NCBI RefSeq assembly: GCF_016865485.1
Contig: NZ_AP024452.1
Span: 3,618,501-3,682,500 of the forward strand
DNA: 64,000 nucleotides
Reading direction: 5' to 3'
DNA from: Luteitalea sp. TBR-22
Lineage (GTDB): Bacteria; Acidobacteriota; Vicinamibacteria; Vicinamibacterales; Vicinamibacteraceae
Shown: positions 1 to 64,000 of the stretch, one piece after another
How the letters are laid out: the number at the start of each line of letters is the position of its first letter
Numbering within the stretch: the stretch's first letter is position 1
The notes under the pieces: generated by a model
Told to the model about the DNA's origin: nothing
The model's input: only the letters and a program-made list of their open reading frames with translations
Database searches by the model: none
Translations under genes and position numbers: made by a program

Positions 1-573
1 CGCATCGATCGCGGCAAGCTGCGCCTCGGCGGCCCGGAAGGACGCCGTCGCCTGGTCGAGTTCCTGCGTCGTCGCCGACTTGCGCCCGTGCAGGGCGACG
101 ACGCGGTCGTAGGACGCCCTGGCCAGCGCCAGGCCCGCCTCTGCGGCGCGACGGTCGGCGCTACCGGCGGTCACGGCCTGCTCGGCCGCCAGCGCCGACG
201 ACTGGGCGCCGCGTGCGGTGGCGCCCAGGTCGCGGTCGTCGAGCACGACGAGCACCTGACCGGCGCGGACACGATCGCCGGGCTGGACGCGCACCTCTCG
301 CACCGGCGCCATCAGCCGGCTGGTGACGACGGCCGTCGTGCGAGCCTGCACCAGCCCGCCTGCCTCGACGAGCGCCGCGTGCGGCGCCCTGGCGACCGTG
401 ACCGTCGATACCGCCACCGGCGCCTTCTTCTCTGCCGTCCCCGGCCTGTCGTGACTCCCGCCGCACGCCCCTGCAACAAGCGCGGCTCCCGCAACGAGGG
501 CGATGCCGGCCCCAGCGCGGGCGGGTCGATTCCCGACTCCCGACTGCCGATTCCCGTAAGTGATGCTGTACAT
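1..573 (-). CDS. RND efflux periplasmic adaptor (membrane fusion protein), C-terminus cut by window edge
   Basis: Reading down from an ATG at 573, 191 codons stay open to the window edge. The translation has a hydrophobic stretch ending in a lipobox-like VAGAC (about residue 38), a biotinyl-lipoyl-like half with VQPGDRVRAGQVLVVLDD, and then an Ala/Gln-rich coiled-coil hairpin ending SFRAAEAQLAAIDA. This is the usual order in HlyD/AcrA adaptors, which link an inner-membrane pump to a TolC channel in the periplasm. It starts 5 nt after the TolC stop, so the two are probably co-transcribed and the pump gene should lie beyond base 1. Residues about 7-16 (GNRQSGVGNR) are encoded by a tandem heptamer repeat; no ATG, GTG or TTG follows in frame before the hydrophobic segment, so the repeat seems to be translated. 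Confidence 0.85.
   Translation of the reverse strand, partial: MYSITYGNRQSGVGNRPARAGAGIALVAGAALVAGACGGSHDRPGTAEKKAPVAVSTVTVARAPHAALVEAGGLVQARTTAVVTSRLMAPVREVRVQPGDRVRAGQVLVVLDDRDLGATARGAQSSALAAEQAVTAGSADRRAAEAGLALARASYDRVVALHGRKSATTQELDQATASFRAAEAQLAAIDA
528..555 (-). repeat. Heptamer array, 4 units of GGGARTC type, inside the adaptor gene
   Basis: On the minus strand four consecutive 7-nt units read GGGAATC, GGCAGTC, GGGAGTC, GGGAATC. They sit inside the first codons of the adaptor gene. The unit is the same as in the intergenic arrays at 25245-25293, 37280-37307 and 37328-37355. Confidence 0.85.
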
Positions 574-578
574 GATTG

Positions 579-1922
579 CTATCGTCCGAGCGCGCGGTCG
601 AGGCCGGCCGACTCCACCGACACGTCGACGCGAGCGCGCAACTGTTGTTCATGGGCCTGCACCACCGCCTCGGCGGCCCGCAGGAGGGCGGTGACGTCGG
701 CCAGCCCCTGCTCGTAGCGGTCGCGCACGATGCGCTGTCGCTCGGCGGCCTGCGCGACGACGGTCGCCGCCAGGGCTTCTCGCGCCCGGGCCGACGTCAG
801 GCGCGACGCGGCGGCTCGGACCTCGAGGCGCACCCCGGTCTCGGCCCGCTCGCGCTCCAGGGCCCGCCGCCGCGAGGCTTCCGTGACCTCCGCGATGCGC
901 GCCTTGTCGGCCATGCCGCGAAACAGGTTGATCCGCACGCCGGCGCCGACGCCCCAGCTGCCGGAGCGGTCGGCCCACGCACCGCCGTTGCCTTCCCAGC
1001 CGCCCTGCGCGAAGACCTGCGGCATGTAGCTGGCGCGCGCCTCGGCGACCTGCGCGCCGGCCAGGTCCACCATCAGCCGCGCCTGCTGCAGTTCGGGCCG
1101 CTGCCGGAGCGCCTCGGCCTCGAGGGCTGCCGTGTCCGCGACGGGCGCGGCCGACGAGGGCGCGAGGGGGGCGAGCACGAAGGCGGCGTCGAGCGGCTCT
1201 CCCATCACGCGGTTCAGGTCGGCGCGCGCGAGATCGGCCGCCAGGGTGGCGCGCAGTCGGCCCTCTTCGACCGCCGCCCGGTGGACCTCGACGGCGAGCA
1301 CGTCGGCCTCGGTAACCAGGCCGGCGTCGCGGCGATCGCGTGCCAGCTTCAGGTCGCCGTCGGCCGCCTCGAGCGCCGCCCGGGCCGCCTGCAGCGAGGC
1401 CTCGGCCTGCAGCACCTGTCCAAAGGCCTGGGTCGCCGCGACCGCGAGCGCCTGCGTGGCCGTGAGGCGTCCCGAGGCCGCCAGCCGCACGCCGAGTTCG
1501 GCGGCGCGGACCCGGGCGCGCGTCGCCCCGCCATCCCACACCGACTGCTCGGCGCCCACGGCCAGCCGGAAGTTGTCGACGGCATCGGGATGGTTGAGGG
1601 CCTCGAGCGCGAAGTCGGCGGCCGTGAACTGCCGCTGCGCGAGCAGCGAGCCGAAGACGAATACGGGTTGATTGCCGCGCTGCCAGGCTTCGGTCGCATC
1701 CACCCGCGGCAGGTAGCCGGCGCGCGCCTGGGTGACGCGGTGGACGGCTTCCTGCTCGGCGAGCGCCGCAATCCTGGCGTCGGGGTTGCCGGCCTGCGCC
1801 CGCGCGATGGCGTCCCGCAGCGTCAGGGGCGCCTGCGCCCGCAGGGGCGCTGCCGGCATCGCGACGACGAGCAGGACCGCGCCGATGACGGAAATCGAAG
1901 ACGTACGTATCATCAGGGGCAT
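579..1922 (-). CDS. TolC-family outer membrane efflux channel
   Basis: A 447-residue protein with a signal peptide (MIRTSSISVIGAVLLVVAMP, cleavage after APLRAQ) and two repeated halves of long Ala/Glu/Arg-rich helices typical of outer membrane efflux proteins, for example LTLRDAIARAQAGNPD near the N-terminus and LRQRPELQQARLMVDLAGAQ in the second half. TolC-type trimers form the outer-membrane channel and periplasmic tunnel of tripartite pumps. The ATG at 1922 has GGAAG 8 nt upstream; ATG at 1913 is an alternative that still keeps the signal peptide. The next gene, 5 nt downstream, is the matching adaptor. Its start codon overlaps on the other strand that of the ECF sigma factor. Confidence 0.93.
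   Translation of the reverse strand: MPLMIRTSSISVIGAVLLVVAMPAAPLRAQAPLTLRDAIARAQAGNPDARIAALAEQEAVHRVTQARAGYLPRVDATEAWQRGNQPVFVFGSLLAQRQFTAADFALEALNHPDAVDNFRLAVGAEQSVWDGGATRARVRAAELGVRLAASGRLTATQALAVAATQAFGQVLQAEASLQAARAALEAADGDLKLARDRRDAGLVTEADVLAVEVHRAAVEEGRLRATLAADLARADLNRVMGEPLDAAFVLAPLAPSSAAPVADTAALEAEALRQRPELQQARLMVDLAGAQVAEARASYMPQVFAQGGWEGNGGAWADRSGSWGVGAGVRINLFRGMADKARIAEVTEASRRRALERERAETGVRLEVRAAASRLTSARAREALAATVVAQAAERQRIVRDRYEQGLADVTALLRAAEAVVQAHEQQLRARVDVSVESAGLDRALGR
1908..1921 (+). promoter_or_regulatory. -10 box (TATCAT) for leaderless sigma-factor mRNA, inside tolC start
   Basis: TATCAT at 1908-1913 ends 7 nt before the sigma-factor ATG at 1921, the spacing expected if transcription starts at the start codon. 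It lies within the first codons of the divergent TolC gene. Inferred from sequence only. Confidence 0.4.
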
Positions 1923-2523
1923 GGATGCCGCTTCCGCGACAAACGTGACACCGGCCGACGACTACGCCGCGTTGGTCCGGGATGCCGCGGAGGGCGACCC
2001 CGAGGCCATGGAGCGCCTGCTCCTGCGCGCGCAGGCCTCCGCCTACCGGTTCAGCGTGATGGTCTGCGGCCGGACCGACGAGACCGAGGACGTGATGCAG
2101 GAGGCGCTGGTCAGCACCTACAAGCACGCCCGCGCCATCCGCGACCCGAACGCCTTCAAGGCCTGGCTGTACCGCACCGTCAGGAACGCCTGCCTGCTCA
2201 ATCGCCGCCGCCGGGTCGCCGAGCCCGCCCACCTGCTGTCGCTCGACGACGCGGGGCCCCACGACGACGCGCGTGTGCTCGAACCGGCGGACACGGGTGA
2301 GAACCCCGAGGACGCGCTCGAGGCCGCCGACCGCCGGGCCCAGTTGCGCAAGGCCCTCCTGACCCTTCCCGGCCCGCAGCGGGAGGTGATCGTGCTGCGC
2401 GACCTCGAGGGCCTTTCCACCCGCGAGGTCGCCGAGGTCGTGCAGATCTCCGAGGACAACGTCAAGCAACGCCTGCACCGGGCGCGCGTCGCCCTGCGCG
2501 CCGCCCTGGAGCCCACGCCATGA
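1921..2523 (+). CDS. ECF-type RNA polymerase sigma factor
   Basis: A 200-residue protein with sigma region 2 (FSVMVCGRTDETEDVMQEAL then KAWLYRTVRNACLLNRRRR, about residues 40-95) and region 4 (LPGPQREVIVLRDLEGLSTR then SEDNVKQRLHRARVALRAAL, about 145-195), with no region 3, as in extracytoplasmic-function sigma factors. It redirects RNA polymerase to a small regulon. The ATG at 1921 is chosen because upstream in-frame codons lie within the TolC signal-peptide region of the opposite strand. It ends in an ATGA overlap with a small zinc-finger protein, the likely anti-sigma. The divergent efflux pair is a plausible target, but no binding motif is proven. Confidence 0.93.
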   Translation: MDAASATNVTPADDYAALVRDAAEGDPEAMERLLLRAQASAYRFSVMVCGRTDETEDVMQEALVSTYKHARAIRDPNAFKAWLYRTVRNACLLNRRRRVAEPAHLLSLDDAGPHDDARVLEPADTGENPEDALEAADRRAQLRKALLTLPGPQREVIVLRDLEGLSTREVAEVVQISEDNVKQRLHRARVALRAALEPTP

Positions 2524-2783
2524 GCACCGACCCGGGCGCGGTGTCGCCCCGCTGCCAGCAGCAACTGCTCGAGCTGTCGGCCTATCTCGAGGGCGACCTG
2601 GGACCGGAGCAGATGGCCGCGCTCGACGCCCACCTCGCCACCTGCGAGTGCTGCGGTCGCATGGCTGCCAGCCTGCGCCGCGCCATCGCGCTCTGTCGGA
2701 GCGAGGAGGTGCGCGACCTGCCACCGGCCATCCAGGCCGACGCGCTCGCGAGGGTGCGGGCGTTGCTGCAGGGCGAGGGCTGA
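2520..2783 (+). CDS. Soluble zinc-finger anti-sigma factor (ZAS type)
   Basis: An 87-residue protein with the HxxxCxxC zinc motif of the ZAS/zf-HC2 family (HLATCECC, about residues 38-45), preceded by the helix CQQQLLELSAYLEGDLGPEQ. Proteins of this family bind and silence the sigma factor encoded next to them, sometimes releasing it on oxidation of the cysteines. It has no membrane segment, so it should be a cytosolic sensor. The start overlaps the sigma stop by ATGA, implying translational coupling. Confidence 0.88.
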   Translation: MSTDPGAVSPRCQQQLLELSAYLEGDLGPEQMAALDAHLATCECCGRMAASLRRAIALCRSEEVRDLPPAIQADALARVRALLQGEG

Positions 2784-2870
2784 ACTGCCCGGCCAGCGCC
2801 CCCGAATCAGCGCTCCCCGATCCGCGGCTGCTACAATCAGAGGTTTGCGGCAGGTGCCGCGAGGCTTCCC

Positions 2871-4469
<1,599 letters not shown>

Positions 4470-4560
4470 GTGGGCTCGTCGGTGTCACAGATTCTTCACG
4501 GGTCTTCTCCAGTCGAGCTGCCCTAAGCTGACTCGACCTGCCTTGTCCGAAGGAGACCTG

Positions 4561-4857
4561 ATGTCCGACGTGAAGAATCCGGGCCGCCGTGTCGCGCTGC
4601 GACGACTGCTGATCGGTGCCTCGACGGCTGCTGCCCTGCTGGGCATGGCCGGCGGCGCCGCCGCGCAGGGCACACGCCCTCGCAATCCGAGCGGGGGCGG
4701 CACCCGCCCCAGCGGACCGCCTCCTGGCGGCGGCATGCCGCCCAGCGGCATGGGCCCGCATGGGGGCGGTGGCCAACGGCCGAGTGGCCCTCCCCCCGGC
4801 GGAGGCGCGCCGCCGAGCGGCAGCCGTCCCGGCGGCGGACGCGGTCCGCGCGGCTGA
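4561..4857 (+). CDS. Small Gly/Pro-rich secreted protein, unknown function
   Basis: A 98-residue protein. The start at 4561 has a clear Shine-Dalgarno AGGAG 5-6 nt upstream; an in-frame ATG at 4543 lacks one. The N-terminus has twin arginines and a hydrophobic segment (RRVALRRLLIGASTAAALLG) ending in a signal-peptidase-like AAAQG. The remainder is low complexity, with repeats such as PSGPPPGGG and PPSG and almost no charged residues apart from Arg. I do not recognise a family. It is probably exported and disordered. It sits alone between the ABC-F gene and the histidine kinase. Confidence 0.6.
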   Translation: MSDVKNPGRRVALRRLLIGASTAAALLGMAGGAAAQGTRPRNPSGGGTRPSGPPPGGGMPPSGMGPHGGGGQRPSGPPPGGGAPPSGSRPGGGRGPRG

Positions 4858-4873
4858 GCCGCACTTGCACTAC

Positions 4874-4899
4874 CATCGGGTGGGCTCCCCCACCCGATG
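4874..4899 (+). promoter_or_regulatory. Perfect 10-bp hairpin enclosing the histidine-kinase start codon
   Basis: CATCGGGTGG (4874-4883) pairs with CCACCCGATG (4890-4899) around a 6-nt loop, and the last three bases are the presumed ATG. TACCAT at 4871-4876 could be a -10; transcripts starting there (about 4883) would lack the 5' arm, while read-through transcripts from the upstream gene would carry the whole hairpin and hide the start codon. Confidence 0.5.
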
Positions 4900-7386
4900 C
4901 CCCGCCTCACACCGTCGCCCGCCGTCGCGACACGCCTGCTCCGAGGCAGCGCCCTCACTGTCGTCGTGGGCGTGGTGTATCTGGTCACGGCACACTTCAG
5001 CACCTTCTGGGCCTCGGACGGGCGGACTGGCACCCCCATCTTCCCGGGCGTCGGCGCGGCGCTGGCCGCCCTGATCCTGTTCGGCCGTGGCTACTGGCCC
5101 GCGATCTTCATGGCTCGCCTGCTCGCGTTCTGGCTCGCGGGCACGGCGCGCACGCCGTGGCTGATGCCGGCCATCGCGCTGGCCAACACGGCCGCGGTCT
5201 ACGCCGGCGCGTACGCCATCGAACGCTGGGGCCGCCTCGACCCGGCCTTGACCCGCCTGCGGGACGTACTGTGGCTGGCCGTGGGCGGCCTGATCGCCGC
5301 CTCGGTCGGCGCCACCATCGGCGTGAGCGCGATGGAGGCGGTCGGCGAGGTCGCGTCGGGCGCCTACGCCGCCACCTGGCTGCGTTGGTGGATGGGCAGC
5401 ATCGGTGGGGTGCTGGTGGTCACGTCGCTGGCGCTGGCCTGGGGTGCGGGGCAGCCGTGGCCACGACGCGGGCGTGACTGGGGCTGGTTGCTGGCGTGCG
5501 TGGCCGCGACGTCGGCGGTCAGCGCCTGGGTCTTCTTCGGTACCCCGACCGCGCTGGCCCGCACGTGGTTGGTATTCCCGGTGCTGCTGTGGAGCAGCCT
5601 GGCCTTCGGCGTGCGGGGCGCCACCCTGGCGCTGCTGCCCGCCACCCTCATCGGCGTGGCCGGCACCACCATGGGCGTCGGTGTCCTCGGCAGCAGCTTC
5701 GAGCCCGACGTCCGCTACGTGCTGCTGCAGCAGTTCGTGACGGCCGCCTCGTTCACCTGTCTGGTGCTCGCCGTGGTCGCCGACGAGCGGCGTGGGAAGG
5801 ACGCGTTGCGCGACCGCGAGCACCGGCTGCACCTCGCGTTGGCGGCCGCGCGCTCGTTCGGCTTCGAGGTCGACCTGGAGACCGGCGCGGTGACACGCAC
5901 GCCGGAATGCGCCGAGATCCTGGGCCTGCCGGCCGGCCTGTCCGACCGGGGTACCGTGCAGTCCTACCTCGCGCACGTCCACGAGGACGACCGGGCGCGC
6001 GTCGCCCGGACGACCGGCCCGATGTCCATCCGCCAGCCGACCGTGCGCCTCACCTACCGGTTCGTCAGGCCGGACGGGCGCGTGGTGCATCTCGACGAGA
6101 CCTGCACGGGCGTGTTCGACGCGACCGGGCAGCTGACGCGCCTGGTCGGCGTGACCATGGACGTCACCGACAGGTGGCGCGTGGAGCAGGAGCGCGAGGA
6201 GTTGCTGACGCGGGAACGCGCCGCGCGACAGGAGGCCGAGCAGGCAACCCTGCTGCGCGACGAGTTCCTCGGGACCGTCTCCCATGAACTGCGGACGCCG
6301 CTCAACGCCATCCTGGGATGGGCGCAGATCCTCCAGTCAGGACCGCGGTCCTCCGAGGCGCTGCAGTCGGGGCTGGCGACGATCGCGCGCAACGCGCGGT
6401 TGCAGACGCAGTTGATCGACGATCTGCTCGACCTGAGCCGGATGAGCGCCGGCAAGCTGCGGCTGGATCCCCAGACGGTGGACCTCGCCTCGGTCGTGCA
6501 CGACGCCGTGCTCGCGGTGACGCCGGCCGCCGCGGCCCGCAGTCTGCGCCTGCAGTGCGTGGCCGCCGAGGGCGCTCGCGTGCACGGCGACCCCGACCGG
6601 CTCCAGCAGGTCTGCTGGAACCTGCTCGTCAACGCGGTCAAGTTCACCGAGCCCGGCGGGGCCGTCCGGGTCGAAGTCGTGTCGCAAGGCGCTCAGCATT
6701 GCATCCGCGTGAGCGACACGGGGGCCGGCATCGCCCCCCATTTCCTGCCGCATGTCTTCGATCGCTTCCGGCAGGCCGACGGCTCGACGACGCGTCGGCA
6801 CAGCGGCCTGGGCATCGGCCTCGCCCTGGTCCGGCAGATCGTCGAGATGCACGGCGGCACGGTGCGGGCCGACAGCCGCGGCGAGGGACTCGGCGCCACC
6901 TTCACCGTGTGCATGCCCGCCCTGCGCGCGCCGGCGAGCGCGGGCACCGGCACCGCGCCCGAGGCGCCGTCCGGTCTCGCGGCCCCGCTCAGGACGGCGC
7001 AGGCGCCGCTCCGCGTGCTGGTCGTCGACGACGATGAGGACGCGCGCGAGATTGCCGCGCAGTTCCTCCGCAGCCACGGCGCCGACGTGGCCACGGCCGA
7101 ATCAGCCGACGAAGGACTCGCCGTGCTCTGCGACTACCGCCCGGACGTGCTGGTGGCCGACGTCGGGATGCCCGGCGTGGACGGGTATGCGTTCATCCGC
7201 GCCGTGCGTGCCCTTCCGAGCGGCCAGGCGCGCACGCCCGCGGTGGCCATGACCGCACTGGTGCGCGACGACGATCGCCGGCGGGCGCTCGAGGCGGGCT
7301 TCCAGGCCCACCTGCCCAAACCCATCACGCGTGAAGGCCTGATCGCCGTCGTCACTCGCCTATCGCCAGCGCGACATCCAGCGTGA
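4897..7386 (+). CDS. Membrane hybrid sensor histidine kinase (MASE1-PAS-HisKA-HATPase-REC)
   Basis: An 829-residue protein. Residues about 15-300 form a multi-pass MASE1-type membrane sensor domain; about 305-430 form a PAS domain with the PAC-like ending LTRLVGVTMDVTDR; HisKA follows with the phospho-acceptor His463 in TVSHELRTPLNAILGW; the HATPase domain has the N box CWNLLVNAVKF (about 573) and G boxes DTGAGIAP and GLGIGLALV; the C-terminal receiver has Asp755 in VLVADVGMPGVDGY. It should autophosphorylate and pass phosphate to its own receiver. No output-domain regulator lies next to it, so the final target is unknown. The gene end overlaps a convergent small gene by 35 bp. Its start codon lies inside a hairpin. 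Confidence 0.92.
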   Translation: MPRLTPSPAVATRLLRGSALTVVVGVVYLVTAHFSTFWASDGRTGTPIFPGVGAALAALILFGRGYWPAIFMARLLAFWLAGTARTPWLMPAIALANTAAVYAGAYAIERWGRLDPALTRLRDVLWLAVGGLIAASVGATIGVSAMEAVGEVASGAYAATWLRWWMGSIGGVLVVTSLALAWGAGQPWPRRGRDWGWLLACVAATSAVSAWVFFGTPTALARTWLVFPVLLWSSLAFGVRGATLALLPATLIGVAGTTMGVGVLGSSFEPDVRYVLLQQFVTAASFTCLVLAVVADERRGKDALRDREHRLHLALAAARSFGFEVDLETGAVTRTPECAEILGLPAGLSDRGTVQSYLAHVHEDDRARVARTTGPMSIRQPTVRLTYRFVRPDGRVVHLDETCTGVFDATGQLTRLVGVTMDVTDRWRVEQEREELLTRERAARQEAEQATLLRDEFLGTVSHELRTPLNAILGWAQILQSGPRSSEALQSGLATIARNARLQTQLIDDLLDLSRMSAGKLRLDPQTVDLASVVHDAVLAVTPAAAARSLRLQCVAAEGARVHGDPDRLQQVCWNLLVNAVKFTEPGGAVRVEVVSQGAQHCIRVSDTGAGIAPHFLPHVFDRFRQADGSTTRRHSGLGIGLALVRQIVEMHGGTVRADSRGEGLGATFTVCMPALRAPASAGTGTAPEAPSGLAAPLRTAQAPLRVLVVDDDEDAREIAAQFLRSHGADVATAESADEGLAVLCDYRPDVLVADVGMPGVDGYAFIRAVRALPSGQARTPAVAMTALVRDDDRRRALEAGFQAHLPKPITREGLIAVVTRLSPARHPA

Positions 7387-7636
7387 TCACGCCGGGCGCG
7401 GCTTCCACCCGCACCGATCGGACGTGACGCAACAGCGCGGTGGCGTCGATGGCGGTCGGCGTCGCCGCAGCGCGCTGTGGAGCGGCGGTCGTTGCGTCAG
7501 CGAGCGCTTCCGCAATCAGCTCGTTGACGAGGGCCACCTGCAAGGGCACCGACGCGGTGACCCGCGTCCCGGCGATCGCTGGAAGTCCGGCGGCCACCTG
7601 CTGCTGCAGCCAGGCGAGAAGGCGTCGTTCGCTCAT
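7352..7636 (-). CDS. Small conserved-looking protein, shortened paralogue of its upstream neighbour
   Basis: A 94-residue protein starting MSERRLLAWLQQQVAAGLPA. I do not recognise a family. Its two halves resemble the two ends of the gene just upstream: AGTRVTASVPLQVALVNELI matches AGAHVRVRLPLRQGLIDGLL, and LLRHVRSVRV...VITLDVALAI matches LWRHVRSLTF...LEVDLEARV. The middle of the neighbour is missing. The start overlaps the neighbour's stop (ATGA), so translation is coupled. The 3' end overlaps the histidine-kinase 3' end by 35 bp in convergent orientation. Confidence 0.65.
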   Translation of the reverse strand: MSERRLLAWLQQQVAAGLPAIAGTRVTASVPLQVALVNELIAEALADATTAAPQRAAATPTAIDATALLRHVRSVRVEAAPGVITLDVALAIGE

Positions 7637-8106
7637 CGGGGTGCCTCGGGGTCGACTCGCGCCTCGAGGTCCACTTCGAGGCCGTCGGTTGTGGGGATGA
7701 ACGTCAGGGATCGGACGTGGCGCCACAGCGGCGCCAGCGCGTGAAGCGGGCCTTGGTCGAGCGCCACCCGCACAAGGCGCCCGTCGAGGCGCACGAAGGG
7801 CGGCAGGGCCACTGTGCGGAGGCCCCAGGCGACCAGTTGAGAGGCGAGCTCGACGGTCAGTTCGGGACGCGGCCGGAGCGTCGCCGACGGGCGGATGCGG
7901 GCGTTGGCGTGCAGCCCGCCATACCGCACCTGCACCTGCAGTTGCGGCCCGAGCGCGACGGCCAGCCCTGCCGGCACGCCGGGCAGGTGCGCCAGCAGTC
8001 CGTCGATCAGGCCCTGCCTCAGCGGCAGTCGGACGCGCACGTGCGCGCCCGCCATGCGCGCGCCCCCTGTCTCCAGTTCCGCCCTGAGGCGGTCCAGCAA
8101 TGCCAT
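7633..8106 (-). CDS. Hypothetical protein, first of two tandem related genes
   Basis: A 157-residue protein starting MALLDRLRAELETGGARMAG. It is predicted soluble, alternating beta-like segments such as LGPQLQVQVRYGGLHANARI and VALPPFVRLDGRLVRVALDQ, without signal peptide, cysteines or a known catalytic motif. Both its ends align with the smaller downstream gene, so the pair probably arose by duplication with loss of the centre. A TAGGGT box (8113-8118) ends 6 nt before the ATG, so the mRNA is probably leaderless. The beta pattern loosely recalls lipid-binding periplasmic folds, but without an export signal I would not assign a function. Confidence 0.65.
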   Translation of the reverse strand: MALLDRLRAELETGGARMAGAHVRVRLPLRQGLIDGLLAHLPGVPAGLAVALGPQLQVQVRYGGLHANARIRPSATLRPRPELTVELASQLVAWGLRTVALPPFVRLDGRLVRVALDQGPLHALAPLWRHVRSLTFIPTTDGLEVDLEARVDPEAPR

Positions 8107-8112
8107 GCCTGA

Positions 8113-8118
8113 ACCCTA
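8113..8118 (-). promoter_or_regulatory. -10 box TAGGGT, leaderless start for the tandem hypothetical pair
   Basis: Read on the minus strand, TAGGGT is separated by 6 nt from the ATG at 8106. Same geometry as several other genes in the window. Confidence 0.35.
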
Positions 8119-8138
8119 GCAGGGTTCGGGCCACCCGC

Positions 8139-8609
8139 TCATTTCCGCTTGCGGCCCAGCTTCACGACGATCTCGTACTCGGCCGCCGTGACCGGTTGCA
8201 CCGAGAGGCGACTGCCCTTGCGGGTGACCATCATGTGCTCGAGACCCGGGGTGGCCTTCAGCGTCTCCAGCGCGATGGTCGTCTCGAAGGTGGCCACGTA
8301 GCCGATGTCGACCATGTACCAGGTCGGAGCGGCCGGGTCGCTCTTCGGATCGAAGTACACGTGCCCCTTGGTCCACGCCGACGGGTCCGGATAGGCGGCC
8401 CGCACGACCTCGGCCAACCCCGTCACCCCTGACGGCGACGCGTTGGACGCATAGAAGAGGACCTTGTCGCCGACCTGCATCTCGTCGCGCATGAGATTGC
8501 GGGCCTGGAAGTTCCTCACCCCCTCCCAACTGGTCCGGCCGTCTCTTTCAAGATCGTCGATCGTGTAGGCCGAAGGCTCCACCTTCATCAGCCAATACCG
8601 TAATGCCAT
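8139..8609 (-). CDS. EVE domain-containing protein
   Basis: A 156-residue protein that is essentially one EVE domain: WLMKVEPSAYTIDDLERDG, then TSWEGVRNFQARNLMRDEMQ, GDKVLFYASN and TWYMVDIGYVATFE. EVE domains belong to the PUA-like/YTH fold group that reads modified bases in DNA or RNA; the human homologue is thymocyte nuclear protein 1. The length is right for the family. GAGGT 5 nt before the ATG is a reasonable ribosome site. It is transcribed alone. The target modification is not known, and no restriction or methylase gene lies nearby. Confidence 0.93.
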   Translation of the reverse strand: MALRYWLMKVEPSAYTIDDLERDGRTSWEGVRNFQARNLMRDEMQVGDKVLFYASNASPSGVTGLAEVVRAAYPDPSAWTKGHVYFDPKSDPAAPTWYMVDIGYVATFETTIALETLKATPGLEHMMVTRKGSRLSVQPVTAAEYEIVVKLGRKRK

Positions 8610-8717
8610 TTGACCTCTACCTAGTTGATTTTGGTTAGCTCAAGCCCGACCAAAAACATTGTCGCGCGTGCGAAGTCAGCCATTCGACGACATTCGTAAT
8701 TCCATGGGCAAATTGAC

Positions 8718-8745
8718 TTGTTGAGCTGGGGATCCAAAGTGTAAT
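8718..8745 (+). promoter_or_regulatory. Candidate promoter for the secreted metalloprotease
   Basis: TTGTTG (8718-8723), 16-nt spacer, TGTAAT (8740-8745), within a 280-bp intergenic stretch that is visibly richer in A/T than its surroundings. The -35 match is weak. Nothing else is recognised in 8610-8891. Confidence 0.3.
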
Positions 8746-8891
8746 TCTGGCGTCAGATTTAGGACGCGACGTTGGGGGAGCAGCGACGCATTATCCACGC
8801 AAGTTGTTGATTCCATTGCGAAATGCACTTGGATCGCCACGTGCACCACGGGGAGACAGCGTGTCGCCCCTTTGTGCACACGCCCATCACC

Positions 8892-10445
8892 ATGCCTCGA
8901 TCGCTCGCCCTCGCTGCTGCTGTCCTTCTCGCCGTCGTCACGACGGTCGCTCCCACGCCGGTTCAGGCCCAGTCCGCCCCGGACCTCTTCGTCGCTGCAC
9001 AGGGGGGCTCCAACGCCTCGCGTCGCGACGTCCCGAGCCGCCGGGTACGGAAGGCCCGCCTGAACCTGAACGCCCTCAACGCCCCCACGATGCGCCTGCG
9101 GTTGTTCGACGACGTCCAGCCGGTGCTCACCCGGACGCGCATCAAGCAGCCGGCCGCCGACCAGCTCGTCTGGATCGGCCGAGGCGACAACGGCGAGCAG
9201 GCGGTCCTCGCCATGGCGCGCGGCGTCATGACGGGCACCGTCTTTGCCGACGGCCGGGTCTTCGAAATCGGCCTCGAGCCCGACGGTCAGTACAGCATCG
9301 CCGAAATCGACTCGGCCGCCTTCCCGACCGACGACCCCGAGTTCGAGGGCATCAACTTCGAGATTCTCGAGGATCCGGGCAACTTCGTGGGTGACCAGGT
9401 GGTGGCTGGCGCCGACGGGCCGGCGACGGTCGATGCCCTGACGGGCACCCCCGTGCAGGTCGACGTGATGGTCGTCTGGACGCCGAGCGCCGAACTGGCC
9501 GCCGGTGGCGCGGCGGCCATGAACAGCCTGGCCCTGGCCTCCATCGACAACGCCAACCTGGTGTACGCCAACAGCGGCGTCAACGCGGTGCTCAACCTGG
9601 TCTACGCCGGGCAGGTCAATTACACCGAGAACCCCGCCAGCATCACCACCGACCTGAGCAACCTGCGCGGCACGACCGACGCCTACCTCAACGACGTGCA
9701 CGCGAAGCGCGACGAGGTCGGCGCCGACATCGTCACCCTGTTCGGCGAGGGCTACCGGAACAACGGCTACTGCGGCTACGGCGGCATCATGACGACCGTG
9801 TCCACCTCGTACGCACCCTACGCCTTCAATGTGGTGGATCGCTCGTGCGCGGTGAGCAACCTCTCGTTCGCACACGAAGTGGGCCACAACCAGGGACTGC
9901 ACCATGACCCGGCCAACGCCTCGAGCGCGGCCTCCACGCCGTACGCGTACGGCTACCAGGATCCGGCCGGCGCCTTCCGCACGCTGCTGTCCTACGGCAG
10001 CGCGACGCGGGTGCCCTACCTGTCGAGCCCGACGCTGTACTACAACGGCCGCGTGATGGGCACGAGCACGCAGGACAACGCCCGCGCCCTGGCGGCCAAC
10101 ATCGCGACGGTCGCCGCCTTCAAGAGCGTCGGCGGCACGACGACGCCGACCACGCCGACCACGCCCACCTGCTCGTACTCGGTCTCGACGACGTCACTGT
10201 CGTTCGCCTCGACAGGCGGCTCCAAGTCGGTGACGGTAACGGCCACGGCGGGATGCAGCTGGTCGACCGCCAACGACGCGGCCGTGACCTGGGTCGGCAT
10301 GAGCACCGGCGCCGGCACCGGCAGCGGCACGGTGACGGTGACCACGCAGGCCAACAGCAGCAGCGCGCGCAGCACCACCATCACGATCGCGGGCACGCAG
10401 ATCGCCGTCAGCCAGGCGGCGCCGAAGGTGAATCGCCGGAAGTAG
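8892..10445 (+). CDS. Secreted reprolysin-like metalloprotease with C-terminal BACON domain
   Basis: A 517-residue protein from the ATG at 8892, which begins a standard signal peptide (MPRSLALAAAVLLAVVTTVA ... PVQAQ). The zinc site HEVGHNQGLHHD (His328, Glu329, His332, His338) has the extended HExxHxxGxxHD metzincin form; a methionine-turn motif is not obvious. A Thr-Pro linker (TTPTTPTTP, about residue 417) leads to a C-terminal BACON-type Ig-like domain (CSYSVSTTSLSFASTGGSKS to the end), often a carbohydrate- or surface-binding module. The N-terminal about 200 residues look like a propeptide. It should be an extracellular or surface endopeptidase. It is monocistronic. Confidence 0.88.
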   Translation: MPRSLALAAAVLLAVVTTVAPTPVQAQSAPDLFVAAQGGSNASRRDVPSRRVRKARLNLNALNAPTMRLRLFDDVQPVLTRTRIKQPAADQLVWIGRGDNGEQAVLAMARGVMTGTVFADGRVFEIGLEPDGQYSIAEIDSAAFPTDDPEFEGINFEILEDPGNFVGDQVVAGADGPATVDALTGTPVQVDVMVVWTPSAELAAGGAAAMNSLALASIDNANLVYANSGVNAVLNLVYAGQVNYTENPASITTDLSNLRGTTDAYLNDVHAKRDEVGADIVTLFGEGYRNNGYCGYGGIMTTVSTSYAPYAFNVVDRSCAVSNLSFAHEVGHNQGLHHDPANASSAASTPYAYGYQDPAGAFRTLLSYGSATRVPYLSSPTLYYNGRVMGTSTQDNARALAANIATVAAFKSVGGTTTPTTPTTPTCSYSVSTTSLSFASTGGSKSVTVTATAGCSWSTANDAAVTWVGMSTGAGTGSGTVTVTTQANSSSARSTTITIAGTQIAVSQAAPKVNRRK

Positions 10446-10538
10446 CCGCCTCAGGTCGCCGGCGCTGCGGAATGGCATGGAGAAGGCCGGGCCCCTCGGG
10501 TCCGGCCTTCGGTGCATCAGGCGGGGTCGCGCGACGAC

Positions 10539-11060
10539 TCAGCGCGCGTAGTAGTCCTTGTACATGCCGCGACGGAACAGCCAGCCGCCGAGCGGCCCGA
10601 GCCACCCGAGCACGTAGTACATGTGCTTGAGGTCGATCATCTCGATCAGGTTGCCGTCGAAGTCGCGCACGAAGAAGAACCAGTGCCCGCGCGGCGACTG
10701 CTCCGGCGTGGTGACGATCTCCACGCCCTTGGCCCGCAGGTAGTCGTGCCACTTGTGCACGTTGCGGACGTTGAAGCTGAAGTGCGTCTGCCCCACCTTG
10801 TTCCACGGGATGCGTTCCGGCGGCAGCTTCGGCTCGAAGCCGAAGATCTCGAGCGTCGCGCCACCGGGCACGCGGATCCAGCCGATCTTGCACGCCGGGG
10901 CGGGATGATCGCGCCCGACGCCGAAGAAGGCGCGTACCCGCTCGGGTGGAGCCTCCGACACGCCGACGAGCGGGCAGCCGAACACGTCCCAGTAGTACTG
11001 CACGAAGCGGTTGAAGTCGGAGACGGTGATCCCGACGTGGCTGAACGACTGGACCTTCAT
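10539..11060 (-). CDS. VOC (glyoxalase/bleomycin-resistance fold) protein
   Basis: A 173-residue protein with two beta-alpha-beta3 modules and the metal-binding pattern of VOC enzymes: His in FSHVGITVSDFNRF, Glu in ATLEIFGFE, His in THFSFNV and Glu in NLIEMIDLKHMYYV. The family covers lyases, dioxygenases and isomerases acting on small metabolites. The start overlaps the GMC oxidoreductase stop by ATGA, so it is the last gene of a three-gene operon (Gfo/Idh, GMC, VOC) and probably acts on the product of the two oxidoreductases. The C-terminal Trp/Gly/Arg-rich tail is unusual. The substrate is unknown. Confidence 0.88.
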   Translation of the reverse strand: MKVQSFSHVGITVSDFNRFVQYYWDVFGCPLVGVSEAPPERVRAFFGVGRDHPAPACKIGWIRVPGGATLEIFGFEPKLPPERIPWNKVGQTHFSFNVRNVHKWHDYLRAKGVEIVTTPEQSPRGHWFFFVRDFDGNLIEMIDLKHMYYVLGWLGPLGGWLFRRGMYKDYYAR

Positions 11061-12646
11061 GCGCTGTGCGCCGCGGCCGTGCCGGTGGCGGCGTCCTCCG
11101 GAAGGCGCAGCACCGTGCGCCGCAGGTGATCGGCCACGCGCAGGGCCTGCGCGATGATCGTGAGGCCGGGATTGACGGCCGCCGACGAGGGAAAGAACGA
11201 CCCGTCGACGACGTAGAGGTTCGGCAGGTCGTGGGCGCGGCACCAGGTGTCGAGCACCGAGCGGGCCGGGTCGCGGCCGAAGACGAGCGTCCCGCACTGG
11301 TGCGTCGTGTTCTTGGCCCGGTGCGATGCGGTCATCACCTTCCAGAAGCCGAGGCGCTTGAGCATGCGCGTCGCCTCCCGGACCAGTTGCTCGTGCGCGC
11401 CGACGTTGTTGGGCGCGTACGTGAGCCGGATCCGGCCGTCCTCGGTGAGCGTGACGCGATTGTCCTCGCTCGGCAGGTCCTCCGACATCGCCAGCCAGTC
11501 GACGCCGCGGGCCACCCATGCGTCGTAGGCCCACACCGGAATCCAGGTGACCGTGCCACGGAACCAGGTGTCGCCGACGACCTTGGCCATGATGCCGTGC
11601 GTGCGGCCCTGCGACTGGATCTGCCCGAGTGGATAGGACACGCCGGGCCCGCGCAGGTAGAAGTCGTTGATCGCCACCGTCTTCTGGAACACCGTGTCGT
11701 TCGGCCGGAACGGGTGGAACCCCTGCATCATCGTCGCCAGGTGCGCCATGTAGCGGCGGCCGACCAGGCCCGACGAATTGGCGAGTCCGCGCGGATGCCG
11801 GGCAGTCGCCGAGCGCAGGAGCAACGCCGCGGAGTTGACCGCGCCACAGGCCAGCACCAGCAGCGGCGCCTCGACGCGCAGTGTCCGGCCGTCGCGTTCG
11901 ACCTCGACGCCCGTGACCCGCGAGCCGTCGGCGGTGGTCAGCACCCGCGTCACCCGCGCCCCGGTCCACAACGTCACGCCCGCCTGCACCGCCGGTCGGA
12001 CGCAGCAGACATCCGCGTCGCCCTTGCGGTGGATCCGGCACGGGAACGAGTTGCACGTGTTGCAGAGGCGGCAGCCGCCCGGCAGGCCAGGATCGACCAG
12101 CGCCAGCGGCAGTGGCGACGGGTGCAGGCCCTGCGCACGCAAGCCCTCGATCACGCGCACCATCGCCGGCGCATGTGGCACGGGCGCGTGCGGGAACGGG
12201 CCGCGGGGTGGCTCGGTGGGATCGGCCGTGGCGTCGCCGTGCACGTGGTACAGGCGCTCGGCGCGCTCGTACCACGGCGCCAGCTCCTCGTAGGTGATGG
12301 GCCAGGCCGGCGACACGCCGTCGCGGTGCACGATCTCGCCGAAGTCCTCGCGGCGCAGCCGATACAGCACGCTGCCCCAGTACTTCGTGTTGCCGCCGAC
12401 GTTGTAGTGCGTGTAGGGCTGGAACTCCTCACCGGCGCCGTCCACCCACCGTTCCGTCGCGCGGTAACGGAGCGCCTGCCACACCGCGGCCGGGTCCCAG
12501 TTCTCCGCCTCGGACGGAACCTCGTGACCGCGCTCCAGGACGAGAATGCGCAGCCCGCGGCCGGCCAGCGCGTGGGCGAGGGTGCCGCCGCCGGCCCCCG
12601 ACCCGACGACCACCAGGTCGTAGCCCGCCACCTCCGTGGTGCTCAC
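11057..12646 (-). CDS. GMC-family FAD oxidoreductase with a four-cysteine cluster
   Basis: A 529-residue protein with a GTG start overlapping the upstream stop (GTGA). The FAD-binding GSGAGGGTLAHALAGRG is at residues 15-31, NVGGNTKYWGSVLYRLR near 82-98, and the C-terminal active-site region has THQCGTLVFG and SSAAVNPGLTIIAQALRVAD with the expected His and Asn. Between them are Cys192, 195, 198 and 203 (GCRLCNTCNSFPCRIHRKGD), resembling in position and spacing the insert that binds a 3Fe-4S cluster in FAD glucose dehydrogenases of this superfamily. No signal peptide is seen. It probably oxidises a sugar or polyol hydroxyl group. Confidence 0.9.
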   Translation of the reverse strand: MSTTEVAGYDLVVVGSGAGGGTLAHALAGRGLRILVLERGHEVPSEAENWDPAAVWQALRYRATERWVDGAGEEFQPYTHYNVGGNTKYWGSVLYRLRREDFGEIVHRDGVSPAWPITYEELAPWYERAERLYHVHGDATADPTEPPRGPFPHAPVPHAPAMVRVIEGLRAQGLHPSPLPLALVDPGLPGGCRLCNTCNSFPCRIHRKGDADVCCVRPAVQAGVTLWTGARVTRVLTTADGSRVTGVEVERDGRTLRVEAPLLVLACGAVNSAALLLRSATARHPRGLANSSGLVGRRYMAHLATMMQGFHPFRPNDTVFQKTVAINDFYLRGPGVSYPLGQIQSQGRTHGIMAKVVGDTWFRGTVTWIPVWAYDAWVARGVDWLAMSEDLPSEDNRVTLTEDGRIRLTYAPNNVGAHEQLVREATRMLKRLGFWKVMTASHRAKNTTHQCGTLVFGRDPARSVLDTWCRAHDLPNLYVVDGSFFPSSAAVNPGLTIIAQALRVADHLRRTVLRLPEDAATGTAAAHSA

Positions 12647-13632
12647 GCGACCTCCGCGGCGGTCGCCATGATCTGGTCCATCAGCTGTTGATCCTCGATT
12701 GCCCGCTCGAGACGCATCTCCGGCGGCTGTCCGGTACGGATGCCGTTGACGAAGTCGCGATACATCGCCTGATAGCCGCGGATGTCACGGAACCCTGGCA
12801 GGATGAGCCGCGGCAACTGCCCGCGCCGACGCGCCACGACGAAGCCGCCATTGCTCTCGAACGTGATCACGCCCTCGCGGCCGAACAGCTTCGACAGCCG
12901 CAGGCCGCGCAACAGCGAGGGCACCTCCCGCGAGTAGTACAGCGAACCGACGGCCCCGGAGTCGTAGGTGAACGAGACGAGCAGGCTCTTGGCTCGACGA
13001 TCGGGCCCCTCTGGCGATACCGCGGGCCGGTACCCGTGCGCCCTGACGATGGTGGGGCCGAGGCTGCCCGCCACGTGCAGCCAGTGGATGCCTTCCTCGA
13101 AGAAGGCGTCGCCGCCGGCCATCGACTCGTCGTTGCGCCAGTCGTCGGCCGCCTTGAGGCGGTGCGCGATGGTCGTGAAGTGCGCGAACACCAGGTCCCC
13201 CACCAGGCCCTCGGCGAGGAGGCGGCGGAGGGTCACGGCCAGCGGCTTGTAGTGATCGTTCTCGCCGACGATGACCACACGTCCGGCGCGATCGCGCGCC
13301 TCCAGCACGGTGAGGTAGTCGGCCATGGCGGGGAACGCCGGCTTCTCCACGAGCACGTGGCGCCCGGCGGCGAGCGCCCGGAGCGTCAGCTCGAGGTGGT
13401 AGCGCGGCGGCACGGCGATCACCACCGCGTCGACCCGCGGGTCGTCGATGGCTGCCTCGTACCCGTCCCAGGCGGCGAACCCGCCGAAATCCCGCCGGTA
13501 CGCGTCGGCCTTGGCCAGGTCGCGACTGGCGAACCCCACCGCCACCTCTGGACCGAGGCGGCGCAGGTGCCCGCAGTGGACCCGGGTGATGAATCCGCAC
13601 CCGAGGAAGGCGATGTGGACGGGACGAGGCAT
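12643..13632 (-). CDS. Gfo/Idh/MocA family NAD(P)-dependent oxidoreductase
   Basis: A 329-residue protein. Rossmann motif FLGCGFITRVHCGHL at the N-terminus, then the family signature VLVEKPAFPAMADY (about residue 98) and the C-terminal alpha/beta substrate domain with EEGIHWLHVAGSLGP. The EKP lysine and the later His are the usual catalytic pair. These enzymes oxidise or reduce ring hydroxyls of sugars and inositols, including steps through 3-keto sugars. First gene of the operon continuing into GMC and VOC genes with 4-bp overlaps. TACACT at 13667-13672 on the minus strand may be the -10, leaving a leader of about 30 nt. Confidence 0.92.
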   Translation of the reverse strand: MPRPVHIAFLGCGFITRVHCGHLRRLGPEVAVGFASRDLAKADAYRRDFGGFAAWDGYEAAIDDPRVDAVVIAVPPRYHLELTLRALAAGRHVLVEKPAFPAMADYLTVLEARDRAGRVVIVGENDHYKPLAVTLRRLLAEGLVGDLVFAHFTTIAHRLKAADDWRNDESMAGGDAFFEEGIHWLHVAGSLGPTIVRAHGYRPAVSPEGPDRRAKSLLVSFTYDSGAVGSLYYSREVPSLLRGLRLSKLFGREGVITFESNGGFVVARRRGQLPRLILPGFRDIRGYQAMYRDFVNGIRTGQPPEMRLERAIEDQQLMDQIMATAAEVA

Positions 13633-13666
13633 CAGGCGGGATGCCCCACCCGAGGGCATCCGAACG

Positions 13667-13676
13667 AGTGTACGCT
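13667..13676. promoter_or_regulatory. Overlapping divergent -10 boxes between Gfo/Idh and GH99 genes
   Basis: Minus-strand TACACT (13667-13672) and plus-strand TACGCT (13671-13676) share two bases. The plus box ends 5 nt before GTG 13682. A GGATGCC/GGCATCC inverted repeat lies close by (about 13639-13662). Confidence 0.4.
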
Positions 13677-13681
13677 GGAAC

Positions 13682-15121
13682 GTGGACGCCATGCCCCGTT
13701 CCCGACGCGCCTTCCTTGCCGGCCTGGCCGCCGCTGCGGCGGGGGCCGCGCTCCCCACGGTTCCGGGCCTCGGCCTCGCTGCGCCACGCCGGGGCCTGCT
13801 GCCCCGCACGCCCGCCGAGCGGGCCTGGCTGGGGCTGCCCGATCCGGCACGCCACTGGCGAGGCGCCTCGTCGATTGCCTCGCCGGGCACGGTCGGGCCA
13901 TCGCTCGGGGCCGGGGCGACGCAGGCCGCCCCCGGCACGTCGGCCGCGACGCTCGCGGCCCGCTTTCCCGACCTCCGTCGCCGATTCGTGTTCGAGTACT
14001 ACCCCTGGTACGACACCGAGCCCTGGTTCCACTGGAACGATGCCGACCACACGCCGCCGACCGACATCACCGCCTCGTCGATGCCGCGGCTGGGGCCGTA
14101 CGACACGTACGACCTGCGGGTGCTCGAGCAGCACGCCCGCTGGATCGCCGAGGCCGGGGCAGGCGCGATCAACCTGAGTTGGTGGGGCCGCGGCGACTAC
14201 ACCGACCTGGCCGTGCCGCGCGTGCTGGACGTGATGCGCGACCACGACATCAAGGTGGCCTTCCACATGGAGCCGTACCGCGACGACCGCTCGCGCAGCT
14301 ACGCCGACGACGTGCTGTACCTGCTGCGCGAGTACGGTGACAAGCGGGGCTGGGACGCGTTCCTGCTGCTCGACGAGGGCGGAGGCCGCGTCGCGCCCGT
14401 GTTCAAGTCCTTCCGCACCATCCTTCCCAGCCAGGTCCAGGACTGCGTCGGGCGGATTTTCCAGGTGCCCGACTACACGTCCGACGACGACTGGCGTCGG
14501 CAGACCGATGCGGTGCGCGAGGCGACGCGACGCGACTTCTCGCGGGTGTGGTTGCTGGCCGACTCGCTCGACGTGGGGCGCACCGGCGCCGCCGGCTTCG
14601 ACGGCCTCGCCGTCTACGACAACTTCGTCACGCCGCCGCAGTGGACGCGCATCGCGCAGGATGCCACCGACGTCGGCCTCGTCTTCTCCTTCAACGTGAA
14701 CCCCGGGTTCGACAGGTACCCGGATCGCCAGCCCCCGCCGCCCCCGGAGGTCGACCCCTGCTACGGCGGCCCGCTCGGGTTCGAGCCCGGTGGCGCGCAC
14801 CCCGACTGGACGGATTCGGCGGCTCGCCGGGCGGCACAGGCGAGCGCGCTCGCGCGCATCGGCGAGTCGTTCGAGGCCACCACGGGCTTGCAGGCCAGGC
14901 CGACGACCAGCAACGGCTCGCGGCGCTTCTTCCTCGCGTACGTCAACTCGTTCAACGAGTGGCACGAAGGCTCGCAGTTCGAGCCGGCAAAGGACTTCGC
15001 CGACCTGACCGCGGAGGAGCGACGCATCGGCTACCACAACCCACCCGACGGGCAGGCGCGCCTGCGACACCTGCGGGCCCTGCTCGACGAGGCTCTGACG
15101 CTGCCCGAGCGCGTCCGGTGA
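13682..15121 (+). CDS. Exported GH99-like hydrolase (endo-alpha-mannosidase family)
   Basis: Starts at GTG 13682 (leaderless geometry) or ATG 13691, 479 or 476 residues. A twin-arginine-like signal (SRRAFLAGLAAAAAGAALP) begins the protein. The catalytic domain carries GH99 landmarks: EYYPWYDTEPWFHWND, INLSWWGRGDYTD, AFHMEPYRDD and, near residue 415, NSFNEWHEGSQFEP, which contains the paired glutamates of the family. GH99 enzymes cut alpha-1,2-mannosidic or similar internal linkages by an epoxide-type mechanism. It overlaps the next gene (GTGA) and is divergent from a sugar-oxidising operon, suggesting joint use of an alpha-linked glycan. The exact substrate is unknown. Confidence 0.85.
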   Translation: MDAMPRSRRAFLAGLAAAAAGAALPTVPGLGLAAPRRGLLPRTPAERAWLGLPDPARHWRGASSIASPGTVGPSLGAGATQAAPGTSAATLAARFPDLRRRFVFEYYPWYDTEPWFHWNDADHTPPTDITASSMPRLGPYDTYDLRVLEQHARWIAEAGAGAINLSWWGRGDYTDLAVPRVLDVMRDHDIKVAFHMEPYRDDRSRSYADDVLYLLREYGDKRGWDAFLLLDEGGGRVAPVFKSFRTILPSQVQDCVGRIFQVPDYTSDDDWRRQTDAVREATRRDFSRVWLLADSLDVGRTGAAGFDGLAVYDNFVTPPQWTRIAQDATDVGLVFSFNVNPGFDRYPDRQPPPPPEVDPCYGGPLGFEPGGAHPDWTDSAARRAAQASALARIGESFEATTGLQARPTTSNGSRRFFLAYVNSFNEWHEGSQFEPAKDFADLTAEERRIGYHNPPDGQARLRHLRALLDEALTLPERVR

Positions 15122-15630
15122 GCAGCGACATGCTCACCGATCCCCATCTGCAACGCGCGCTTGACCTGATCGACTCGGCCACCCGCGACTTCACGTCGTC
15201 GGACTGGGAAACCGGCGCCCCTGGACGATGGTCACGCGCCGCGATCCTGGAGCACCTGGGCAAGGCCTACGCGGCCACGGCGTACATCCTTGACAAGTGC
15301 GTGCACGACGGCGCGCCGAAGGGCACGGCGCCGGCATGGCGGCAGCGTCTCTTCACGTGGCTGATCGTCGACGTGGGCTGGTTCCCCACCGGGGCCAGGG
15401 CGCCGGCCATGACGTTGCCAGAGGGGATGGCGGGCGCCGAGGCCCTCGCGTATGCGCGCCGCAGCCTGCAGGCCCTCGACGAGGCAGCGGTGCGCTGCGC
15501 GGCGGCGTTCGCCCCTGCCGCACGCGTCGCCACTCACCCCATCCTCGGCGGCTTCACCGTCGACCAGTGGCGTCGGTTCCACTGGAGCCACACGCGTCAC
15601 CACGTGCGCCAGATCGCGCGCCGGCGCTGA
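15118..15630 (+). CDS. DUF1569 / DinB-superfamily protein
   Basis: A 170-residue protein starting at GTG 15118 in a GTGA overlap with the GH99 stop (ATG 15130 is an alternative). Four-helix-bundle character, with WSRAAILEHLGKAYAATAYI near the N-terminus and the metal-site-like FHWSHTRHHVRQI at the C-terminus, as in DUF1569 members of the DinB/YfiT group. Many relatives are thiol- or metal-dependent transferases, but no reaction is established here. Co-translation with a glycosidase is the only clue to role. Confidence 0.8.
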   Translation: MSSDMLTDPHLQRALDLIDSATRDFTSSDWETGAPGRWSRAAILEHLGKAYAATAYILDKCVHDGAPKGTAPAWRQRLFTWLIVDVGWFPTGARAPAMTLPEGMAGAEALAYARRSLQALDEAAVRCAAAFAPAARVATHPILGGFTVDQWRRFHWSHTRHHVRQIARRR

Positions 15631-15646
15631 CGCGGCGCGGGGGGAC

Positions 15647-15667
15647 GGGCACCGGGCACCGGGCAAA
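15647..15667 (+). repeat. Heptamer array, 3 units of GGGCACC type
   Basis: GGGCACC, GGGCACC, GGGCAAA in tandem, preceded by a G-run; another single GGGCACC lies at 15687-15693. With the preceding G-run the stretch fits a four-tract G-quadruplex motif. Confidence 0.7.
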
Positions 15668-15707
15668 CCGCGCACCGGCGGGCAGCGGGCACCGGTAGGC
15701 ATCGTGC

Positions 15708-15742
15708 GTTCGGCGTTCGGCGTTCGGCGTTCGACGTTCGGC
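15708..15742 (+). repeat. Heptamer array, 5 units of GTTCGGC
   Basis: Five contiguous 7-nt units (fourth is GTTCGAC). The array ends exactly where the TATGAT box of the next gene begins, so it occupies the -35 position of that promoter. Confidence 0.9.
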
Positions 15743-15748
15743 TATGAT
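15743..15748 (+). promoter_or_regulatory. -10 box TATGAT for the SDR gene
   Basis: TATGAT ends 7 nt before GTG 15756, consistent with a leaderless transcript. The -35 region is replaced by the GTTCGGC array. Confidence 0.5.
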
Positions 15749-15755
15749 GCGCGCC

Positions 15756-16538
15756 GTGACTACCCTCGACCTGTTCCGCCTCGACGGCCGTCGTGCGTTG
15801 GTGTCGGGCGCCAGTCGCGGCCTGGGCCGCGAGATGGCGCTCGCGCTCGCCGATGCCGGCGCCGACGTCGTCATCACCGGCCGCACGCAGGAGACCCTCG
15901 ATCGCACCGCTGCCGACATCCGGGCGCGCGGCAGGCAGGCCTGGACACACCTGGTGGACATGGCCGACCCGGCGGCGTGCGAGGCGGCCTGCCTCGTCAT
16001 CCGCGACACGCTGGGGCCGATCGACATCCTCATCAACAACGTCGGCAACCGGGTGACGGCGGGCGCCATCCAGGACGAGCCGCTGTCGACGTGGCGCACC
16101 TCGATCGACCTCAACCTGCACAGCGTGGTCGTGCCGACCCGAATCTTCGGCGGGGCGATGATCGCCGACGGGCGACCGGGGCGCATCATCAACATCGGGT
16201 CGATCAGTGGCCTCATCGCCAACCGCGGCATCGGCGGCCGTGACTACGAGACGTTGAAGGCGGCGGTGGTGCACTTCACCCGCTGCGCGGCCGTCGACTG
16301 GGCGCCGCACGGCATCACCGTGAACGCGATCTGCCCGGGGCTGTTCATGACCGACGTCAATCGCGAGTGGAACGAGAAGCGCCCCGACGTCATCGAGGCC
16401 TTCGTCAAGCACATCCCGATGGGACGCCCCGGCAATCCGCCCGAGATCGGTCCGCTCGCCGTCTTCCTCGCCAGCCCCGCCTCGTCGTACGTCACCGGCG
16501 CCGCCATCGTGATGGACGGCGGCTACACGGCGTGGTGA
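15756..16538 (+). CDS. Short-chain dehydrogenase/reductase (gluconate 5-dehydrogenase-like)
   Basis: A 260-residue protein. GTG 15756 is preferred because the in-frame ATGs at 15744 and 15747 fall within the probable -10 box. Classical SDR features: SGASRGLG cofactor loop (about residue 17), NNVGN, catalytic Ser in NIGSISG and YETLK (YxxxK), then the carboxy-terminal VTGAAIVMDGGYTAW. The opening LFRLDGRRALVSGASRG is typical of gluconate 5-dehydrogenase/3-oxoacyl reductase-type SDRs acting on polyols and keto acids. Its position after the GH99 unit suggests sugar metabolism, though it has its own promoter. Confidence 0.9.
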   Translation: MTTLDLFRLDGRRALVSGASRGLGREMALALADAGADVVITGRTQETLDRTAADIRARGRQAWTHLVDMADPAACEAACLVIRDTLGPIDILINNVGNRVTAGAIQDEPLSTWRTSIDLNLHSVVVPTRIFGGAMIADGRPGRIINIGSISGLIANRGIGGRDYETLKAAVVHFTRCAAVDWAPHGITVNAICPGLFMTDVNREWNEKRPDVIEAFVKHIPMGRPGNPPEIGPLAVFLASPASSYVTGAAIVMDGGYTAW

Positions 16539-16575
16539 GACTGGCAGACAAGGAACTGCCGATCGAGGGGTAGCG

Positions 16576-17265
16576 TCAACTCGCCCGCTGCGCCTGCTCC
16601 ATCGTCGCCAGGTACGCGTCGGCCTCGCCGATCGCCTTGGCCATGTCGGCCACCAGCGCATCGACGTCCCTGGACACCGCGACCAGTTCCTTCGAGAGCG
16701 CGCCGAGCGCACGCGCATTGAGGTTGTGCTTGAGGAACAGGACGCGATCGCGCAGCGGCTTGAGTACCGGGTCGATCTTCTTCTCGACGCGCTCGAGCGA
16801 GGCGATCAGGGCCTCGGTGCGTCGGCGGGTCTCGCGGAGCTCGCGCTCGCTCTCGGCGCGCAGGGCACGGTCCGAGTACTTCCCCAATTCGTCCTGCCAC
16901 TCCTTGAACAGGTCCTTCGACACGCCGCGCACGCCTTCGATGCGGTCGCGCACGTCTCTGGCCCGCCCCTCGCTGCGTTCGAGTTCCTTGTTCAGGCGAT
17001 CGTAGGTCGCTTCGAGATCGCCGCCCTCGACGTCGACGATCTCCTTGAGCCGCTCCATGGCCGTCTTGAAGTCCTGCTGGGCCCGGGCCTGCGACTCGCG
17101 CGCTTCCTTGACGCGTTTGACCAGGATGTCGCGCTTCTCGAAGCCGACCTTCTTCATCGCCTTGTAATACAGGCGATCGCATCCCGCCAGTGGCAGCACT
17201 GCCAGGCAGAGCGCGGCGGCCAGCAGCACGGGCCCGCCCATTCGCTTCGCTTCCCACACGGCCAT
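16576..17265 (-). CDS. DUF2959 lipoprotein, long coiled coil
   Basis: A 229-residue protein. Start at ATG 17265 because TACACT (17272-17277) ends 6 nt before it; ATG 17241 is an alternative with GGAAG upstream. Signal with lipobox LAGC (about residue 29), then DRLYYKAMKKVGFEKRDILV, the conserved opening of DUF2959, followed by about 180 residues of heptad-rich helix. It should be an outer-membrane or periplasmic lipoprotein with a coiled coil, of unknown function. Convergent with the SDR and 22 bp downstream of the DedA gene end. Confidence 0.85.
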   Translation of the reverse strand: MAVWEAKRMGGPVLLAAALCLAVLPLAGCDRLYYKAMKKVGFEKRDILVKRVKEARESQARAQQDFKTAMERLKEIVDVEGGDLEATYDRLNKELERSEGRARDVRDRIEGVRGVSKDLFKEWQDELGKYSDRALRAESERELRETRRRTEALIASLERVEKKIDPVLKPLRDRVLFLKHNLNARALGALSKELVAVSRDVDALVADMAKAIGEADAYLATMEQAQRAS

Positions 17266-17271
17266 GCGGCC

Positions 17272-17277
17272 AGTGTA
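17272..17277 (-). promoter_or_regulatory. -10 box TACACT, leaderless start for DUF2959 gene
   Basis: On the minus strand TACACT, 6 nt, then ATG at 17265. Confidence 0.4.
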
Positions 17278-17287
17278 CCGGAGCCCT

Positions 17288-17926
17288 TCAGGGGGTCGTC
17301 GCGTCATGGCTGGCTGGAGTCGCGGCCCGGCCCTGTCGATGCGTCGCCACGCGCCAGAGGTACCAGCCGACCATCGAGGCGACGATGGCCGTGGAGGCGG
17401 GCCCGAGCACGTCGTTGACGCGCGTGAACCGTGCTTGCAGGCCGTACCCGGCGAGCGCCAGCGCGCCGGTCCATGCGGAGGTTCCCACGGCCGAGTAGAG
17501 GAAGAAGCGCCAGGGCGGCACGCGCGCCAGGCCGGCGGGCAACGAGATCAACGTGCGGACCGTGGGGACCAGCCGCCCGATCATGAGCGCGATCACCCCG
17601 TGGCGCACCAGCCAGTCTCTGGCGCGATCGATGTCCCCGGGCGCCAGGGTCAACCAGCGGCCGTGCCGCTCGACGAGCTGCCGGAGCCGACGCTCGCCCA
17701 CATGCCACCCGAGCCAGTACCAGGCGGCTTGCCCGACGAGCGAGCCCGCGGTGCCCGCCACGACCACGCCAGGCAGCGACAGGTTCCCTCGAGTCGCCAG
17801 CGCGCCGGCCAGCGGCATGATCAGCTCCGACGGGATCGGCGGAAAGAGATTCTCCAGGCACATGAGGAGCGCGATGCCCGGATAGCCGAGCGAGTTGATG
17901 AGGTCCAGAATCCAGGAACCGCCCAT
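17288..17926 (-). CDS. DedA/SNARE-associated family membrane protein
   Basis: A 212-residue integral membrane protein starting MGGSWILDLINSLGYPGIAL. It has the DedA motif ENLFPPIPSELIMPLAGALA, the second conserved segment GSLVGQAAWYWLGWHVGE, the Arg-containing IGRLVPTVRTLISLPAGLA and several hydrophobic helices. DedA proteins are involved in phospholipid and undecaprenyl-phosphate flipping and in envelope homeostasis. It is divergent from the cystathionine beta-synthase-like gene and is followed by the DUF2959 lipoprotein. Confidence 0.92.
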   Translation of the reverse strand: MGGSWILDLINSLGYPGIALLMCLENLFPPIPSELIMPLAGALATRGNLSLPGVVVAGTAGSLVGQAAWYWLGWHVGERRLRQLVERHGRWLTLAPGDIDRARDWLVRHGVIALMIGRLVPTVRTLISLPAGLARVPPWRFFLYSAVGTSAWTGALALAGYGLQARFTRVNDVLGPASTAIVASMVGWYLWRVATHRQGRAATPASHDATTP

Positions 17927-18020
17927 GGGTGAGCAAGACGTGCAACTCCCCTGCCCCATCGCCGGGAGGCGCCGGGCTCGGCGCCCCGGGTTCCGGTACG
18001 ATGGACGCACGGACGCCCAC

Positions 18021-19388
<1,368 letters not shown>

Positions 19389-19449
19389 GACGGCAGGGCG
19401 TGAGCCAGTTCGGCGGCCGCTCTCGCATTCCCGAACGGAGGAATGTGAG

Positions 19450-20127
19450 ATGTCACCCCGCGTCGCCGTCTGGCTCGTCCTGACCAGTACCATCCTCGTC
19501 GTCCCGCAGCCCGTCGCGGCCCAACCACTTCCGGGCCCGCCGCTCGTCGTGGGCGCGTTGCTCAGCATCAGTTGCCCGGGCAGCTACGACGGCATCCCGA
19601 CCCCGGTCCTGGCGTGTGACCGCGCCGACGAGGGCGCGCCGGGGCCCTACCTGCGTCCCTACGTGTCCGTGCGCCCCGTCGATCGACTGCTCCTGACCGG
19701 GCAGGTGGGGTACGTCCGCCTGCCCGGCTTCGACGCAGCCTACGGCGGGGGCGGGGGGACGCTCCCGGCGCTCACGCTGGTCCGCCCGGCGCGTACGGCC
19801 TGGCACGGGCACGTCACCGCGGCGTATCTCGGTGGCCAGCCGACCCACCCGGTGCGCGCGTTCGTGGGCGGGGGCGTGTCCTACTTCGACGACCCGATCC
19901 GGTACGAGTTCCGCCCCTCGCCGCCCCCGGGCTTCAACGACGGGCTCTCGTGGCAGGAGCGGTCGGGCTGGGATCAGGTGTTCACCGTGGGCGTGCTGTT
20001 CCGCGTCTCGCGCCGCATCGAGGGGCGCGCCTCGTACCTGCTCGCGGGGCAGCTGACGACGCCCACCAACTCCGATGGCGCCTGGCGCCACGAGATCGGC
20101 GTCGGCCTCGGCTGGCGACTCCGGTAA
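19450..20127 (+). CDS. Predicted outer-membrane beta-barrel protein, unknown family
   Basis: A 225-residue protein with a strong GGAGGA ribosome site 7-8 nt before the ATG and a signal peptide (VWLVLTSTILVVPQPVAAQ). The mature part alternates hydrophobic and polar residues, with paired aromatic ends, and closes with HEIGVGLGWRLR, a C-terminal strand like those recognised by the BAM machinery. Strands such as RLLLTGQVGYVRLP and VRAFVGGGVSYFDDP fit a small 8- to 10-strand barrel. I do not recognise a named family. Same orientation as the CBS-like gene, 61 bp downstream. Confidence 0.65.
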   Translation: MSPRVAVWLVLTSTILVVPQPVAAQPLPGPPLVVGALLSISCPGSYDGIPTPVLACDRADEGAPGPYLRPYVSVRPVDRLLLTGQVGYVRLPGFDAAYGGGGGTLPALTLVRPARTAWHGHVTAAYLGGQPTHPVRAFVGGGVSYFDDPIRYEFRPSPPPGFNDGLSWQERSGWDQVFTVGVLFRVSRRIEGRASYLLAGQLTTPTNSDGAWRHEIGVGLGWRLR

Positions 20128-20245
20128 GCCTTCACCGACCCGTCTCCCCATTCACGCCCGGCAGCCTGCGCAGTTCCCGAGGCCGCGTCGCCGTTGCCCC
20201 GAGGGGCGGCGGGGCCGCGGCGCAGACGCCCGACCGCCGTCCCGG

Positions 20246-20274
20246 TTGACAACGACTCCGGTGCTGAATAGGCT
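20246..20274 (+). promoter_or_regulatory. Promoter for the TonB-dependent receptor
   Basis: TTGACA (20246-20251), 17-nt spacer, TAGGCT (20269-20274). It is the clearest feature of the 285-bp gap 20128-20412 and gives a leader of about 130 nt. Confidence 0.55.
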
Positions 20275-20412
20275 TCGCCCCACGACGAGTTCCGCTCTCC
20301 CTCCAGCGACGTCCCCGCGCTCGTGAACGCGGTCGGGATGGCGCTAGCTTGTGGCAGGCTCGGCGTCACCGAACGACGGATGCGAAGGCCCGACGACCTG
20401 GAGGAGCACCGA

Positions 20413-23943
<3,531 letters not shown>

Positions 23944-23959
23944 CGCCACCACTGCGGCA

Positions 23960-24025
23960 GGGCGGGGTGTCCCACCCCGCCCTGAGCCTGAAACGACGAA
24001 GGGCCCGGGTTCCCGGGCCCTTCGT
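23960..24025 (+). terminator. Two GC-rich hairpins ending the TonB-receptor unit
   Basis: First hairpin 23960-23982 (GGCGGGGTG pairing with CACCCCGCC, 3-nt loop). Second 23996-24025: ACGAAGGGCCCGGG pairs with CCCGGGCCCTTCGT around a 2-nt loop, followed by GTTTC. The second is symmetric and can serve the convergent dcd operon as well. Confidence 0.85.
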
Positions 24026-24046
24026 GTTTCTCGCCTCACGGCCGAC

Positions 24047-24601
24047 TCACAGCTTCGGCAGCGTGACGCCGGTCTGCTTGAGGTACTTCCCCTTCTTGTC
24101 GGCGTAGGAGACTTCGCAGGGCTCGTCGCCCTGGAAGAACAGCACCTGCGCGATGCCCTCGTTGGCGTAGATGCGGGCCGGCAGCGGCGTCGTGTTGCTG
24201 ATCTCCAGCGTCACGTAGCCCTCCCATTCCGGCTCGAACGGCGTGACGTTGACGATGATGCCGCAACGGGCGTAGGTCGACTTGCCGAGGCACACCGTGA
24301 GCACGTCGCGCGGGATGCGGAAGTACTCGATCGTGCGGGCCAGCGCGAACGAGTTCGGCGGCACGATGCAGACGTCGGTCCTGATGTCCACGAAGCTGCG
24401 GGGATCGAAGTTCTTCGGATCGATCACCGTGTTGTTGATGTTCGTGAAGACCTTGAACTCGTCGGCGACGCGGATGTCGTAGCCGTACGACGACAGGCCG
24501 AAGGACACCACGCCCTCGCGCACCTGCCGGTCCTCGAACGGCTCGATCATGCCGTGTTCGAGGGCCATGCGACGGATCCAGCGATCGGACTTGATGGACA
24601 T
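24047..24601 (-). CDS. dcd: dCTP deaminase
   Basis: A 184-residue protein, usual length for Dcd. It has the trimer-forming dUTPase-like fold with conserved [32 protein letters not shown] and the catalytic Glu in [14 protein letters not shown]. It deaminates dCTP to dUTP, feeding dTMP synthesis; some homologues also hydrolyse dUTP, which cannot be decided here. Last gene of the ndk-DUF2905-dcd unit, all nucleotide-related apart from the middle gene. Confidence 0.95.
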
Positions 24602-24617
24602 AGGCGAAGCGGCCGGC

Positions 24618-24812
24618 CTACCGCCGGAACAGCGACATCAGCACCGTCAGCAGGATGCTGAGGACGATGGAGGTGACGATCGGGAAGTAGAAGGTGCCCC
24701 GCCCGCGCGAGACGACGATGTCGCCGGGGAGCCGCCCGAGCGGCACCCCCAGCATCATCAGCGCACCGATGCCCGCGATGATCAGTCCGACGACGACGAG
24801 GGAACGTCCCAT
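24618..24812 (-). CDS. DUF2905 two-helix membrane protein
   Basis: A 64-residue protein with two hydrophobic helices ([17 protein letters not shown] and [20 protein letters not shown]) joined by the DUF2905 signature [14 protein letters not shown]. The function is unknown; the family is widespread as a tiny inner-membrane protein. It lies 15 nt after ndk and 16 nt before dcd. Confidence 0.88.
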
Positions 24813-24827
24813 CGCGGGCAGGGGTCG

Positions 24828-25238
24828 CTACAGTTCCAGGCCGCGGAAGAAGTAGCCCAGCTCGAACGCGGCCGTCTCCGGCGCATCCGACCCGTGGGTG
24901 GCGTTGTTGTCGATGGAGGCGCCGAACTCCTTGCGCAGCGTGCCCTCCTCGGCGTTGGCCGGGTTGGTCGCCCCCATCAGCGTGCGCCACTTCTTGATCG
25001 CGTCCGGTGCCTCGAGGCACAGGAGCACGCAGGGGCCCGACGACATGAAGTCGGTCAGCCCGCCGAAGAAGGGCTTCTCCTTGTGCACGGCGTAGAAGCC
25101 CTCGGCTTCGCGCTTGGAGAGGTGCTGGAGCCGCATCGCGACGATGCGGAAGCCCTCCTGCTCGATGCGGGCAAGGATGCGGCCGATGACGGCGTTCTTG
25201 ACGGCGTCGGGTTTGATGATGGCGAAGGTACGTTCCAT
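24828..25238 (-). CDS. ndk: Nucleoside diphosphate kinase
   Basis: A 136-residue protein with the Ndk N-terminus [18 protein letters not shown] and the phospho-histidine motif [12 protein letters not shown] near residue 115. It transfers the gamma-phosphate from ATP to other nucleoside diphosphates through the His. No purine-rich ribosome site precedes the ATG: from 7 nt upstream the leader is the C-rich strand of a heptamer array, which could affect translation. It heads the unit ndk-DUF2905-dcd. Confidence 0.96.
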
Positions 25239-25244
25239 GAGTTC

Positions 25245-25293
25245 GGGAATCGGGAGTCGGGAGTCGGGAGTCGGGAGTTGGGAATCGGGAATC
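25245..25293 (+). repeat. Heptamer array, 7 units of GGGARTC, upstream of ndk
   Basis: Seven contiguous units: GGGAATC, GGGAGTC three times, GGGAGTT, GGGAATC twice. The nearest edge is 7 nt from the ndk ATG. G3-N4 spacing satisfies an intramolecular G-quadruplex motif on the plus strand, the template for ndk. Confidence 0.92.
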
Positions 25294-25316
25294 GCCGAAC
25301 GGCGGCGCGCGTAGCC

Positions 25317-25334
25317 GTCGACCTTCAGGTCGAC
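25317..25334. repeat. Dispersed 18-bp palindrome, copy 1
   Basis: GTCGACCTTCAGGTCGAC, 8-bp arms around a 2-nt centre, preceded by GTAGCC. Other copies are at 33425, 33477, 46117 and 46163. Confidence 0.9.
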
Positions 25335-25338
25335 GGGC

Positions 25339-25390
25339 GTTCGGCGTTCGGCGTTCGGCGTTCGGCGCTAAACGTTAAACGTCAAACGTC
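25339..25390 (+). repeat. Two adjoining heptamer arrays: GTTCGGC x4 and AAACGTY x3
   Basis: GTTCGGC x4 at 25339-25366, 3 nt, then AAACGTT, AAACGTC, AAACGTC at 25370-25390. The last unit overlaps the korB stop codon. Confidence 0.88.
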
Positions 25391-26435
25391 ACTTGTGCTT
25401 CTCCATGACCTCGTCGAGCACCGACCTGGGCGGGCGCGTCCTCGAGATCGGGAGGCTGGCGAGCGGCTCGTCCACCGTGTTGAGCAGGCTGAGGAAGTCG
25501 GTCGCGTCCGGCTCGATGTAGATGATGCCGGTCGCGAACTCGCCGCGCCGCATGGTCTCGTGCAGCGTGCGGCGCGCCTCGAGCTTGTCGGTGGGGTTGT
25601 GCGACGACTCCAGCTTGCGCAGGATGAGCGTCGAGCCGTCGTGCATCTTCACCGGCGTCGCGCTGCCCTCCTCGTAGTCCACCGAGATGTCCTCGAAGAA
25701 CGGCACGAAGCTGATCTCGTTGACGACCTCGTCGTGTTCCTTGGCGTACGCGTAGCTCTTGGTGGAGCCTTCGTGGTCGTTGAAGGTCACGCACGGCGAG
25801 ATCACGTCGATGAGGCAGGTGCCCTTGTGCGCGATGGCCGCCTTCAGGATCGACAGCAGCTGCTTCTTGTCGCCCGAGAACGATCGCGCCACGAACGTCG
25901 CGCCGAGCTCGATGGCCAGGGCGCAGAGGTCGATCGGCGGCAGGTCGTTGACCACGCCGTTCTTGAGCGTGCTCCCGAGGTCGGCCGTCGGCGAGAACTG
26001 CCCCTTGGTGAGCCCGTAGCAGCCGTTGTCCTCGACGATGTAGATGAGGGGCAGGTTGCGGCGCATCAGGTGCACGAACTGCCCGACGCCGATGGCGCCG
26101 GTGTCGCCGTCGCCGCTCACGCCGATGCCGAGCATCGTCTTGTTGGCCAGCAACGCGCCGGTGGCCACCGACGGCATGCGACCGTGCACGGAGTTGAAGC
26201 CGTGCGCGGTGCCGAGGAAGTACGCGGGGCTCTTGCTCGAGCAACCGATGCCCGAGAACTTCATCACCCGCGTCGGCTCGACGCCCATCTCGTAGAACGC
26301 GTCGATGATGCGCTCGCTGATGGCGTTGTGGCCGCACCCGGCGCACAGCGTCGTCTTGGCGCCGCGATAGGCGGCGGCCTCGAGGTTGATGCGGTTGACC
26401 TTCTTGGGCGGCGTCGGGACGGCGGGAGTGGACAC
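25389..26435 (-). CDS. korB: 2-oxoacid:ferredoxin oxidoreductase, beta subunit
   Basis: A 348-residue protein with a GTG start 2 nt after the korA stop. The thiamine-diphosphate site is clear: TLCAGCGHNAISERI, GIGVSGDGDTGAIG and EDNGCYGLTKGQFSPT. With KorA it forms the 2-oxoglutarate (or related 2-oxoacid):ferredoxin oxidoreductase, converting 2-oxoglutarate plus CoA to succinyl-CoA, CO2 and reduced ferredoxin. No separate 4Fe-4S delta subunit is seen. Adjacent sucCD, which use succinyl-CoA, support 2-oxoglutarate as substrate. Its last bases run into a heptamer array. Confidence 0.93.
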   Translation of the reverse strand: MSTPAVPTPPKKVNRINLEAAAYRGAKTTLCAGCGHNAISERIIDAFYEMGVEPTRVMKFSGIGCSSKSPAYFLGTAHGFNSVHGRMPSVATGALLANKTMLGIGVSGDGDTGAIGVGQFVHLMRRNLPLIYIVEDNGCYGLTKGQFSPTADLGSTLKNGVVNDLPPIDLCALAIELGATFVARSFSGDKKQLLSILKAAIAHKGTCLIDVISPCVTFNDHEGSTKSYAYAKEHDEVVNEISFVPFFEDISVDYEEGSATPVKMHDGSTLILRKLESSHNPTDKLEARRTLHETMRRGEFATGIIYIEPDATDFLSLLNTVDEPLASLPISRTRPPRSVLDEVMEKHK

Positions 26436-26437
26436 GG

Positions 26438-28327
26438 CTAGACGGCCTCCTCTGCCCCGACGATGGCGTCCTCGGGCGACGTCTCGGGCGGCAGGGCCAT
26501 GCGCCCCTCGTGGGCGCGGATCTCCTCGGTGACCGAACGGGCGTCGATGGGCAGCCCGTTGTAGTGACGGACGCTGGTCAGCTTGCTGATCTGCGATCCG
26601 GAGAGCTCCTGGCGCAGCAGGCCGAACATCTGGCCGTCGCGGTTCTGCTCGACCACGTAGACGCGATCGTGAGCGTCGATGAACTCGCCCACCTGGTGCG
26701 TGAACGGGTAGGCGCGCAGGCGCAGGTACGACGTCTCGATGCCGGCCTCGGCGCGCAGCTGGTCGCGGCTCTCGACGATCGCCCAGTGCGACGTGCCGTA
26801 GGCGATGATGCCGATGCGCGCCCGCTCGTGCTGGTCGAGCTCGGGCTGCGGCACGTGCGCCCGCGCCGTCTCGAACTTGCGCAGCAGCCGATCGATGTTG
26901 GTGGTGTAGTCGTCGGGCTTCTCGCTGTACTGCGCCTTGGCGTTGTGCCCGGACCCGCGCGTGAAGAAGGCCGGCCCCTGGCCGGGCAGCGTGCGGTACG
27001 GGATGCCGTCGCCGTCGACGTCCTTGTACCGGCCCCACTCGCCGATCGCCTGCAGCGTCTCGGGCGTGAGCACCTTGCCGCGGTCGAGCGGCGTCTCGGG
27101 GTACGGGAACGTCTCGGCCATCCAGGTGTTCATGCCGAGGTCGAGGTCGGTCATGACGAAGATGGGCGTCTGGAAGCGCTCCGCGAGGTCGAACGCGTCG
27201 ATCGACATCGTGTACGCCTCGCTCACCGAGGCCGGCAGCAGCAGGATGTGCCGCGTGTCGCCGTGCGAGAGGCCGGCCGCAAACGCGATGTCGCCTTGCG
27301 CGGTGCGCGTCGGCAGGCCCGTCGAGGGGCCGACGCGTTGCACGTCGAAGATCACCGCAGGCAACTCGGCGTAGTAGGCCAGGCCCGTGAACTCCGCCAT
27401 CAGCGAGATGCCGGGGCCCGACGTGGACGTCATCGAGCGCGCACCGGCCCACGAGGCGCCGACCACCATGCCGAGCGCCGCGATCTCGTCCTCGGCCTGC
27501 ACGACCGCGAACGTCGCCTTGCCGGTCTCGGGGTCCATGCGGTACTTGCGGAGGTAGTCGATCAGCGTCTCGCACAGCGACGAGGACGGCGTGATCGGAT
27601 ACCAGGCGACGACGGTGACGCCGGCCATCAGGCAGCCGAGCGCCGCGGCGCTGTTGCCGTCGATCAGGATCAGATCCTGCGTCTCGGACATCCGCGCCAC
27701 CTTGAGCGGCACGGGACGGTCGGCGAAGGTGGCGTCGGCGTAGGCGAACCCGGCCTGCAGCGCCGCCTGGTTGAGGGCGAGCGCCTTGGCCTTGCGCTTC
27801 AGCTGCCGGGTCAGCGCCTTGTCCATCTCGGCCAGGTCGATGTCGAGCAGGCGCGACAGGATGCCGTCGTAGATCATGTTGCGCACGAGGCGGCGCAGGC
27901 GGGCGTCGGGGCACACCTCGGCGACGATCTTGTCGAACGGCACCGGATAGAACACGAGGTCGGCGCGCAGGGCGTCGAGCTTGAGCGGCTCGTCGTAGAC
28001 CACCGCGCAGCCCGGCTCGAGGGCCATGACGTCCTCGTGCGCCGTCTCGGGGTTCATCGCGACGAGGAGGTCGATTTCCTTCTTGCGCGCGATGTAGCCG
28101 TCCTTGTTGGCCCGGATGGTGTACCAGGTCGGCAGCCCGGCGATGTTGGACGGGAAGAGGTTCTTGCCCGAGACCGGCACGCCCATCTGGAAGATGGAGC
28201 GGAGCAGGACGAGGTTGGCGGTCTGGCTCCCCGAGCCATTGACCGTGGCGACCTGGATGCTGAAGTCGTTGACGCGGGTGGGCGACGAGACGGCTGCTGG
28301 CGCGGCCAGCAGGTCGGAGGAAGCCAT
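26438..28327 (-). CDS. korA: 2-oxoacid:ferredoxin oxidoreductase, fused gamma-alpha subunit
   Basis: A 629-residue protein. Residues about 20-195 form the gamma domain (VNGSGSQTANLVLLRSIFQ, GVPVSGKNLFPSNIAGLPTW), and the rest forms the alpha domain, with WYPITPSSSLCETLIDYLR and SMTSTSGPGISLMAEFTGLA. Gamma-alpha fusion is common in aerobic and microaerobic KorAB enzymes. ATG 28327 starts the natural N-terminus. A TATGAT at 28394-28399 (minus strand) is a likely -10, placed directly after the sucD terminator hairpin. Confidence 0.93.
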   Translation of the reverse strand: MASSDLLAAPAAVSSPTRVNDFSIQVATVNGSGSQTANLVLLRSIFQMGVPVSGKNLFPSNIAGLPTWYTIRANKDGYIARKKEIDLLVAMNPETAHEDVMALEPGCAVVYDEPLKLDALRADLVFYPVPFDKIVAEVCPDARLRRLVRNMIYDGILSRLLDIDLAEMDKALTRQLKRKAKALALNQAALQAGFAYADATFADRPVPLKVARMSETQDLILIDGNSAAALGCLMAGVTVVAWYPITPSSSLCETLIDYLRKYRMDPETGKATFAVVQAEDEIAALGMVVGASWAGARSMTSTSGPGISLMAEFTGLAYYAELPAVIFDVQRVGPSTGLPTRTAQGDIAFAAGLSHGDTRHILLLPASVSEAYTMSIDAFDLAERFQTPIFVMTDLDLGMNTWMAETFPYPETPLDRGKVLTPETLQAIGEWGRYKDVDGDGIPYRTLPGQGPAFFTRGSGHNAKAQYSEKPDDYTTNIDRLLRKFETARAHVPQPELDQHERARIGIIAYGTSHWAIVESRDQLRAEAGIETSYLRLRAYPFTHQVGEFIDAHDRVYVVEQNRDGQMFGLLRQELSGSQISKLTSVRHYNGLPIDARSVTEEIRAHEGRMALPPETSPEDAIVGAEEAV

Positions 28328-28393
28328 TCTATCTGCCTCGAGGTGGGACGCCACGCGGCCACGCGACCGGCGTGGCAGGTGCCCATCCGAGGC

Positions 28394-28438
28394 ATCATAA
28401 CAAATGCCGGGAAGGCCGAGAGGCCGAAGGCCGGCATT
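28394..28438 (-). terminator. sucD terminator overlapping the korA promoter
   Basis: Inverted repeat AATGCCGG (28403-28410) / CCGGCATT (28431-28438) with an inner GGCC/GGCC pair, followed on the minus strand by TTTGTTATGATG. The TATGAT inside that tail (28394-28399) can act as the korA -10. Confidence 0.6.
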
Positions 28439-28473
28439 CCCCGGCCTCCGACATCCGCGACATTTCAGGGCAC

Positions 28474-29340
28474 TTAGAGACGGCTGGCGATCGCCGCGCC
28501 GATGTCGGCCGGGCTCTTCACCACCGTCACGCCGGCGGCCGACAGGGCCGCCATCTTCTCGTCGGCCGTGCCCTTGCCACCGGAGATGATCGCGCCGGCG
28601 TGTCCCATGCGGCGTCCCGGCGGCGCGGTCTGGCCGGCGATGAAGCCGACGACCGGCTTCTTGAAGTTGGCCTGGATCCAGGCGGCCGCTTCCTGCTCGG
28701 CCGACCCGCCGATCTCGCCGATCATCACCACCGCCTCGGTCTGCGCGTCGTTGGCGAACAGCTCGAGGGCATCGATGAAGGTGGTGCCGATGAGCGGGTC
28801 GCCACCGATGCCGATGCAGGTCGTCTGGCCGAGGCCCAGCTTGGTGAGCTGGTGGATGGCCTCGTAGGTCAGCGTGCCGCTCTTGGACACGATGCCGACG
28901 CGGCCCTCGGTGCAGATGTGACCGGGGATGATGCCGGCCTTGGCCTGCCCCGCCGTGATCAGGCCCGGGCAGTTGGGGCCGATTAGGCGGCTCTTCTTGC
29001 CCTTCATGAAGTGGAGCGCCTTCATCGTGTCGAGCACCGGGATGCCCTCGGTGATGCACACGATCAGCTCGAGGCCGGCGTCGGCGCCCTCCATGATGGC
29101 GTCGGCGGCAAACGGCGGCGGCACGAAGATCACCGAGGCGTTGGCGCCGGTCTTGGCGACCGCGTCGGCCACGGTGTTGAACACCGGGAAGCCCTCGTGG
29201 GTGGTGCCGCCCTTGCCGGGCGTGACGCCTCCGACGACGTTGGTGCCATAGGCCGCGGCGGCCTTGGCGTGGAAGGTGCCCTCGCGCCCGGTGAGGCCCT
29301 GGACGATGAGACGGGTCGACTTGTCGATCAGAACGGCCAT
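28474..29340 (-). CDS. sucD: Succinate-CoA ligase, alpha subunit
   Basis: A 288-residue protein with the CoA-binding Rossmann domain ([21 protein letters not shown] at the N-terminus), [20 protein letters not shown] and the active-site phospho-histidine in [20 protein letters not shown]. It forms succinate and ATP/GTP from succinyl-CoA. Follows sucC by 18 nt. Together with korAB it gives the succinyl-CoA section of the TCA cycle. Confidence 0.97.
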
Positions 29341-29358
29341 GGTCGTGTCCGGGTTCCT

Positions 29359-30519
29359 CTAGCGCGCCAGGGCGACGACCTTGTCGGCCGCCTCGCCCAT
29401 CGTGTCCGCGGTGGTGAAGTTGAGTCCGCTCTCACGGAGCATGGCCTTGCCCTGCTCCACGTTGGTGCCTTCCATGCGGATGACGATCGGGACCGGCACG
29501 CCGAGGTCCGTGACGGCGGCGATGACGCCCTCGGCCAGGACGTCGCAGCGCAGGATGCCGCCGAAGATGTTGATCAGCACGGCCTTCACGTTCTTGTCCG
29601 ACATCAGGATGCGGAAGGCGTTCTTGATCTGCTCGGCGTTGGCGCCGCCGCCGACGTCGAGGAAGTTGGCCGGCTGCCCGCCGGCCAGCTTGATGATGTC
29701 CATGGTCGCCATGGCAAGGCCGGCGCCGTTGACCATGCAGCCGATCGTGCCGTCGAGGCGGATGTAGTTCAGCGAGTACTTGCTGGCCTCGATCTCGAGC
29801 GGGTCTTCCTCGGCCAGGTCGCGCAGGTCGCGGAAGTCCTGGTGGCGGTAGAGGGCGTTGTCGTCGAAGGTCACCTTGGCGTCGAGGGCGATGACGTCGC
29901 CGCCCTCGGTGACGATCAGCGGGTTGATCTCGATCAGCGAGGCGTCGGTGGCGACGAAGGCCTCGTAGATCTGCTGCATCACCTTGACGGCCTTGTTGAC
30001 GTGCTCGGGCGCCAGGCCGATGCCGAAGGCGAGCTGGCGGGCCTGGAACCCGGTCAGGCCGGTCACCGGGCTGATGGCGACCTTCTTGATGGCGTCGGGG
30101 TTCTTCTCGGCGACCTCCTCGATGTCCATGCCACCCTCGGCGCTGGCCATCAACACGGGGCAGCCGGCGGCGCGGTCGACCAGGAGGCCGAGGTACAGCT
30201 CCTTGGCGATCTTGACGCCCTCCTCGATCAGGAGGCGCTCGACCTTGCGGCCCTCGGGGCCGGTCTGGTGGGTCACCAGGGTCATGCCGAGGATCTGCTT
30301 GGCCATCTCCTCGGCGGCCGCCGCGTCCTTGACGACCTTGACGCCGCCACCCTTGCCACGGCCACCTGCGTGGATCTGGGCCTTGACGACGGTCACGCCC
30401 CCACCGAGACGCCGGGCGATGGCGCCCGCCTCCTCGACCGAGAATGCGACTTCCCCGCGGGGCACCGGCACGCCGTGCCGGGCCAGGATGGCCTTTGCCT
30501 GATACTCGTGAATCTTCAC
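29359..30519 (-). CDS. sucC: Succinate-CoA ligase, beta subunit
   Basis: A 386-residue protein from GTG 30519, with AAGGA 7 nt upstream. The N-terminal [20 protein letters not shown] and the ATP-grasp motifs [18 protein letters not shown] and LEINPL-like [15 protein letters not shown] are standard; [20 protein letters not shown] is in the C-terminal domain. It binds nucleotide and grasps the phospho-His loop of SucD. It is divergent from sdhC. Confidence 0.97.
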
Positions 30520-30660
30520 CGGGAATCCTTGGACGTGGTGATCGGTGGCGCGAACGAACGGGCCGGACCGCGTGCGCGGGATCGATCTGGACCGCGGCAG
30601 CGTCCCTATCATCAGCATCCCGATGGGGGATGGTCAAGCCTCGTGGGCGCGATCCCGTTG

Positions 30661-30684
30661 CCCGCCGGACCCGGCGGGTATACC
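30661..30684 (+). promoter_or_regulatory. Candidate sdhC promoter beside an inverted repeat
   Basis: CCCGCCG/CGGCGGG inverted repeat (30661-30678, 4-nt loop) immediately precedes TATACC (30679-30684), a plausible -10; a TTGCCC at 30658 is only 15 nt upstream. The rest of the 311-bp gap 30520-30830 shows no gene. Confidence 0.35.
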
Positions 30685-30786
30685 ATTCCGGGGGTTCGGG
30701 CTGCCGCGCACCTCACGGGGATGCCCATCCACCAGCGTCGCCGCCCAACGCCAGATGTCATCCGACAGTTCAGTGCCTTCCTCGAC

Positions 30787-30820
30787 GCAGCCGGACGCCT
30801 GTGCAGGCGTGTCGGGCTGC
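30787..30820 (+). promoter_or_regulatory. Leader hairpin directly upstream of the sdhC ribosome site
   Basis: ACGCCTG/CAGGCGT (30795-30810) forms a perfect palindrome with a 2-nt centre, extended by outer pairs GCAGCC/GGCTGC (30787-30792 and 30815-30820). The ribosome site GGAG starts at the next base, 30821, and the ATG is at 30831. Confidence 0.5.
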
Positions 30821-30830
30821 GGAGTCTGAC

Positions 30831-31499
30831 ATGTCCAGTCGCCCCACGTTCTTTTCGTCCACGGTCGGGTCCAAGATCCTCATCGGCCTCACCGGCCTCC
30901 TGCTCTTCGGGTTCCTGGTCGGGCACCTGGCCGGCAACCTGTCGCTGCTGGTCGGCGCCGAGGCGTTCAACGCCTACGCCCACAAGCTGGAAGGGCTCGG
31001 GCCACTCCTCTACCTGGTGGAGGCCGGGCTGGTCGGCATCTTCTTCCTGCACGCCGGCAAGACGATGCTGAACTACCGCCGCAACTCGGCGGCGCGTCCT
31101 GCCGCCTACGCGGAGAAGAAGTGGGCGGGCCACACGAGCCGCAAGACGTGGTCGTCGACGACGATGGCGCTCACCGGCCTGTTCATCCTGGTCTTCGTGG
31201 TCATCCACATCAAGACCTTCAAGTTCGGGACCTGGTACGTCGACGAGGCGACGGGGCATCGCGACCTGTTCCGCCTGGTCGCCGAGATCTACCAGAACCC
31301 GCTGTACGTGGGGTTCTACGTCGTGGCGATGGGGCTCATCGGGATGCACCTGAACCACGGCATCTCGAGCGCCGCGCAGTCGCTCGGGCTCTCGAACCAG
31401 CGCTGGGGCCGGTCCCTGGTGGTCGCCGGCCGGGTGCTCGCCGTGGTGATCGCCGGCGGCTTCGCAGTGCTGCCGCTGTTCATGTTCTTCGCTCACTAG
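30831..31499 (+). CDS. sdhC: Succinate dehydrogenase cytochrome b558 subunit
   Basis: A 222-residue membrane protein with five predicted hydrophobic helices, of the b558 type (B. subtilis/Bacteroides-like) in which one polypeptide replaces SdhC plus SdhD. Candidate haem-ligand histidines lie in FLVGHLAGNLSLL, IFFLHAGKTML, VVIHIKTFKF and IGMHLNHGISSA. It anchors SdhAB to the inner membrane and passes electrons to quinone. It is 9 nt before sdhA. Confidence 0.93.
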   Translation: MSSRPTFFSSTVGSKILIGLTGLLLFGFLVGHLAGNLSLLVGAEAFNAYAHKLEGLGPLLYLVEAGLVGIFFLHAGKTMLNYRRNSAARPAAYAEKKWAGHTSRKTWSSTTMALTGLFILVFVVIHIKTFKFGTWYVDEATGHRDLFRLVAEIYQNPLYVGFYVVAMGLIGMHLNHGISSAAQSLGLSNQRWGRSLVVAGRVLAVVIAGGFAVLPLFMFFAH

Positions 31500-31508
31500 G
31501 ACGCCGAG

Positions 31509-33422
31509 ATGACGCTCGACAGCAAGGTGCCTGGTGGTCCCATCGAAGGCAAGTGGGATCGTCACAAGTTCGAATCGAAGCTGGTGAACCCGGCCAACCG
31601 CCGCAAGCTCACCGTCCTCTGCGTGGGCACGGGCCTGGCCGGCGCCTCGGCGTCGGCGGCCCTCGGTGAGCTCGGCTACAACGTCCTCACCTTCTGCATC
31701 CACGACAGCCCGCGCCGCGCCCACTCGATCGCCGCGCAGGGCGGCATCAACGCCGCGAAGAACTACCGCAACGACGGCGACAGCATCTACCGGCTGTTCT
31801 ACGACACGGTGAAGGGCGGCGACTATCGGGCCCGCGAGGCCAACGTGTACCGCCTCGCGCAGGTCAGCGTCGACATCATCGACCAGTGCGTGGCGCAGGG
31901 GGTGCCGTTCGCGCGCGAGTACGGCGGGCTGCTCGACAACCGCTCGTTCGGCGGCGCGCAGGTCTCGCGCACGTTCTACGCGCGTGGCCAGACGGGCCAG
32001 CAGCTGCTGATCGGCGCCTACCAGTCGATGATGCGGCAGGTCGACGCGGGCACGGTCAAGCTGATGCCCCAGCGCGAGATGCTCGACGTGGTCATCGTCG
32101 ACGGGCAGGCCCGCGGGATCATCACCCGCAACCTGGTGACCGGCGAGCTGGAGAAGTGGGCTGGCGACGCGGTGCTGCTCGCCACCGGCGGGTACGGCAC
32201 GGTGTACTACCTGTCCACCAACGCGGTGAACAGCAACGTGACGGCGGCCTGGCGCGCCCACAAGCGCGGGGCGCTGTTCGCCAACCCGTGCTTCACCCAG
32301 ATCCACCCCACCTGCATCCCGGTGTCGGGCGACCACCAGAGCAAGCTCACGCTCATGAGCGAGAGCCTGCGCAACGACGGGCGCGTGTGGGTGCCGAAGA
32401 ATCCGGGCGACAAGCGGCCGCCGCAGCAGATTCCCGAGGCCGAGCGCGACTACTACCTCGAGCGGCGGTACCCGAGCTTCGGCAACCTCGTGCCGCGCGA
32501 CGTCGCCTCGCGCGCTGCCAAGTTCGTGTGCGACGAGGGCCGCGGCGTCGGCGACACCGGGTTGTCGGTGTACCTCGACTTCGCCGACTCGATCAACCGG
32601 CTCGGCAAGGACGTGATCAAGCAGCGGTACGGCAACCTGTTCGACATGTACCAGAAGATCACCGACGACAACCCGTACGAGGTGCCGATGCGGATCTACC
32701 CCGCGGTGCACTACACGATGGGTGGCCTGTGGGTGGACTACAACCTCATGTCGACCATCCCGGGCCTGCACGTGCTCGGCGAGGCGAACTTCTCCGACCA
32801 CGGCGCCAACCGTCTCGGCGCGAGCGCGCTGATGCAGGGGCTGGCCGACGGCTACTTCGTCATCCCGTACACGCTCAGCCACTACCTCGCGAACACGTCG
32901 CTGAAGAAGGTGACCACCGACCACGACGCCTTCGCCGAGGCCGCCCACAACGCGCAGTCGCAGATCACGCGCCTGCTGTCGGTCAAGGGCAGCAAGACGC
33001 CGCGCGAACTGCACCGGCAGCTCGGGCACGTGGTGTGGGACTACGTCGGCATGTCGCGCACCGCCGACGGCCTGAAGAAGGCGCTGACCGAGATCCCCAG
33101 GCTCCGCGAGGAGTTCTGGCAGAACGTGTCGGTGCCGGGCGAGCCGAACAACATGAACAAGAACCTCGAGTACGCCGGCCGCGTCGCCGACTACCTCGAG
33201 TTCGCGGAGTTGCTGGCGCTCGACGCGCTGACCCGCGAGGAATCGTGCGGCGGGCACTTCCGCGAGGAGTTCCAGACGCCCGACAACGAGGCGCAGCGCA
33301 ACGACGAGCAGTTCGCGCACGCGGCCGCCTGGGAGTTCACCGGCGTCGGCAAGTCGCCGGTGCGCCACGTGGAGCCGCTGACGTTCGAGTACGTCAAGCC
33401 GTCACAGCGTAGCTACAAGTAG
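31509..33422 (+). CDS. sdhA: Succinate dehydrogenase flavoprotein subunit
   Basis: A 637-residue protein. The FAD region has [20 protein letters not shown] and [20 protein letters not shown], including the His that carries FAD covalently; the active-site segments [20 protein letters not shown] and [13 protein letters not shown] follow. The length and insertions match the subfamily that partners b558-type SdhC. The stop codon is followed 2 nt later by the dispersed 18-bp palindrome. Confidence 0.97.
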
Positions 33423-33424
33423 GC

Positions 33425-33494
33425 GTCGACCTTCAGGTCGACGCGAGCCGCGGCCGACTGGGGTCCTCTGCTGCCCGCCGACCTGAAGGTCGGC
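33425..33494. repeat. Pair of 18-bp palindromes between sdhA and sdhB
   Basis: GTCGACCTTCAGGTCGAC (33425-33442) and GCCGACCTGAAGGTCGGC (33477-33494), 34 nt apart, with opposite central bases (TTCA versus TGAA). The second is followed by GGCTAC, the reverse of the GTAGCC flank at copy 1. Confidence 0.9.
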
Positions 33495-33523
33495 GGCTAC
33501 GACCCGCGAGGGATGAGAACACG

Positions 33524-34282
33524 ATGGGTGCACTGAATCTGACACTGCGCGTCTGGCGCCAGCCCAATCCCGCGACGCCCGGGCGGCTCGTCGAGTACAA
33601 GGCGGAGAACATCTCGCCGGACATGTCGTTCCTCGAGATGCTCGACGTCGTCAACGAGGGCCTCATCAAGCGGGGCGAGGAGCCGATTGCCTTCGACTCC
33701 GACTGCCGTGAGGGCATCTGCGGCACGTGCGGGTGCATGGTGAACGGCGTCGCCCACGGCCCCGACCCGGGCACCACGGTGTGCCAGTTGCACATGCGCC
33801 GGTTCCGCAACGGCGACACCATCACGATCGAGCCGTGGCGCGCCGCCGCCTTCCCCGTCGTCAAGGACCTCGTGGTCGATCGCAGCGCGCTCGACCGGGT
33901 GGTGCGCGCCGGCGGCTACGTCTCGATGAACGTCGGGGCGGCGCCCGACGCCAACGCCATCCCGGTGCCCAAGACGATTGCCGACGAGGCCTTCGACGCC
34001 GCCGCCTGCATCCAGTGCGGCGCGTGCGTGGCGGCCTGCAAGAACGCATCGGCGGCACTGTTCACCTCGGCCAAGCTCGCGCACCTCAACCTGCTGCCCC
34101 AGGGCCAGGCCGAGAAGACCCGACGCACGATCCGGATGGTCGAGCAGATGGACATCGAGGGCTTCGGCGCCTGCTCCAACGAGGGCGAGTGCGAAGCCGT
34201 GTGCCCGAAGGAAATCAGGATCACCAACATCGCGAAGATGAACCGCGACTACCTGAAGGCCTCGCTCACGGGCGTGAGGTAA
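33524..34282 (+). CDS. sdhB: Succinate dehydrogenase iron-sulfur subunit
   Basis: A 252-residue protein. 2Fe-2S ligands in [15 protein letters not shown] and a later Cys in TTVCQLHM, 4Fe-4S in [13 protein letters not shown], 3Fe-4S in [15 protein letters not shown]. It wires electrons from the FAD of SdhA to the haem/quinone in SdhC. Separated from sdhA by 101 nt that hold two palindromes, unlike the tight sdhC-sdhA junction. Confidence 0.97.
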
Positions 34283-34359
34283 TCGGCCCGCCGCCGGCAC
34301 ACGCTGGCGCGCCAGGGCGGACGGGGTGCCTGGCCCCCGCGCACACGCGCACGACACAC

Positions 34360-34389
34360 AAGGGCGACCTGGACTTCCGGGTCGCCCTT
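34360..34389 (+). terminator. Terminator hairpin after sdhB
   Basis: AAGGGCGACC (34360-34369) pairs with GGTCGCCCTT (34380-34389), 10-nt loop, followed by CGTCATT. The gap 34283-34492 holds no gene. Confidence 0.7.
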
Positions 34390-34444
34390 CGTCATTGCTC
34401 CCCGACCGCGAAGGCCGGGGCCCATGCGATGACTGCGCTGTTAC

Positions 34445-34473
34445 TTGCATGATGATAGTCAGTGCGCTACGCT
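34445..34473 (+). promoter_or_regulatory. Promoter for the HxlR-fabF unit
   Basis: TTGCAT (34445-34450), 17-nt spacer, TACGCT (34468-34473), with the ribosome site GGAGG at 34481-34485. Confidence 0.5.
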
Positions 34474-34492
34474 GTCGAGCGGAGGAACCCTC

Positions 34493-34971
34493 GTGCGCGC
34501 CCGCAGTTTTGCCGACATGCCCTGCCCCATCGCCCGCAGCCTCGACCGGGTCGGCGAGTGGTGGAGCATCCTGATCCTTCGTGAGGCCTTCCTCGGGGCC
34601 TCGCGGTTCGACGACTTCCAGCGCGCGCTGCCCATCGCGCCCACCACGCTCACCCGCCGGCTCAACGGGCTGGTCGCGGCTGGCCTGTTCGAACGCCGCG
34701 GCTACTCGACACGCCCGGTGCGCCACGAATACGTCCTGACCGAGGTCGGCCACGATTTCCGGCCGGTGCTCATCGCCCTGCTCGCCTGGGGCAACCGCCA
34801 CTTCGCGCCCGAGGGCGCCGCCGTGGTCGTGAAAGACCGGGCGACCGGACGTCAGGTGGAGCCGATCCTGGTCGAGGCGGGCACCGGCCATCCGATCACG
34901 CCGCGGACCCATCGCATCGCGGCAGGTCCGCAGGCCCCCGATTGGCTGCGCGCGCGACTCGGAGTCGGCGC

Positions 34972-34975
<4 letters not shown>
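34493..34975 (+). CDS. HxlR-family winged-helix regulator
   Basis: A 160-residue protein. GTG 34493 has GGAGG 7 nt upstream. The first about 95 residues form the HxlR winged helix: MPCPIARSLDRVGEWWSILI with the conserved Cys, then FDDFQRALPIAPTTLTRRLN and VRHEYVLTEVGHDFRPVLIA. HxlR proteins often respond to electrophiles or redox change through that Cys. About 60 extra residues at the C-terminus are of unknown role. The stop overlaps fabF by ATGA, which is unusual and suggests that it controls, or is co-produced with, this ketosynthase. Confidence 0.9.
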
Positions 34976-36207
<1,232 letters not shown>

Positions 36208-36210
36208 ACA

Positions 36211-36248
36211 ACAGGGGCGGCTCCGGGAGTGCCCGGAACCGCCCCTGT
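36211..36248. terminator. Bidirectional terminator between fabF and mdh
   Basis: ACAGGGGCGG (36211-36220) pairs with CCGCCCCTGT (36239-36248), with an inner TCCGGG/CCCGGA pair. It lies between two convergent genes. Confidence 0.75.
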
Positions 36249-36286
36249 CCATCGCGTGACGTGCAGGCCGAGGCCGGCAGGCGCGC

Positions 36287-37213
36287 TTACACGCCGATGA
36301 CCGTCGTGAGTTCCTTCACCGCGGCCGCCGACTTCATCAGCGCGGCCTTCTCATCGTCCTGCAGCGTGATCTCGATGACCTGCTCCACGCCCTTGGCGCC
36401 GAGCTTCACGGGCACGCCGAGGAACTGGTCGTTGACCCCGTACTCGCCGGTGAGAAACACCGAGCAGGGCTCGATGAGCTTCTTGTCCTTCAGGATGGCC
36501 TCGACCATGCGTGCCGACGACTGGCCCGGCGCGTACCACGCGCTCGTGCCCACCAGCTTGGTGATTTCGGCGCCGCCGTTGGCGGTCCGATCGCAGATCG
36601 CCTTGATGCGATCCTCGGGCAGCAGTTCGGTGATGGGGATCCCCGCCACCGTCGAGTAGCGCGGCAGCGGCACCATCGTGTCGCCGTGGCCGCCGAGCAC
36701 GAAGGCGTGCACGTTCTCCACCGACACGCTGAGCTCGGTGGCGATGAAGGCGCGCATGCGGGCCGAGTCGAGCACGCCGGCCATGCCGATCACGCGCTCG
36801 CGCGGCAGGCCGCTGAGGCGATAGACGGCCTGCGCCATCGCGTCGAGCGGGTTGGCCACGACGATGATGATCGCGTCGGGCGAGTGCTTCATCACGTTGG
36901 CCGTGACGTCCTGCATGATCTTGTAGTTGACCGACAGCAGGTCGTCGCGGCTCATGCCCGGCTTGCGCGGCACGCCCGACGTGATGACGACGACGTCCGA
37001 CCCGGCCGACAGGGCGTAGTCGCTGCCGCCGACGACGCGGGTGTCGCTGCCCTCGACCGGGCAGGTCTGCAGGATGTCGAGCGCGATGCCCTGCGCCTTG
37101 GTGTCGGCGATGTCGATGATGACGACATCGGCCAGTTCGCGGTTGGCGATCGAACGCGCCACCGTGGCGCCAACGTTGCCGGCCCCGCCGACGACGGTCA
37201 CTTTGCGGTTCAT
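36287..37213 (-). CDS. mdh: Malate dehydrogenase (LDH-like type)
   Basis: A 308-residue protein with AGGAG 9 nt before ATG 37213. NAD motif [36 protein letters not shown], substrate-loop [18 protein letters not shown] with catalytic arginines, and the catalytic His in [20 protein letters not shown]. These distinguish malate from lactate dehydrogenases in this branch. It oxidises malate to oxaloacetate. Co-directional with icd; the two are separated by an inverted pair of heptamer arrays. Confidence 0.96.
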
Positions 37214-37279
37214 TCTGGTTGACTCCTGATGGACAGCCGCCGGCCGTTGGCCGTCGGCAACGAACACGGTCCCGGCGCC

Positions 37280-37355
37280 GGGAATGGGGAGTCGGGAGTC
37301 GGGAGTCGGAACCGCGCATGCCTCGGCGATTCCCGATTCCCGCTTCCCGATTCCC
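37280..37355. repeat. Inverted pair of GGGARTC heptamer arrays between icd and mdh
   Basis: Four units on the plus strand at 37280-37307 (GGGAATG then GGGAGTC x3), a 20-nt spacer, then four units in reverse orientation at 37328-37355 (GATTCCC, GATTCCC, GCTTCCC, GATTCCC). The 28-nt arms can form a long imperfect hairpin in the 3' region of icd. Confidence 0.92.
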
Positions 37356-37378
37356 GTCTCGCGGCGGCGAAGCCGCTG

Positions 37379-38626
<1,248 letters not shown>

Positions 38627-38697
38627 GGATGGTGGTCCGAGAGGTTTAGGTCACGCCCCTGTGGCTCGTCAGACGATATTCACAGAAGCTGTGGAAA

Positions 38698-38727
38698 ACC
38701 CTGTTCAAAAGCCCGTGTGAACAGGGT
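38698..38727. promoter_or_regulatory. 9-bp inverted repeat in the icd leader
   Basis: ACCCTGTTC (38698-38706) and GAACAGGGT (38719-38727), 12-nt loop, between the likely icd promoter and its ATG. It may be an RNA hairpin or an operator. Confidence 0.5.
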
Positions 38728-38762
38728 GTAACTCGCGCCGACAACGTGCATGCGAGCGTCTT

Positions 38763-38777
38763 GCACCAAGTTGGTGC
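38763..38777. promoter_or_regulatory. Palindromic operator candidate upstream of icd
   Basis: GCACCAAGTTGGTGC, two perfect 7-bp arms around one central base, 33 nt downstream of the TATAAT at 38810-38815 (minus strand). The size and symmetry suit a dimeric repressor site. Confidence 0.5.
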
Positions 38778-38809
38778 GTGGCCCGTCCGCGCACATCCCG
38801 AGCCCATCG

Positions 38810-38815
38810 ATTATA
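38810..38815 (-). promoter_or_regulatory. -10 box TATAAT for icd
   Basis: Perfect TATAAT on the minus strand, 5 nt after the stop codon of the upstream gene. It gives a leader of about 175 nt before the icd ATG at 38626. Confidence 0.5.
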
Positions 38816-38819
38816 CGCC

Positions 38820-39341
38820 TCACGGGCGAAGCCCGAGATGCACCACCCGGTCCTCGGGCAGGAGGCGCACGTCGGCGCCCGTCGGGGTCACCCGCTCCAC
38901 CCGGTAGACCTGCTCGAGCAGGTCACCCGGCCGCGCGTGATGCACGCCGCGCGGCCCGGCAATGACGGCGATGCGTACCATGCCAGCGCCCTCGCGCGCC
39001 TCGGCCACGCCGATCAGGTCGAGACGGGGGTAGGCCGGGGCGGATGGCATCACGGCCTCCGGTGGCGCGACCGGCCGGGTGTCGAGCGATGGCGCGCGAT
39101 CGGGCCGCGGCGGCACGGCGGCGGGCAGGAAGGGATTGCGCCCCTGCTCGGGTGCGCGCGGGCCGGCCGGCGGCTCGGCCGCCAGGCGCGGCAGGTGCAC
39201 CGTCGGCACCACCGCCGGGGCCGGCACCTCGGCGACGCGTGCGGCGGCGGGCGGCCATGGCGCCAGCGCTGGCGGCACCAGCCAGACCCAGGCCGCCGCG
39301 GCGACCGCCAGGAGCACCGCGGCCAGCACCGAGCGCGACAT
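38820..39341 (-). CDS. Small single-pass protein, GspC/PilP-like
   Basis: A 173-residue protein with one N-terminal membrane helix ([19 protein letters not shown]), a Pro/Ala-rich linker, GRNPFLPA at about residue 67 and a C-terminal beta domain ([56 protein letters not shown]). This layout resembles type II secretion GspC and pilus PilP homology regions, where a short beta barrel binds the secretin. No other secretion gene is adjacent. TAGCAT (39348-39353) ends 6 nt before the ATG, so the mRNA is probably leaderless. Family assignment is tentative. Confidence 0.6.
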
Positions 39342-39347
39342 GGCTAC

Positions 39348-41859
<2,512 letters not shown>

Positions 41860-41898
41860 GCGTCCGGCCGGGCACTGCGCCGCGGCGTGTCGTCACCC

Positions 41899-41904
41899 TA
41901 TAAT
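41899..41904 (+). promoter_or_regulatory. Perfect -10 box TATAAT, leaderless kdsA start
   Basis: TATAAT ends 6 nt before GTG 41911. An in-frame GTG at 41887 would translate across the box and is therefore unlikely. Confidence 0.6.
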
Positions 41905-41910
41905 GTCGGG

Positions 41911-42726
41911 GTGCAACCGGTTCACGTCGGGCCGGTGACGTTCGGGACCGGCCAGTTGGTGCTGGTGGCCGGCCCGTGCGTCATCGAGAGTGACGCGCAT
42001 GCGCTCGACCTCGCCCACATCCTCGCGTCGATCGCGCGGGTGGCGGGGATGCCACTCATCTTCAAGGCCTCCTTCGACAAGGCCAACCGCACCTCGCTCG
42101 CGTCGTTTCGCGGACCCGGCCTCGCCGCCGGCCTGAAGACCCTGGCGCGGGTGAAGGAAGAGGTCGGCCTCCCCATCCTCACCGACATCCACGAGCCGTC
42201 CCAGGCCGCACCCGTCGCCGAGGTGGCCGACGTGCTGCAGATTCCGGCCTTCCTGTGCCGACAGACGGACCTGCTGGTGGCAGCGGCCAGGACCGGGGCG
42301 GTCGTCAACATCAAGAAGGGCCAGTTCCTGGCGCCCGACGACATGAAGTACCCGCTGGAGAAGGTGCGCGAGTCGGGCAACGCGCGCGTGCTGCTCACCG
42401 AGCGGGGCACGTCGTTCGGGTACCACAACCTCGTGGTGGACATGCGCGCCTTCCCGCAGCTGCGCGCGCTCGGGGCGCCGGTCATCTACGACGTGACCCA
42501 CAGCCTGCAGCTGCCGGGCGCCGGCGACGGCCGCACCGCAGGCCAGGCCGCCTACATCGAGACGATGGCCTGCGCCGGCGTCGCGGCCGGCGTCGACGGC
42601 GTGTTCATGGAAGTGCACGAGGACCCGGCGCGGGCCAGGTCGGACGCCGAGAACGCGCTGCGCGTCGACCGGTTGCCCGCGCTCCTCAACCGGCTGCTGC
42701 GCGTGCACGCGGCGTCGCGCGCCTGA
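41911..42726 (+). CDS. kdsA: 3-deoxy-8-phosphooctulonate synthase (Kdo-8-P synthase)
   Basis: A 271-residue TIM-barrel protein: LVAGPCVIESDAHALDLAHI, FKASFDKANRTSLASFRGPG, LTDIHEPSQAAPVAEVADVL, CRQTDLLVAAARTGAVVNIK and YDVTHSLQLPGAGDGRTAGQ. It condenses arabinose-5-phosphate with phosphoenolpyruvate. Conserved Cys in AGPCVIE may mark a metal-dependent form, though this cannot be settled here. The product is dephosphorylated by KdsC two genes downstream. Confidence 0.96.
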   Translation: MQPVHVGPVTFGTGQLVLVAGPCVIESDAHALDLAHILASIARVAGMPLIFKASFDKANRTSLASFRGPGLAAGLKTLARVKEEVGLPILTDIHEPSQAAPVAEVADVLQIPAFLCRQTDLLVAAARTGAVVNIKKGQFLAPDDMKYPLEKVRESGNARVLLTERGTSFGYHNLVVDMRAFPQLRALGAPVIYDVTHSLQLPGAGDGRTAGQAAYIETMACAGVAAGVDGVFMEVHEDPARARSDAENALRVDRLPALLNRLLRVHAASRA

Positions 42727-42731
42727 GGGCC

Positions 42732-43724
42732 ATGACGGCGATACCCGAGTCCGGCGCATCCACGCATCGCTCGCTGGACCTGGCGGCCCGCGTGCTGCGC
42801 ATCGAGGCCAACGCGGTCGAGGGGCTGGTGGCGCGCCTCGACGGGCGCTTCATCGATGCGGTGCGACTGCTGGCGGCCTGCCGGGGGCGCGTCATCGTCA
42901 CCGGCATGGGCAAGTCCGGCCTGATCTGCCGGAAGATCGCCGCCACCCTGGCGAGCACGGGCACGCCCGCCTTCTTCCTGCACCCGGCCGAGGCCCTGCA
43001 CGGCGACCTCGGGGTGGTGACCGAGGGCGACGTCGTGGTGGCGTTGTCCTATGGCGGCGAGACGGCGGAGGTCGTGCGGCTGGTCGAGATCGTCAAGCGG
43101 CTCGGGGCGCGCCTGATCGGCATGACCGGCGCCCCGCAGTCGACGCTGGCGCAACTGGCCGACGTCCACCTCGATTGCGGCGTCGACGAAGAGGCCTGCC
43201 CGCTGAACCTCGCGCCGACGGCGAGCACCACCGCGGCGCTCGCGCTCGGCGATGCCCTCGCCATGGTGCTGCTGACCGAGAAGGGCTTCCGCGCCGACGA
43301 CTTCGCGTACCGGCACCCGGGCGGCTCGCTCGGCAAGCGGCTGATGCGGGTGTCGCAGTTGATGCACGCCGGCGAGACGATGCCGTCGGTGCCCGAGGCG
43401 ACGCCGCTGCGCGAGGTGATCTACGAGATGAGCCGCAAGGGGCTCGGCATGACCTGCGTGGTCGACGAGGCGGGGCGGCTGGTGGGCATCATCACCGACG
43501 GCGACCTGCGCCGCCTGATGATGCGCGAGGCCGACGTGGCGCGCCGGACCGCCCGCGAGATCATGACGCCGCGGCCCGTGACGATCGCCGGCGACGTGCT
43601 CGCCGCCGAGGCGCTCCAGGTGATGGAGGCGCGGCGCATCACGTCGGTGCCGGTGGTGGGCGCCGACGGGCGCCCCACCGGCGTCCTGCACATCCACGAC
43701 CTGTGGCGAACGGAGTTGTTCTGA
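42732..43724 (+). CDS. kdsD: Arabinose-5-phosphate isomerase (KpsF/GutQ type)
   Basis: A 330-residue protein with an SIS domain (VIVTGMGKSGLICRKIAATL, ALSYGGETAEVVRL, about residues 45-180) and two C-terminal CBS domains (LGMTCVVDEAGRLVGIITDG and ITSVPVVGADGRPTGVLHIH). It interconverts ribulose-5-phosphate and arabinose-5-phosphate, the first committed step to Kdo. TGATG overlap with kdsC. Confidence 0.95.
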   Translation: MTAIPESGASTHRSLDLAARVLRIEANAVEGLVARLDGRFIDAVRLLAACRGRVIVTGMGKSGLICRKIAATLASTGTPAFFLHPAEALHGDLGVVTEGDVVVALSYGGETAEVVRLVEIVKRLGARLIGMTGAPQSTLAQLADVHLDCGVDEEACPLNLAPTASTTAALALGDALAMVLLTEKGFRADDFAYRHPGGSLGKRLMRVSQLMHAGETMPSVPEATPLREVIYEMSRKGLGMTCVVDEAGRLVGIITDGDLRRLMMREADVARRTAREIMTPRPVTIAGDVLAAEALQVMEARRITSVPVVGADGRPTGVLHIHDLWRTELF

Positions 43725-44272
43725 TGTCGACGCAGGCCTCGCCGGACGTGACGGCCCGGGCGCGGAACATCCGCGTGCTGCTGTTCGACGTCGATGGCGT
43801 GCTCACCGACGGGGGCGTGTACGTCCACGCCGACGGCAGCGAGAGCAAGCGCTTCGACATCAAGGACGGCGCCGGCATCGTCATCGCCCGGCGTGCCGGG
43901 CTGGTGGTGGGGGTCATCTCGGCGCGGCACTCGGCCTCCACCCTGCACCGCGCCAGGCAACTGGGGCTCGACCCGGTGCGGCAGGGCGTCGCCGACAAGG
44001 CGGCCGCGCTCGACGACCTGGTGGCCGCGCACGGCTGGTCGGTCGACTCCATCGCGTACATGGGCGACGATGTGGTAGACCTGCCGGTGATGCGGCGGGT
44101 GGGCCTGGCGGCCTGCCCGGCCGACGCGGTGCCCGAAGTGCGGGCTGCCGCCCACGTCGTGAGTCCGTGCCCCGGAGGCCGGGGCGCGGCGCGCTCCCTC
44201 ATCGAGGACATCCTGCGTGCGCAGGGGCGCTGGGACGCGCTCATCGACGCCGACGCCGACCGACGCCCGTGA
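43724..44272 (+). CDS. kdsC: Kdo-8-phosphate phosphatase (HAD family)
   Basis: A 182-residue protein lacking a large cap domain. HAD motif I LLFDVDGVLTDGGVYVHADG, KRFDIKDGAGI, motif II VGVISARHS and motif IV YMGDDVVDLPVMRRVGLA. It removes phosphate from Kdo-8-P, giving Kdo for KdsB. GTGA overlap with lapB. Confidence 0.95.
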   Translation: MSTQASPDVTARARNIRVLLFDVDGVLTDGGVYVHADGSESKRFDIKDGAGIVIARRAGLVVGVISARHSASTLHRARQLGLDPVRQGVADKAAALDDLVAAHGWSVDSIAYMGDDVVDLPVMRRVGLAACPADAVPEVRAAAHVVSPCPGGRGAARSLIEDILRAQGRWDALIDADADRRP

Positions 44273-45495
44273 TAGCCGACTACCTGCCCCTCCTCTCCGC
44301 GCTCGTCGCATTCCTCCTCGGCCTGGCCTCGGGCAAGGCGTGGGAGCGCTACAAGCTGCACGAAGGCCGCTGGATCGACCGCCGCAAGGCGCGCCAGTCG
44401 CCGCACTACATCCAGGGCCTCAACTTCCTGGTGGCCAACCAGCTCGATCACGCCATCGAGGAGCTGAGCCAGGCGGCGCGCGTCGACGAGGACGCGGTCG
44501 AGATCCACATGATCCTCGGCAATCTCTATCGCGAGAAGGGCCTCGTGGGCCGCGCGATCCAGATCCACCAGCAGATCCTGCAGCGGCCGCGCATCAGCAA
44601 GCTCGAACACACCTATGCCCTGCTCTGCCTCGGCCTCGACTTCACGCGCGGCGGGTTCGTCGACCGCGCCCACGAGGCCTTCGGCGAGGTGCTGCGCCTC
44701 GACCCGAGCAACGAGCACGCGCTGCTGCAGTTGCAGAAGCTGTACGAGGACCAGAACCAGTGGGCGGAGGCCTATCGCGTGCGGCGTGAGCTGGCCCGGG
44801 AGGACGAGCCCGAGCAGCAGACCAGGCGACACCTGCAGATCCAGGCATTCCTGGAGAACGAACTGGGCATGCAGGCGCTCTCGCGCCAGGACCTGCCGGC
44901 GGCGCGCCGCCACTTCGAGCAGGCCATCGAGCTCGATGCGGAAGTGGTGCCGGCGTACCTGAACCTCGGCGACGTGCGGCGCGATGCCGGCGACATGGCC
45001 GGCGCCGTCGAGATCTGGGAACGCCTCGTGGCGTCGATGCCGACGCGGGCCCACCTGGTGGCCGAGCGCCTCGGCGACGCCTACACCGCGGCGGGCCGCG
45101 CCGAGGCCTTCGAGCACCTGTTCCGCCGGATCGCGACCGATCACCCGCAGGACTGGCGCGCCCGCCTCGCCCTGGCCCGGCACATGCTCCGCGCCGGCCG
45201 CCCCGACGACGCGCTGCAGATGGCGCTGGCGGCACTGGCGATCAACCCGCACGCGCTGCTGGCCCACCAGATGGCGTGGGACATCCTGCTGGCCCTGCAC
45301 CTCGACCCCGGGGCCGTCGATCGCTACGTCGCGCACAGCCGCGACGCCGTGTTCTACAGGGATCCGCACATCTGCCTGCGCTGCCGCTACCGCAGCAAGG
45401 AGCTGATCTGGCGGTGCCCGCACTGCCACGAGTGGAACTCGTTCGTCGAGGACCGGCTCGCGCCGGCGCGGCCCACCGAGGACACCGATGCCTGA
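44269..45495 (+). CDS. lapB: LapB/YciM-like TPR protein with rubredoxin-type zinc ribbon
   Basis: A 408-residue protein with one N-terminal membrane helix (YLPLLSALVAFLLGLASGKA), about seven TPR units (for example HYIQGLNFLVANQLDHAIEE, RHFEQAIELDAEVVPAYLNL) and a C-terminal four-Cys ribbon (CLRCRYRSKELIWRCPHCHE, about residues 366-385). In E. coli LapB promotes FtsH degradation of LpxC and so sets LPS synthesis rate. Its presence in the Kdo cluster supports the same role. E. coli LapB is about 389 residues, so length agrees. Confidence 0.9.
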   Translation: MIADYLPLLSALVAFLLGLASGKAWERYKLHEGRWIDRRKARQSPHYIQGLNFLVANQLDHAIEELSQAARVDEDAVEIHMILGNLYREKGLVGRAIQIHQQILQRPRISKLEHTYALLCLGLDFTRGGFVDRAHEAFGEVLRLDPSNEHALLQLQKLYEDQNQWAEAYRVRRELAREDEPEQQTRRHLQIQAFLENELGMQALSRQDLPAARRHFEQAIELDAEVVPAYLNLGDVRRDAGDMAGAVEIWERLVASMPTRAHLVAERLGDAYTAAGRAEAFEHLFRRIATDHPQDWRARLALARHMLRAGRPDDALQMALAALAINPHALLAHQMAWDILLALHLDPGAVDRYVAHSRDAVFYRDPHICLRCRYRSKELIWRCPHCHEWNSFVEDRLAPARPTEDTDA

Positions 45496-46126
45496 TGGCG
45501 TGCTGCGCGTCGGGCTGACCGGCGGCATCGCCACCGGCAAGTCCTACGTGACGCGACGCCTCGCCGAGGCAGGCCTCCCCACCATCGACGCCGATCGGCT
45601 GGCGCGCGAGGCCGTGGCCCCCGGCACCGATGGCCTGCGGGCGGTGGTCGCGCGGTTCGGGCGCGAGGTGCTCACCGATGGCGGCGCCCTCGACCGCGCC
45701 AGGCTCGGCGCGATCGTCTTCGCCGATGCGGCCGCCCGCGCCGATCTCGAAGGCATCATCCACCCCGAGGTCCGCCGCCGCATCGACGCCTGGCAGCGGC
45801 AACTCGCGCGCCAGGGCTACCGCGGCCCGGCGATCGCCGACATCCCGCTGTTGTTCGAGACGGGCCGCACCGCCGACTTCGACGTGGTGGTGGTCGTCGC
45901 CTGCGATCCGGCGCGGCAGCGCGAGCGCCTGATGGCGCGCGACGGGTTGTCGGCCGAGGCTGCCGACGTGCGTCTCGCGGCGCAGTGGCCGATTGCCGAG
46001 AAGGTGAAGGCCGCCGACGAGGTGGTGATCACCGACGGCACGTTCGACGATACCGACGCGCAGGTGGACGCGCTTGTGGCGCGGTTGCACGCACGAGCAT
46101 CAGGGGAAAGCCGAGCGTCGACCTGA
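45488..46126 (+). CDS. coaE: Dephospho-CoA kinase
   Basis: A 212-residue protein overlapping lapB by 8 bp. P-loop VGLTGGIATGKSYVTRRLAE, DADRLAREAV, the lid region HPEVRRRIDAWQ and IPLLFETGRTADFDVVVVVA. It phosphorylates dephospho-CoA, the last step to CoA. The C-terminal residues SGESRAST and the TGA stop are encoded by the start of a dispersed palindrome (46117-46134), so the natural end has been replaced or extended by a repeat. Confidence 0.95.
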   Translation: MPDGVLRVGLTGGIATGKSYVTRRLAEAGLPTIDADRLAREAVAPGTDGLRAVVARFGREVLTDGGALDRARLGAIVFADAAARADLEGIIHPEVRRRIDAWQRQLARQGYRGPAIADIPLLFETGRTADFDVVVVVACDPARQRERLMARDGLSAEAADVRLAAQWPIAEKVKAADEVVITDGTFDDTDAQVDALVARLHARASGESRAST

Positions 46127-46180
46127 AGGTCGACGCCCACGAACAGATCGCGATTCGTGGCGGTCGACCTTCAGGTCGAC
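46117..46180. repeat. Inverted pair of 18-bp palindromes overlapping the coaE stop
   Basis: GTCGACCTGAAGGTCGAC (46117-46134) and GTCGACCTTCAGGTCGAC (46163-46180). The spacer contains CCACGAA/TTCGTGG, so the whole 64 nt can fold into one long hairpin. It lies between convergent coaE and folD. Confidence 0.92.
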
Positions 46181-46197
46181 CGTCGCCCGCTCCGCCC

Positions 46198-47124
<927 letters not shown>

Positions 47125-47125
47125 G

Positions 47126-48604
47126 TCATGCTCCCGCGTTCAGGTGGCTGTGCTGCTTGCCGTACCCGAAGTAGATGACCAGGCCGATGGCCAGCCAGGC
47201 ACCGAGCCGGATCCAGTTGGTCCACCCCAGCCCGTACACCATGGCGCCGCACGTGAGGATGCCGAGCACCGCCACCAGCGGCACGGCCGGCACCGTGAAG
47301 CCACGCGGGATGTCGGGCCGCTTGACGCGCATGATCCACACACCCGCGCACACCAGCATGAAGGCGAACAACGTGCCGATGCTGGTCATCTCGCCGACGA
47401 TGTCGCCGGGCACGAAGGCGGCAAACAGCGCCGTGAAGACGAAGAAGAACCAGTTCGACTTGTGCGGCGTCTTGTGGGTCGGGTGCAGATCGGAGAAGAA
47501 CTTCGGCACCAGGCCGTCCTTGCTCATCGAGTAGAACACCCGCGACTGCCCGAGGAGCATCACCAGGATCACCGACGAGAAGCCGGCGAGGATGGCGACG
47601 GTGACGAACTTGGCGAGCCACCCGTAGCCCGTCATGTACTTGGTGATCGCGAAGGCCACCGACGCCTCGCGACCGGTGCTGCGGAAGTCCTGCACCGTGG
47701 CGATGCCGCTCAGCACGTGCGCGAACAGCACGTACAGCACCGAGCAGATCACCAGCGAGCCGAGGATGCCGATCGGCATGTCGCGCTTCGGGTTCTTGGC
47801 TTCCTGCGCCGCCGTCGATACCGCGTCGAAGCCGATGTAGGCGAAGAAGACCACGCCCGCTGCCCCGAGGATCCCCATGACGCCGCCGTAGTTGTGCGTG
47901 ATGCCCTCGGGCGTCGTGTAGAGCGACGCCGCCGGGATGTACGGCGTGTGGTTGGCCGGGTTGATGAAGCCCCAGCCGAGCACGATCACCAGCAGCACGA
48001 TCGAGACCTTCGTGATCACGATCAGGTTGTTCACCCAGGCCGACTCCTGCGTGCCGCGCACCAGCAGCGCCGTCAGCGCCGACAGGACGAAGACGGCGGG
48101 CACGTTCAGGATGCCGTGGGCGCCCGTGACCGCGTCGACCTGGAACGGCGAATGACACCACGCGTACGGTATCTGTAACCCGACGAACTCGAGCACCTTG
48201 TTCAGGTACTCGCTCCAGGCGATCGCGACCGTCGCCGCGCCGACGGCGTACTCCAGGATCAGGTCCCAGCCGATGATCCACGCCACCAGCTCGCCCATCG
48301 TCGCGTACGAGTAGGTGTAGGCGCTGCCGGCGATCGGGATCATCGACGCGAACTCCGCGTAGCAGAGGCCCGCGAAGGCGCACCCGAGGGCGGCCACGAG
48401 AAAGGCGATCGTCACCGACGGACCCGCCCGGTCCGCGATCGCGGCCGCGGTGCGCACGAACAGGCCGGCGCCGATGATCGCCCCGATCCCGAGCGCGATG
48501 AGCGCGCCCGAGCCCAGCGTGCGCTTCAGCGTGCCTTCTCCCGTGGCAGCGCCTTCGACGAGCAGGCGGTCGATGGACTTGGTACGGAACAGAGTACTGG
48601 CCAA
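47126..48604 (-). CDS. APC-superfamily amino-acid permease (cationic-transporter-like)
   Basis: A 492-residue protein from TTG 48604, which has GGGGGA 6-7 nt upstream; a TTG at 48631 gives 501 residues but lacks a ribosome site. Twelve or more hydrophobic helices, with the APC signature ALGIGAIIGAGLFVRTAAAI in helix 1, FAYIGFDAVSTAAQEAKNPK and GQSRVFYSMSKDGLVPKFFS. It resembles the CAT/YfnA branch, which imports amino acids with protons. No regulator or catabolic gene nearby points to the substrate. Confidence 0.9.
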   Translation of the reverse strand: MASTLFRTKSIDRLLVEGAATGEGTLKRTLGSGALIALGIGAIIGAGLFVRTAAAIADRAGPSVTIAFLVAALGCAFAGLCYAEFASMIPIAGSAYTYSYATMGELVAWIIGWDLILEYAVGAATVAIAWSEYLNKVLEFVGLQIPYAWCHSPFQVDAVTGAHGILNVPAVFVLSALTALLVRGTQESAWVNNLIVITKVSIVLLVIVLGWGFINPANHTPYIPAASLYTTPEGITHNYGGVMGILGAAGVVFFAYIGFDAVSTAAQEAKNPKRDMPIGILGSLVICSVLYVLFAHVLSGIATVQDFRSTGREASVAFAITKYMTGYGWLAKFVTVAILAGFSSVILVMLLGQSRVFYSMSKDGLVPKFFSDLHPTHKTPHKSNWFFFVFTALFAAFVPGDIVGEMTSIGTLFAFMLVCAGVWIMRVKRPDIPRGFTVPAVPLVAVLGILTCGAMVYGLGWTNWIRLGAWLAIGLVIYFGYGKQHSHLNAGA

Positions 48605-48672
48605 GCGGTTTCCCCCGGATGGTGAGCCCAAGGCGCGGAGCGCACTGGGGTGATGGCAAGCGTCAGCGCCGC

Positions 48673-48678
48673 ATTATA
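48673..48678 (-). promoter_or_regulatory. -10 box TATAAT for the permease-folD unit
   Basis: Perfect TATAAT on the minus strand, giving a leader of about 60 nt to TTG 48604. No convincing -35. Confidence 0.45.
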
Positions 48679-48751
48679 CCCGGCTGAGTCGAGCCCACCC
48701 CGGGGTCGGCGCACCGCCTCGCAAGGACCACCCGCGCCGACGGCGTCGCCG

Positions 48752-49426
48752 TCAGATTTCGCCCAACGCCCGCAGGTACTCGCTGGCCCGGCCGCGCGGG
48801 TTGCCGCCCTGCACGAGGTCGCTGATCACCACCACGGCCGAGGCGCCGGCCTCGATCACCTGCGGCGCGCGCGCCAGGGTGATGCCGCCGATGGCGACCA
48901 GCGGCAGGCCGCGGCTCCCGTCCTGCGCGTCGAGCCGGCGACGCGCCTCGGTGATCAGGGCCGTCCCCACTGCCGCGTACCCTGTGGCCTTGGTCGCCGT
49001 GCCGAAGACCGGCCCGACGGCCACGTAGTCGAGCGGCAGGGCGCCCGCCTCGTCGACCTGGGCGACCGTGTGCGTCGAGAGGCCGATGATCGCCGCCTCG
49101 CCGAGCAGCGCGCGCGCATCCGCGACGGGCAGGTCGTCCTGTCCGAGGTGGACGTGCCGCGTGCCCGCCACCAGGGCGAGATCGACGCGATCGTTGGTGA
49201 GGATCCAGGCCTCGCCGGCCCGCGGCGCCAGCCGGTCGAGCCACCCGAGGACGTCGCGCGCGGCGGCCTCCTTGGCGCGAATCTGGATGACGCGCACGCC
49301 GGCGTCGAGGAAGGCCTCGGCCAGGTCGGGCACGGTCCACCCGGCGCTCGCCGCGACGTCGGCGTCGGCGATGGCATACAGCCGCGACGGGAAGGCCCGT
49401 CGCGGCGCGGCGTGCGCGGTGGCCAT
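48752..49426 (-). CDS. thiE: Thiamine-phosphate synthase
   Basis: A 224-residue TIM barrel: RLYAIADADVAASAGWTVPD, VRVIQIRAKEAAARDVLGWL, ILTNDRVDLALVAGTRHVHL, GLSTHTVAQVDEA, YVAVGPVFGTATKATGY and VAIGGITLARAPQVIEAGAS. It joins the thiazole and pyrimidine halves of thiamine phosphate. It is the last gene of the long minus-strand pil-acc run, 6 nt after accC; no other thiamine gene is in the window. Confidence 0.95.
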   Translation of the reverse strand: MATAHAAPRRAFPSRLYAIADADVAASAGWTVPDLAEAFLDAGVRVIQIRAKEAAARDVLGWLDRLAPRAGEAWILTNDRVDLALVAGTRHVHLGQDDLPVADARALLGEAAIIGLSTHTVAQVDEAGALPLDYVAVGPVFGTATKATGYAAVGTALITEARRRLDAQDGSRGLPLVAIGGITLARAPQVIEAGASAVVVISDLVQGGNPRGRASEYLRALGEI

Positions 49427-49432
49427 CGCGGC

Positions 49433-50791
49433 CTACGCCGGTGGCGGCGTGGGTGGCGCCAGGAATCGATCCATGAACGCGGTCGAGATGCGCGCCTGCT
49501 GGAAGTCCTCGTCGGCGAGGATGCGCAGGTGCATCGGCACGGAGGTGTGGATGCCCTCCACCACCGTCATCTCGAGGGCGCGGCGCATCCGCGCGATCGC
49601 CTCCTCGCGCGTCCGGCCGTACGACATCAGCTTGGCCACCAGCGAGTCGTAGTTGGGCGGCACGGTCGCCTCCGCGTGGATGAACGTGTCGACGCGGATG
49701 CCGGGTCCGCCGGGAAGGCAGAACGCATCGACGCGGCCGGGGCTCGGCGCGAACGTGTTCGGGTTCTCGGCGTTGATGCGGCACTCGATCGCGTGACCGC
49801 TGATCTTCACGTCGTCCTGCGTGAACGAGAGCCGTTCGCCGGCGGCGACGCGGATCTGCTCCTTGACGATGTCGATGCCGGTGACCAGTTCCGTGACGCC
49901 GTGCTCCACCTGCAGGCGGGTGTTCGCCTCGATGAAGTACAGGTTGTTGTGCGCGTCCATGAGGAACTCGAACGTGCCGGCGCTGGCGTAGCCGACGGCC
50001 TTCGCGGCATCGACCACCATCTTGCCGAGGGCCTTGCGCTGCTTCTCGGTGATCACCGCCGAGGGCGCTTCCTCGATCAGCTTCTGGTGCCGACGCTGCA
50101 CCGAGCATTCGCGCTCGCCGAGGTGCACCACGTTGCCGTGCTCGTCACCGAGGATCTGGACCTCGATGTGGCGGGGCGCCTCGAGGTACTTCTCGAGGTA
50201 GACGTCGCCGATGCCGAAGGCGGCCTGCGCCTCGCGTTGCGCCGTGCGCAGCGCCTGCAGGAGTTCGTCGCCCGAGCGGACGATGCGCATGCCGCGCCCG
50301 CCGCCACCGTTGCTGGCCTTGATGATGACCGGGTACCCGAGTTCGGCGGCGACCTTCTGCGCCTCCTCGTCGCTCTCGACCGGTCCCTCGCTGCCGGGCA
50401 GCGTGCTCACGCCCGCCTTCTTCATCGCGCGGCGGGCCCGCGACTTCTCGCCCATCAGCCGGATGACCGACGGGCTCGGCCCGATGAACTTGATGTGGCA
50501 GGCCTCGCACACCTCGGCGAGGTAGGCGCTCTCGGAGAGGAAGCCGTAGCCCGGGTGGATGGCATCGGCGCCGGTGATCTCGGCGGCGCTGATGATGGCG
50601 GGCACGTGCAGGTAGCTCTCGCTGCTGCGGGCCGGCCCGATGCACACCGCCTCGTCGGCGAAGCGCACGTGGAGGCTGTGCTCGTCGGCCTCGCTGAAGA
50701 CGGCGACCGTCTTGATCCCCATCTCGCGGCACGCGCAGATCACCCGCAGCGCGATCTCGCCGCGGTTGGCAATCAGAATCTTCTTGAACAC
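49433..50791 (-). CDS. accC: Acetyl-CoA carboxylase, biotin carboxylase subunit
   Basis: A 452-residue protein from GTG 50791. Biotin-carboxylase domain [23 protein letters not shown]-grasp [20 protein letters not shown], catalytic [10 protein letters not shown] and [20 protein letters not shown]. It carboxylates biotin on AccB. One oddity: the usually conserved HPVTE is HGVTE here, next to active-site Gln-Val-Glu. Lies between accB (14 nt upstream) and thiE. Confidence 0.96.
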
Positions 50792-50805
50792 GCGATCGTC
50801 CCTGT

Positions 50806-51285
50806 CTAGCGCGCGCGCACGGCGAACAGCCGCTCGCCGTACTGCACGGGCTGGCCGTTCTCGACGAAGATCTGCACGATCTCGCCGTCGTACTCCGAGA
50901 CGATCTCGTTCATCAGCTTCATGGCCTCGATCAGGCACAGGACCTGGTTCTTGCGCACCGTGTCGCCGACGTTGACGAAGGGCGACGCGGTGGGCTCGGG
51001 CGCGCGGTAGAACGTGCCGACGATCGGCGACTTCACCACCGCGAGCTCGACGCCCTCGGTCTCGGTCACCTCGGGCGCCGACGCCTCCGGGGGTGCCGGG
51101 GCGGCGAGCAGGCCGGGCGCCATGACGGGCATGGGGATCGAGTGGCCGGGACCCACGACCACGGCGGGGGCGTCCTGGCCCTTCTTGCGGACCCGCAGCT
51201 TGACGCCTTCCTGTTCCAGCTCGAACTCGGAGAGCTCGTGTTCACGGACCAGGTCGAGGATCTGCTTGATTTCGTCGAGTGTCAT
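50806..51285 (-). CDS. accB: Acetyl-CoA carboxylase biotin carboxyl carrier protein
   Basis: A 159-residue protein: N-terminal [20 protein letters not shown], a Pro/Ala-rich flexible linker, then the biotinyl domain [20 protein letters not shown] with the biotinylated Lys in [11 protein letters not shown] (about residue 125). It carries carboxybiotin between AccC and the carboxyltransferase. It starts 2 nt after the peptidase stop, suggesting coupled translation. Confidence 0.96.
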
Positions 51286-51287
51286 CG

Positions 51288-52448
51288 TCAGTGTGCGGTC
51301 GGCCAGCCGAGGGGCACGTCGGTGATCGATTCGTGTCCGTCCACCGTCACCACGACATCGTCCTCGATGCGGATGCCGGCGCGGCCTGTCACGTATGCCC
51401 CCGGTTCGATGGTGCAGGCCACGCCAGCCTCGAGGGGGGGCTGGGCAGCGTCTTCCGGCCGAGGGCGCGCCAACCGCGGGGCCTCGTGTACTTCGAGGCC
51501 GAGGCCGTGTCCCGTGCCGTGTCCGAATGTCTCCCCGAGGCCTGCAGCCTCGAGCACCTGCCGGGCTGCCCGGTCCACGTGGGCCGGCAGCACGCCCGGG
51601 CCAACCGCGGCGCATCCGGCCTGCTGCGCCGCGCGGACCGCGTGGTACTGGCGGTCGACCTCGGACGAAGGGTGCCCCAGACTCACGGTCCGGGTCAAAT
51701 CGACGCAGTATCCGCCGTACACGCCCCCGAAGTCCAGCACCACCACATCGCCGGCCTCGAGGCGGCGGGCGGTCGGGCGGGCGTGCGGGAAGGCGCTGCG
51801 GGGCCCGCTGGCCACGATCGTGTCGAACGCGGCCCGCGAAAACCCGACTGCACGGACCCTTGCGTCGATCTCGGCCGCCACCTCGAGTTCCGTCCGTCCG
51901 GGCCGGGCCACCCGGTCGGCAAGGATGGACCGGGCCGCGTCCGAGAGGCGGGCACCGCCCTCCCGCAGGAGCGCCAGTTCGACCGGATCCTTGACGCGCC
52001 GCAGGCCTTCCACCACGTCGAGCGGGGTCTCGACCAACTCGCCGCCCCACCCTGCCGCCTCCAGCGCCGACTGCATCTGCCGCGCGTCGTGGAGCGACAA
52101 CGCACGGCTCTCCACCACCAGCCGACGGGCGCCCAGGAAGACGCAGTGGCGGGCGATCCACGCGGGCGTGGGAGTGTCGGCGGTGTGGACGGGGGTCAGC
52201 AGGTCGGCGCCGACCTCGGCGGCCCGAACCGCGGCTGCCGCTTCGTAGCGGGGATCGACCAGCAGGTGGAGGTGGCCGTCGGCGGTCAGGACACCGGCGC
52301 CAGCGGTCGCCTCGAGCCCCGAGAGATACCGGAGGTTCGGCAGGTGCGAGACGACGAGCAGGTCGGCCTGCGCCGCCCGCAGGGCGGCCGTGGCACGGGC
52401 CAGCCGATTGCGGAAGTCGAAGGGCGGCAGGGGGTCCGGGGCGCGCAC
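51288..52448 (-). CDS. Xaa-Pro aminopeptidase/dipeptidase (M24 family)
   Basis: A 386-residue protein from GTG 52448, chosen because TACACT (52457-52462) ends 8 nt upstream. N-terminal creatinase-like domain (LLVVSHLPNLRYLSGLEATA) and C-terminal pita-bread domain with dinuclear metal ligands: Asp residues in VLDFGGVYGGYCVDLTRTVS, His in FGHGTGHGLGLEVHEAP and Glu residues in CTIEPGAYV and RIEDDVVVTVDG. It cleaves at prolyl bonds in the cytosol. The position just before accB is frequent in other bacteria. Confidence 0.92.
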   Translation of the reverse strand: MRAPDPLPPFDFRNRLARATAALRAAQADLLVVSHLPNLRYLSGLEATAGAGVLTADGHLHLLVDPRYEAAAAVRAAEVGADLLTPVHTADTPTPAWIARHCVFLGARRLVVESRALSLHDARQMQSALEAAGWGGELVETPLDVVEGLRRVKDPVELALLREGGARLSDAARSILADRVARPGRTELEVAAEIDARVRAVGFSRAAFDTIVASGPRSAFPHARPTARRLEAGDVVVLDFGGVYGGYCVDLTRTVSLGHPSSEVDRQYHAVRAAQQAGCAAVGPGVLPAHVDRAARQVLEAAGLGETFGHGTGHGLGLEVHEAPRLARPRPEDAAQPPLEAGVACTIEPGAYVTGRAGIRIEDDVVVTVDGHESITDVPLGWPTAH

Positions 52449-52456
52449 GGCGCCCC

Positions 52457-52462
52457 AGTGTA
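52457..52462 (-). promoter_or_regulatory. -10 box TACACT for pepQ/P-accB-accC-thiE
   Basis: On the minus strand TACACT ends 8 nt before GTG 52448, so the acc part of the run may be transcribed separately from the pil part. Confidence 0.4.
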
Positions 52463-52480
52463 GTCCCGGACGGGAGGCGC

Positions 52481-53986
52481 CTACGACGGCAAGCCGGTGA
52501 ACAGCGAGGCGCGGCGGGCCCGGACGTTGGCCAGCAACTGCTCGAGCGAGGCCAGCGCCGGCGCCGTGTCGGGCTGCGCGGCGTCCTCGATGGCCGCTTC
52601 CACGGCCAGGTCGGCCATCGCCATGCGGACAGCCGTGACCTCGCTCGTCGGTGGCTCCAGCGACGCGCCGGGCGCGGTGCCGGCGCGCGTGAAGACCTCT
52701 TCGAGGGCCGACGCCAGGGTACCCTGCCACGGCGTCGCGGACGGGTCGGGCTCGGTGGCGTCGCCGAAGGGCACGGGATCGACACCCGTGGCCTCGCGCT
52801 CGGCGAACGATGCCGGCACCGGCCGCTCCACCTCCTGGCCCAGCACGTCCTGGAACGGCGTCGTGGACACCTCGTCGGCTCCTGGCAGCGTCCAGGCCGC
52901 CGAGGGGCCGTCCTGCGATGCCCACGCCCCGGCGGCATCGTCGCCCCATGAGGCGCCTGCGGGAGACGCGTCGGACTCCGGGATGGGCAGCTCGCCCCAC
53001 CCCGAGAACGGCACCGGATCACTGGCGCCGGTGCCGACATCGCCGAAGTCGCTCCAGAAGCCCGAAGGCGGCGGATCGACCGGCGTGGCCTCGATCGGCG
53101 CAGCGGCCTCGACCCCGGCATCGGCGTCCGACATTGGCGTCGATGCAGCAGGCGCGGCCACGGCAGCCTCGTCGATGGCCGATGGCAGGAGGCTGGCCAG
53201 GGGCGCGTCGATGGTCGGGGCGTCCCAGATGCTCGCCGGCGGCATCTGCGACACCGCGGCCTGCCCCCCGTCGCTCTCGGGGTGTTCCCCGGCGGGCGGA
53301 TCCAGGGCCCACGAGAAGACGGGCGCGGCGTCGGTGACCGGGTCGCTGGTGAGCGGAGGGGCCGGCACCGGCCAGATGCCGGCCGGCTCCTCGCCCTGCA
53401 CATGGGGCGGCGTGAAGCACATCGTCGGCGCGTCGCCGTGGGCGACGGCGACCGCCGTGTCCGCCTGTTCGGAGGCCGGAGGGTGCGGCAGCGGAGGGGC
53501 CGCGTCCGGGATCGGCGGCGGTTCCGGCAGCGACCAGTCGGGCCCGAGTCCGAACTCCTGCGGCCCGTCCACGCCCGTGCCCATCGCGCGGGCCAGGAGA
53601 TCGCCGGCGATGTCGGCCGTGTCGTCGGTCGTCGGCGCGTGCAGGACGAGGTCGGCCGAGGGCGGCGGCGGCGGTGCGGCGCCTGCCGCAGCGTGCGCGG
53701 CCTGCAGCGCCCGGACGGCGGCGAAGTTGTCCGGGGCCTGCGCCACGGCCTGCTCGAGTTCCTCGAGCGCACCCGCCAGGTCGCCGGTGTCGAGAAGCGC
53801 GCGCCCGAGGGTCACGCGCGCCGACACGTAGGCGGGATAGCGCGCCAGGCCGTCGCGGCACACCGCGATGGCCTCGTCGAGGCGTCCCGCGCGGCGATGT
53901 TCCTCCGCGAGGGCGGCAAAGGCGGCCGGCGTCGCATGCGACTGCATGCGGCGCCGGAGCTGTTCGAGCGGGTTCCCCGTCGGCAT
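52481..53986 (-). CDS. TPR protein with long acidic low-complexity tail
   Basis: A 501-residue protein. Residues about 15-105 hold two or three TPR units (FAALAEEHRRAGRLDEAIAV, SARVTLGRALLDTGDLAGAL, LEQAVAQAPDNFAAVRALQA). Residues about 110-440 are rich in Pro, Ala, Asp, Ser and Trp-containing short repeats such as SGFWSDFGDVG and ASPAGASWGDDA, probably disordered. A helical segment closes the protein (LASLEQLLANVRARRASLFT). No signal or membrane helix. Lies in the pilus run, 28 nt after a lipoprotein gene; a cytosolic scaffold for the pilus machine is possible but unproven. Confidence 0.75.
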   Translation of the reverse strand: MPTGNPLEQLRRRMQSHATPAAFAALAEEHRRAGRLDEAIAVCRDGLARYPAYVSARVTLGRALLDTGDLAGALEELEQAVAQAPDNFAAVRALQAAHAAAGAAPPPPPSADLVLHAPTTDDTADIAGDLLARAMGTGVDGPQEFGLGPDWSLPEPPPIPDAAPPLPHPPASEQADTAVAVAHGDAPTMCFTPPHVQGEEPAGIWPVPAPPLTSDPVTDAAPVFSWALDPPAGEHPESDGGQAAVSQMPPASIWDAPTIDAPLASLLPSAIDEAAVAAPAASTPMSDADAGVEAAAPIEATPVDPPPSGFWSDFGDVGTGASDPVPFSGWGELPIPESDASPAGASWGDDAAGAWASQDGPSAAWTLPGADEVSTTPFQDVLGQEVERPVPASFAEREATGVDPVPFGDATEPDPSATPWQGTLASALEEVFTRAGTAPGASLEPPTSEVTAVRMAMADLAVEAAIEDAAQPDTAPALASLEQLLANVRARRASLFTGLPS

Positions 53987-54014
53987 GACGCGGCGTTCCT
54001 GGCTGGCTCGCGGG

Positions 54015-54797
54015 CTACGGGCGCGCGAGCACGTCGATCTGCTTGGTCACCGAGACCTTGTTGCCCAGCGCGTTGGTGACGGTGAGCTTCACGAAGTAGT
54101 CCCCGCGCTGCGGGAACTGGTACTTGATGACGCGGCCCTGCAGGATGATGCCGCGATCGTCCATGTTCCACTCGTACTGCAGCGTCGGCGAGTCGTAGCA
54201 GTCGGACGGCGCGGTCGCGTTGAGCGGGCAGTCCTTCGACAGCCCGGCGTCCAGCGTCACTTCGTCCATGGCATACGGCTCGGTGGGTCTCCAGGAGAAG
54301 TTGGCGATCGGCTGGCCGGGGAAGACGATCGTCCCGAGCGGCACCAGACGGATGCTGACGGCGCGCTCCACCGCGTTGGCGTAGTCGCCGCTGAGGGGCG
54401 AGAAGGCGACCTGCACGACGTTGCCGCGGTCGGCGTTGCCGCTCAGCCCGCCGGGAGGCGCGGTGTACACCACGGTGGCGCGCCCGTCGCCGCCGGTGCT
54501 CAGCTGCTTGGACGACAGGCTGCCGAGGTCGACGATGGCGCCGTTGACGCGGATGTCGGCGCGCAGGGGCACGCCGGCCTTGGGCTCGCTGTTGGGCCCG
54601 CGCGCGGTGACGGTGATCTGCGACGTCGACATGCCATCGGTGTTCAGGACGTCGGGCGAGGCCAGCACCTGCAGGGACAGGCCGAGTTCGGAGGGGCCGG
54701 TCGCCTTCGGGATGTCGGGCTTGGACGTGCAGGCCGTCGAGACCCACAGGCCTGCCAGGGCAAGCAGCAGAAGCGAGGAACGTCGTGCGGTCATCAT
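54015..54797 (-). CDS. Lipoprotein with Ig-like/PKD domain, pilus-operon accessory
   Basis: A 260-residue protein with signal peptide and lipobox STAC (about residue 23). Two Ig-like modules: one with ITVTARGPNSEPKAGVPLRA and ATVVYTAPPGGLSGNADRGN, recalling invasin/Big-type repeats, and a C-terminal PKD-like one (YEWNMDDRGIILQGRVIKYQ, GDYFVKLTVTNALGNKVSVT). Lies 13 nt after the pilQ-adjacent lipoprotein. Its placement suggests a surface or secretin-associated role. Confidence 0.8.
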   Translation of the reverse strand: MMTARRSSLLLLALAGLWVSTACTSKPDIPKATGPSELGLSLQVLASPDVLNTDGMSTSQITVTARGPNSEPKAGVPLRADIRVNGAIVDLGSLSSKQLSTGGDGRATVVYTAPPGGLSGNADRGNVVQVAFSPLSGDYANAVERAVSIRLVPLGTIVFPGQPIANFSWRPTEPYAMDEVTLDAGLSKDCPLNATAPSDCYDSPTLQYEWNMDDRGIILQGRVIKYQFPQRGDYFVKLTVTNALGNKVSVTKQIDVLARP

Positions 54798-54810
54798 GGC
54801 TGCACCTGGC

Positions 54811-55434
54811 TTACTCGGGGTCCGCCCAGTCGGCGAAGTTGACGCTGATGGAGCCGGTCACGGTCGCGTCGCGGCCGGTCTGGTCCTTGCCGAAGAACGT
54901 GACGTCGGCAATCGTCGAGATGATCAAGGCGCCGCCGCGGATGCCCACCAGGGTGACCAGCGGCTTCTCGAGCTTGGCCTGGGCTCGCACCAGCGAGAAC
55001 CCGATGCTCGACGCCGACTCGCCGATCGTGCCGGTGATGGCGCCCTCGAAGGCGTAGGGGACGTCCTCGCCGGGCGTGTTGCGGCCGTCGGTGCGGCGGA
55101 ACTCGACCCGGTAGCGATTGAGCGTGATCAGGTTGTTGGTCGTCGGCCCGGTGGCGACGTCCTTCATCGCCAGCGACATCGTCACGCGGCCGTTGTCCTC
55201 GAAGATGCTCCCCTTGGTGAGCACGTCGGACCGCAGCACGGAGGTGTAGGTGCCGCTCTCGGCGCCGGAGGCGCCTTCGAGCCGCTGGATCACGAGGTAG
55301 GACGAGCCCTGCCCCGTCGTGACGGTGCTGCTGCAGCCGCCGGCCAGTGCAGTGGCGGCGAGCAGCAGGCCGAGGGCCGCGGCGCGCGTCGTGCGCGCCC
55401 GCCCACGCTGCGAGAGGTATCGCGAGAGTCTCAT
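54811..55434 (-). CDS. Lipoprotein immediately downstream of pilQ, unknown family
   Basis: A 207-residue protein overlapping the pilQ stop by ATGA. Signal peptide and lipobox LAGGC (about residue 35), then a beta-rich domain (SYLVIQRLEGASGAESGTYT, NLITLNRYRVEFRRTDGRNT, LVTLVGIRGGALIISTIADV). I do not recognise a named family. Translational coupling to the secretin makes a pilotin-like or secretin-associated role a reasonable guess, although size and sequence differ from PilF/PilW. Confidence 0.75.
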   Translation of the reverse strand: MRLSRYLSQRGRARTTRAAALGLLLAATALAGGCSSTVTTGQGSSYLVIQRLEGASGAESGTYTSVLRSDVLTKGSIFEDNGRVTMSLAMKDVATGPTTNNLITLNRYRVEFRRTDGRNTPGEDVPYAFEGAITGTIGESASSIGFSLVRAQAKLEKPLVTLVGIRGGALIISTIADVTFFGKDQTGRDATVTGSISVNFADWADPE

Positions 55435-57509
55435 TTGACGGGTCCTCCGTCCCGCAGGATGCGCGGCGTGATGAAGATGAGCAGTTCGCCCTCGTCGTCG
55501 GTCGACGAGTCGCGGCGGAAGAGACGGCCGATGAGCGGCACCTTGTAGAGGCCCGGCGTCCGGTCCTCGGTGAACTGGGTGACGGCTTCGTTGATGCCGC
55601 CGATGACCGTGGTTCCCTGGTCGGCGACGAGCACGCGCGTGGTGACGCGCTGGGTGTTGATGGATCGGTTGCCGTTGGCCTCGACCTGGCCCGGCGAGCC
55701 GTTGTCGACGTCGACGTCGAGGATCACCGTGTTGGCCTCGGTGATGCGCGGGGTCACGTTCAGGGTGAGCGCAGCCGTCTTGAACTGCACCTGCGGCACC
55801 GGCTGGATCACGTTGACGCCATCGCCGCCGGCCGGCGTCTGCAGCGTCGTGTAGGGAATCTCCTGGCCGCGCGTGATCGTCGCCTTGACGTTGTTCTGGG
55901 TGACCACGCGAGGCCGCAGCATGATGCTCACGCGCCCCTGGGTCTCGAGGGCCGACAGCGCCACGTCGAGGTTGAAGGCGCCGTTGATGCTCCCGAGCTT
56001 GAGGAAGGCGTTGTCGGCGGCGGTGTTGACCGAGCCGGCCACGCCGCCGGCCACCACCGAGTTCGGGAACGCGAGCGGCAACGTGTTGCCCAGCTCGGGG
56101 GTCGCCTTGCCCCCGAAGCCCCAGAGCAGCCCGAGCTCGCGCGCCGCGCTCTTGGTGGTGCGCACGATCCGCGCCTCGATCTCCACCTGCGCCTGCGGCC
56201 GATCGAGTTCGCCGAGCAGCTGCTGCGCCTTGGTGATGCCGTCGGGGATGTCGAACAGGATCAGCGTGTTGGTGTTCTCGTCGACCTGCACCTCGCCGTA
56301 CGTGGTGAGGCCGGTCTTGGCCACCAGCTGGGCGACGTCCTTCGCGTTGGCGTAGGAGAGGCGCACCGTGCGGTACTCCTTCTTGGAGACCGCCAGCTCG
56401 CGCAGGCGCTCCTCGGCCTGCTTGCGGCGATCGGCCGCCTCGGTCGAGAAGGTCGCCATCGGGGCGATGCGGACGATGGTGCCGTCGACGCTGTAGGCCA
56501 GCTGGTTGGCGCGCAGGATCATCTCGAGCGCCTGGTCCCACGGCACGTCGCGCAGCGTCACGTCGACCACGCCCTTGACGCCGGGGTCAATCACCAGGTT
56601 CAGGCCCGTGACCTCGGCAAACGTGCGGAGCACGGCGCGCAGGTCCACGCCCTGGAAGTCGAGCGAGATCGGATGGCCCGTGTACTTGCCACCGCTCATC
56701 GCCTGCGTCGTCGTCACGGCGGGCGGCTCGGTGGCCACCTGTGCCGACGGCACCGGCGCCGGCGTCGTCGTCCGTCGGACGGCGGGACGCGGCGCGGCGG
56801 GCGGCGGCGCCTCGGCGACCTTGGCGCTGGCAGCGACCGGGGCCGGGGTCGGGGCGGGACCCGGGGTCGGAGCGGGTGTCGCCGGACGCGTCGCCGCCCG
56901 CGTGACCGCCGGCGCCGGCGCTGCGCCGAATGCGCGGCTCAGTGCCTCGTCGTCGCGACGGGCGCGCTGCGACGGGTTACCGATCGTCACGACCAGCGAA
57001 CGCTGGTCGGCGGCCGGCCGCACCTTGTAGAGGAAGGTGCCCGACAGGTCGATCACGACGCGCGTCACCAGCGGCGTGGCACTGTTGCGTGCGACGCGCA
57101 CGCGCCGCACCAGCCCGGCGTTGACGGGCGTGGTGGCGGCCACCTTGTGGGCGACGCCGGCGAAGTCGAGCACCAGGCGTGCCGGTGTCGCGTCGGGCAC
57201 CTGCACGGCGGTGGCCGCGAGCTTGCCGTCACCCTCGAGGGTGACCAGCACGTCGCCGTCCTCCCGGGTGGCCCGCACGGCGGTCAGCGTGCGTGCGGCC
57301 TCCGGGTCGGCGGCCTGACCGGCCGGCCTCGCGGCCGGTGCCGAAGACACGCCACCTGGCGTGTCGATGAGCAGGCGCTGTCCATCCTGGACCAGCTGCA
57401 AGACCTCGCGAGGCGTCACGGGGACGGCCGCCACCAGCGCCCGTGAGGGGACGCCGGCGACGAGGACCGCCGTGAGGGCTGCGAGGATCGGCGTGCGCGG
57501 GCGCATCAT
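55431..57509 (-). CDS. pilQ: Type IV pilus secretin
   Basis: A 692-residue protein, ATG 57509 with GAGGAG 5-6 nt upstream. Signal peptide, an AMIN-type domain (residues about 80-180), a Pro/Ala/Thr-rich linker of about 100 residues, an STN/N0 domain (GHPISLDFQGVDLRAVLRTF), N1 domain, then the secretin core (VEIEARIVRTTKSAARELGL, RPRVVTQNNVKATITRGQEI, VLVADQGTTVIGGINEAVTQ, GELLIFITPRILRDG). It forms the outer-membrane pore for the pilus fibre. Only one AMIN copy is evident. Confidence 0.95.
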   Translation of the reverse strand: MMRPRTPILAALTAVLVAGVPSRALVAAVPVTPREVLQLVQDGQRLLIDTPGGVSSAPAARPAGQAADPEAARTLTAVRATREDGDVLVTLEGDGKLAATAVQVPDATPARLVLDFAGVAHKVAATTPVNAGLVRRVRVARNSATPLVTRVVIDLSGTFLYKVRPAADQRSLVVTIGNPSQRARRDDEALSRAFGAAPAPAVTRAATRPATPAPTPGPAPTPAPVAASAKVAEAPPPAAPRPAVRRTTTPAPVPSAQVATEPPAVTTTQAMSGGKYTGHPISLDFQGVDLRAVLRTFAEVTGLNLVIDPGVKGVVDVTLRDVPWDQALEMILRANQLAYSVDGTIVRIAPMATFSTEAADRRKQAEERLRELAVSKKEYRTVRLSYANAKDVAQLVAKTGLTTYGEVQVDENTNTLILFDIPDGITKAQQLLGELDRPQAQVEIEARIVRTTKSAARELGLLWGFGGKATPELGNTLPLAFPNSVVAGGVAGSVNTAADNAFLKLGSINGAFNLDVALSALETQGRVSIMLRPRVVTQNNVKATITRGQEIPYTTLQTPAGGDGVNVIQPVPQVQFKTAALTLNVTPRITEANTVILDVDVDNGSPGQVEANGNRSINTQRVTTRVLVADQGTTVIGGINEAVTQFTEDRTPGLYKVPLIGRLFRRDSSTDDEGELLIFITPRILRDGGPVK

Positions 57510-58015
57510 CGGAACTCCTCTGTGTTTCTCAGGGACTTGCGGATCTCCCGCTGCTTCACGGGAGACAGCGGATCCTCGACCCGCTGCAGGAAGACGACGG
57601 CGTCGGCGCCCACGACCTTGACGGTGCCGTCGTAGAGCGTGTCGCCGGGGTGGAGGGTGTAGGTCTTGTTGTCGGGGGCCTGCACGATGGCCAGCAGCGC
57701 CCCGTTGGTGCGCAGGACGCCGCGCACGCTCAGCTCGCCGATCAGCAGGCCGCGCACGCCGGAGGGTCGCCCGGCCATCGGCAGCCTGGACTCGCCGCGC
57801 GACATGAGGCTCACGAACGGGTCGCGGCGCCCCGCCGGGTCGTAGCCGGCCCGGTCCTCGGGGGCGGCCGGCGCCTTGGCTGCAGGCGCGGTCCCCTTCG
57901 GCGCGGTCACGGGAGTGGCGGGAGTCCTGGTGGTCGTGCCGGCGGCCTGGGCAAAGCCCGGCACGGCGATCGCGACCGACAACAGCACGACGCGGCAGGT
58001 CAGTTTCAGCAGCAT
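57506..58015 (-). CDS. pilP: Type IV pilus assembly protein PilP
   Basis: A 169-residue protein with an N-terminal signal segment, a disordered Thr/Pro/Ala linker, the PilP landmark GRRDPFVSL (about residue 63) and a C-terminal beta domain (GVRGLLIGELSVRGVLRTNG, YTLHPGDTLYDGTVKVVGAD). It links the PilN/PilO inner-membrane ring to PilQ. ATGA overlap with pilQ. No lipobox Cys is obvious, unlike many PilP proteins. Confidence 0.9.
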   Translation of the reverse strand: MLLKLTCRVVLLSVAIAVPGFAQAAGTTTRTPATPVTAPKGTAPAAKAPAAPEDRAGYDPAGRRDPFVSLMSRGESRLPMAGRPSGVRGLLIGELSVRGVLRTNGALLAIVQAPDNKTYTLHPGDTLYDGTVKVVGADAVVFLQRVEDPLSPVKQREIRKSLRNTEEFR

Positions 58016-58024
58016 GACGACACC

Positions 58025-58657
58025 TCAGCGCGCTGCAACGGGCGGACGGGCGCCGGCGCCAGCCGGGCGCGCCCCGGGCCGGGCGCCGGGCGCCGGCGCT
58101 TCCATGAGGACGAACGTGGTGACGGTGCACTGCGCGTCCACGGTGGCCGGCGATGGCTCGGTGGTCGCGTGCGCCTTGATGTTGATGCCGGAGATGTTGA
58201 TGATGCGCGGCATCCGGCTGACCTTGTCGAAGAAGGCGCCGAGGTCGTGGTACGTGCCCTCGAGCTGCAACGAGATGGGCCATTCGGCGTGCTGCTGCCG
58301 CTGCGCCACCGGCTGCGGCTTGAAGCCGCGGATGGTCAGGTTGGACTGGGTCGCGAGCGTCTGGATGCGGCGCAGGAGATCGCCCACGTCCTTCTGCTCC
58401 GGCAGCACGTTGCGCAGTGCGGCGAGCCGTGCGTTCAGCTCCGCGATGCGCGAGCGGAACTCCGGCAGGCGTCGCTCCTCCACACGAGCGCGGGCGATGC
58501 CGGTCTCGATCGTCCGGCGCTGGGCGTGCGTGCGGGCCACCTTGGCTTCCATGTCCACGGCGTACATGTAGTGGTGCGTCGCGACGAGTCCGGCGCCGAG
58601 CACCACGTACAGGGCCAGCTGGCCCCACCACGGCAACTTGTTCAGTCCGAGTTCCAT
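58025..58657 (-). CDS. pilO: Type IV pilus assembly protein PilO
   Basis: A 210-residue protein: one membrane helix (GQLALYVVLGAGLVATHHYM), a coiled coil (RTIETGIARARVEERRLPEF), then a ferredoxin-like periplasmic domain (LLRRIQTLATQSNLTIRGFK, GTYHDLGAFFDKVSRMPRII). PilO pairs with PilN in the alignment complex. An Ala/Pro/Gly-rich tail ends the protein. Confidence 0.92.
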   Translation of the reverse strand: MELGLNKLPWWGQLALYVVLGAGLVATHHYMYAVDMEAKVARTHAQRRTIETGIARARVEERRLPEFRSRIAELNARLAALRNVLPEQKDVGDLLRRIQTLATQSNLTIRGFKPQPVAQRQQHAEWPISLQLEGTYHDLGAFFDKVSRMPRIINISGINIKAHATTEPSPATVDAQCTVTTFVLMEAPAPGARPGARPAGAGARPPVAAR

Positions 58658-58667
58658 GGCAGGCTCC

Positions 58668-59303
58668 TCAGCGACCGACCGGCGGCCGGGCAGCGGCGCC
58701 AGGGCGAGCGGGCGCCGCGTCGGCGGGCGGCTCGATGTCGCCCATCGGGAACGTGGCGCGCACGGTGAACTTCATCAGGTCGGCCTGCCCGCGCCCGCTC
58801 TCGATCTCGCTGCTGACGATCTCGACGGGGCGGCTGAACACGCCGGAGTTCTCGAGGTTCCCGATCAGGTCCGACAGCGCGGTGAGCGTGGTCGTGCGGC
58901 CCTCGAGCGTGACGTCGGCGCCCGCCTGGTTGAGGGTCGTGAGCCACAGGCGGTCGGGCAGCTGCCTGCTGACCTGGTCCAGCAGGGTCACCGGCGAGCG
59001 CTGGCCCTTGCGGAGCTGCTCGATCAAGGCGACGCGCTGCTGCAACAGCGCCGTCTGGGCCTCGAACCGCGCGAGTTCCTCGGTGACGGCCTTGAGCCGC
59101 TGCTCTTCGGCGCGCGCCGCGGCCAGCTGGCGGTCGGCATTGCTCTGCTGCGCCTGCAGGTCGAGGTGCCGGTAGCCGGCAGCGGCCACGCACAGGGCGA
59201 CCAGCGCAGCCCCGAGGATGTGGACCTTGTTGGCGCTCAGACCGGAGAACGCGGGCGCGGCGGTCCGCTGCTGTTCGCTGGCGAGGAGGTTGACGCGAAT
59301 CAT
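58668..59303 (-). CDS. pilN: Type IV pilus assembly protein PilN
   Basis: A 211-residue protein. Cytoplasmic N-terminal peptide MIRVNLLA, the PilM-binding motif of PilN, then a membrane helix (VHILGAALVALCVAAAGYRH), coiled coil and a periplasmic domain (RLWLTTLNQAGADVTLEGRT, LSDLIGNLENSGVFSRPVEI). ATGA overlap with pilM and 10 nt before pilO. Confidence 0.92.
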   Translation of the reverse strand: MIRVNLLASEQQRTAAPAFSGLSANKVHILGAALVALCVAAAGYRHLDLQAQQSNADRQLAAARAEEQRLKAVTEELARFEAQTALLQQRVALIEQLRKGQRSPVTLLDQVSRQLPDRLWLTTLNQAGADVTLEGRTTTLTALSDLIGNLENSGVFSRPVEIVSSEIESGRGQADLMKFTVRATFPMGDIEPPADAAPARPGAAARPPVGR

Positions 59304-60361
59304 CGGTCCCCCTTCCTTCGGAGGGCGAGGCCAACGGCCACCGTGGCGGCGGCAGCAGCCTCCGACAGCACGGGCACGCCGAATTTGGCGGCGTCGAAGC
59401 TGACGGTCTTGAACGGGTCGAGCAACTCGACCGGGTATCCGAGGCGTTCCTGCAGGGCTTCCACGAGGCCGGCGACCTGCGAGGCCCCGCCGGTCACCAT
59501 GAGCAGGTCGATGTGGTCGGCCCCGGTGGTGCCGCGGAAGAAGTCGAGCGTCTTCTGCACCTCGAGCAGCACGGCCTCGGTCACCATCTGGAGGCTCGGG
59601 CCGGTCTGCGTCGGGTCGAGGCCGTCGGCCGGATAACCGCGCTTGAGCAGGTCGGCGCTTTCCTGCGCGATCTGGAAGTCCTTCTGCAGGGCCTCGGTGT
59701 AGGCGTTACCGCCGATCGGCACGTCGCGGGTGAACAGCGACTGGTCGCCGCGGACGATGTTGATGTTGATGGCGCTGGCCCCGATGTTGAGCAGGGCGAC
59801 GATCGCATCGCGGGTGCCGTAGTTGGCTTCGTAGGCGTTCTGCAGCGCGAAGGCATCGACGTCGACGATGGCCGGCAGCTTGCCGGCCTGCGCGATCACG
59901 CCGGTGTAGTCGGCGATCGTCTCCTTCTTGGCGGCCACCAGGAGGACGTCCATGGTGGCGCCGGCGGCGGCCTTGGGCGGCCGGCTCAGCACCTGGTAGT
60001 CCAGGTTGACGTCCTGGATGTCGAATGGGATGTACTGCTCGGCCTCCCAGGTGATGGAGGTCGACAGTTCGGCGTCGGTCATCGCCGGCAGCGTGATCTT
60101 CTTGACGATGACGGCGTTGCCGGACAGGGAGGCGGCGACCTCCTTGTTCTTGATGCCGAGGCGGTCGAACAGGCGACGGATCGCGTCGGCGACGGCGGTG
60201 CCGTCGATGATCGCGCCGTCGACGATGGTGTCGGGCGGCAACGGCTCGACGCCGAAGGCGACCACCTTCCAGCCCTTGCCCGAGGCCTTGAGCTCGACCG
60301 CCTTGATGGCGCTCGACCCGATGTCCAGCCCGACGACGGGTTTCTGTTTGCGGAACAGCAC
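59300..60361 (-). CDS. pilM: Type IV pilus assembly protein PilM (actin-like ATPase)
   Basis: A 353-residue protein from GTG 60361 with GAGG 5 nt upstream. FtsA/actin-like fold: phosphate 1 loop GLDIGSSAIKAVELKASG, later VALLNIGASAININIV (phosphate 2) and LLMVTGGASQVAGLVEALQE (adenosine). It sits on the cytosolic face and binds the PilN peptide. First gene of pilMNOPQ. A longer start at ATG 60406 is possible but adds residues not usual in PilM. A sigma-54-type element lies about 80 nt upstream. Confidence 0.93.
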   Translation of the reverse strand: MLFRKQKPVVGLDIGSSAIKAVELKASGKGWKVVAFGVEPLPPDTIVDGAIIDGTAVADAIRRLFDRLGIKNKEVAASLSGNAVIVKKITLPAMTDAELSTSITWEAEQYIPFDIQDVNLDYQVLSRPPKAAAGATMDVLLVAAKKETIADYTGVIAQAGKLPAIVDVDAFALQNAYEANYGTRDAIVALLNIGASAININIVRGDQSLFTRDVPIGGNAYTEALQKDFQIAQESADLLKRGYPADGLDPTQTGPSLQMVTEAVLLEVQKTLDFFRGTTGADHIDLLMVTGGASQVAGLVEALQERLGYPVELLDPFKTVSFDAAKFGVPVLSEAAAAATVAVGLALRRKGDR

Positions 60362-60440
60362 GCCGACCTCACCTGTGAATCCGGGAACTCCCACCGCTGG
60401 CGTCATGCCCGACGGCAGGTTCGTAACCGCCACACAGAGA

Positions 60441-60457
60441 GGCAAGGGCGGTGCCAA
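60441..60457 (-). promoter_or_regulatory. Sigma-54-type promoter element upstream of pilM
   Basis: On the minus strand TTGGCACCGCCCTTGCC: TGGCAC and TTGC with GG-N10-GC spacing, the hallmark of -24/-12 promoters. Predicted start about 60430, leaving a 70-nt leader. No enhancer-binding protein is encoded in the window. Confidence 0.6.
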
Positions 60458-60709
60458 CCAGAAATGCAATCGGCAGTCGCCCAAATTGCTCCACCGTGGC
60501 CGAATCCGCACGCGGAGGTCGTCGGTAGGCTGGCAGTTTTGTGACAGGGGGTGCCGGCGTAGCGACCATCGGCTACCCAAGGGCAGTCAGCCGCCGGGGC
60601 CTACTGAAGAGGTGGTATCGTCAGGGGTTGGAAAGTCTGGCGGTGGGGCGGGCGTGGGCCCGCGTACCAGGGTTCGGGGCGGCGGCGACGCCGCCTCACC
60701 GCGAAGTTG
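60458..60709. other. Intergenic stretch between divergent pilM and rplM promoters
   Basis: Part of a 418-bp gap (60362-60779). I see no gene, tRNA or convincing riboswitch. It would be expected to hold upstream activator sites for the sigma-54-type promoter, but no clear inverted repeat stands out. Confidence 0.5.
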
Positions 60710-60739
60710 TTGACAGCCCTCGCATGAGGCGCGTATCCT
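60710..60739 (+). promoter_or_regulatory. Promoter for rplM-rpsI
   Basis: TTGACA (60710-60715), 18-nt spacer, TATCCT (60734-60739), the best -35 match in the window, as expected for a ribosomal protein operon. Confidence 0.65.
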
Positions 60740-60779
60740 CTCCTTTTGCTGTGTGTCAGCAAGGAGCAAAAGGGTCATC

Positions 60780-61211
60780 ATGAGCACGTTCATTCCGAGC
60801 GCCAAGTCCATCGAGCGACGCTGGCACGTCATCGATGCGGCAGGCCAGTCGCTCGGGCGGGTGGCCAGCCTGGCCGCCAAGGTCCTGCAGGGCAAGCACA
60901 AGCCGACCTACACGCCGTACATCGACTGCGGTGATCACGTCGTCGTGGTCAACGCGGGCCAGGCCGTGCTGACCGGGCAGAAGGAAGAACAGAAGCTGTA
61001 CCGGTATCACTCCGGTTACGAAGGTGGGTTGCGTGAAGAGCGCGCCAAGGACCTTCGGAAGCGTCGCCCGGCGCGCCTGATGGAGGAAGCCATCCGCGGG
61101 ATGCTCCCCAAGACGAAGATGGGCGACCAGATGTACCGGAAGCTGAACGTCTACGAGCGCGCCGACCATCCGCACGCGGCGCAGAAGCCCCAGTCCCTCG
61201 AGGTCGAGTAA
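60780..61211 (+). CDS. rplM: 50S ribosomal protein L13
   Basis: A 143-residue protein, the usual L13 length, from ATG 60780 (AAGGAG about 13 nt upstream). [53 protein letters not shown] and [20 protein letters not shown] are diagnostic. It is an early-assembly 23S-binding protein. Conserved pairing with rpsI 5 nt downstream. Confidence 0.98.
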
Positions 61212-61216
61212 CCACC

Positions 61217-61609
61217 GTGGCAGTCATCCAGTACTACGGCACCGGGCGTCGCAAGTCCTCGACGGCTCGTGTTTTCCTGCGCCCTGGCTCCGGCCAGATC
61301 ACGATCAACCACAAGCCGATTGCCGACGCGGTCAACACCGAGTCGCTGCGCCTGCAGGTCCGCTCGCCGCTCGTGCTGACCGAGACCCTCGACAAGTTCG
61401 ACGTGGTCGCGACGACCGCCGGTGGCGGCATCTCGGGCATGGCCGGCGCGCTGCGCCTGGGCATCGCGCGGGCGCTCTGCCTGTACAACGCAGAGCTGCG
61501 CGGGCGCCTGAAGAAGGCCGGCCTGCTGACGCGCGACCAGCGCGCCAAGGAACGCAAGAAGTACGGCCTGGCTGGCGCGCGCAAGCGCTTCCAGTTCAGC
61601 AAGCGCTAG
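61217..61609 (+). CDS. rpsI: 30S ribosomal protein S9
   Basis: A 130-residue protein from GTG 61217. [20 protein letters not shown] at the start, [19 protein letters not shown], and the C-terminal tail [17 protein letters not shown] that reaches into the P site and ends in the invariant Lys-Arg. Followed by three hairpins before rpsB. Confidence 0.98.
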
Positions 61610-61617
61610 TGCAGGAC

Positions 61618-61704
61618 CCGGGAGCGACGCCGTCGCTCCCGGCGCAGGAAGCGAGTCCGGGCCATCCGCCCGGAACGTAACGACATGGGACGCAAGAGGC
61701 GTCC
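61618..61704 (+). promoter_or_regulatory. Three consecutive hairpins between rpsI and rpsB
   Basis: Hairpin 1: 61618-61642, perfect 11-bp stem CCGGGAGCGAC/GTCGCTCCCGG, 3-nt loop. Hairpin 2: 61656-61674, TCCGGGC/GCCCGGA. Hairpin 3: 61688-61704, GGACGC/GCGTCC, ending 11 nt before the ribosome site GGAGG. The first may terminate rplM-rpsI; the others could form an rpsB leader structure. Confidence 0.55.
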
Positions 61705-61724
61705 GAGAAGGTGTTGGAGGAAGC

Positions 61725-62555
61725 TTGACCCCGATCGCTGTCAAAGACCTGCTCGAGGCTGGTGTGCACTTCGGCCACCAGACCAAGCGCTGGAACCCGA
61801 AGATGAAGCCGTACATCTTCGGCGAGCGCAATGGCATCTACATCATCGACCTCGGCAAGACCGCGCGCCTGTTCCGCGACGCCGAGCAGTTCGTGATGCA
61901 GCTGGCCAGCGAGGGCCGGACGCTGCTGTTTGTCGGCACCAAGCGGCAGGCGCAGGAAGCGATTGCCGAGGAAGCCGCCCGCTGTGGCATGTACCACGTC
62001 AACCAGCGGTGGCTCGGCGGCCTCCTCACCAACTTCTCCACCATCCAGCGCTCGCTGGCGCGCCTGCGCGACCTCGAGGCCATGGAGACCGACGGCCGCT
62101 ACGACATGCTGTCGAAGAAGGAGATCGCGCGGCTCGAGAAGGAGAAGCGCAAGCTCCAGAAGAACCTCGACGGCATCCGTCACATGGATCGCCTGCCCGA
62201 CGCGGTGTTCATCGTCGACACCAAGCACGAGCAGATCGCCGTGGACGAGGCCCGCAAGCTGAAGATCCCGGTCATCGGCATCGTCGACACCAACTGCGAT
62301 CCGGATCAGGTGAACTTCGCGGTGCCGGGCAACGACGACGCGCTCCGCGCCATCCGCCTCTTCGCCTCGCGCATCGCCGACGCGGTGATCGCGGGCCGTG
62401 GCGTCCGCGAGTCGGCGCAGGCCGAGGCGCCCGTGGTGGTCGGACCCGATGGCGAGGCCGTCGGCAAGTCCGGCGAGCCCCTGCGCGCCCAGCAGCGGCA
62501 GGCGCCTCGCGTCGCCGCCCCCAAGTCCGAACCCGCCACGCCGGCCTCGGTGTAA
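61725..62555 (+). CDS. rpsB: 30S ribosomal protein S2
   Basis: A 276-residue protein with a rare TTG start: GGAGG is 4 nt upstream, and no ATG or GTG lies between it and the conserved [51 protein letters not shown] and [20 protein letters not shown] confirm S2. About 40 residues of Ala/Pro/Gln-rich tail (after [10 protein letters not shown]) exceed the typical 235-245 length. It pairs with tsf downstream, the near-universal arrangement. Confidence 0.97.
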
Positions 62556-62585
62556 TCGAGGCCGCCCGTCGCGGCGCTGTGTCCG

Positions 62586-62617
62586 AACGCCGGCCGACCG
62601 CAGTCTCGGCCGGCGTT
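62586..62617 (+). terminator. Terminator-like hairpin between rpsB and tsf
   Basis: AACGCCGGCCGA (62586-62597) pairs with TCGGCCGGCGTT (62606-62617), 8-nt loop, followed by TCGTGTGT. It may attenuate transcription into tsf. Confidence 0.6.
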
Positions 62618-62681
62618 TCGTGTGTCTGCCGGGGCGCCTGCCGGCGCTCCACTCTTCGTCCTCTTCCTGGAATCCACACCG

Positions 62682-63542
62682 ATGGCAATCACCGCTGAGA
62701 TGGTCAAGAACCTGCGCGAGCGTACCGGCGCGGGCATGATGGAGTGCAAGACGGCGCTCACCGAGAGCAACGGCGACGTCGAGGCCGCGATCGAGTACCT
62801 CCGCAAGCGCGGACTCGCGCAGGCCGCCAAGCGCGCCGGCCGCGTCGCGTCGGAGGGCGTGGTCGGCATCCGCCTCAACGACGACCGCACGCTCGGCGTC
62901 CTCGCCGAGGTGAACTGCGAGACCGACTTCGTGGCCCGCAACGACGGCTTCAAGGCCCTCGTCGAGGAGATCACGAACACGGTGTTCACGAGCGACCAGC
63001 CGCATGCCGCGCTGGTGGCCGCCGACGGCCCGATCGGGCAGCGCATCACGGCCGAGATCGCCAAGGTCGGCGAGAACATGGCCGTGCCGCGCACCGCGAA
63101 GCTGAGCGCCGACTACGTGGGCAGCTACAGCCACATGGGCGGCAAGATCGGCGTGCTGGTGCAGATCGACGGCGCGAAGGGCGAGGCGACGCAGCACGAA
63201 GCCTTCAAGGCGTTCGTGAACGAGCTCGCGATGCACATCGCCGCCGCCGCCCCGGCCTACACGACGCGCGCCGAGGTGCCGGCGGCCGACGTGGAGAAGG
63301 AGAAGGAGATCTACCGCGCGCAGATGGCCGAGTCCGGCAAGCCGGCCAACGTGATCGAGAAGATCATCGAGGGCAAGCTCGGCGCGTTCTACGAGCAGGT
63401 GTGCCTGGTGGACCAGCCCACGATCCGCGACCCGAAGGTGAAGGTGTCGCAGGCCGTCGAGGCCGTCTCGAAGGCCATCGGCGCGCCGGTGGCCATCAAG
63501 GGCTTCGCGCGCTTCAAGGTCGGCGAGGCGAGCCAGGCGTAA
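62682..63542 (+). CDS. tsf: Elongation factor Ts
   Basis: A 286-residue protein from ATG 62682. N-terminal UBA-like ITAEMVKNLRERTGAGMMEC with KTALTESNGDVEAAIEYLRK, then the core VNCETDFVARNDGFKALVEE carrying the TDFVARN loop that opens EF-Tu, and C-terminal EKIIEGKLGAFYEQVCLVDQ. It exchanges GDP for GTP on EF-Tu. Confidence 0.98.
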   Translation: MAITAEMVKNLRERTGAGMMECKTALTESNGDVEAAIEYLRKRGLAQAAKRAGRVASEGVVGIRLNDDRTLGVLAEVNCETDFVARNDGFKALVEEITNTVFTSDQPHAALVAADGPIGQRITAEIAKVGENMAVPRTAKLSADYVGSYSHMGGKIGVLVQIDGAKGEATQHEAFKAFVNELAMHIAAAAPAYTTRAEVPAADVEKEKEIYRAQMAESGKPANVIEKIIEGKLGAFYEQVCLVDQPTIRDPKVKVSQAVEAVSKAIGAPVAIKGFARFKVGEASQA

Positions 63543-63546
63543 GCAG

Positions 63547-63574
63547 GCTCAGGGCTCAAGGCTCAGGGCTCAGA
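63547..63574 (+). repeat. Heptamer array, 4 units of GGCTCAR, after tsf
   Basis: GGCTCAG, GGCTCAA, GGCTCAG, GGCTCAG, starting 5 nt after the tsf stop. Forms an inverted pair with 63679-63706. Confidence 0.9.
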
Positions 63575-63581
63575 AACACCA

Positions 63582-63609
63582 CGGGCGCCTCCTCACCGGG
63601 GCGCCCGTT
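63582..63609 (+). terminator. Terminator hairpin after tsf
   Basis: ACGGGCGCC (63582-63590) pairs with GGCGCCCGT (63601-63609), 10-nt loop, followed by TCTGCGTTT. It lies between the two inverted GGCTCAR arrays. Confidence 0.7.
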
Positions 63610-63678
63610 CTGCGTTTGGTGTCTCGCGGGTTGCGCTCCAAGCCTCGAGTGCTGAGCAGTCAGCGTGCTGGATGCTCT

Positions 63679-63706
63679 CTGAGCCTTGAGCCCTGAGCCG
63701 TGAGCC
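63679..63706 (-). repeat. Heptamer array, 4 units, inverted partner of 63547-63574
   Basis: Plus strand reads CTGAGCC, TTGAGCC, CTGAGCC, GTGAGCC, the reverse complement of the GGCTCAR units, 104 nt from the first array. Confidence 0.9.
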
Positions 63707-63756
63707 CGTCGTCACCACCGAGCGCTCCCCTGCCGCCCGTCGTGCGTCTGCGCGGT

Positions 63757-63762
63757 TATAAT
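63757..63762 (+). promoter_or_regulatory. -10 box TATAAT for pyrH
   Basis: Perfect TATAAT 10 nt before the pyrH ATG, leaving at most a few nucleotides of leader. Confidence 0.55.
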
Positions 63763-63772
63763 CTCGCCCGGC

Positions 63773-64000
63773 ATGTCGTCACGTCCCGCGTACTCCCGCG
63801 TCCTTCTCAAGCTGTCCGGCGAAGCACTCATGGGTGACCAGGGCTATGGTGTCGACCCCGCCGTGGTCACTCGCATCGCCGAGGACGTGGCCGAGATCCG
63901 CGCCATCGGCGTCCAGGTCGCGATCGTCATCGGTGGCGGCAACATCTTCCGCGGCATGGCCGGCAGCGCCCGCGGCATGGATCGCGCGACCGCCGACTAC
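63773..64000 (+). CDS. pyrH: UMP kinase, C-terminus cut by window edge
   Basis: The first 76 codons are present: [20 protein letters not shown], the conserved PyrH opening, and [20 protein letters not shown], the phosphate and effector region of amino-acid-kinase-fold UMP kinases. It phosphorylates UMP to UDP, upstream of Ndk and PyrG also encoded here. Placement after rpsB-tsf is the common bacterial order; frr would be expected next. Confidence 0.95.

Follow-up and report, generated by a model that had tools for sequence, protein, structure and literature searches.

Methylmalonyl-CoA epimerase, glyoxalase I and FosB share the same kind of His/Glu metal site, and the 2-epi-5-epi-valiolone epimerases ValD and CetB, which belong to the same vicinal-oxygen-chelate (VOC) family as one of the proteins studied here, epimerise a keto cyclitol next to its carbonyl. 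Among FAD-dependent GMC oxidoreductases, the glucose dehydrogenase of Burkholderia (BcGDH) and fructose dehydrogenase (FDH) work in complexes that also contain a hitchhiker gamma subunit and a multiheme cytochrome c. In the enzyme of Burkholderia cepacia, a 3Fe-4S cluster bound by Cys212, Cys218 and Cys222 relays electrons from FAD (PMC6719666). In C-glycoside and glycoside 3-oxidase pathways, oxidation of a sugar by a GMC enzyme feeds a second enzyme encoded alongside (PMC10646112), which is how our locus would resemble these pathways. The locus in question is a triad of genes encoding a Gfo/Idh/MocA oxidoreductase (GFO), a GMC oxidoreductase (GMC) and a VOC protein, which is the subject of none of the titles listed in searches of open-licence papers.

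The triad was found in Luteitalea sp. TBR-22 (PMC8852301), a cultured member of the class Vicinamibacteria (Acidobacteriota), whose genome is a single contig of 6,468,984 bases. The window (i.e., the whole stretch of 64,000 nucleotides that was analysed) carries, on the opposite strand next to the triad, genes for a GH99-like hydrolase and a DUF1569/DinB-like protein (Table 1). These five genes and their divergent layout had been proposed in an earlier note made from the sequence alone, and both are borne out by the coordinates and by Pfam, all five Pfam names lying above the curated cut-offs (e.g., 23 and 24.6 for GMC_oxred_N and GMC_oxred_C, and 33 for GH99). At each of the three within-arm junctions, the genes overlap by 4 bp, in agreement with that note. 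When the triad proteins were scanned with NCBIfam models, none reached any cut-off and, consequently, no substrate is named by this route.

Table 1. Features of the divergent locus, with positions given in the window
Feature	Position	Strand	Description
VOC	10539-11060	-	173 aa; vicinal-oxygen-chelate protein; Pfam Glyoxalase 59.7 bits
GMC	11057-12646	-	GTG start, 529 aa; FAD oxidoreductase; Pfam GMC_oxred_C/N 71.8/60.8 bits
GFO	12643-13632	-	329 aa; Gfo/Idh/MocA oxidoreductase, first gene of the triad; GFO_IDH_MocA 71.8 bits
TACACT	13667-13672	-	candidate triad -10; identical in G001, G002 and G004; TATACT in G003
GH99-like hydrolase	13691-15121	+	476 aa; Glyco_hydro_99 85.8 bits
DUF1569/DinB-like protein	15118-15630	+	GTG start, 170 aa; Pfam DUF1569 33.2 bits

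We searched 193 genomes of the class, with E-value thresholds of 1e-120 for GMC, 1e-40 for VOC, 1e-90 for GFO and 1e-20 for GH99. GMC was matched in 94 genomes and, with 12 matches at 46-52% identity set aside as paralogues, orthologues (identity of at least 58%) are present in 87, while VOC, GFO and GH99 are present in 93, 90 and 40 genomes, respectively. Every one of the 87 genomes with GMC also has VOC, always on the same strand, at a distance of no more than 400 bp in 79, no more than 6 kb in six, and farther in two. As for GFO, it lies within 400 bp of GMC in 72 of these 87 genomes and within 6 kb in two; it is far from GMC on the same contig in one, on a different contig in nine, and absent in three, many of the genomes in which it is apart or missing being drafts. 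All three genes are found in 84 of the 97 genomes with any of them, contiguously in 65, and a GMC orthologue is lacking in six genomes with VOC and in six with GFO. In a sample of 396 genomes from the phylum, VOC was detected in 34, of which 31 belong to the class and three to one other family; these three keep the GFO-GMC-VOC order, with a 1.5-kb gap between GMC and VOC in one. Across 28 taxa, the distances between triad proteins are correlated (Spearman 0.39-0.68), which, with no control gene in the comparison, says little beyond shared history.

A scan of public genomes returned 52 loci with a GMC relative, several of which come from draft metagenome genomes that may be mislabelled. Among the 37 in which GMC is at least 64% identical over a long stretch, 32 have GFO, GMC and VOC in this order, four (L020, L038, L042 and L052) end at a contig edge before GFO, and one (L036) has no VOC in its stretch. 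Thirteen loci have a distant GMC (42-55%) and no triad, two of them with a weakly GFO-like gene and one (L053) with a weakly VOC-like gene; the last two are short partial matches. The 4-bp overlaps recur at 11 of 35 GFO-GMC junctions and 13 of 38 GMC-VOC junctions, with starts chosen by script. Together, these counts show that GFO-GMC-VOC is co-inherited and is the natural unit here, rather than the five genes. The conservation of the neighbourhood in relatives, on which the earlier note had staked its proposal, is thus seen for the three genes of the triad and not for the GH99/DUF1569 arm.

The GH99/DUF1569 arm behaves differently. The window protein is GH99-like on two counts, a Pfam match of 85.8 bits that spans residues 115-218 only and a NEWHEG motif, the latter present in 29 of 29 homologues examined. 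It has a twin-arginine-type leader (RSRRAFLAG) and, since an RRx(F/L)L-type leader motif is found in 25 of the 29 homologues, members of the family are likely to be exported through the twin-arginine pathway. The homologues found elsewhere have varied neighbours, as judged by open frames only. According to the earlier note, the five genes would form one regulated module in which an exported GH99 alpha-glycanase frees a sugar that the divergent triad oxidises. The leader and the NEWHEG motif count in favour of such a module, as does the presence of all five genes in the same layout in one congener (G001). However, the number of class genomes with both GH99 and GMC is 15, against an expectation of 18 (p = 0.29 in a Fisher test that takes no account of kinship), and the two genes are adjacent in only three of the 193, namely the window genome, G001 and G002. 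Within the genus, for which five genomes were available, all five genes are confined to the window genome and G001. G002 has four of the five (GH99 and the triad, without DUF1569). G003 combines the triad and DUF1569 with a GH99 fragment of 61 residues on a 4-kb contig, and G004 has only the triad, no GH99 having been found in it; DUF1569 is accordingly present in three of the five genomes. The place of GH99 is taken in G004 by a gene that resembles amidohydrolases (218.9 bits with the best model, whose cut-off is 340), lies on the same strand as GFO and terminates shortly before it. Neither of the two genomes from the family's other genus has a triad orthologue or a GH99 or DUF1569 match. GH99 and DUF1569 are therefore local neighbours in part of Luteitalea, outside the conserved unit, and we rejected the five-gene unit because the GH99-GMC link is absent in the class and adjacency is restricted to three genomes. 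We found no connection between the product of GH99 and the triad; in Luteitalea, an exported GH99 may or may not feed it.

The second part of this proposal, probable co-regulation of both arms, was built on the 4-bp overlaps and on two -10 boxes interlocking at 13667-13676. The boxes are there as text, in the 10-mer AGTGTACGCT, which gives TACACT in one direction and TACGCT in the opposite one and has a single occurrence in the window (chance expectation 0.04). A recognisable promoter pair is not: a sigma-70 scan of 10300-15900 gave 0 sites (0.3 expected in shuffles), which rules out a recognisable sigma-70 divergent promoter in this interval, and no -35 was recognised for the candidate -10 TACACT. 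The 10-mer is identical in G001, G002 and G004, and in G003 the triad side of the region reads TATACT. Since G004 has the 10-mer and no GH99, its conservation is explained by the triad side alone. Judging from these congeners, the element goes with the triad, and the overlap of the two boxes is no evidence for co-regulation, which is not borne out. With no promoter recognised, only a fragment of GH99 in G003 and another gene in its place in G004, we consider a regulated five-gene module very unlikely.

As for GMC itself, both of its Pfam domains (Table 1) place it in the GMC family, and the catalytic-type residues H449 and N492 are each kept in 47 of the 48 aligned sequences (47 of 66 plus that of the window). 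When the profile made from these 48 sequences was compared with solved structures, it matched FAD-glucose dehydrogenase with 235 bits and fructose dehydrogenase with 208 bits, over nearly their full length. Scores were no higher than 80 bits for pyranose oxidases, and 54-55 bits for chains 7dve and 7qf8, which we take to be C-glycoside and glycoside 3-oxidases. The protein has a C192-x2-C195-x2-C198-x4-C203 motif, with all four cysteines present in 23 of 23 triad-type sequences, while C192, C195, C198 and C203 are found in 20, 21, 14 and 20, respectively, of 25 other GMC sequences. When compared with the BcGDH ligands (C212-x5-C218-x3-C222), the C192-x5-C198-x4-C203 spacing corresponds to the same loop, one residue longer, the cysteine columns being one residue off in the profile alignment. 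GMC therefore probably carries an iron-sulfur cluster, as suggested by this motif. Its likeness to BcGDH and FDH thus extends to a near-full-length profile match, the H/N pair and the cysteine-rich loop, which houses 3Fe-4S in BcGDH (PMC6719666). However, it differs from this type of enzyme in several respects. Where those enzymes have the FAD-linking His105, the window protein has a tyrosine; inspection by eye showed no export signal, its partners are Gfo/Idh and VOC proteins, and a scan of eight further gene products of the window detected neither a gamma subunit nor a multiheme cytochrome c.

GFO is a member of the Gfo/Idh/MocA family, with a Rossmann domain, the lysine of the EKP motif (K97) and the catalytic histidine (H183), both residues being present in 29 of 29 sequences (28 of 33 plus that of the window). 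Its profile gave six structure matches at E-values of 1e-20 or below, four of which are glucose-fructose oxidoreductase chains. In 9 of the 31 loci whose sequence continues downstream for 1 kb or more, a ROK kinase gene is found 3' of VOC (about 2 kb away in L028), the match being absent from the available stretches of the other 22; the one member scanned scored 412.8 bits to fructokinase PRK09557, for which the cut-off is 443. In three Chloroflexota-type loci, a gene for an RbsD/FucU mutarotase, assigned by a Pfam scan in one and by clustering in two, is directly 3' of GMC. For distant relatives, we chose 21 regions, three of them unannotated, among the 40 matches listed of the 90 plasmid records with a GMC relative; GMC in these regions is 42-49% identical to that of the window. 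Among the matches listed, 16 of the 18 annotated regions have sugar-type genes (e.g., for sugar ABC transporters, glycosidases, gluconolactonase or sugar kinases), in a loose count that reaches up to 8-9 kb and has no plasmid control; the exceptions are the Trichormus and Agrobacterium CFBP7129 regions, where no sugar gene was seen. Four of these 18 regions, again among the matches listed, have respiratory oxidase genes. A consistent link of GMC and VOC to a non-sugar pathway, which the earlier note had named as the finding that would count against it, is thus not what the plasmid regions and the mutarotase loci show. Since the relatives of the two oxidoreductases are glucose and fructose dehydrogenases and glucose-fructose oxidoreductase, and in view of the neighbouring genes, the sequence comparisons support a sugar, a sugar acid or a cyclitol as the substrate of the triad.

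Would such a substrate be processed as a 3-keto glycoside? One alternative is that the triad performs 3-keto-glycoside elimination, as for C-glycosides or levoglucosan, or that VOC is a lyase or dioxygenase cleaving a keto sugar. GFO is weakly similar to the models for levoglucosan dehydrogenase (49 bits against a cut-off of 650) and for glycoside 3-dehydrogenase BT_2158 (18.5 bits against 750), and ThuA, which would fit as well, is annotated near GMC in Priestia and was read by eye near GMC in bacilli. However, GMC is far nearer to glucose dehydrogenase than to the pyranose oxidases or the 7dve and 7qf8 chains, and no deglycosidase-type partner was seen in the scanned window genes or in 20 neighbours at other loci, which is a small sample. 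C-glycoside 3-oxidase systems have partners of the CarB/CarC deglycosidase type, none of which turned up in the genes covered by our general domain scan. We set the C-glycoside/3-keto system aside as the main reading on the basis of the low GMC similarity and of GFO scores below the model cut-offs, and regard this alternative, cleavage by VOC included, as rather unlikely.

In VOC, residues H8, E71 and E140 are present in 36 of 36 sequences and H93 in 35 of 36, these counts coming from a set separate from the main alignment (32 of 33 sequences plus those of L053 and the window). We take these four residues, from what is known of the family, to be the metal ligands, and VOC is thus likely to retain a metal site. 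The earlier note had pictured two sugar-type oxidoreductases alongside a metal VOC enzyme, which is supported by these residues and by the GMC and GFO profile matches. Its chemistry, a keto intermediate that VOC would then rearrange or cleave, stays conjectural. The best matches of the VOC profile in solved structures are methylmalonyl-CoA epimerase, glyoxalase I and FosB, with 25-41 bits. It differs from all three by its gene partners and by a C-terminal tail (151-171) that is conserved in the 36 sequences, and scores far below the cut-offs of the methylmalonyl-CoA epimerase and glyoxalase I models. Another idea is that VOC resembles glyoxalase in having a housekeeping task, the removal of a reactive dicarbonyl produced by the two oxidoreductases, for which the glyoxalase I-type residue set and the matches to NCBIfam glyox_I (33.8 bits) and YaeR (35.9 bits) would speak, were these scores not so far below the cut-offs of 120 and 140. 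Moreover, a general scavenger would not have to accompany a single GMC as closely as VOC does (87 of 87 genomes), and the window genome has 22 Glyoxalase matches including the triad VOC. We find a housekeeping role quite unlikely. ValD and CetB would be a precedent for a VOC protein epimerising a keto cyclitol.

The reading that we favour, tentatively and with a little less than even confidence, is that GFO-GMC-VOC is a three-gene operon for a cytoplasmic route in which a free sugar, sugar acid or cyclitol is oxidised, isomerised and reduced. The genes, their arrangement, their joint inheritance and the conserved residues are observed, whereas we infer the order of the steps, epimerisation by VOC, metal binding, the iron-sulfur cluster, the acceptor and the cytoplasmic location. 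GMC would convert a carbinol of the substrate into a ketone by dehydrogenation, with electrons passing from FAD, probably through the iron-sulfur cluster, to a respiratory acceptor. The keto compound would be bound by the metal-containing VOC protein, which would form a metal-held enediolate and move the proton beside the carbonyl (epimerisation or isomerisation), and GFO, using NAD(P), would then reduce the partner position (or would oxidise it first). Where a ROK fructokinase-like enzyme is encoded next door, as in some genomes, it might phosphorylate the product. A narrower version, which we consider doubtful, has a cytoplasmic Fe-S GMC without a cytochrome subunit producing a keto sugar or keto cyclitol that a dedicated VOC epimerises before reduction. 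If true, it would provide a VOC epimerase in carbohydrate catabolism, within a cassette so far undescribed.

An important implication is that the five-gene guess gives way to a defined, testable unit made of known kinds of enzymes, which is present in 84 of 193 (nearly half) of the examined genomes of an abundant and little-characterised soil class. The substrate of the triad would reveal a sugar or cyclitol food common to many of these Acidobacteria, and would put to the test the idea that sugars are processed jointly by a VOC enzyme and an Fe-S GMC dehydrogenase.

VOC genes are also found beside distant GMC relatives, within 8 kb in 7 of the 18 annotated plasmid regions among the matches listed. 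Scored with the triad VOC profile, the proteins from L049, L088 and L053, all near distant GMCs, reach 38-40 bits as whole proteins versus at most 32 for the unrelated VOCs of the window genome, and the best single domains of VOCs near distant GMCs reach 24-38 bits versus 30 for unrelated VOCs. For the seven plasmid genes, one scored 39 bits, one 16, and five gave nothing at an E-value of 10, and tblastn with the triad VOC found no plasmid match at 1e-8. By these scores, which make for a weak test of whether VOCs near GMCs of other phyla belong to one clade with that of the triad, VOCs beside distant GMCs have little or no measurable similarity to it, and one common VOC chemistry is not implied. 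At a few of the public loci, GMC and VOC are separated by other genes, which by eye resemble those for peptidases or amidases; the gene calls there, as at the loci with RbsD/FucU genes, are rough ones made with a GC-codon heuristic.

The SDR oxidoreductase that adjoins the GH99/DUF1569 arm has counterparts, 81-86% identical and in the same position, in three Luteitalea congeners (G001, G002 and G004), so the position of the SDR gene is kept where GH99 has been lost (G004). In this genome, the place of GH99 is taken by an amidohydrolase-like gene, the product of which has a twin-arginine-like start. In a fourth congener (G003), the corresponding open frame contains no more of GH99 than a 61-residue piece, which represents either a decayed gene, a deleted gene or an assembly fault of the draft genome. 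At the other end, the VOC gene of the GFO-GMC-VOC triad is adjoined by a metallopeptidase gene. Among the congener stretches compared, that of G001 contains two homologues and G002 also has one or more, whereas no homologue was seen in that of G004.

Features flanking the triad and the GH99/DUF1569 arm, or at the GH99 position in congeners
Feature	Location	Strand	Remarks
Reprolysin-type metallopeptidase	window 8823-10445	+	PF13583, 60.8 bits
SDR oxidoreductase	window 15744-16538	+	adjoins GH99/DUF1569 arm
DUF2959 protein	window 16576-17307	-	245 bits
Amidohydrolase-like gene	L097 6093-7805 (G004)	same as triad	occupies GH99 position
Open frame with GH99 piece	L098 482-742 (G003)		between DUF1569 and GFO

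More distant GMC proteins from bacilli, Ensifer and Paracoccus (stretches L040, L043, L055, L086, L134 and L166) have varying sets of neighbors, some of them named by eye, drawn from hisD-like, thiamine-pyrophosphate-enzyme, ThuA and aspA genes. A further uncharacterized pathway around this group is possible. On proteobacterial plasmids (L093, L137, L138, L140 and L163), the pairing of GMC with DoxX recurs, mostly together with cupin, SMP-30/gluconolactonase and VOC genes and sometimes alongside cytochrome oxidase or PQQ genes.
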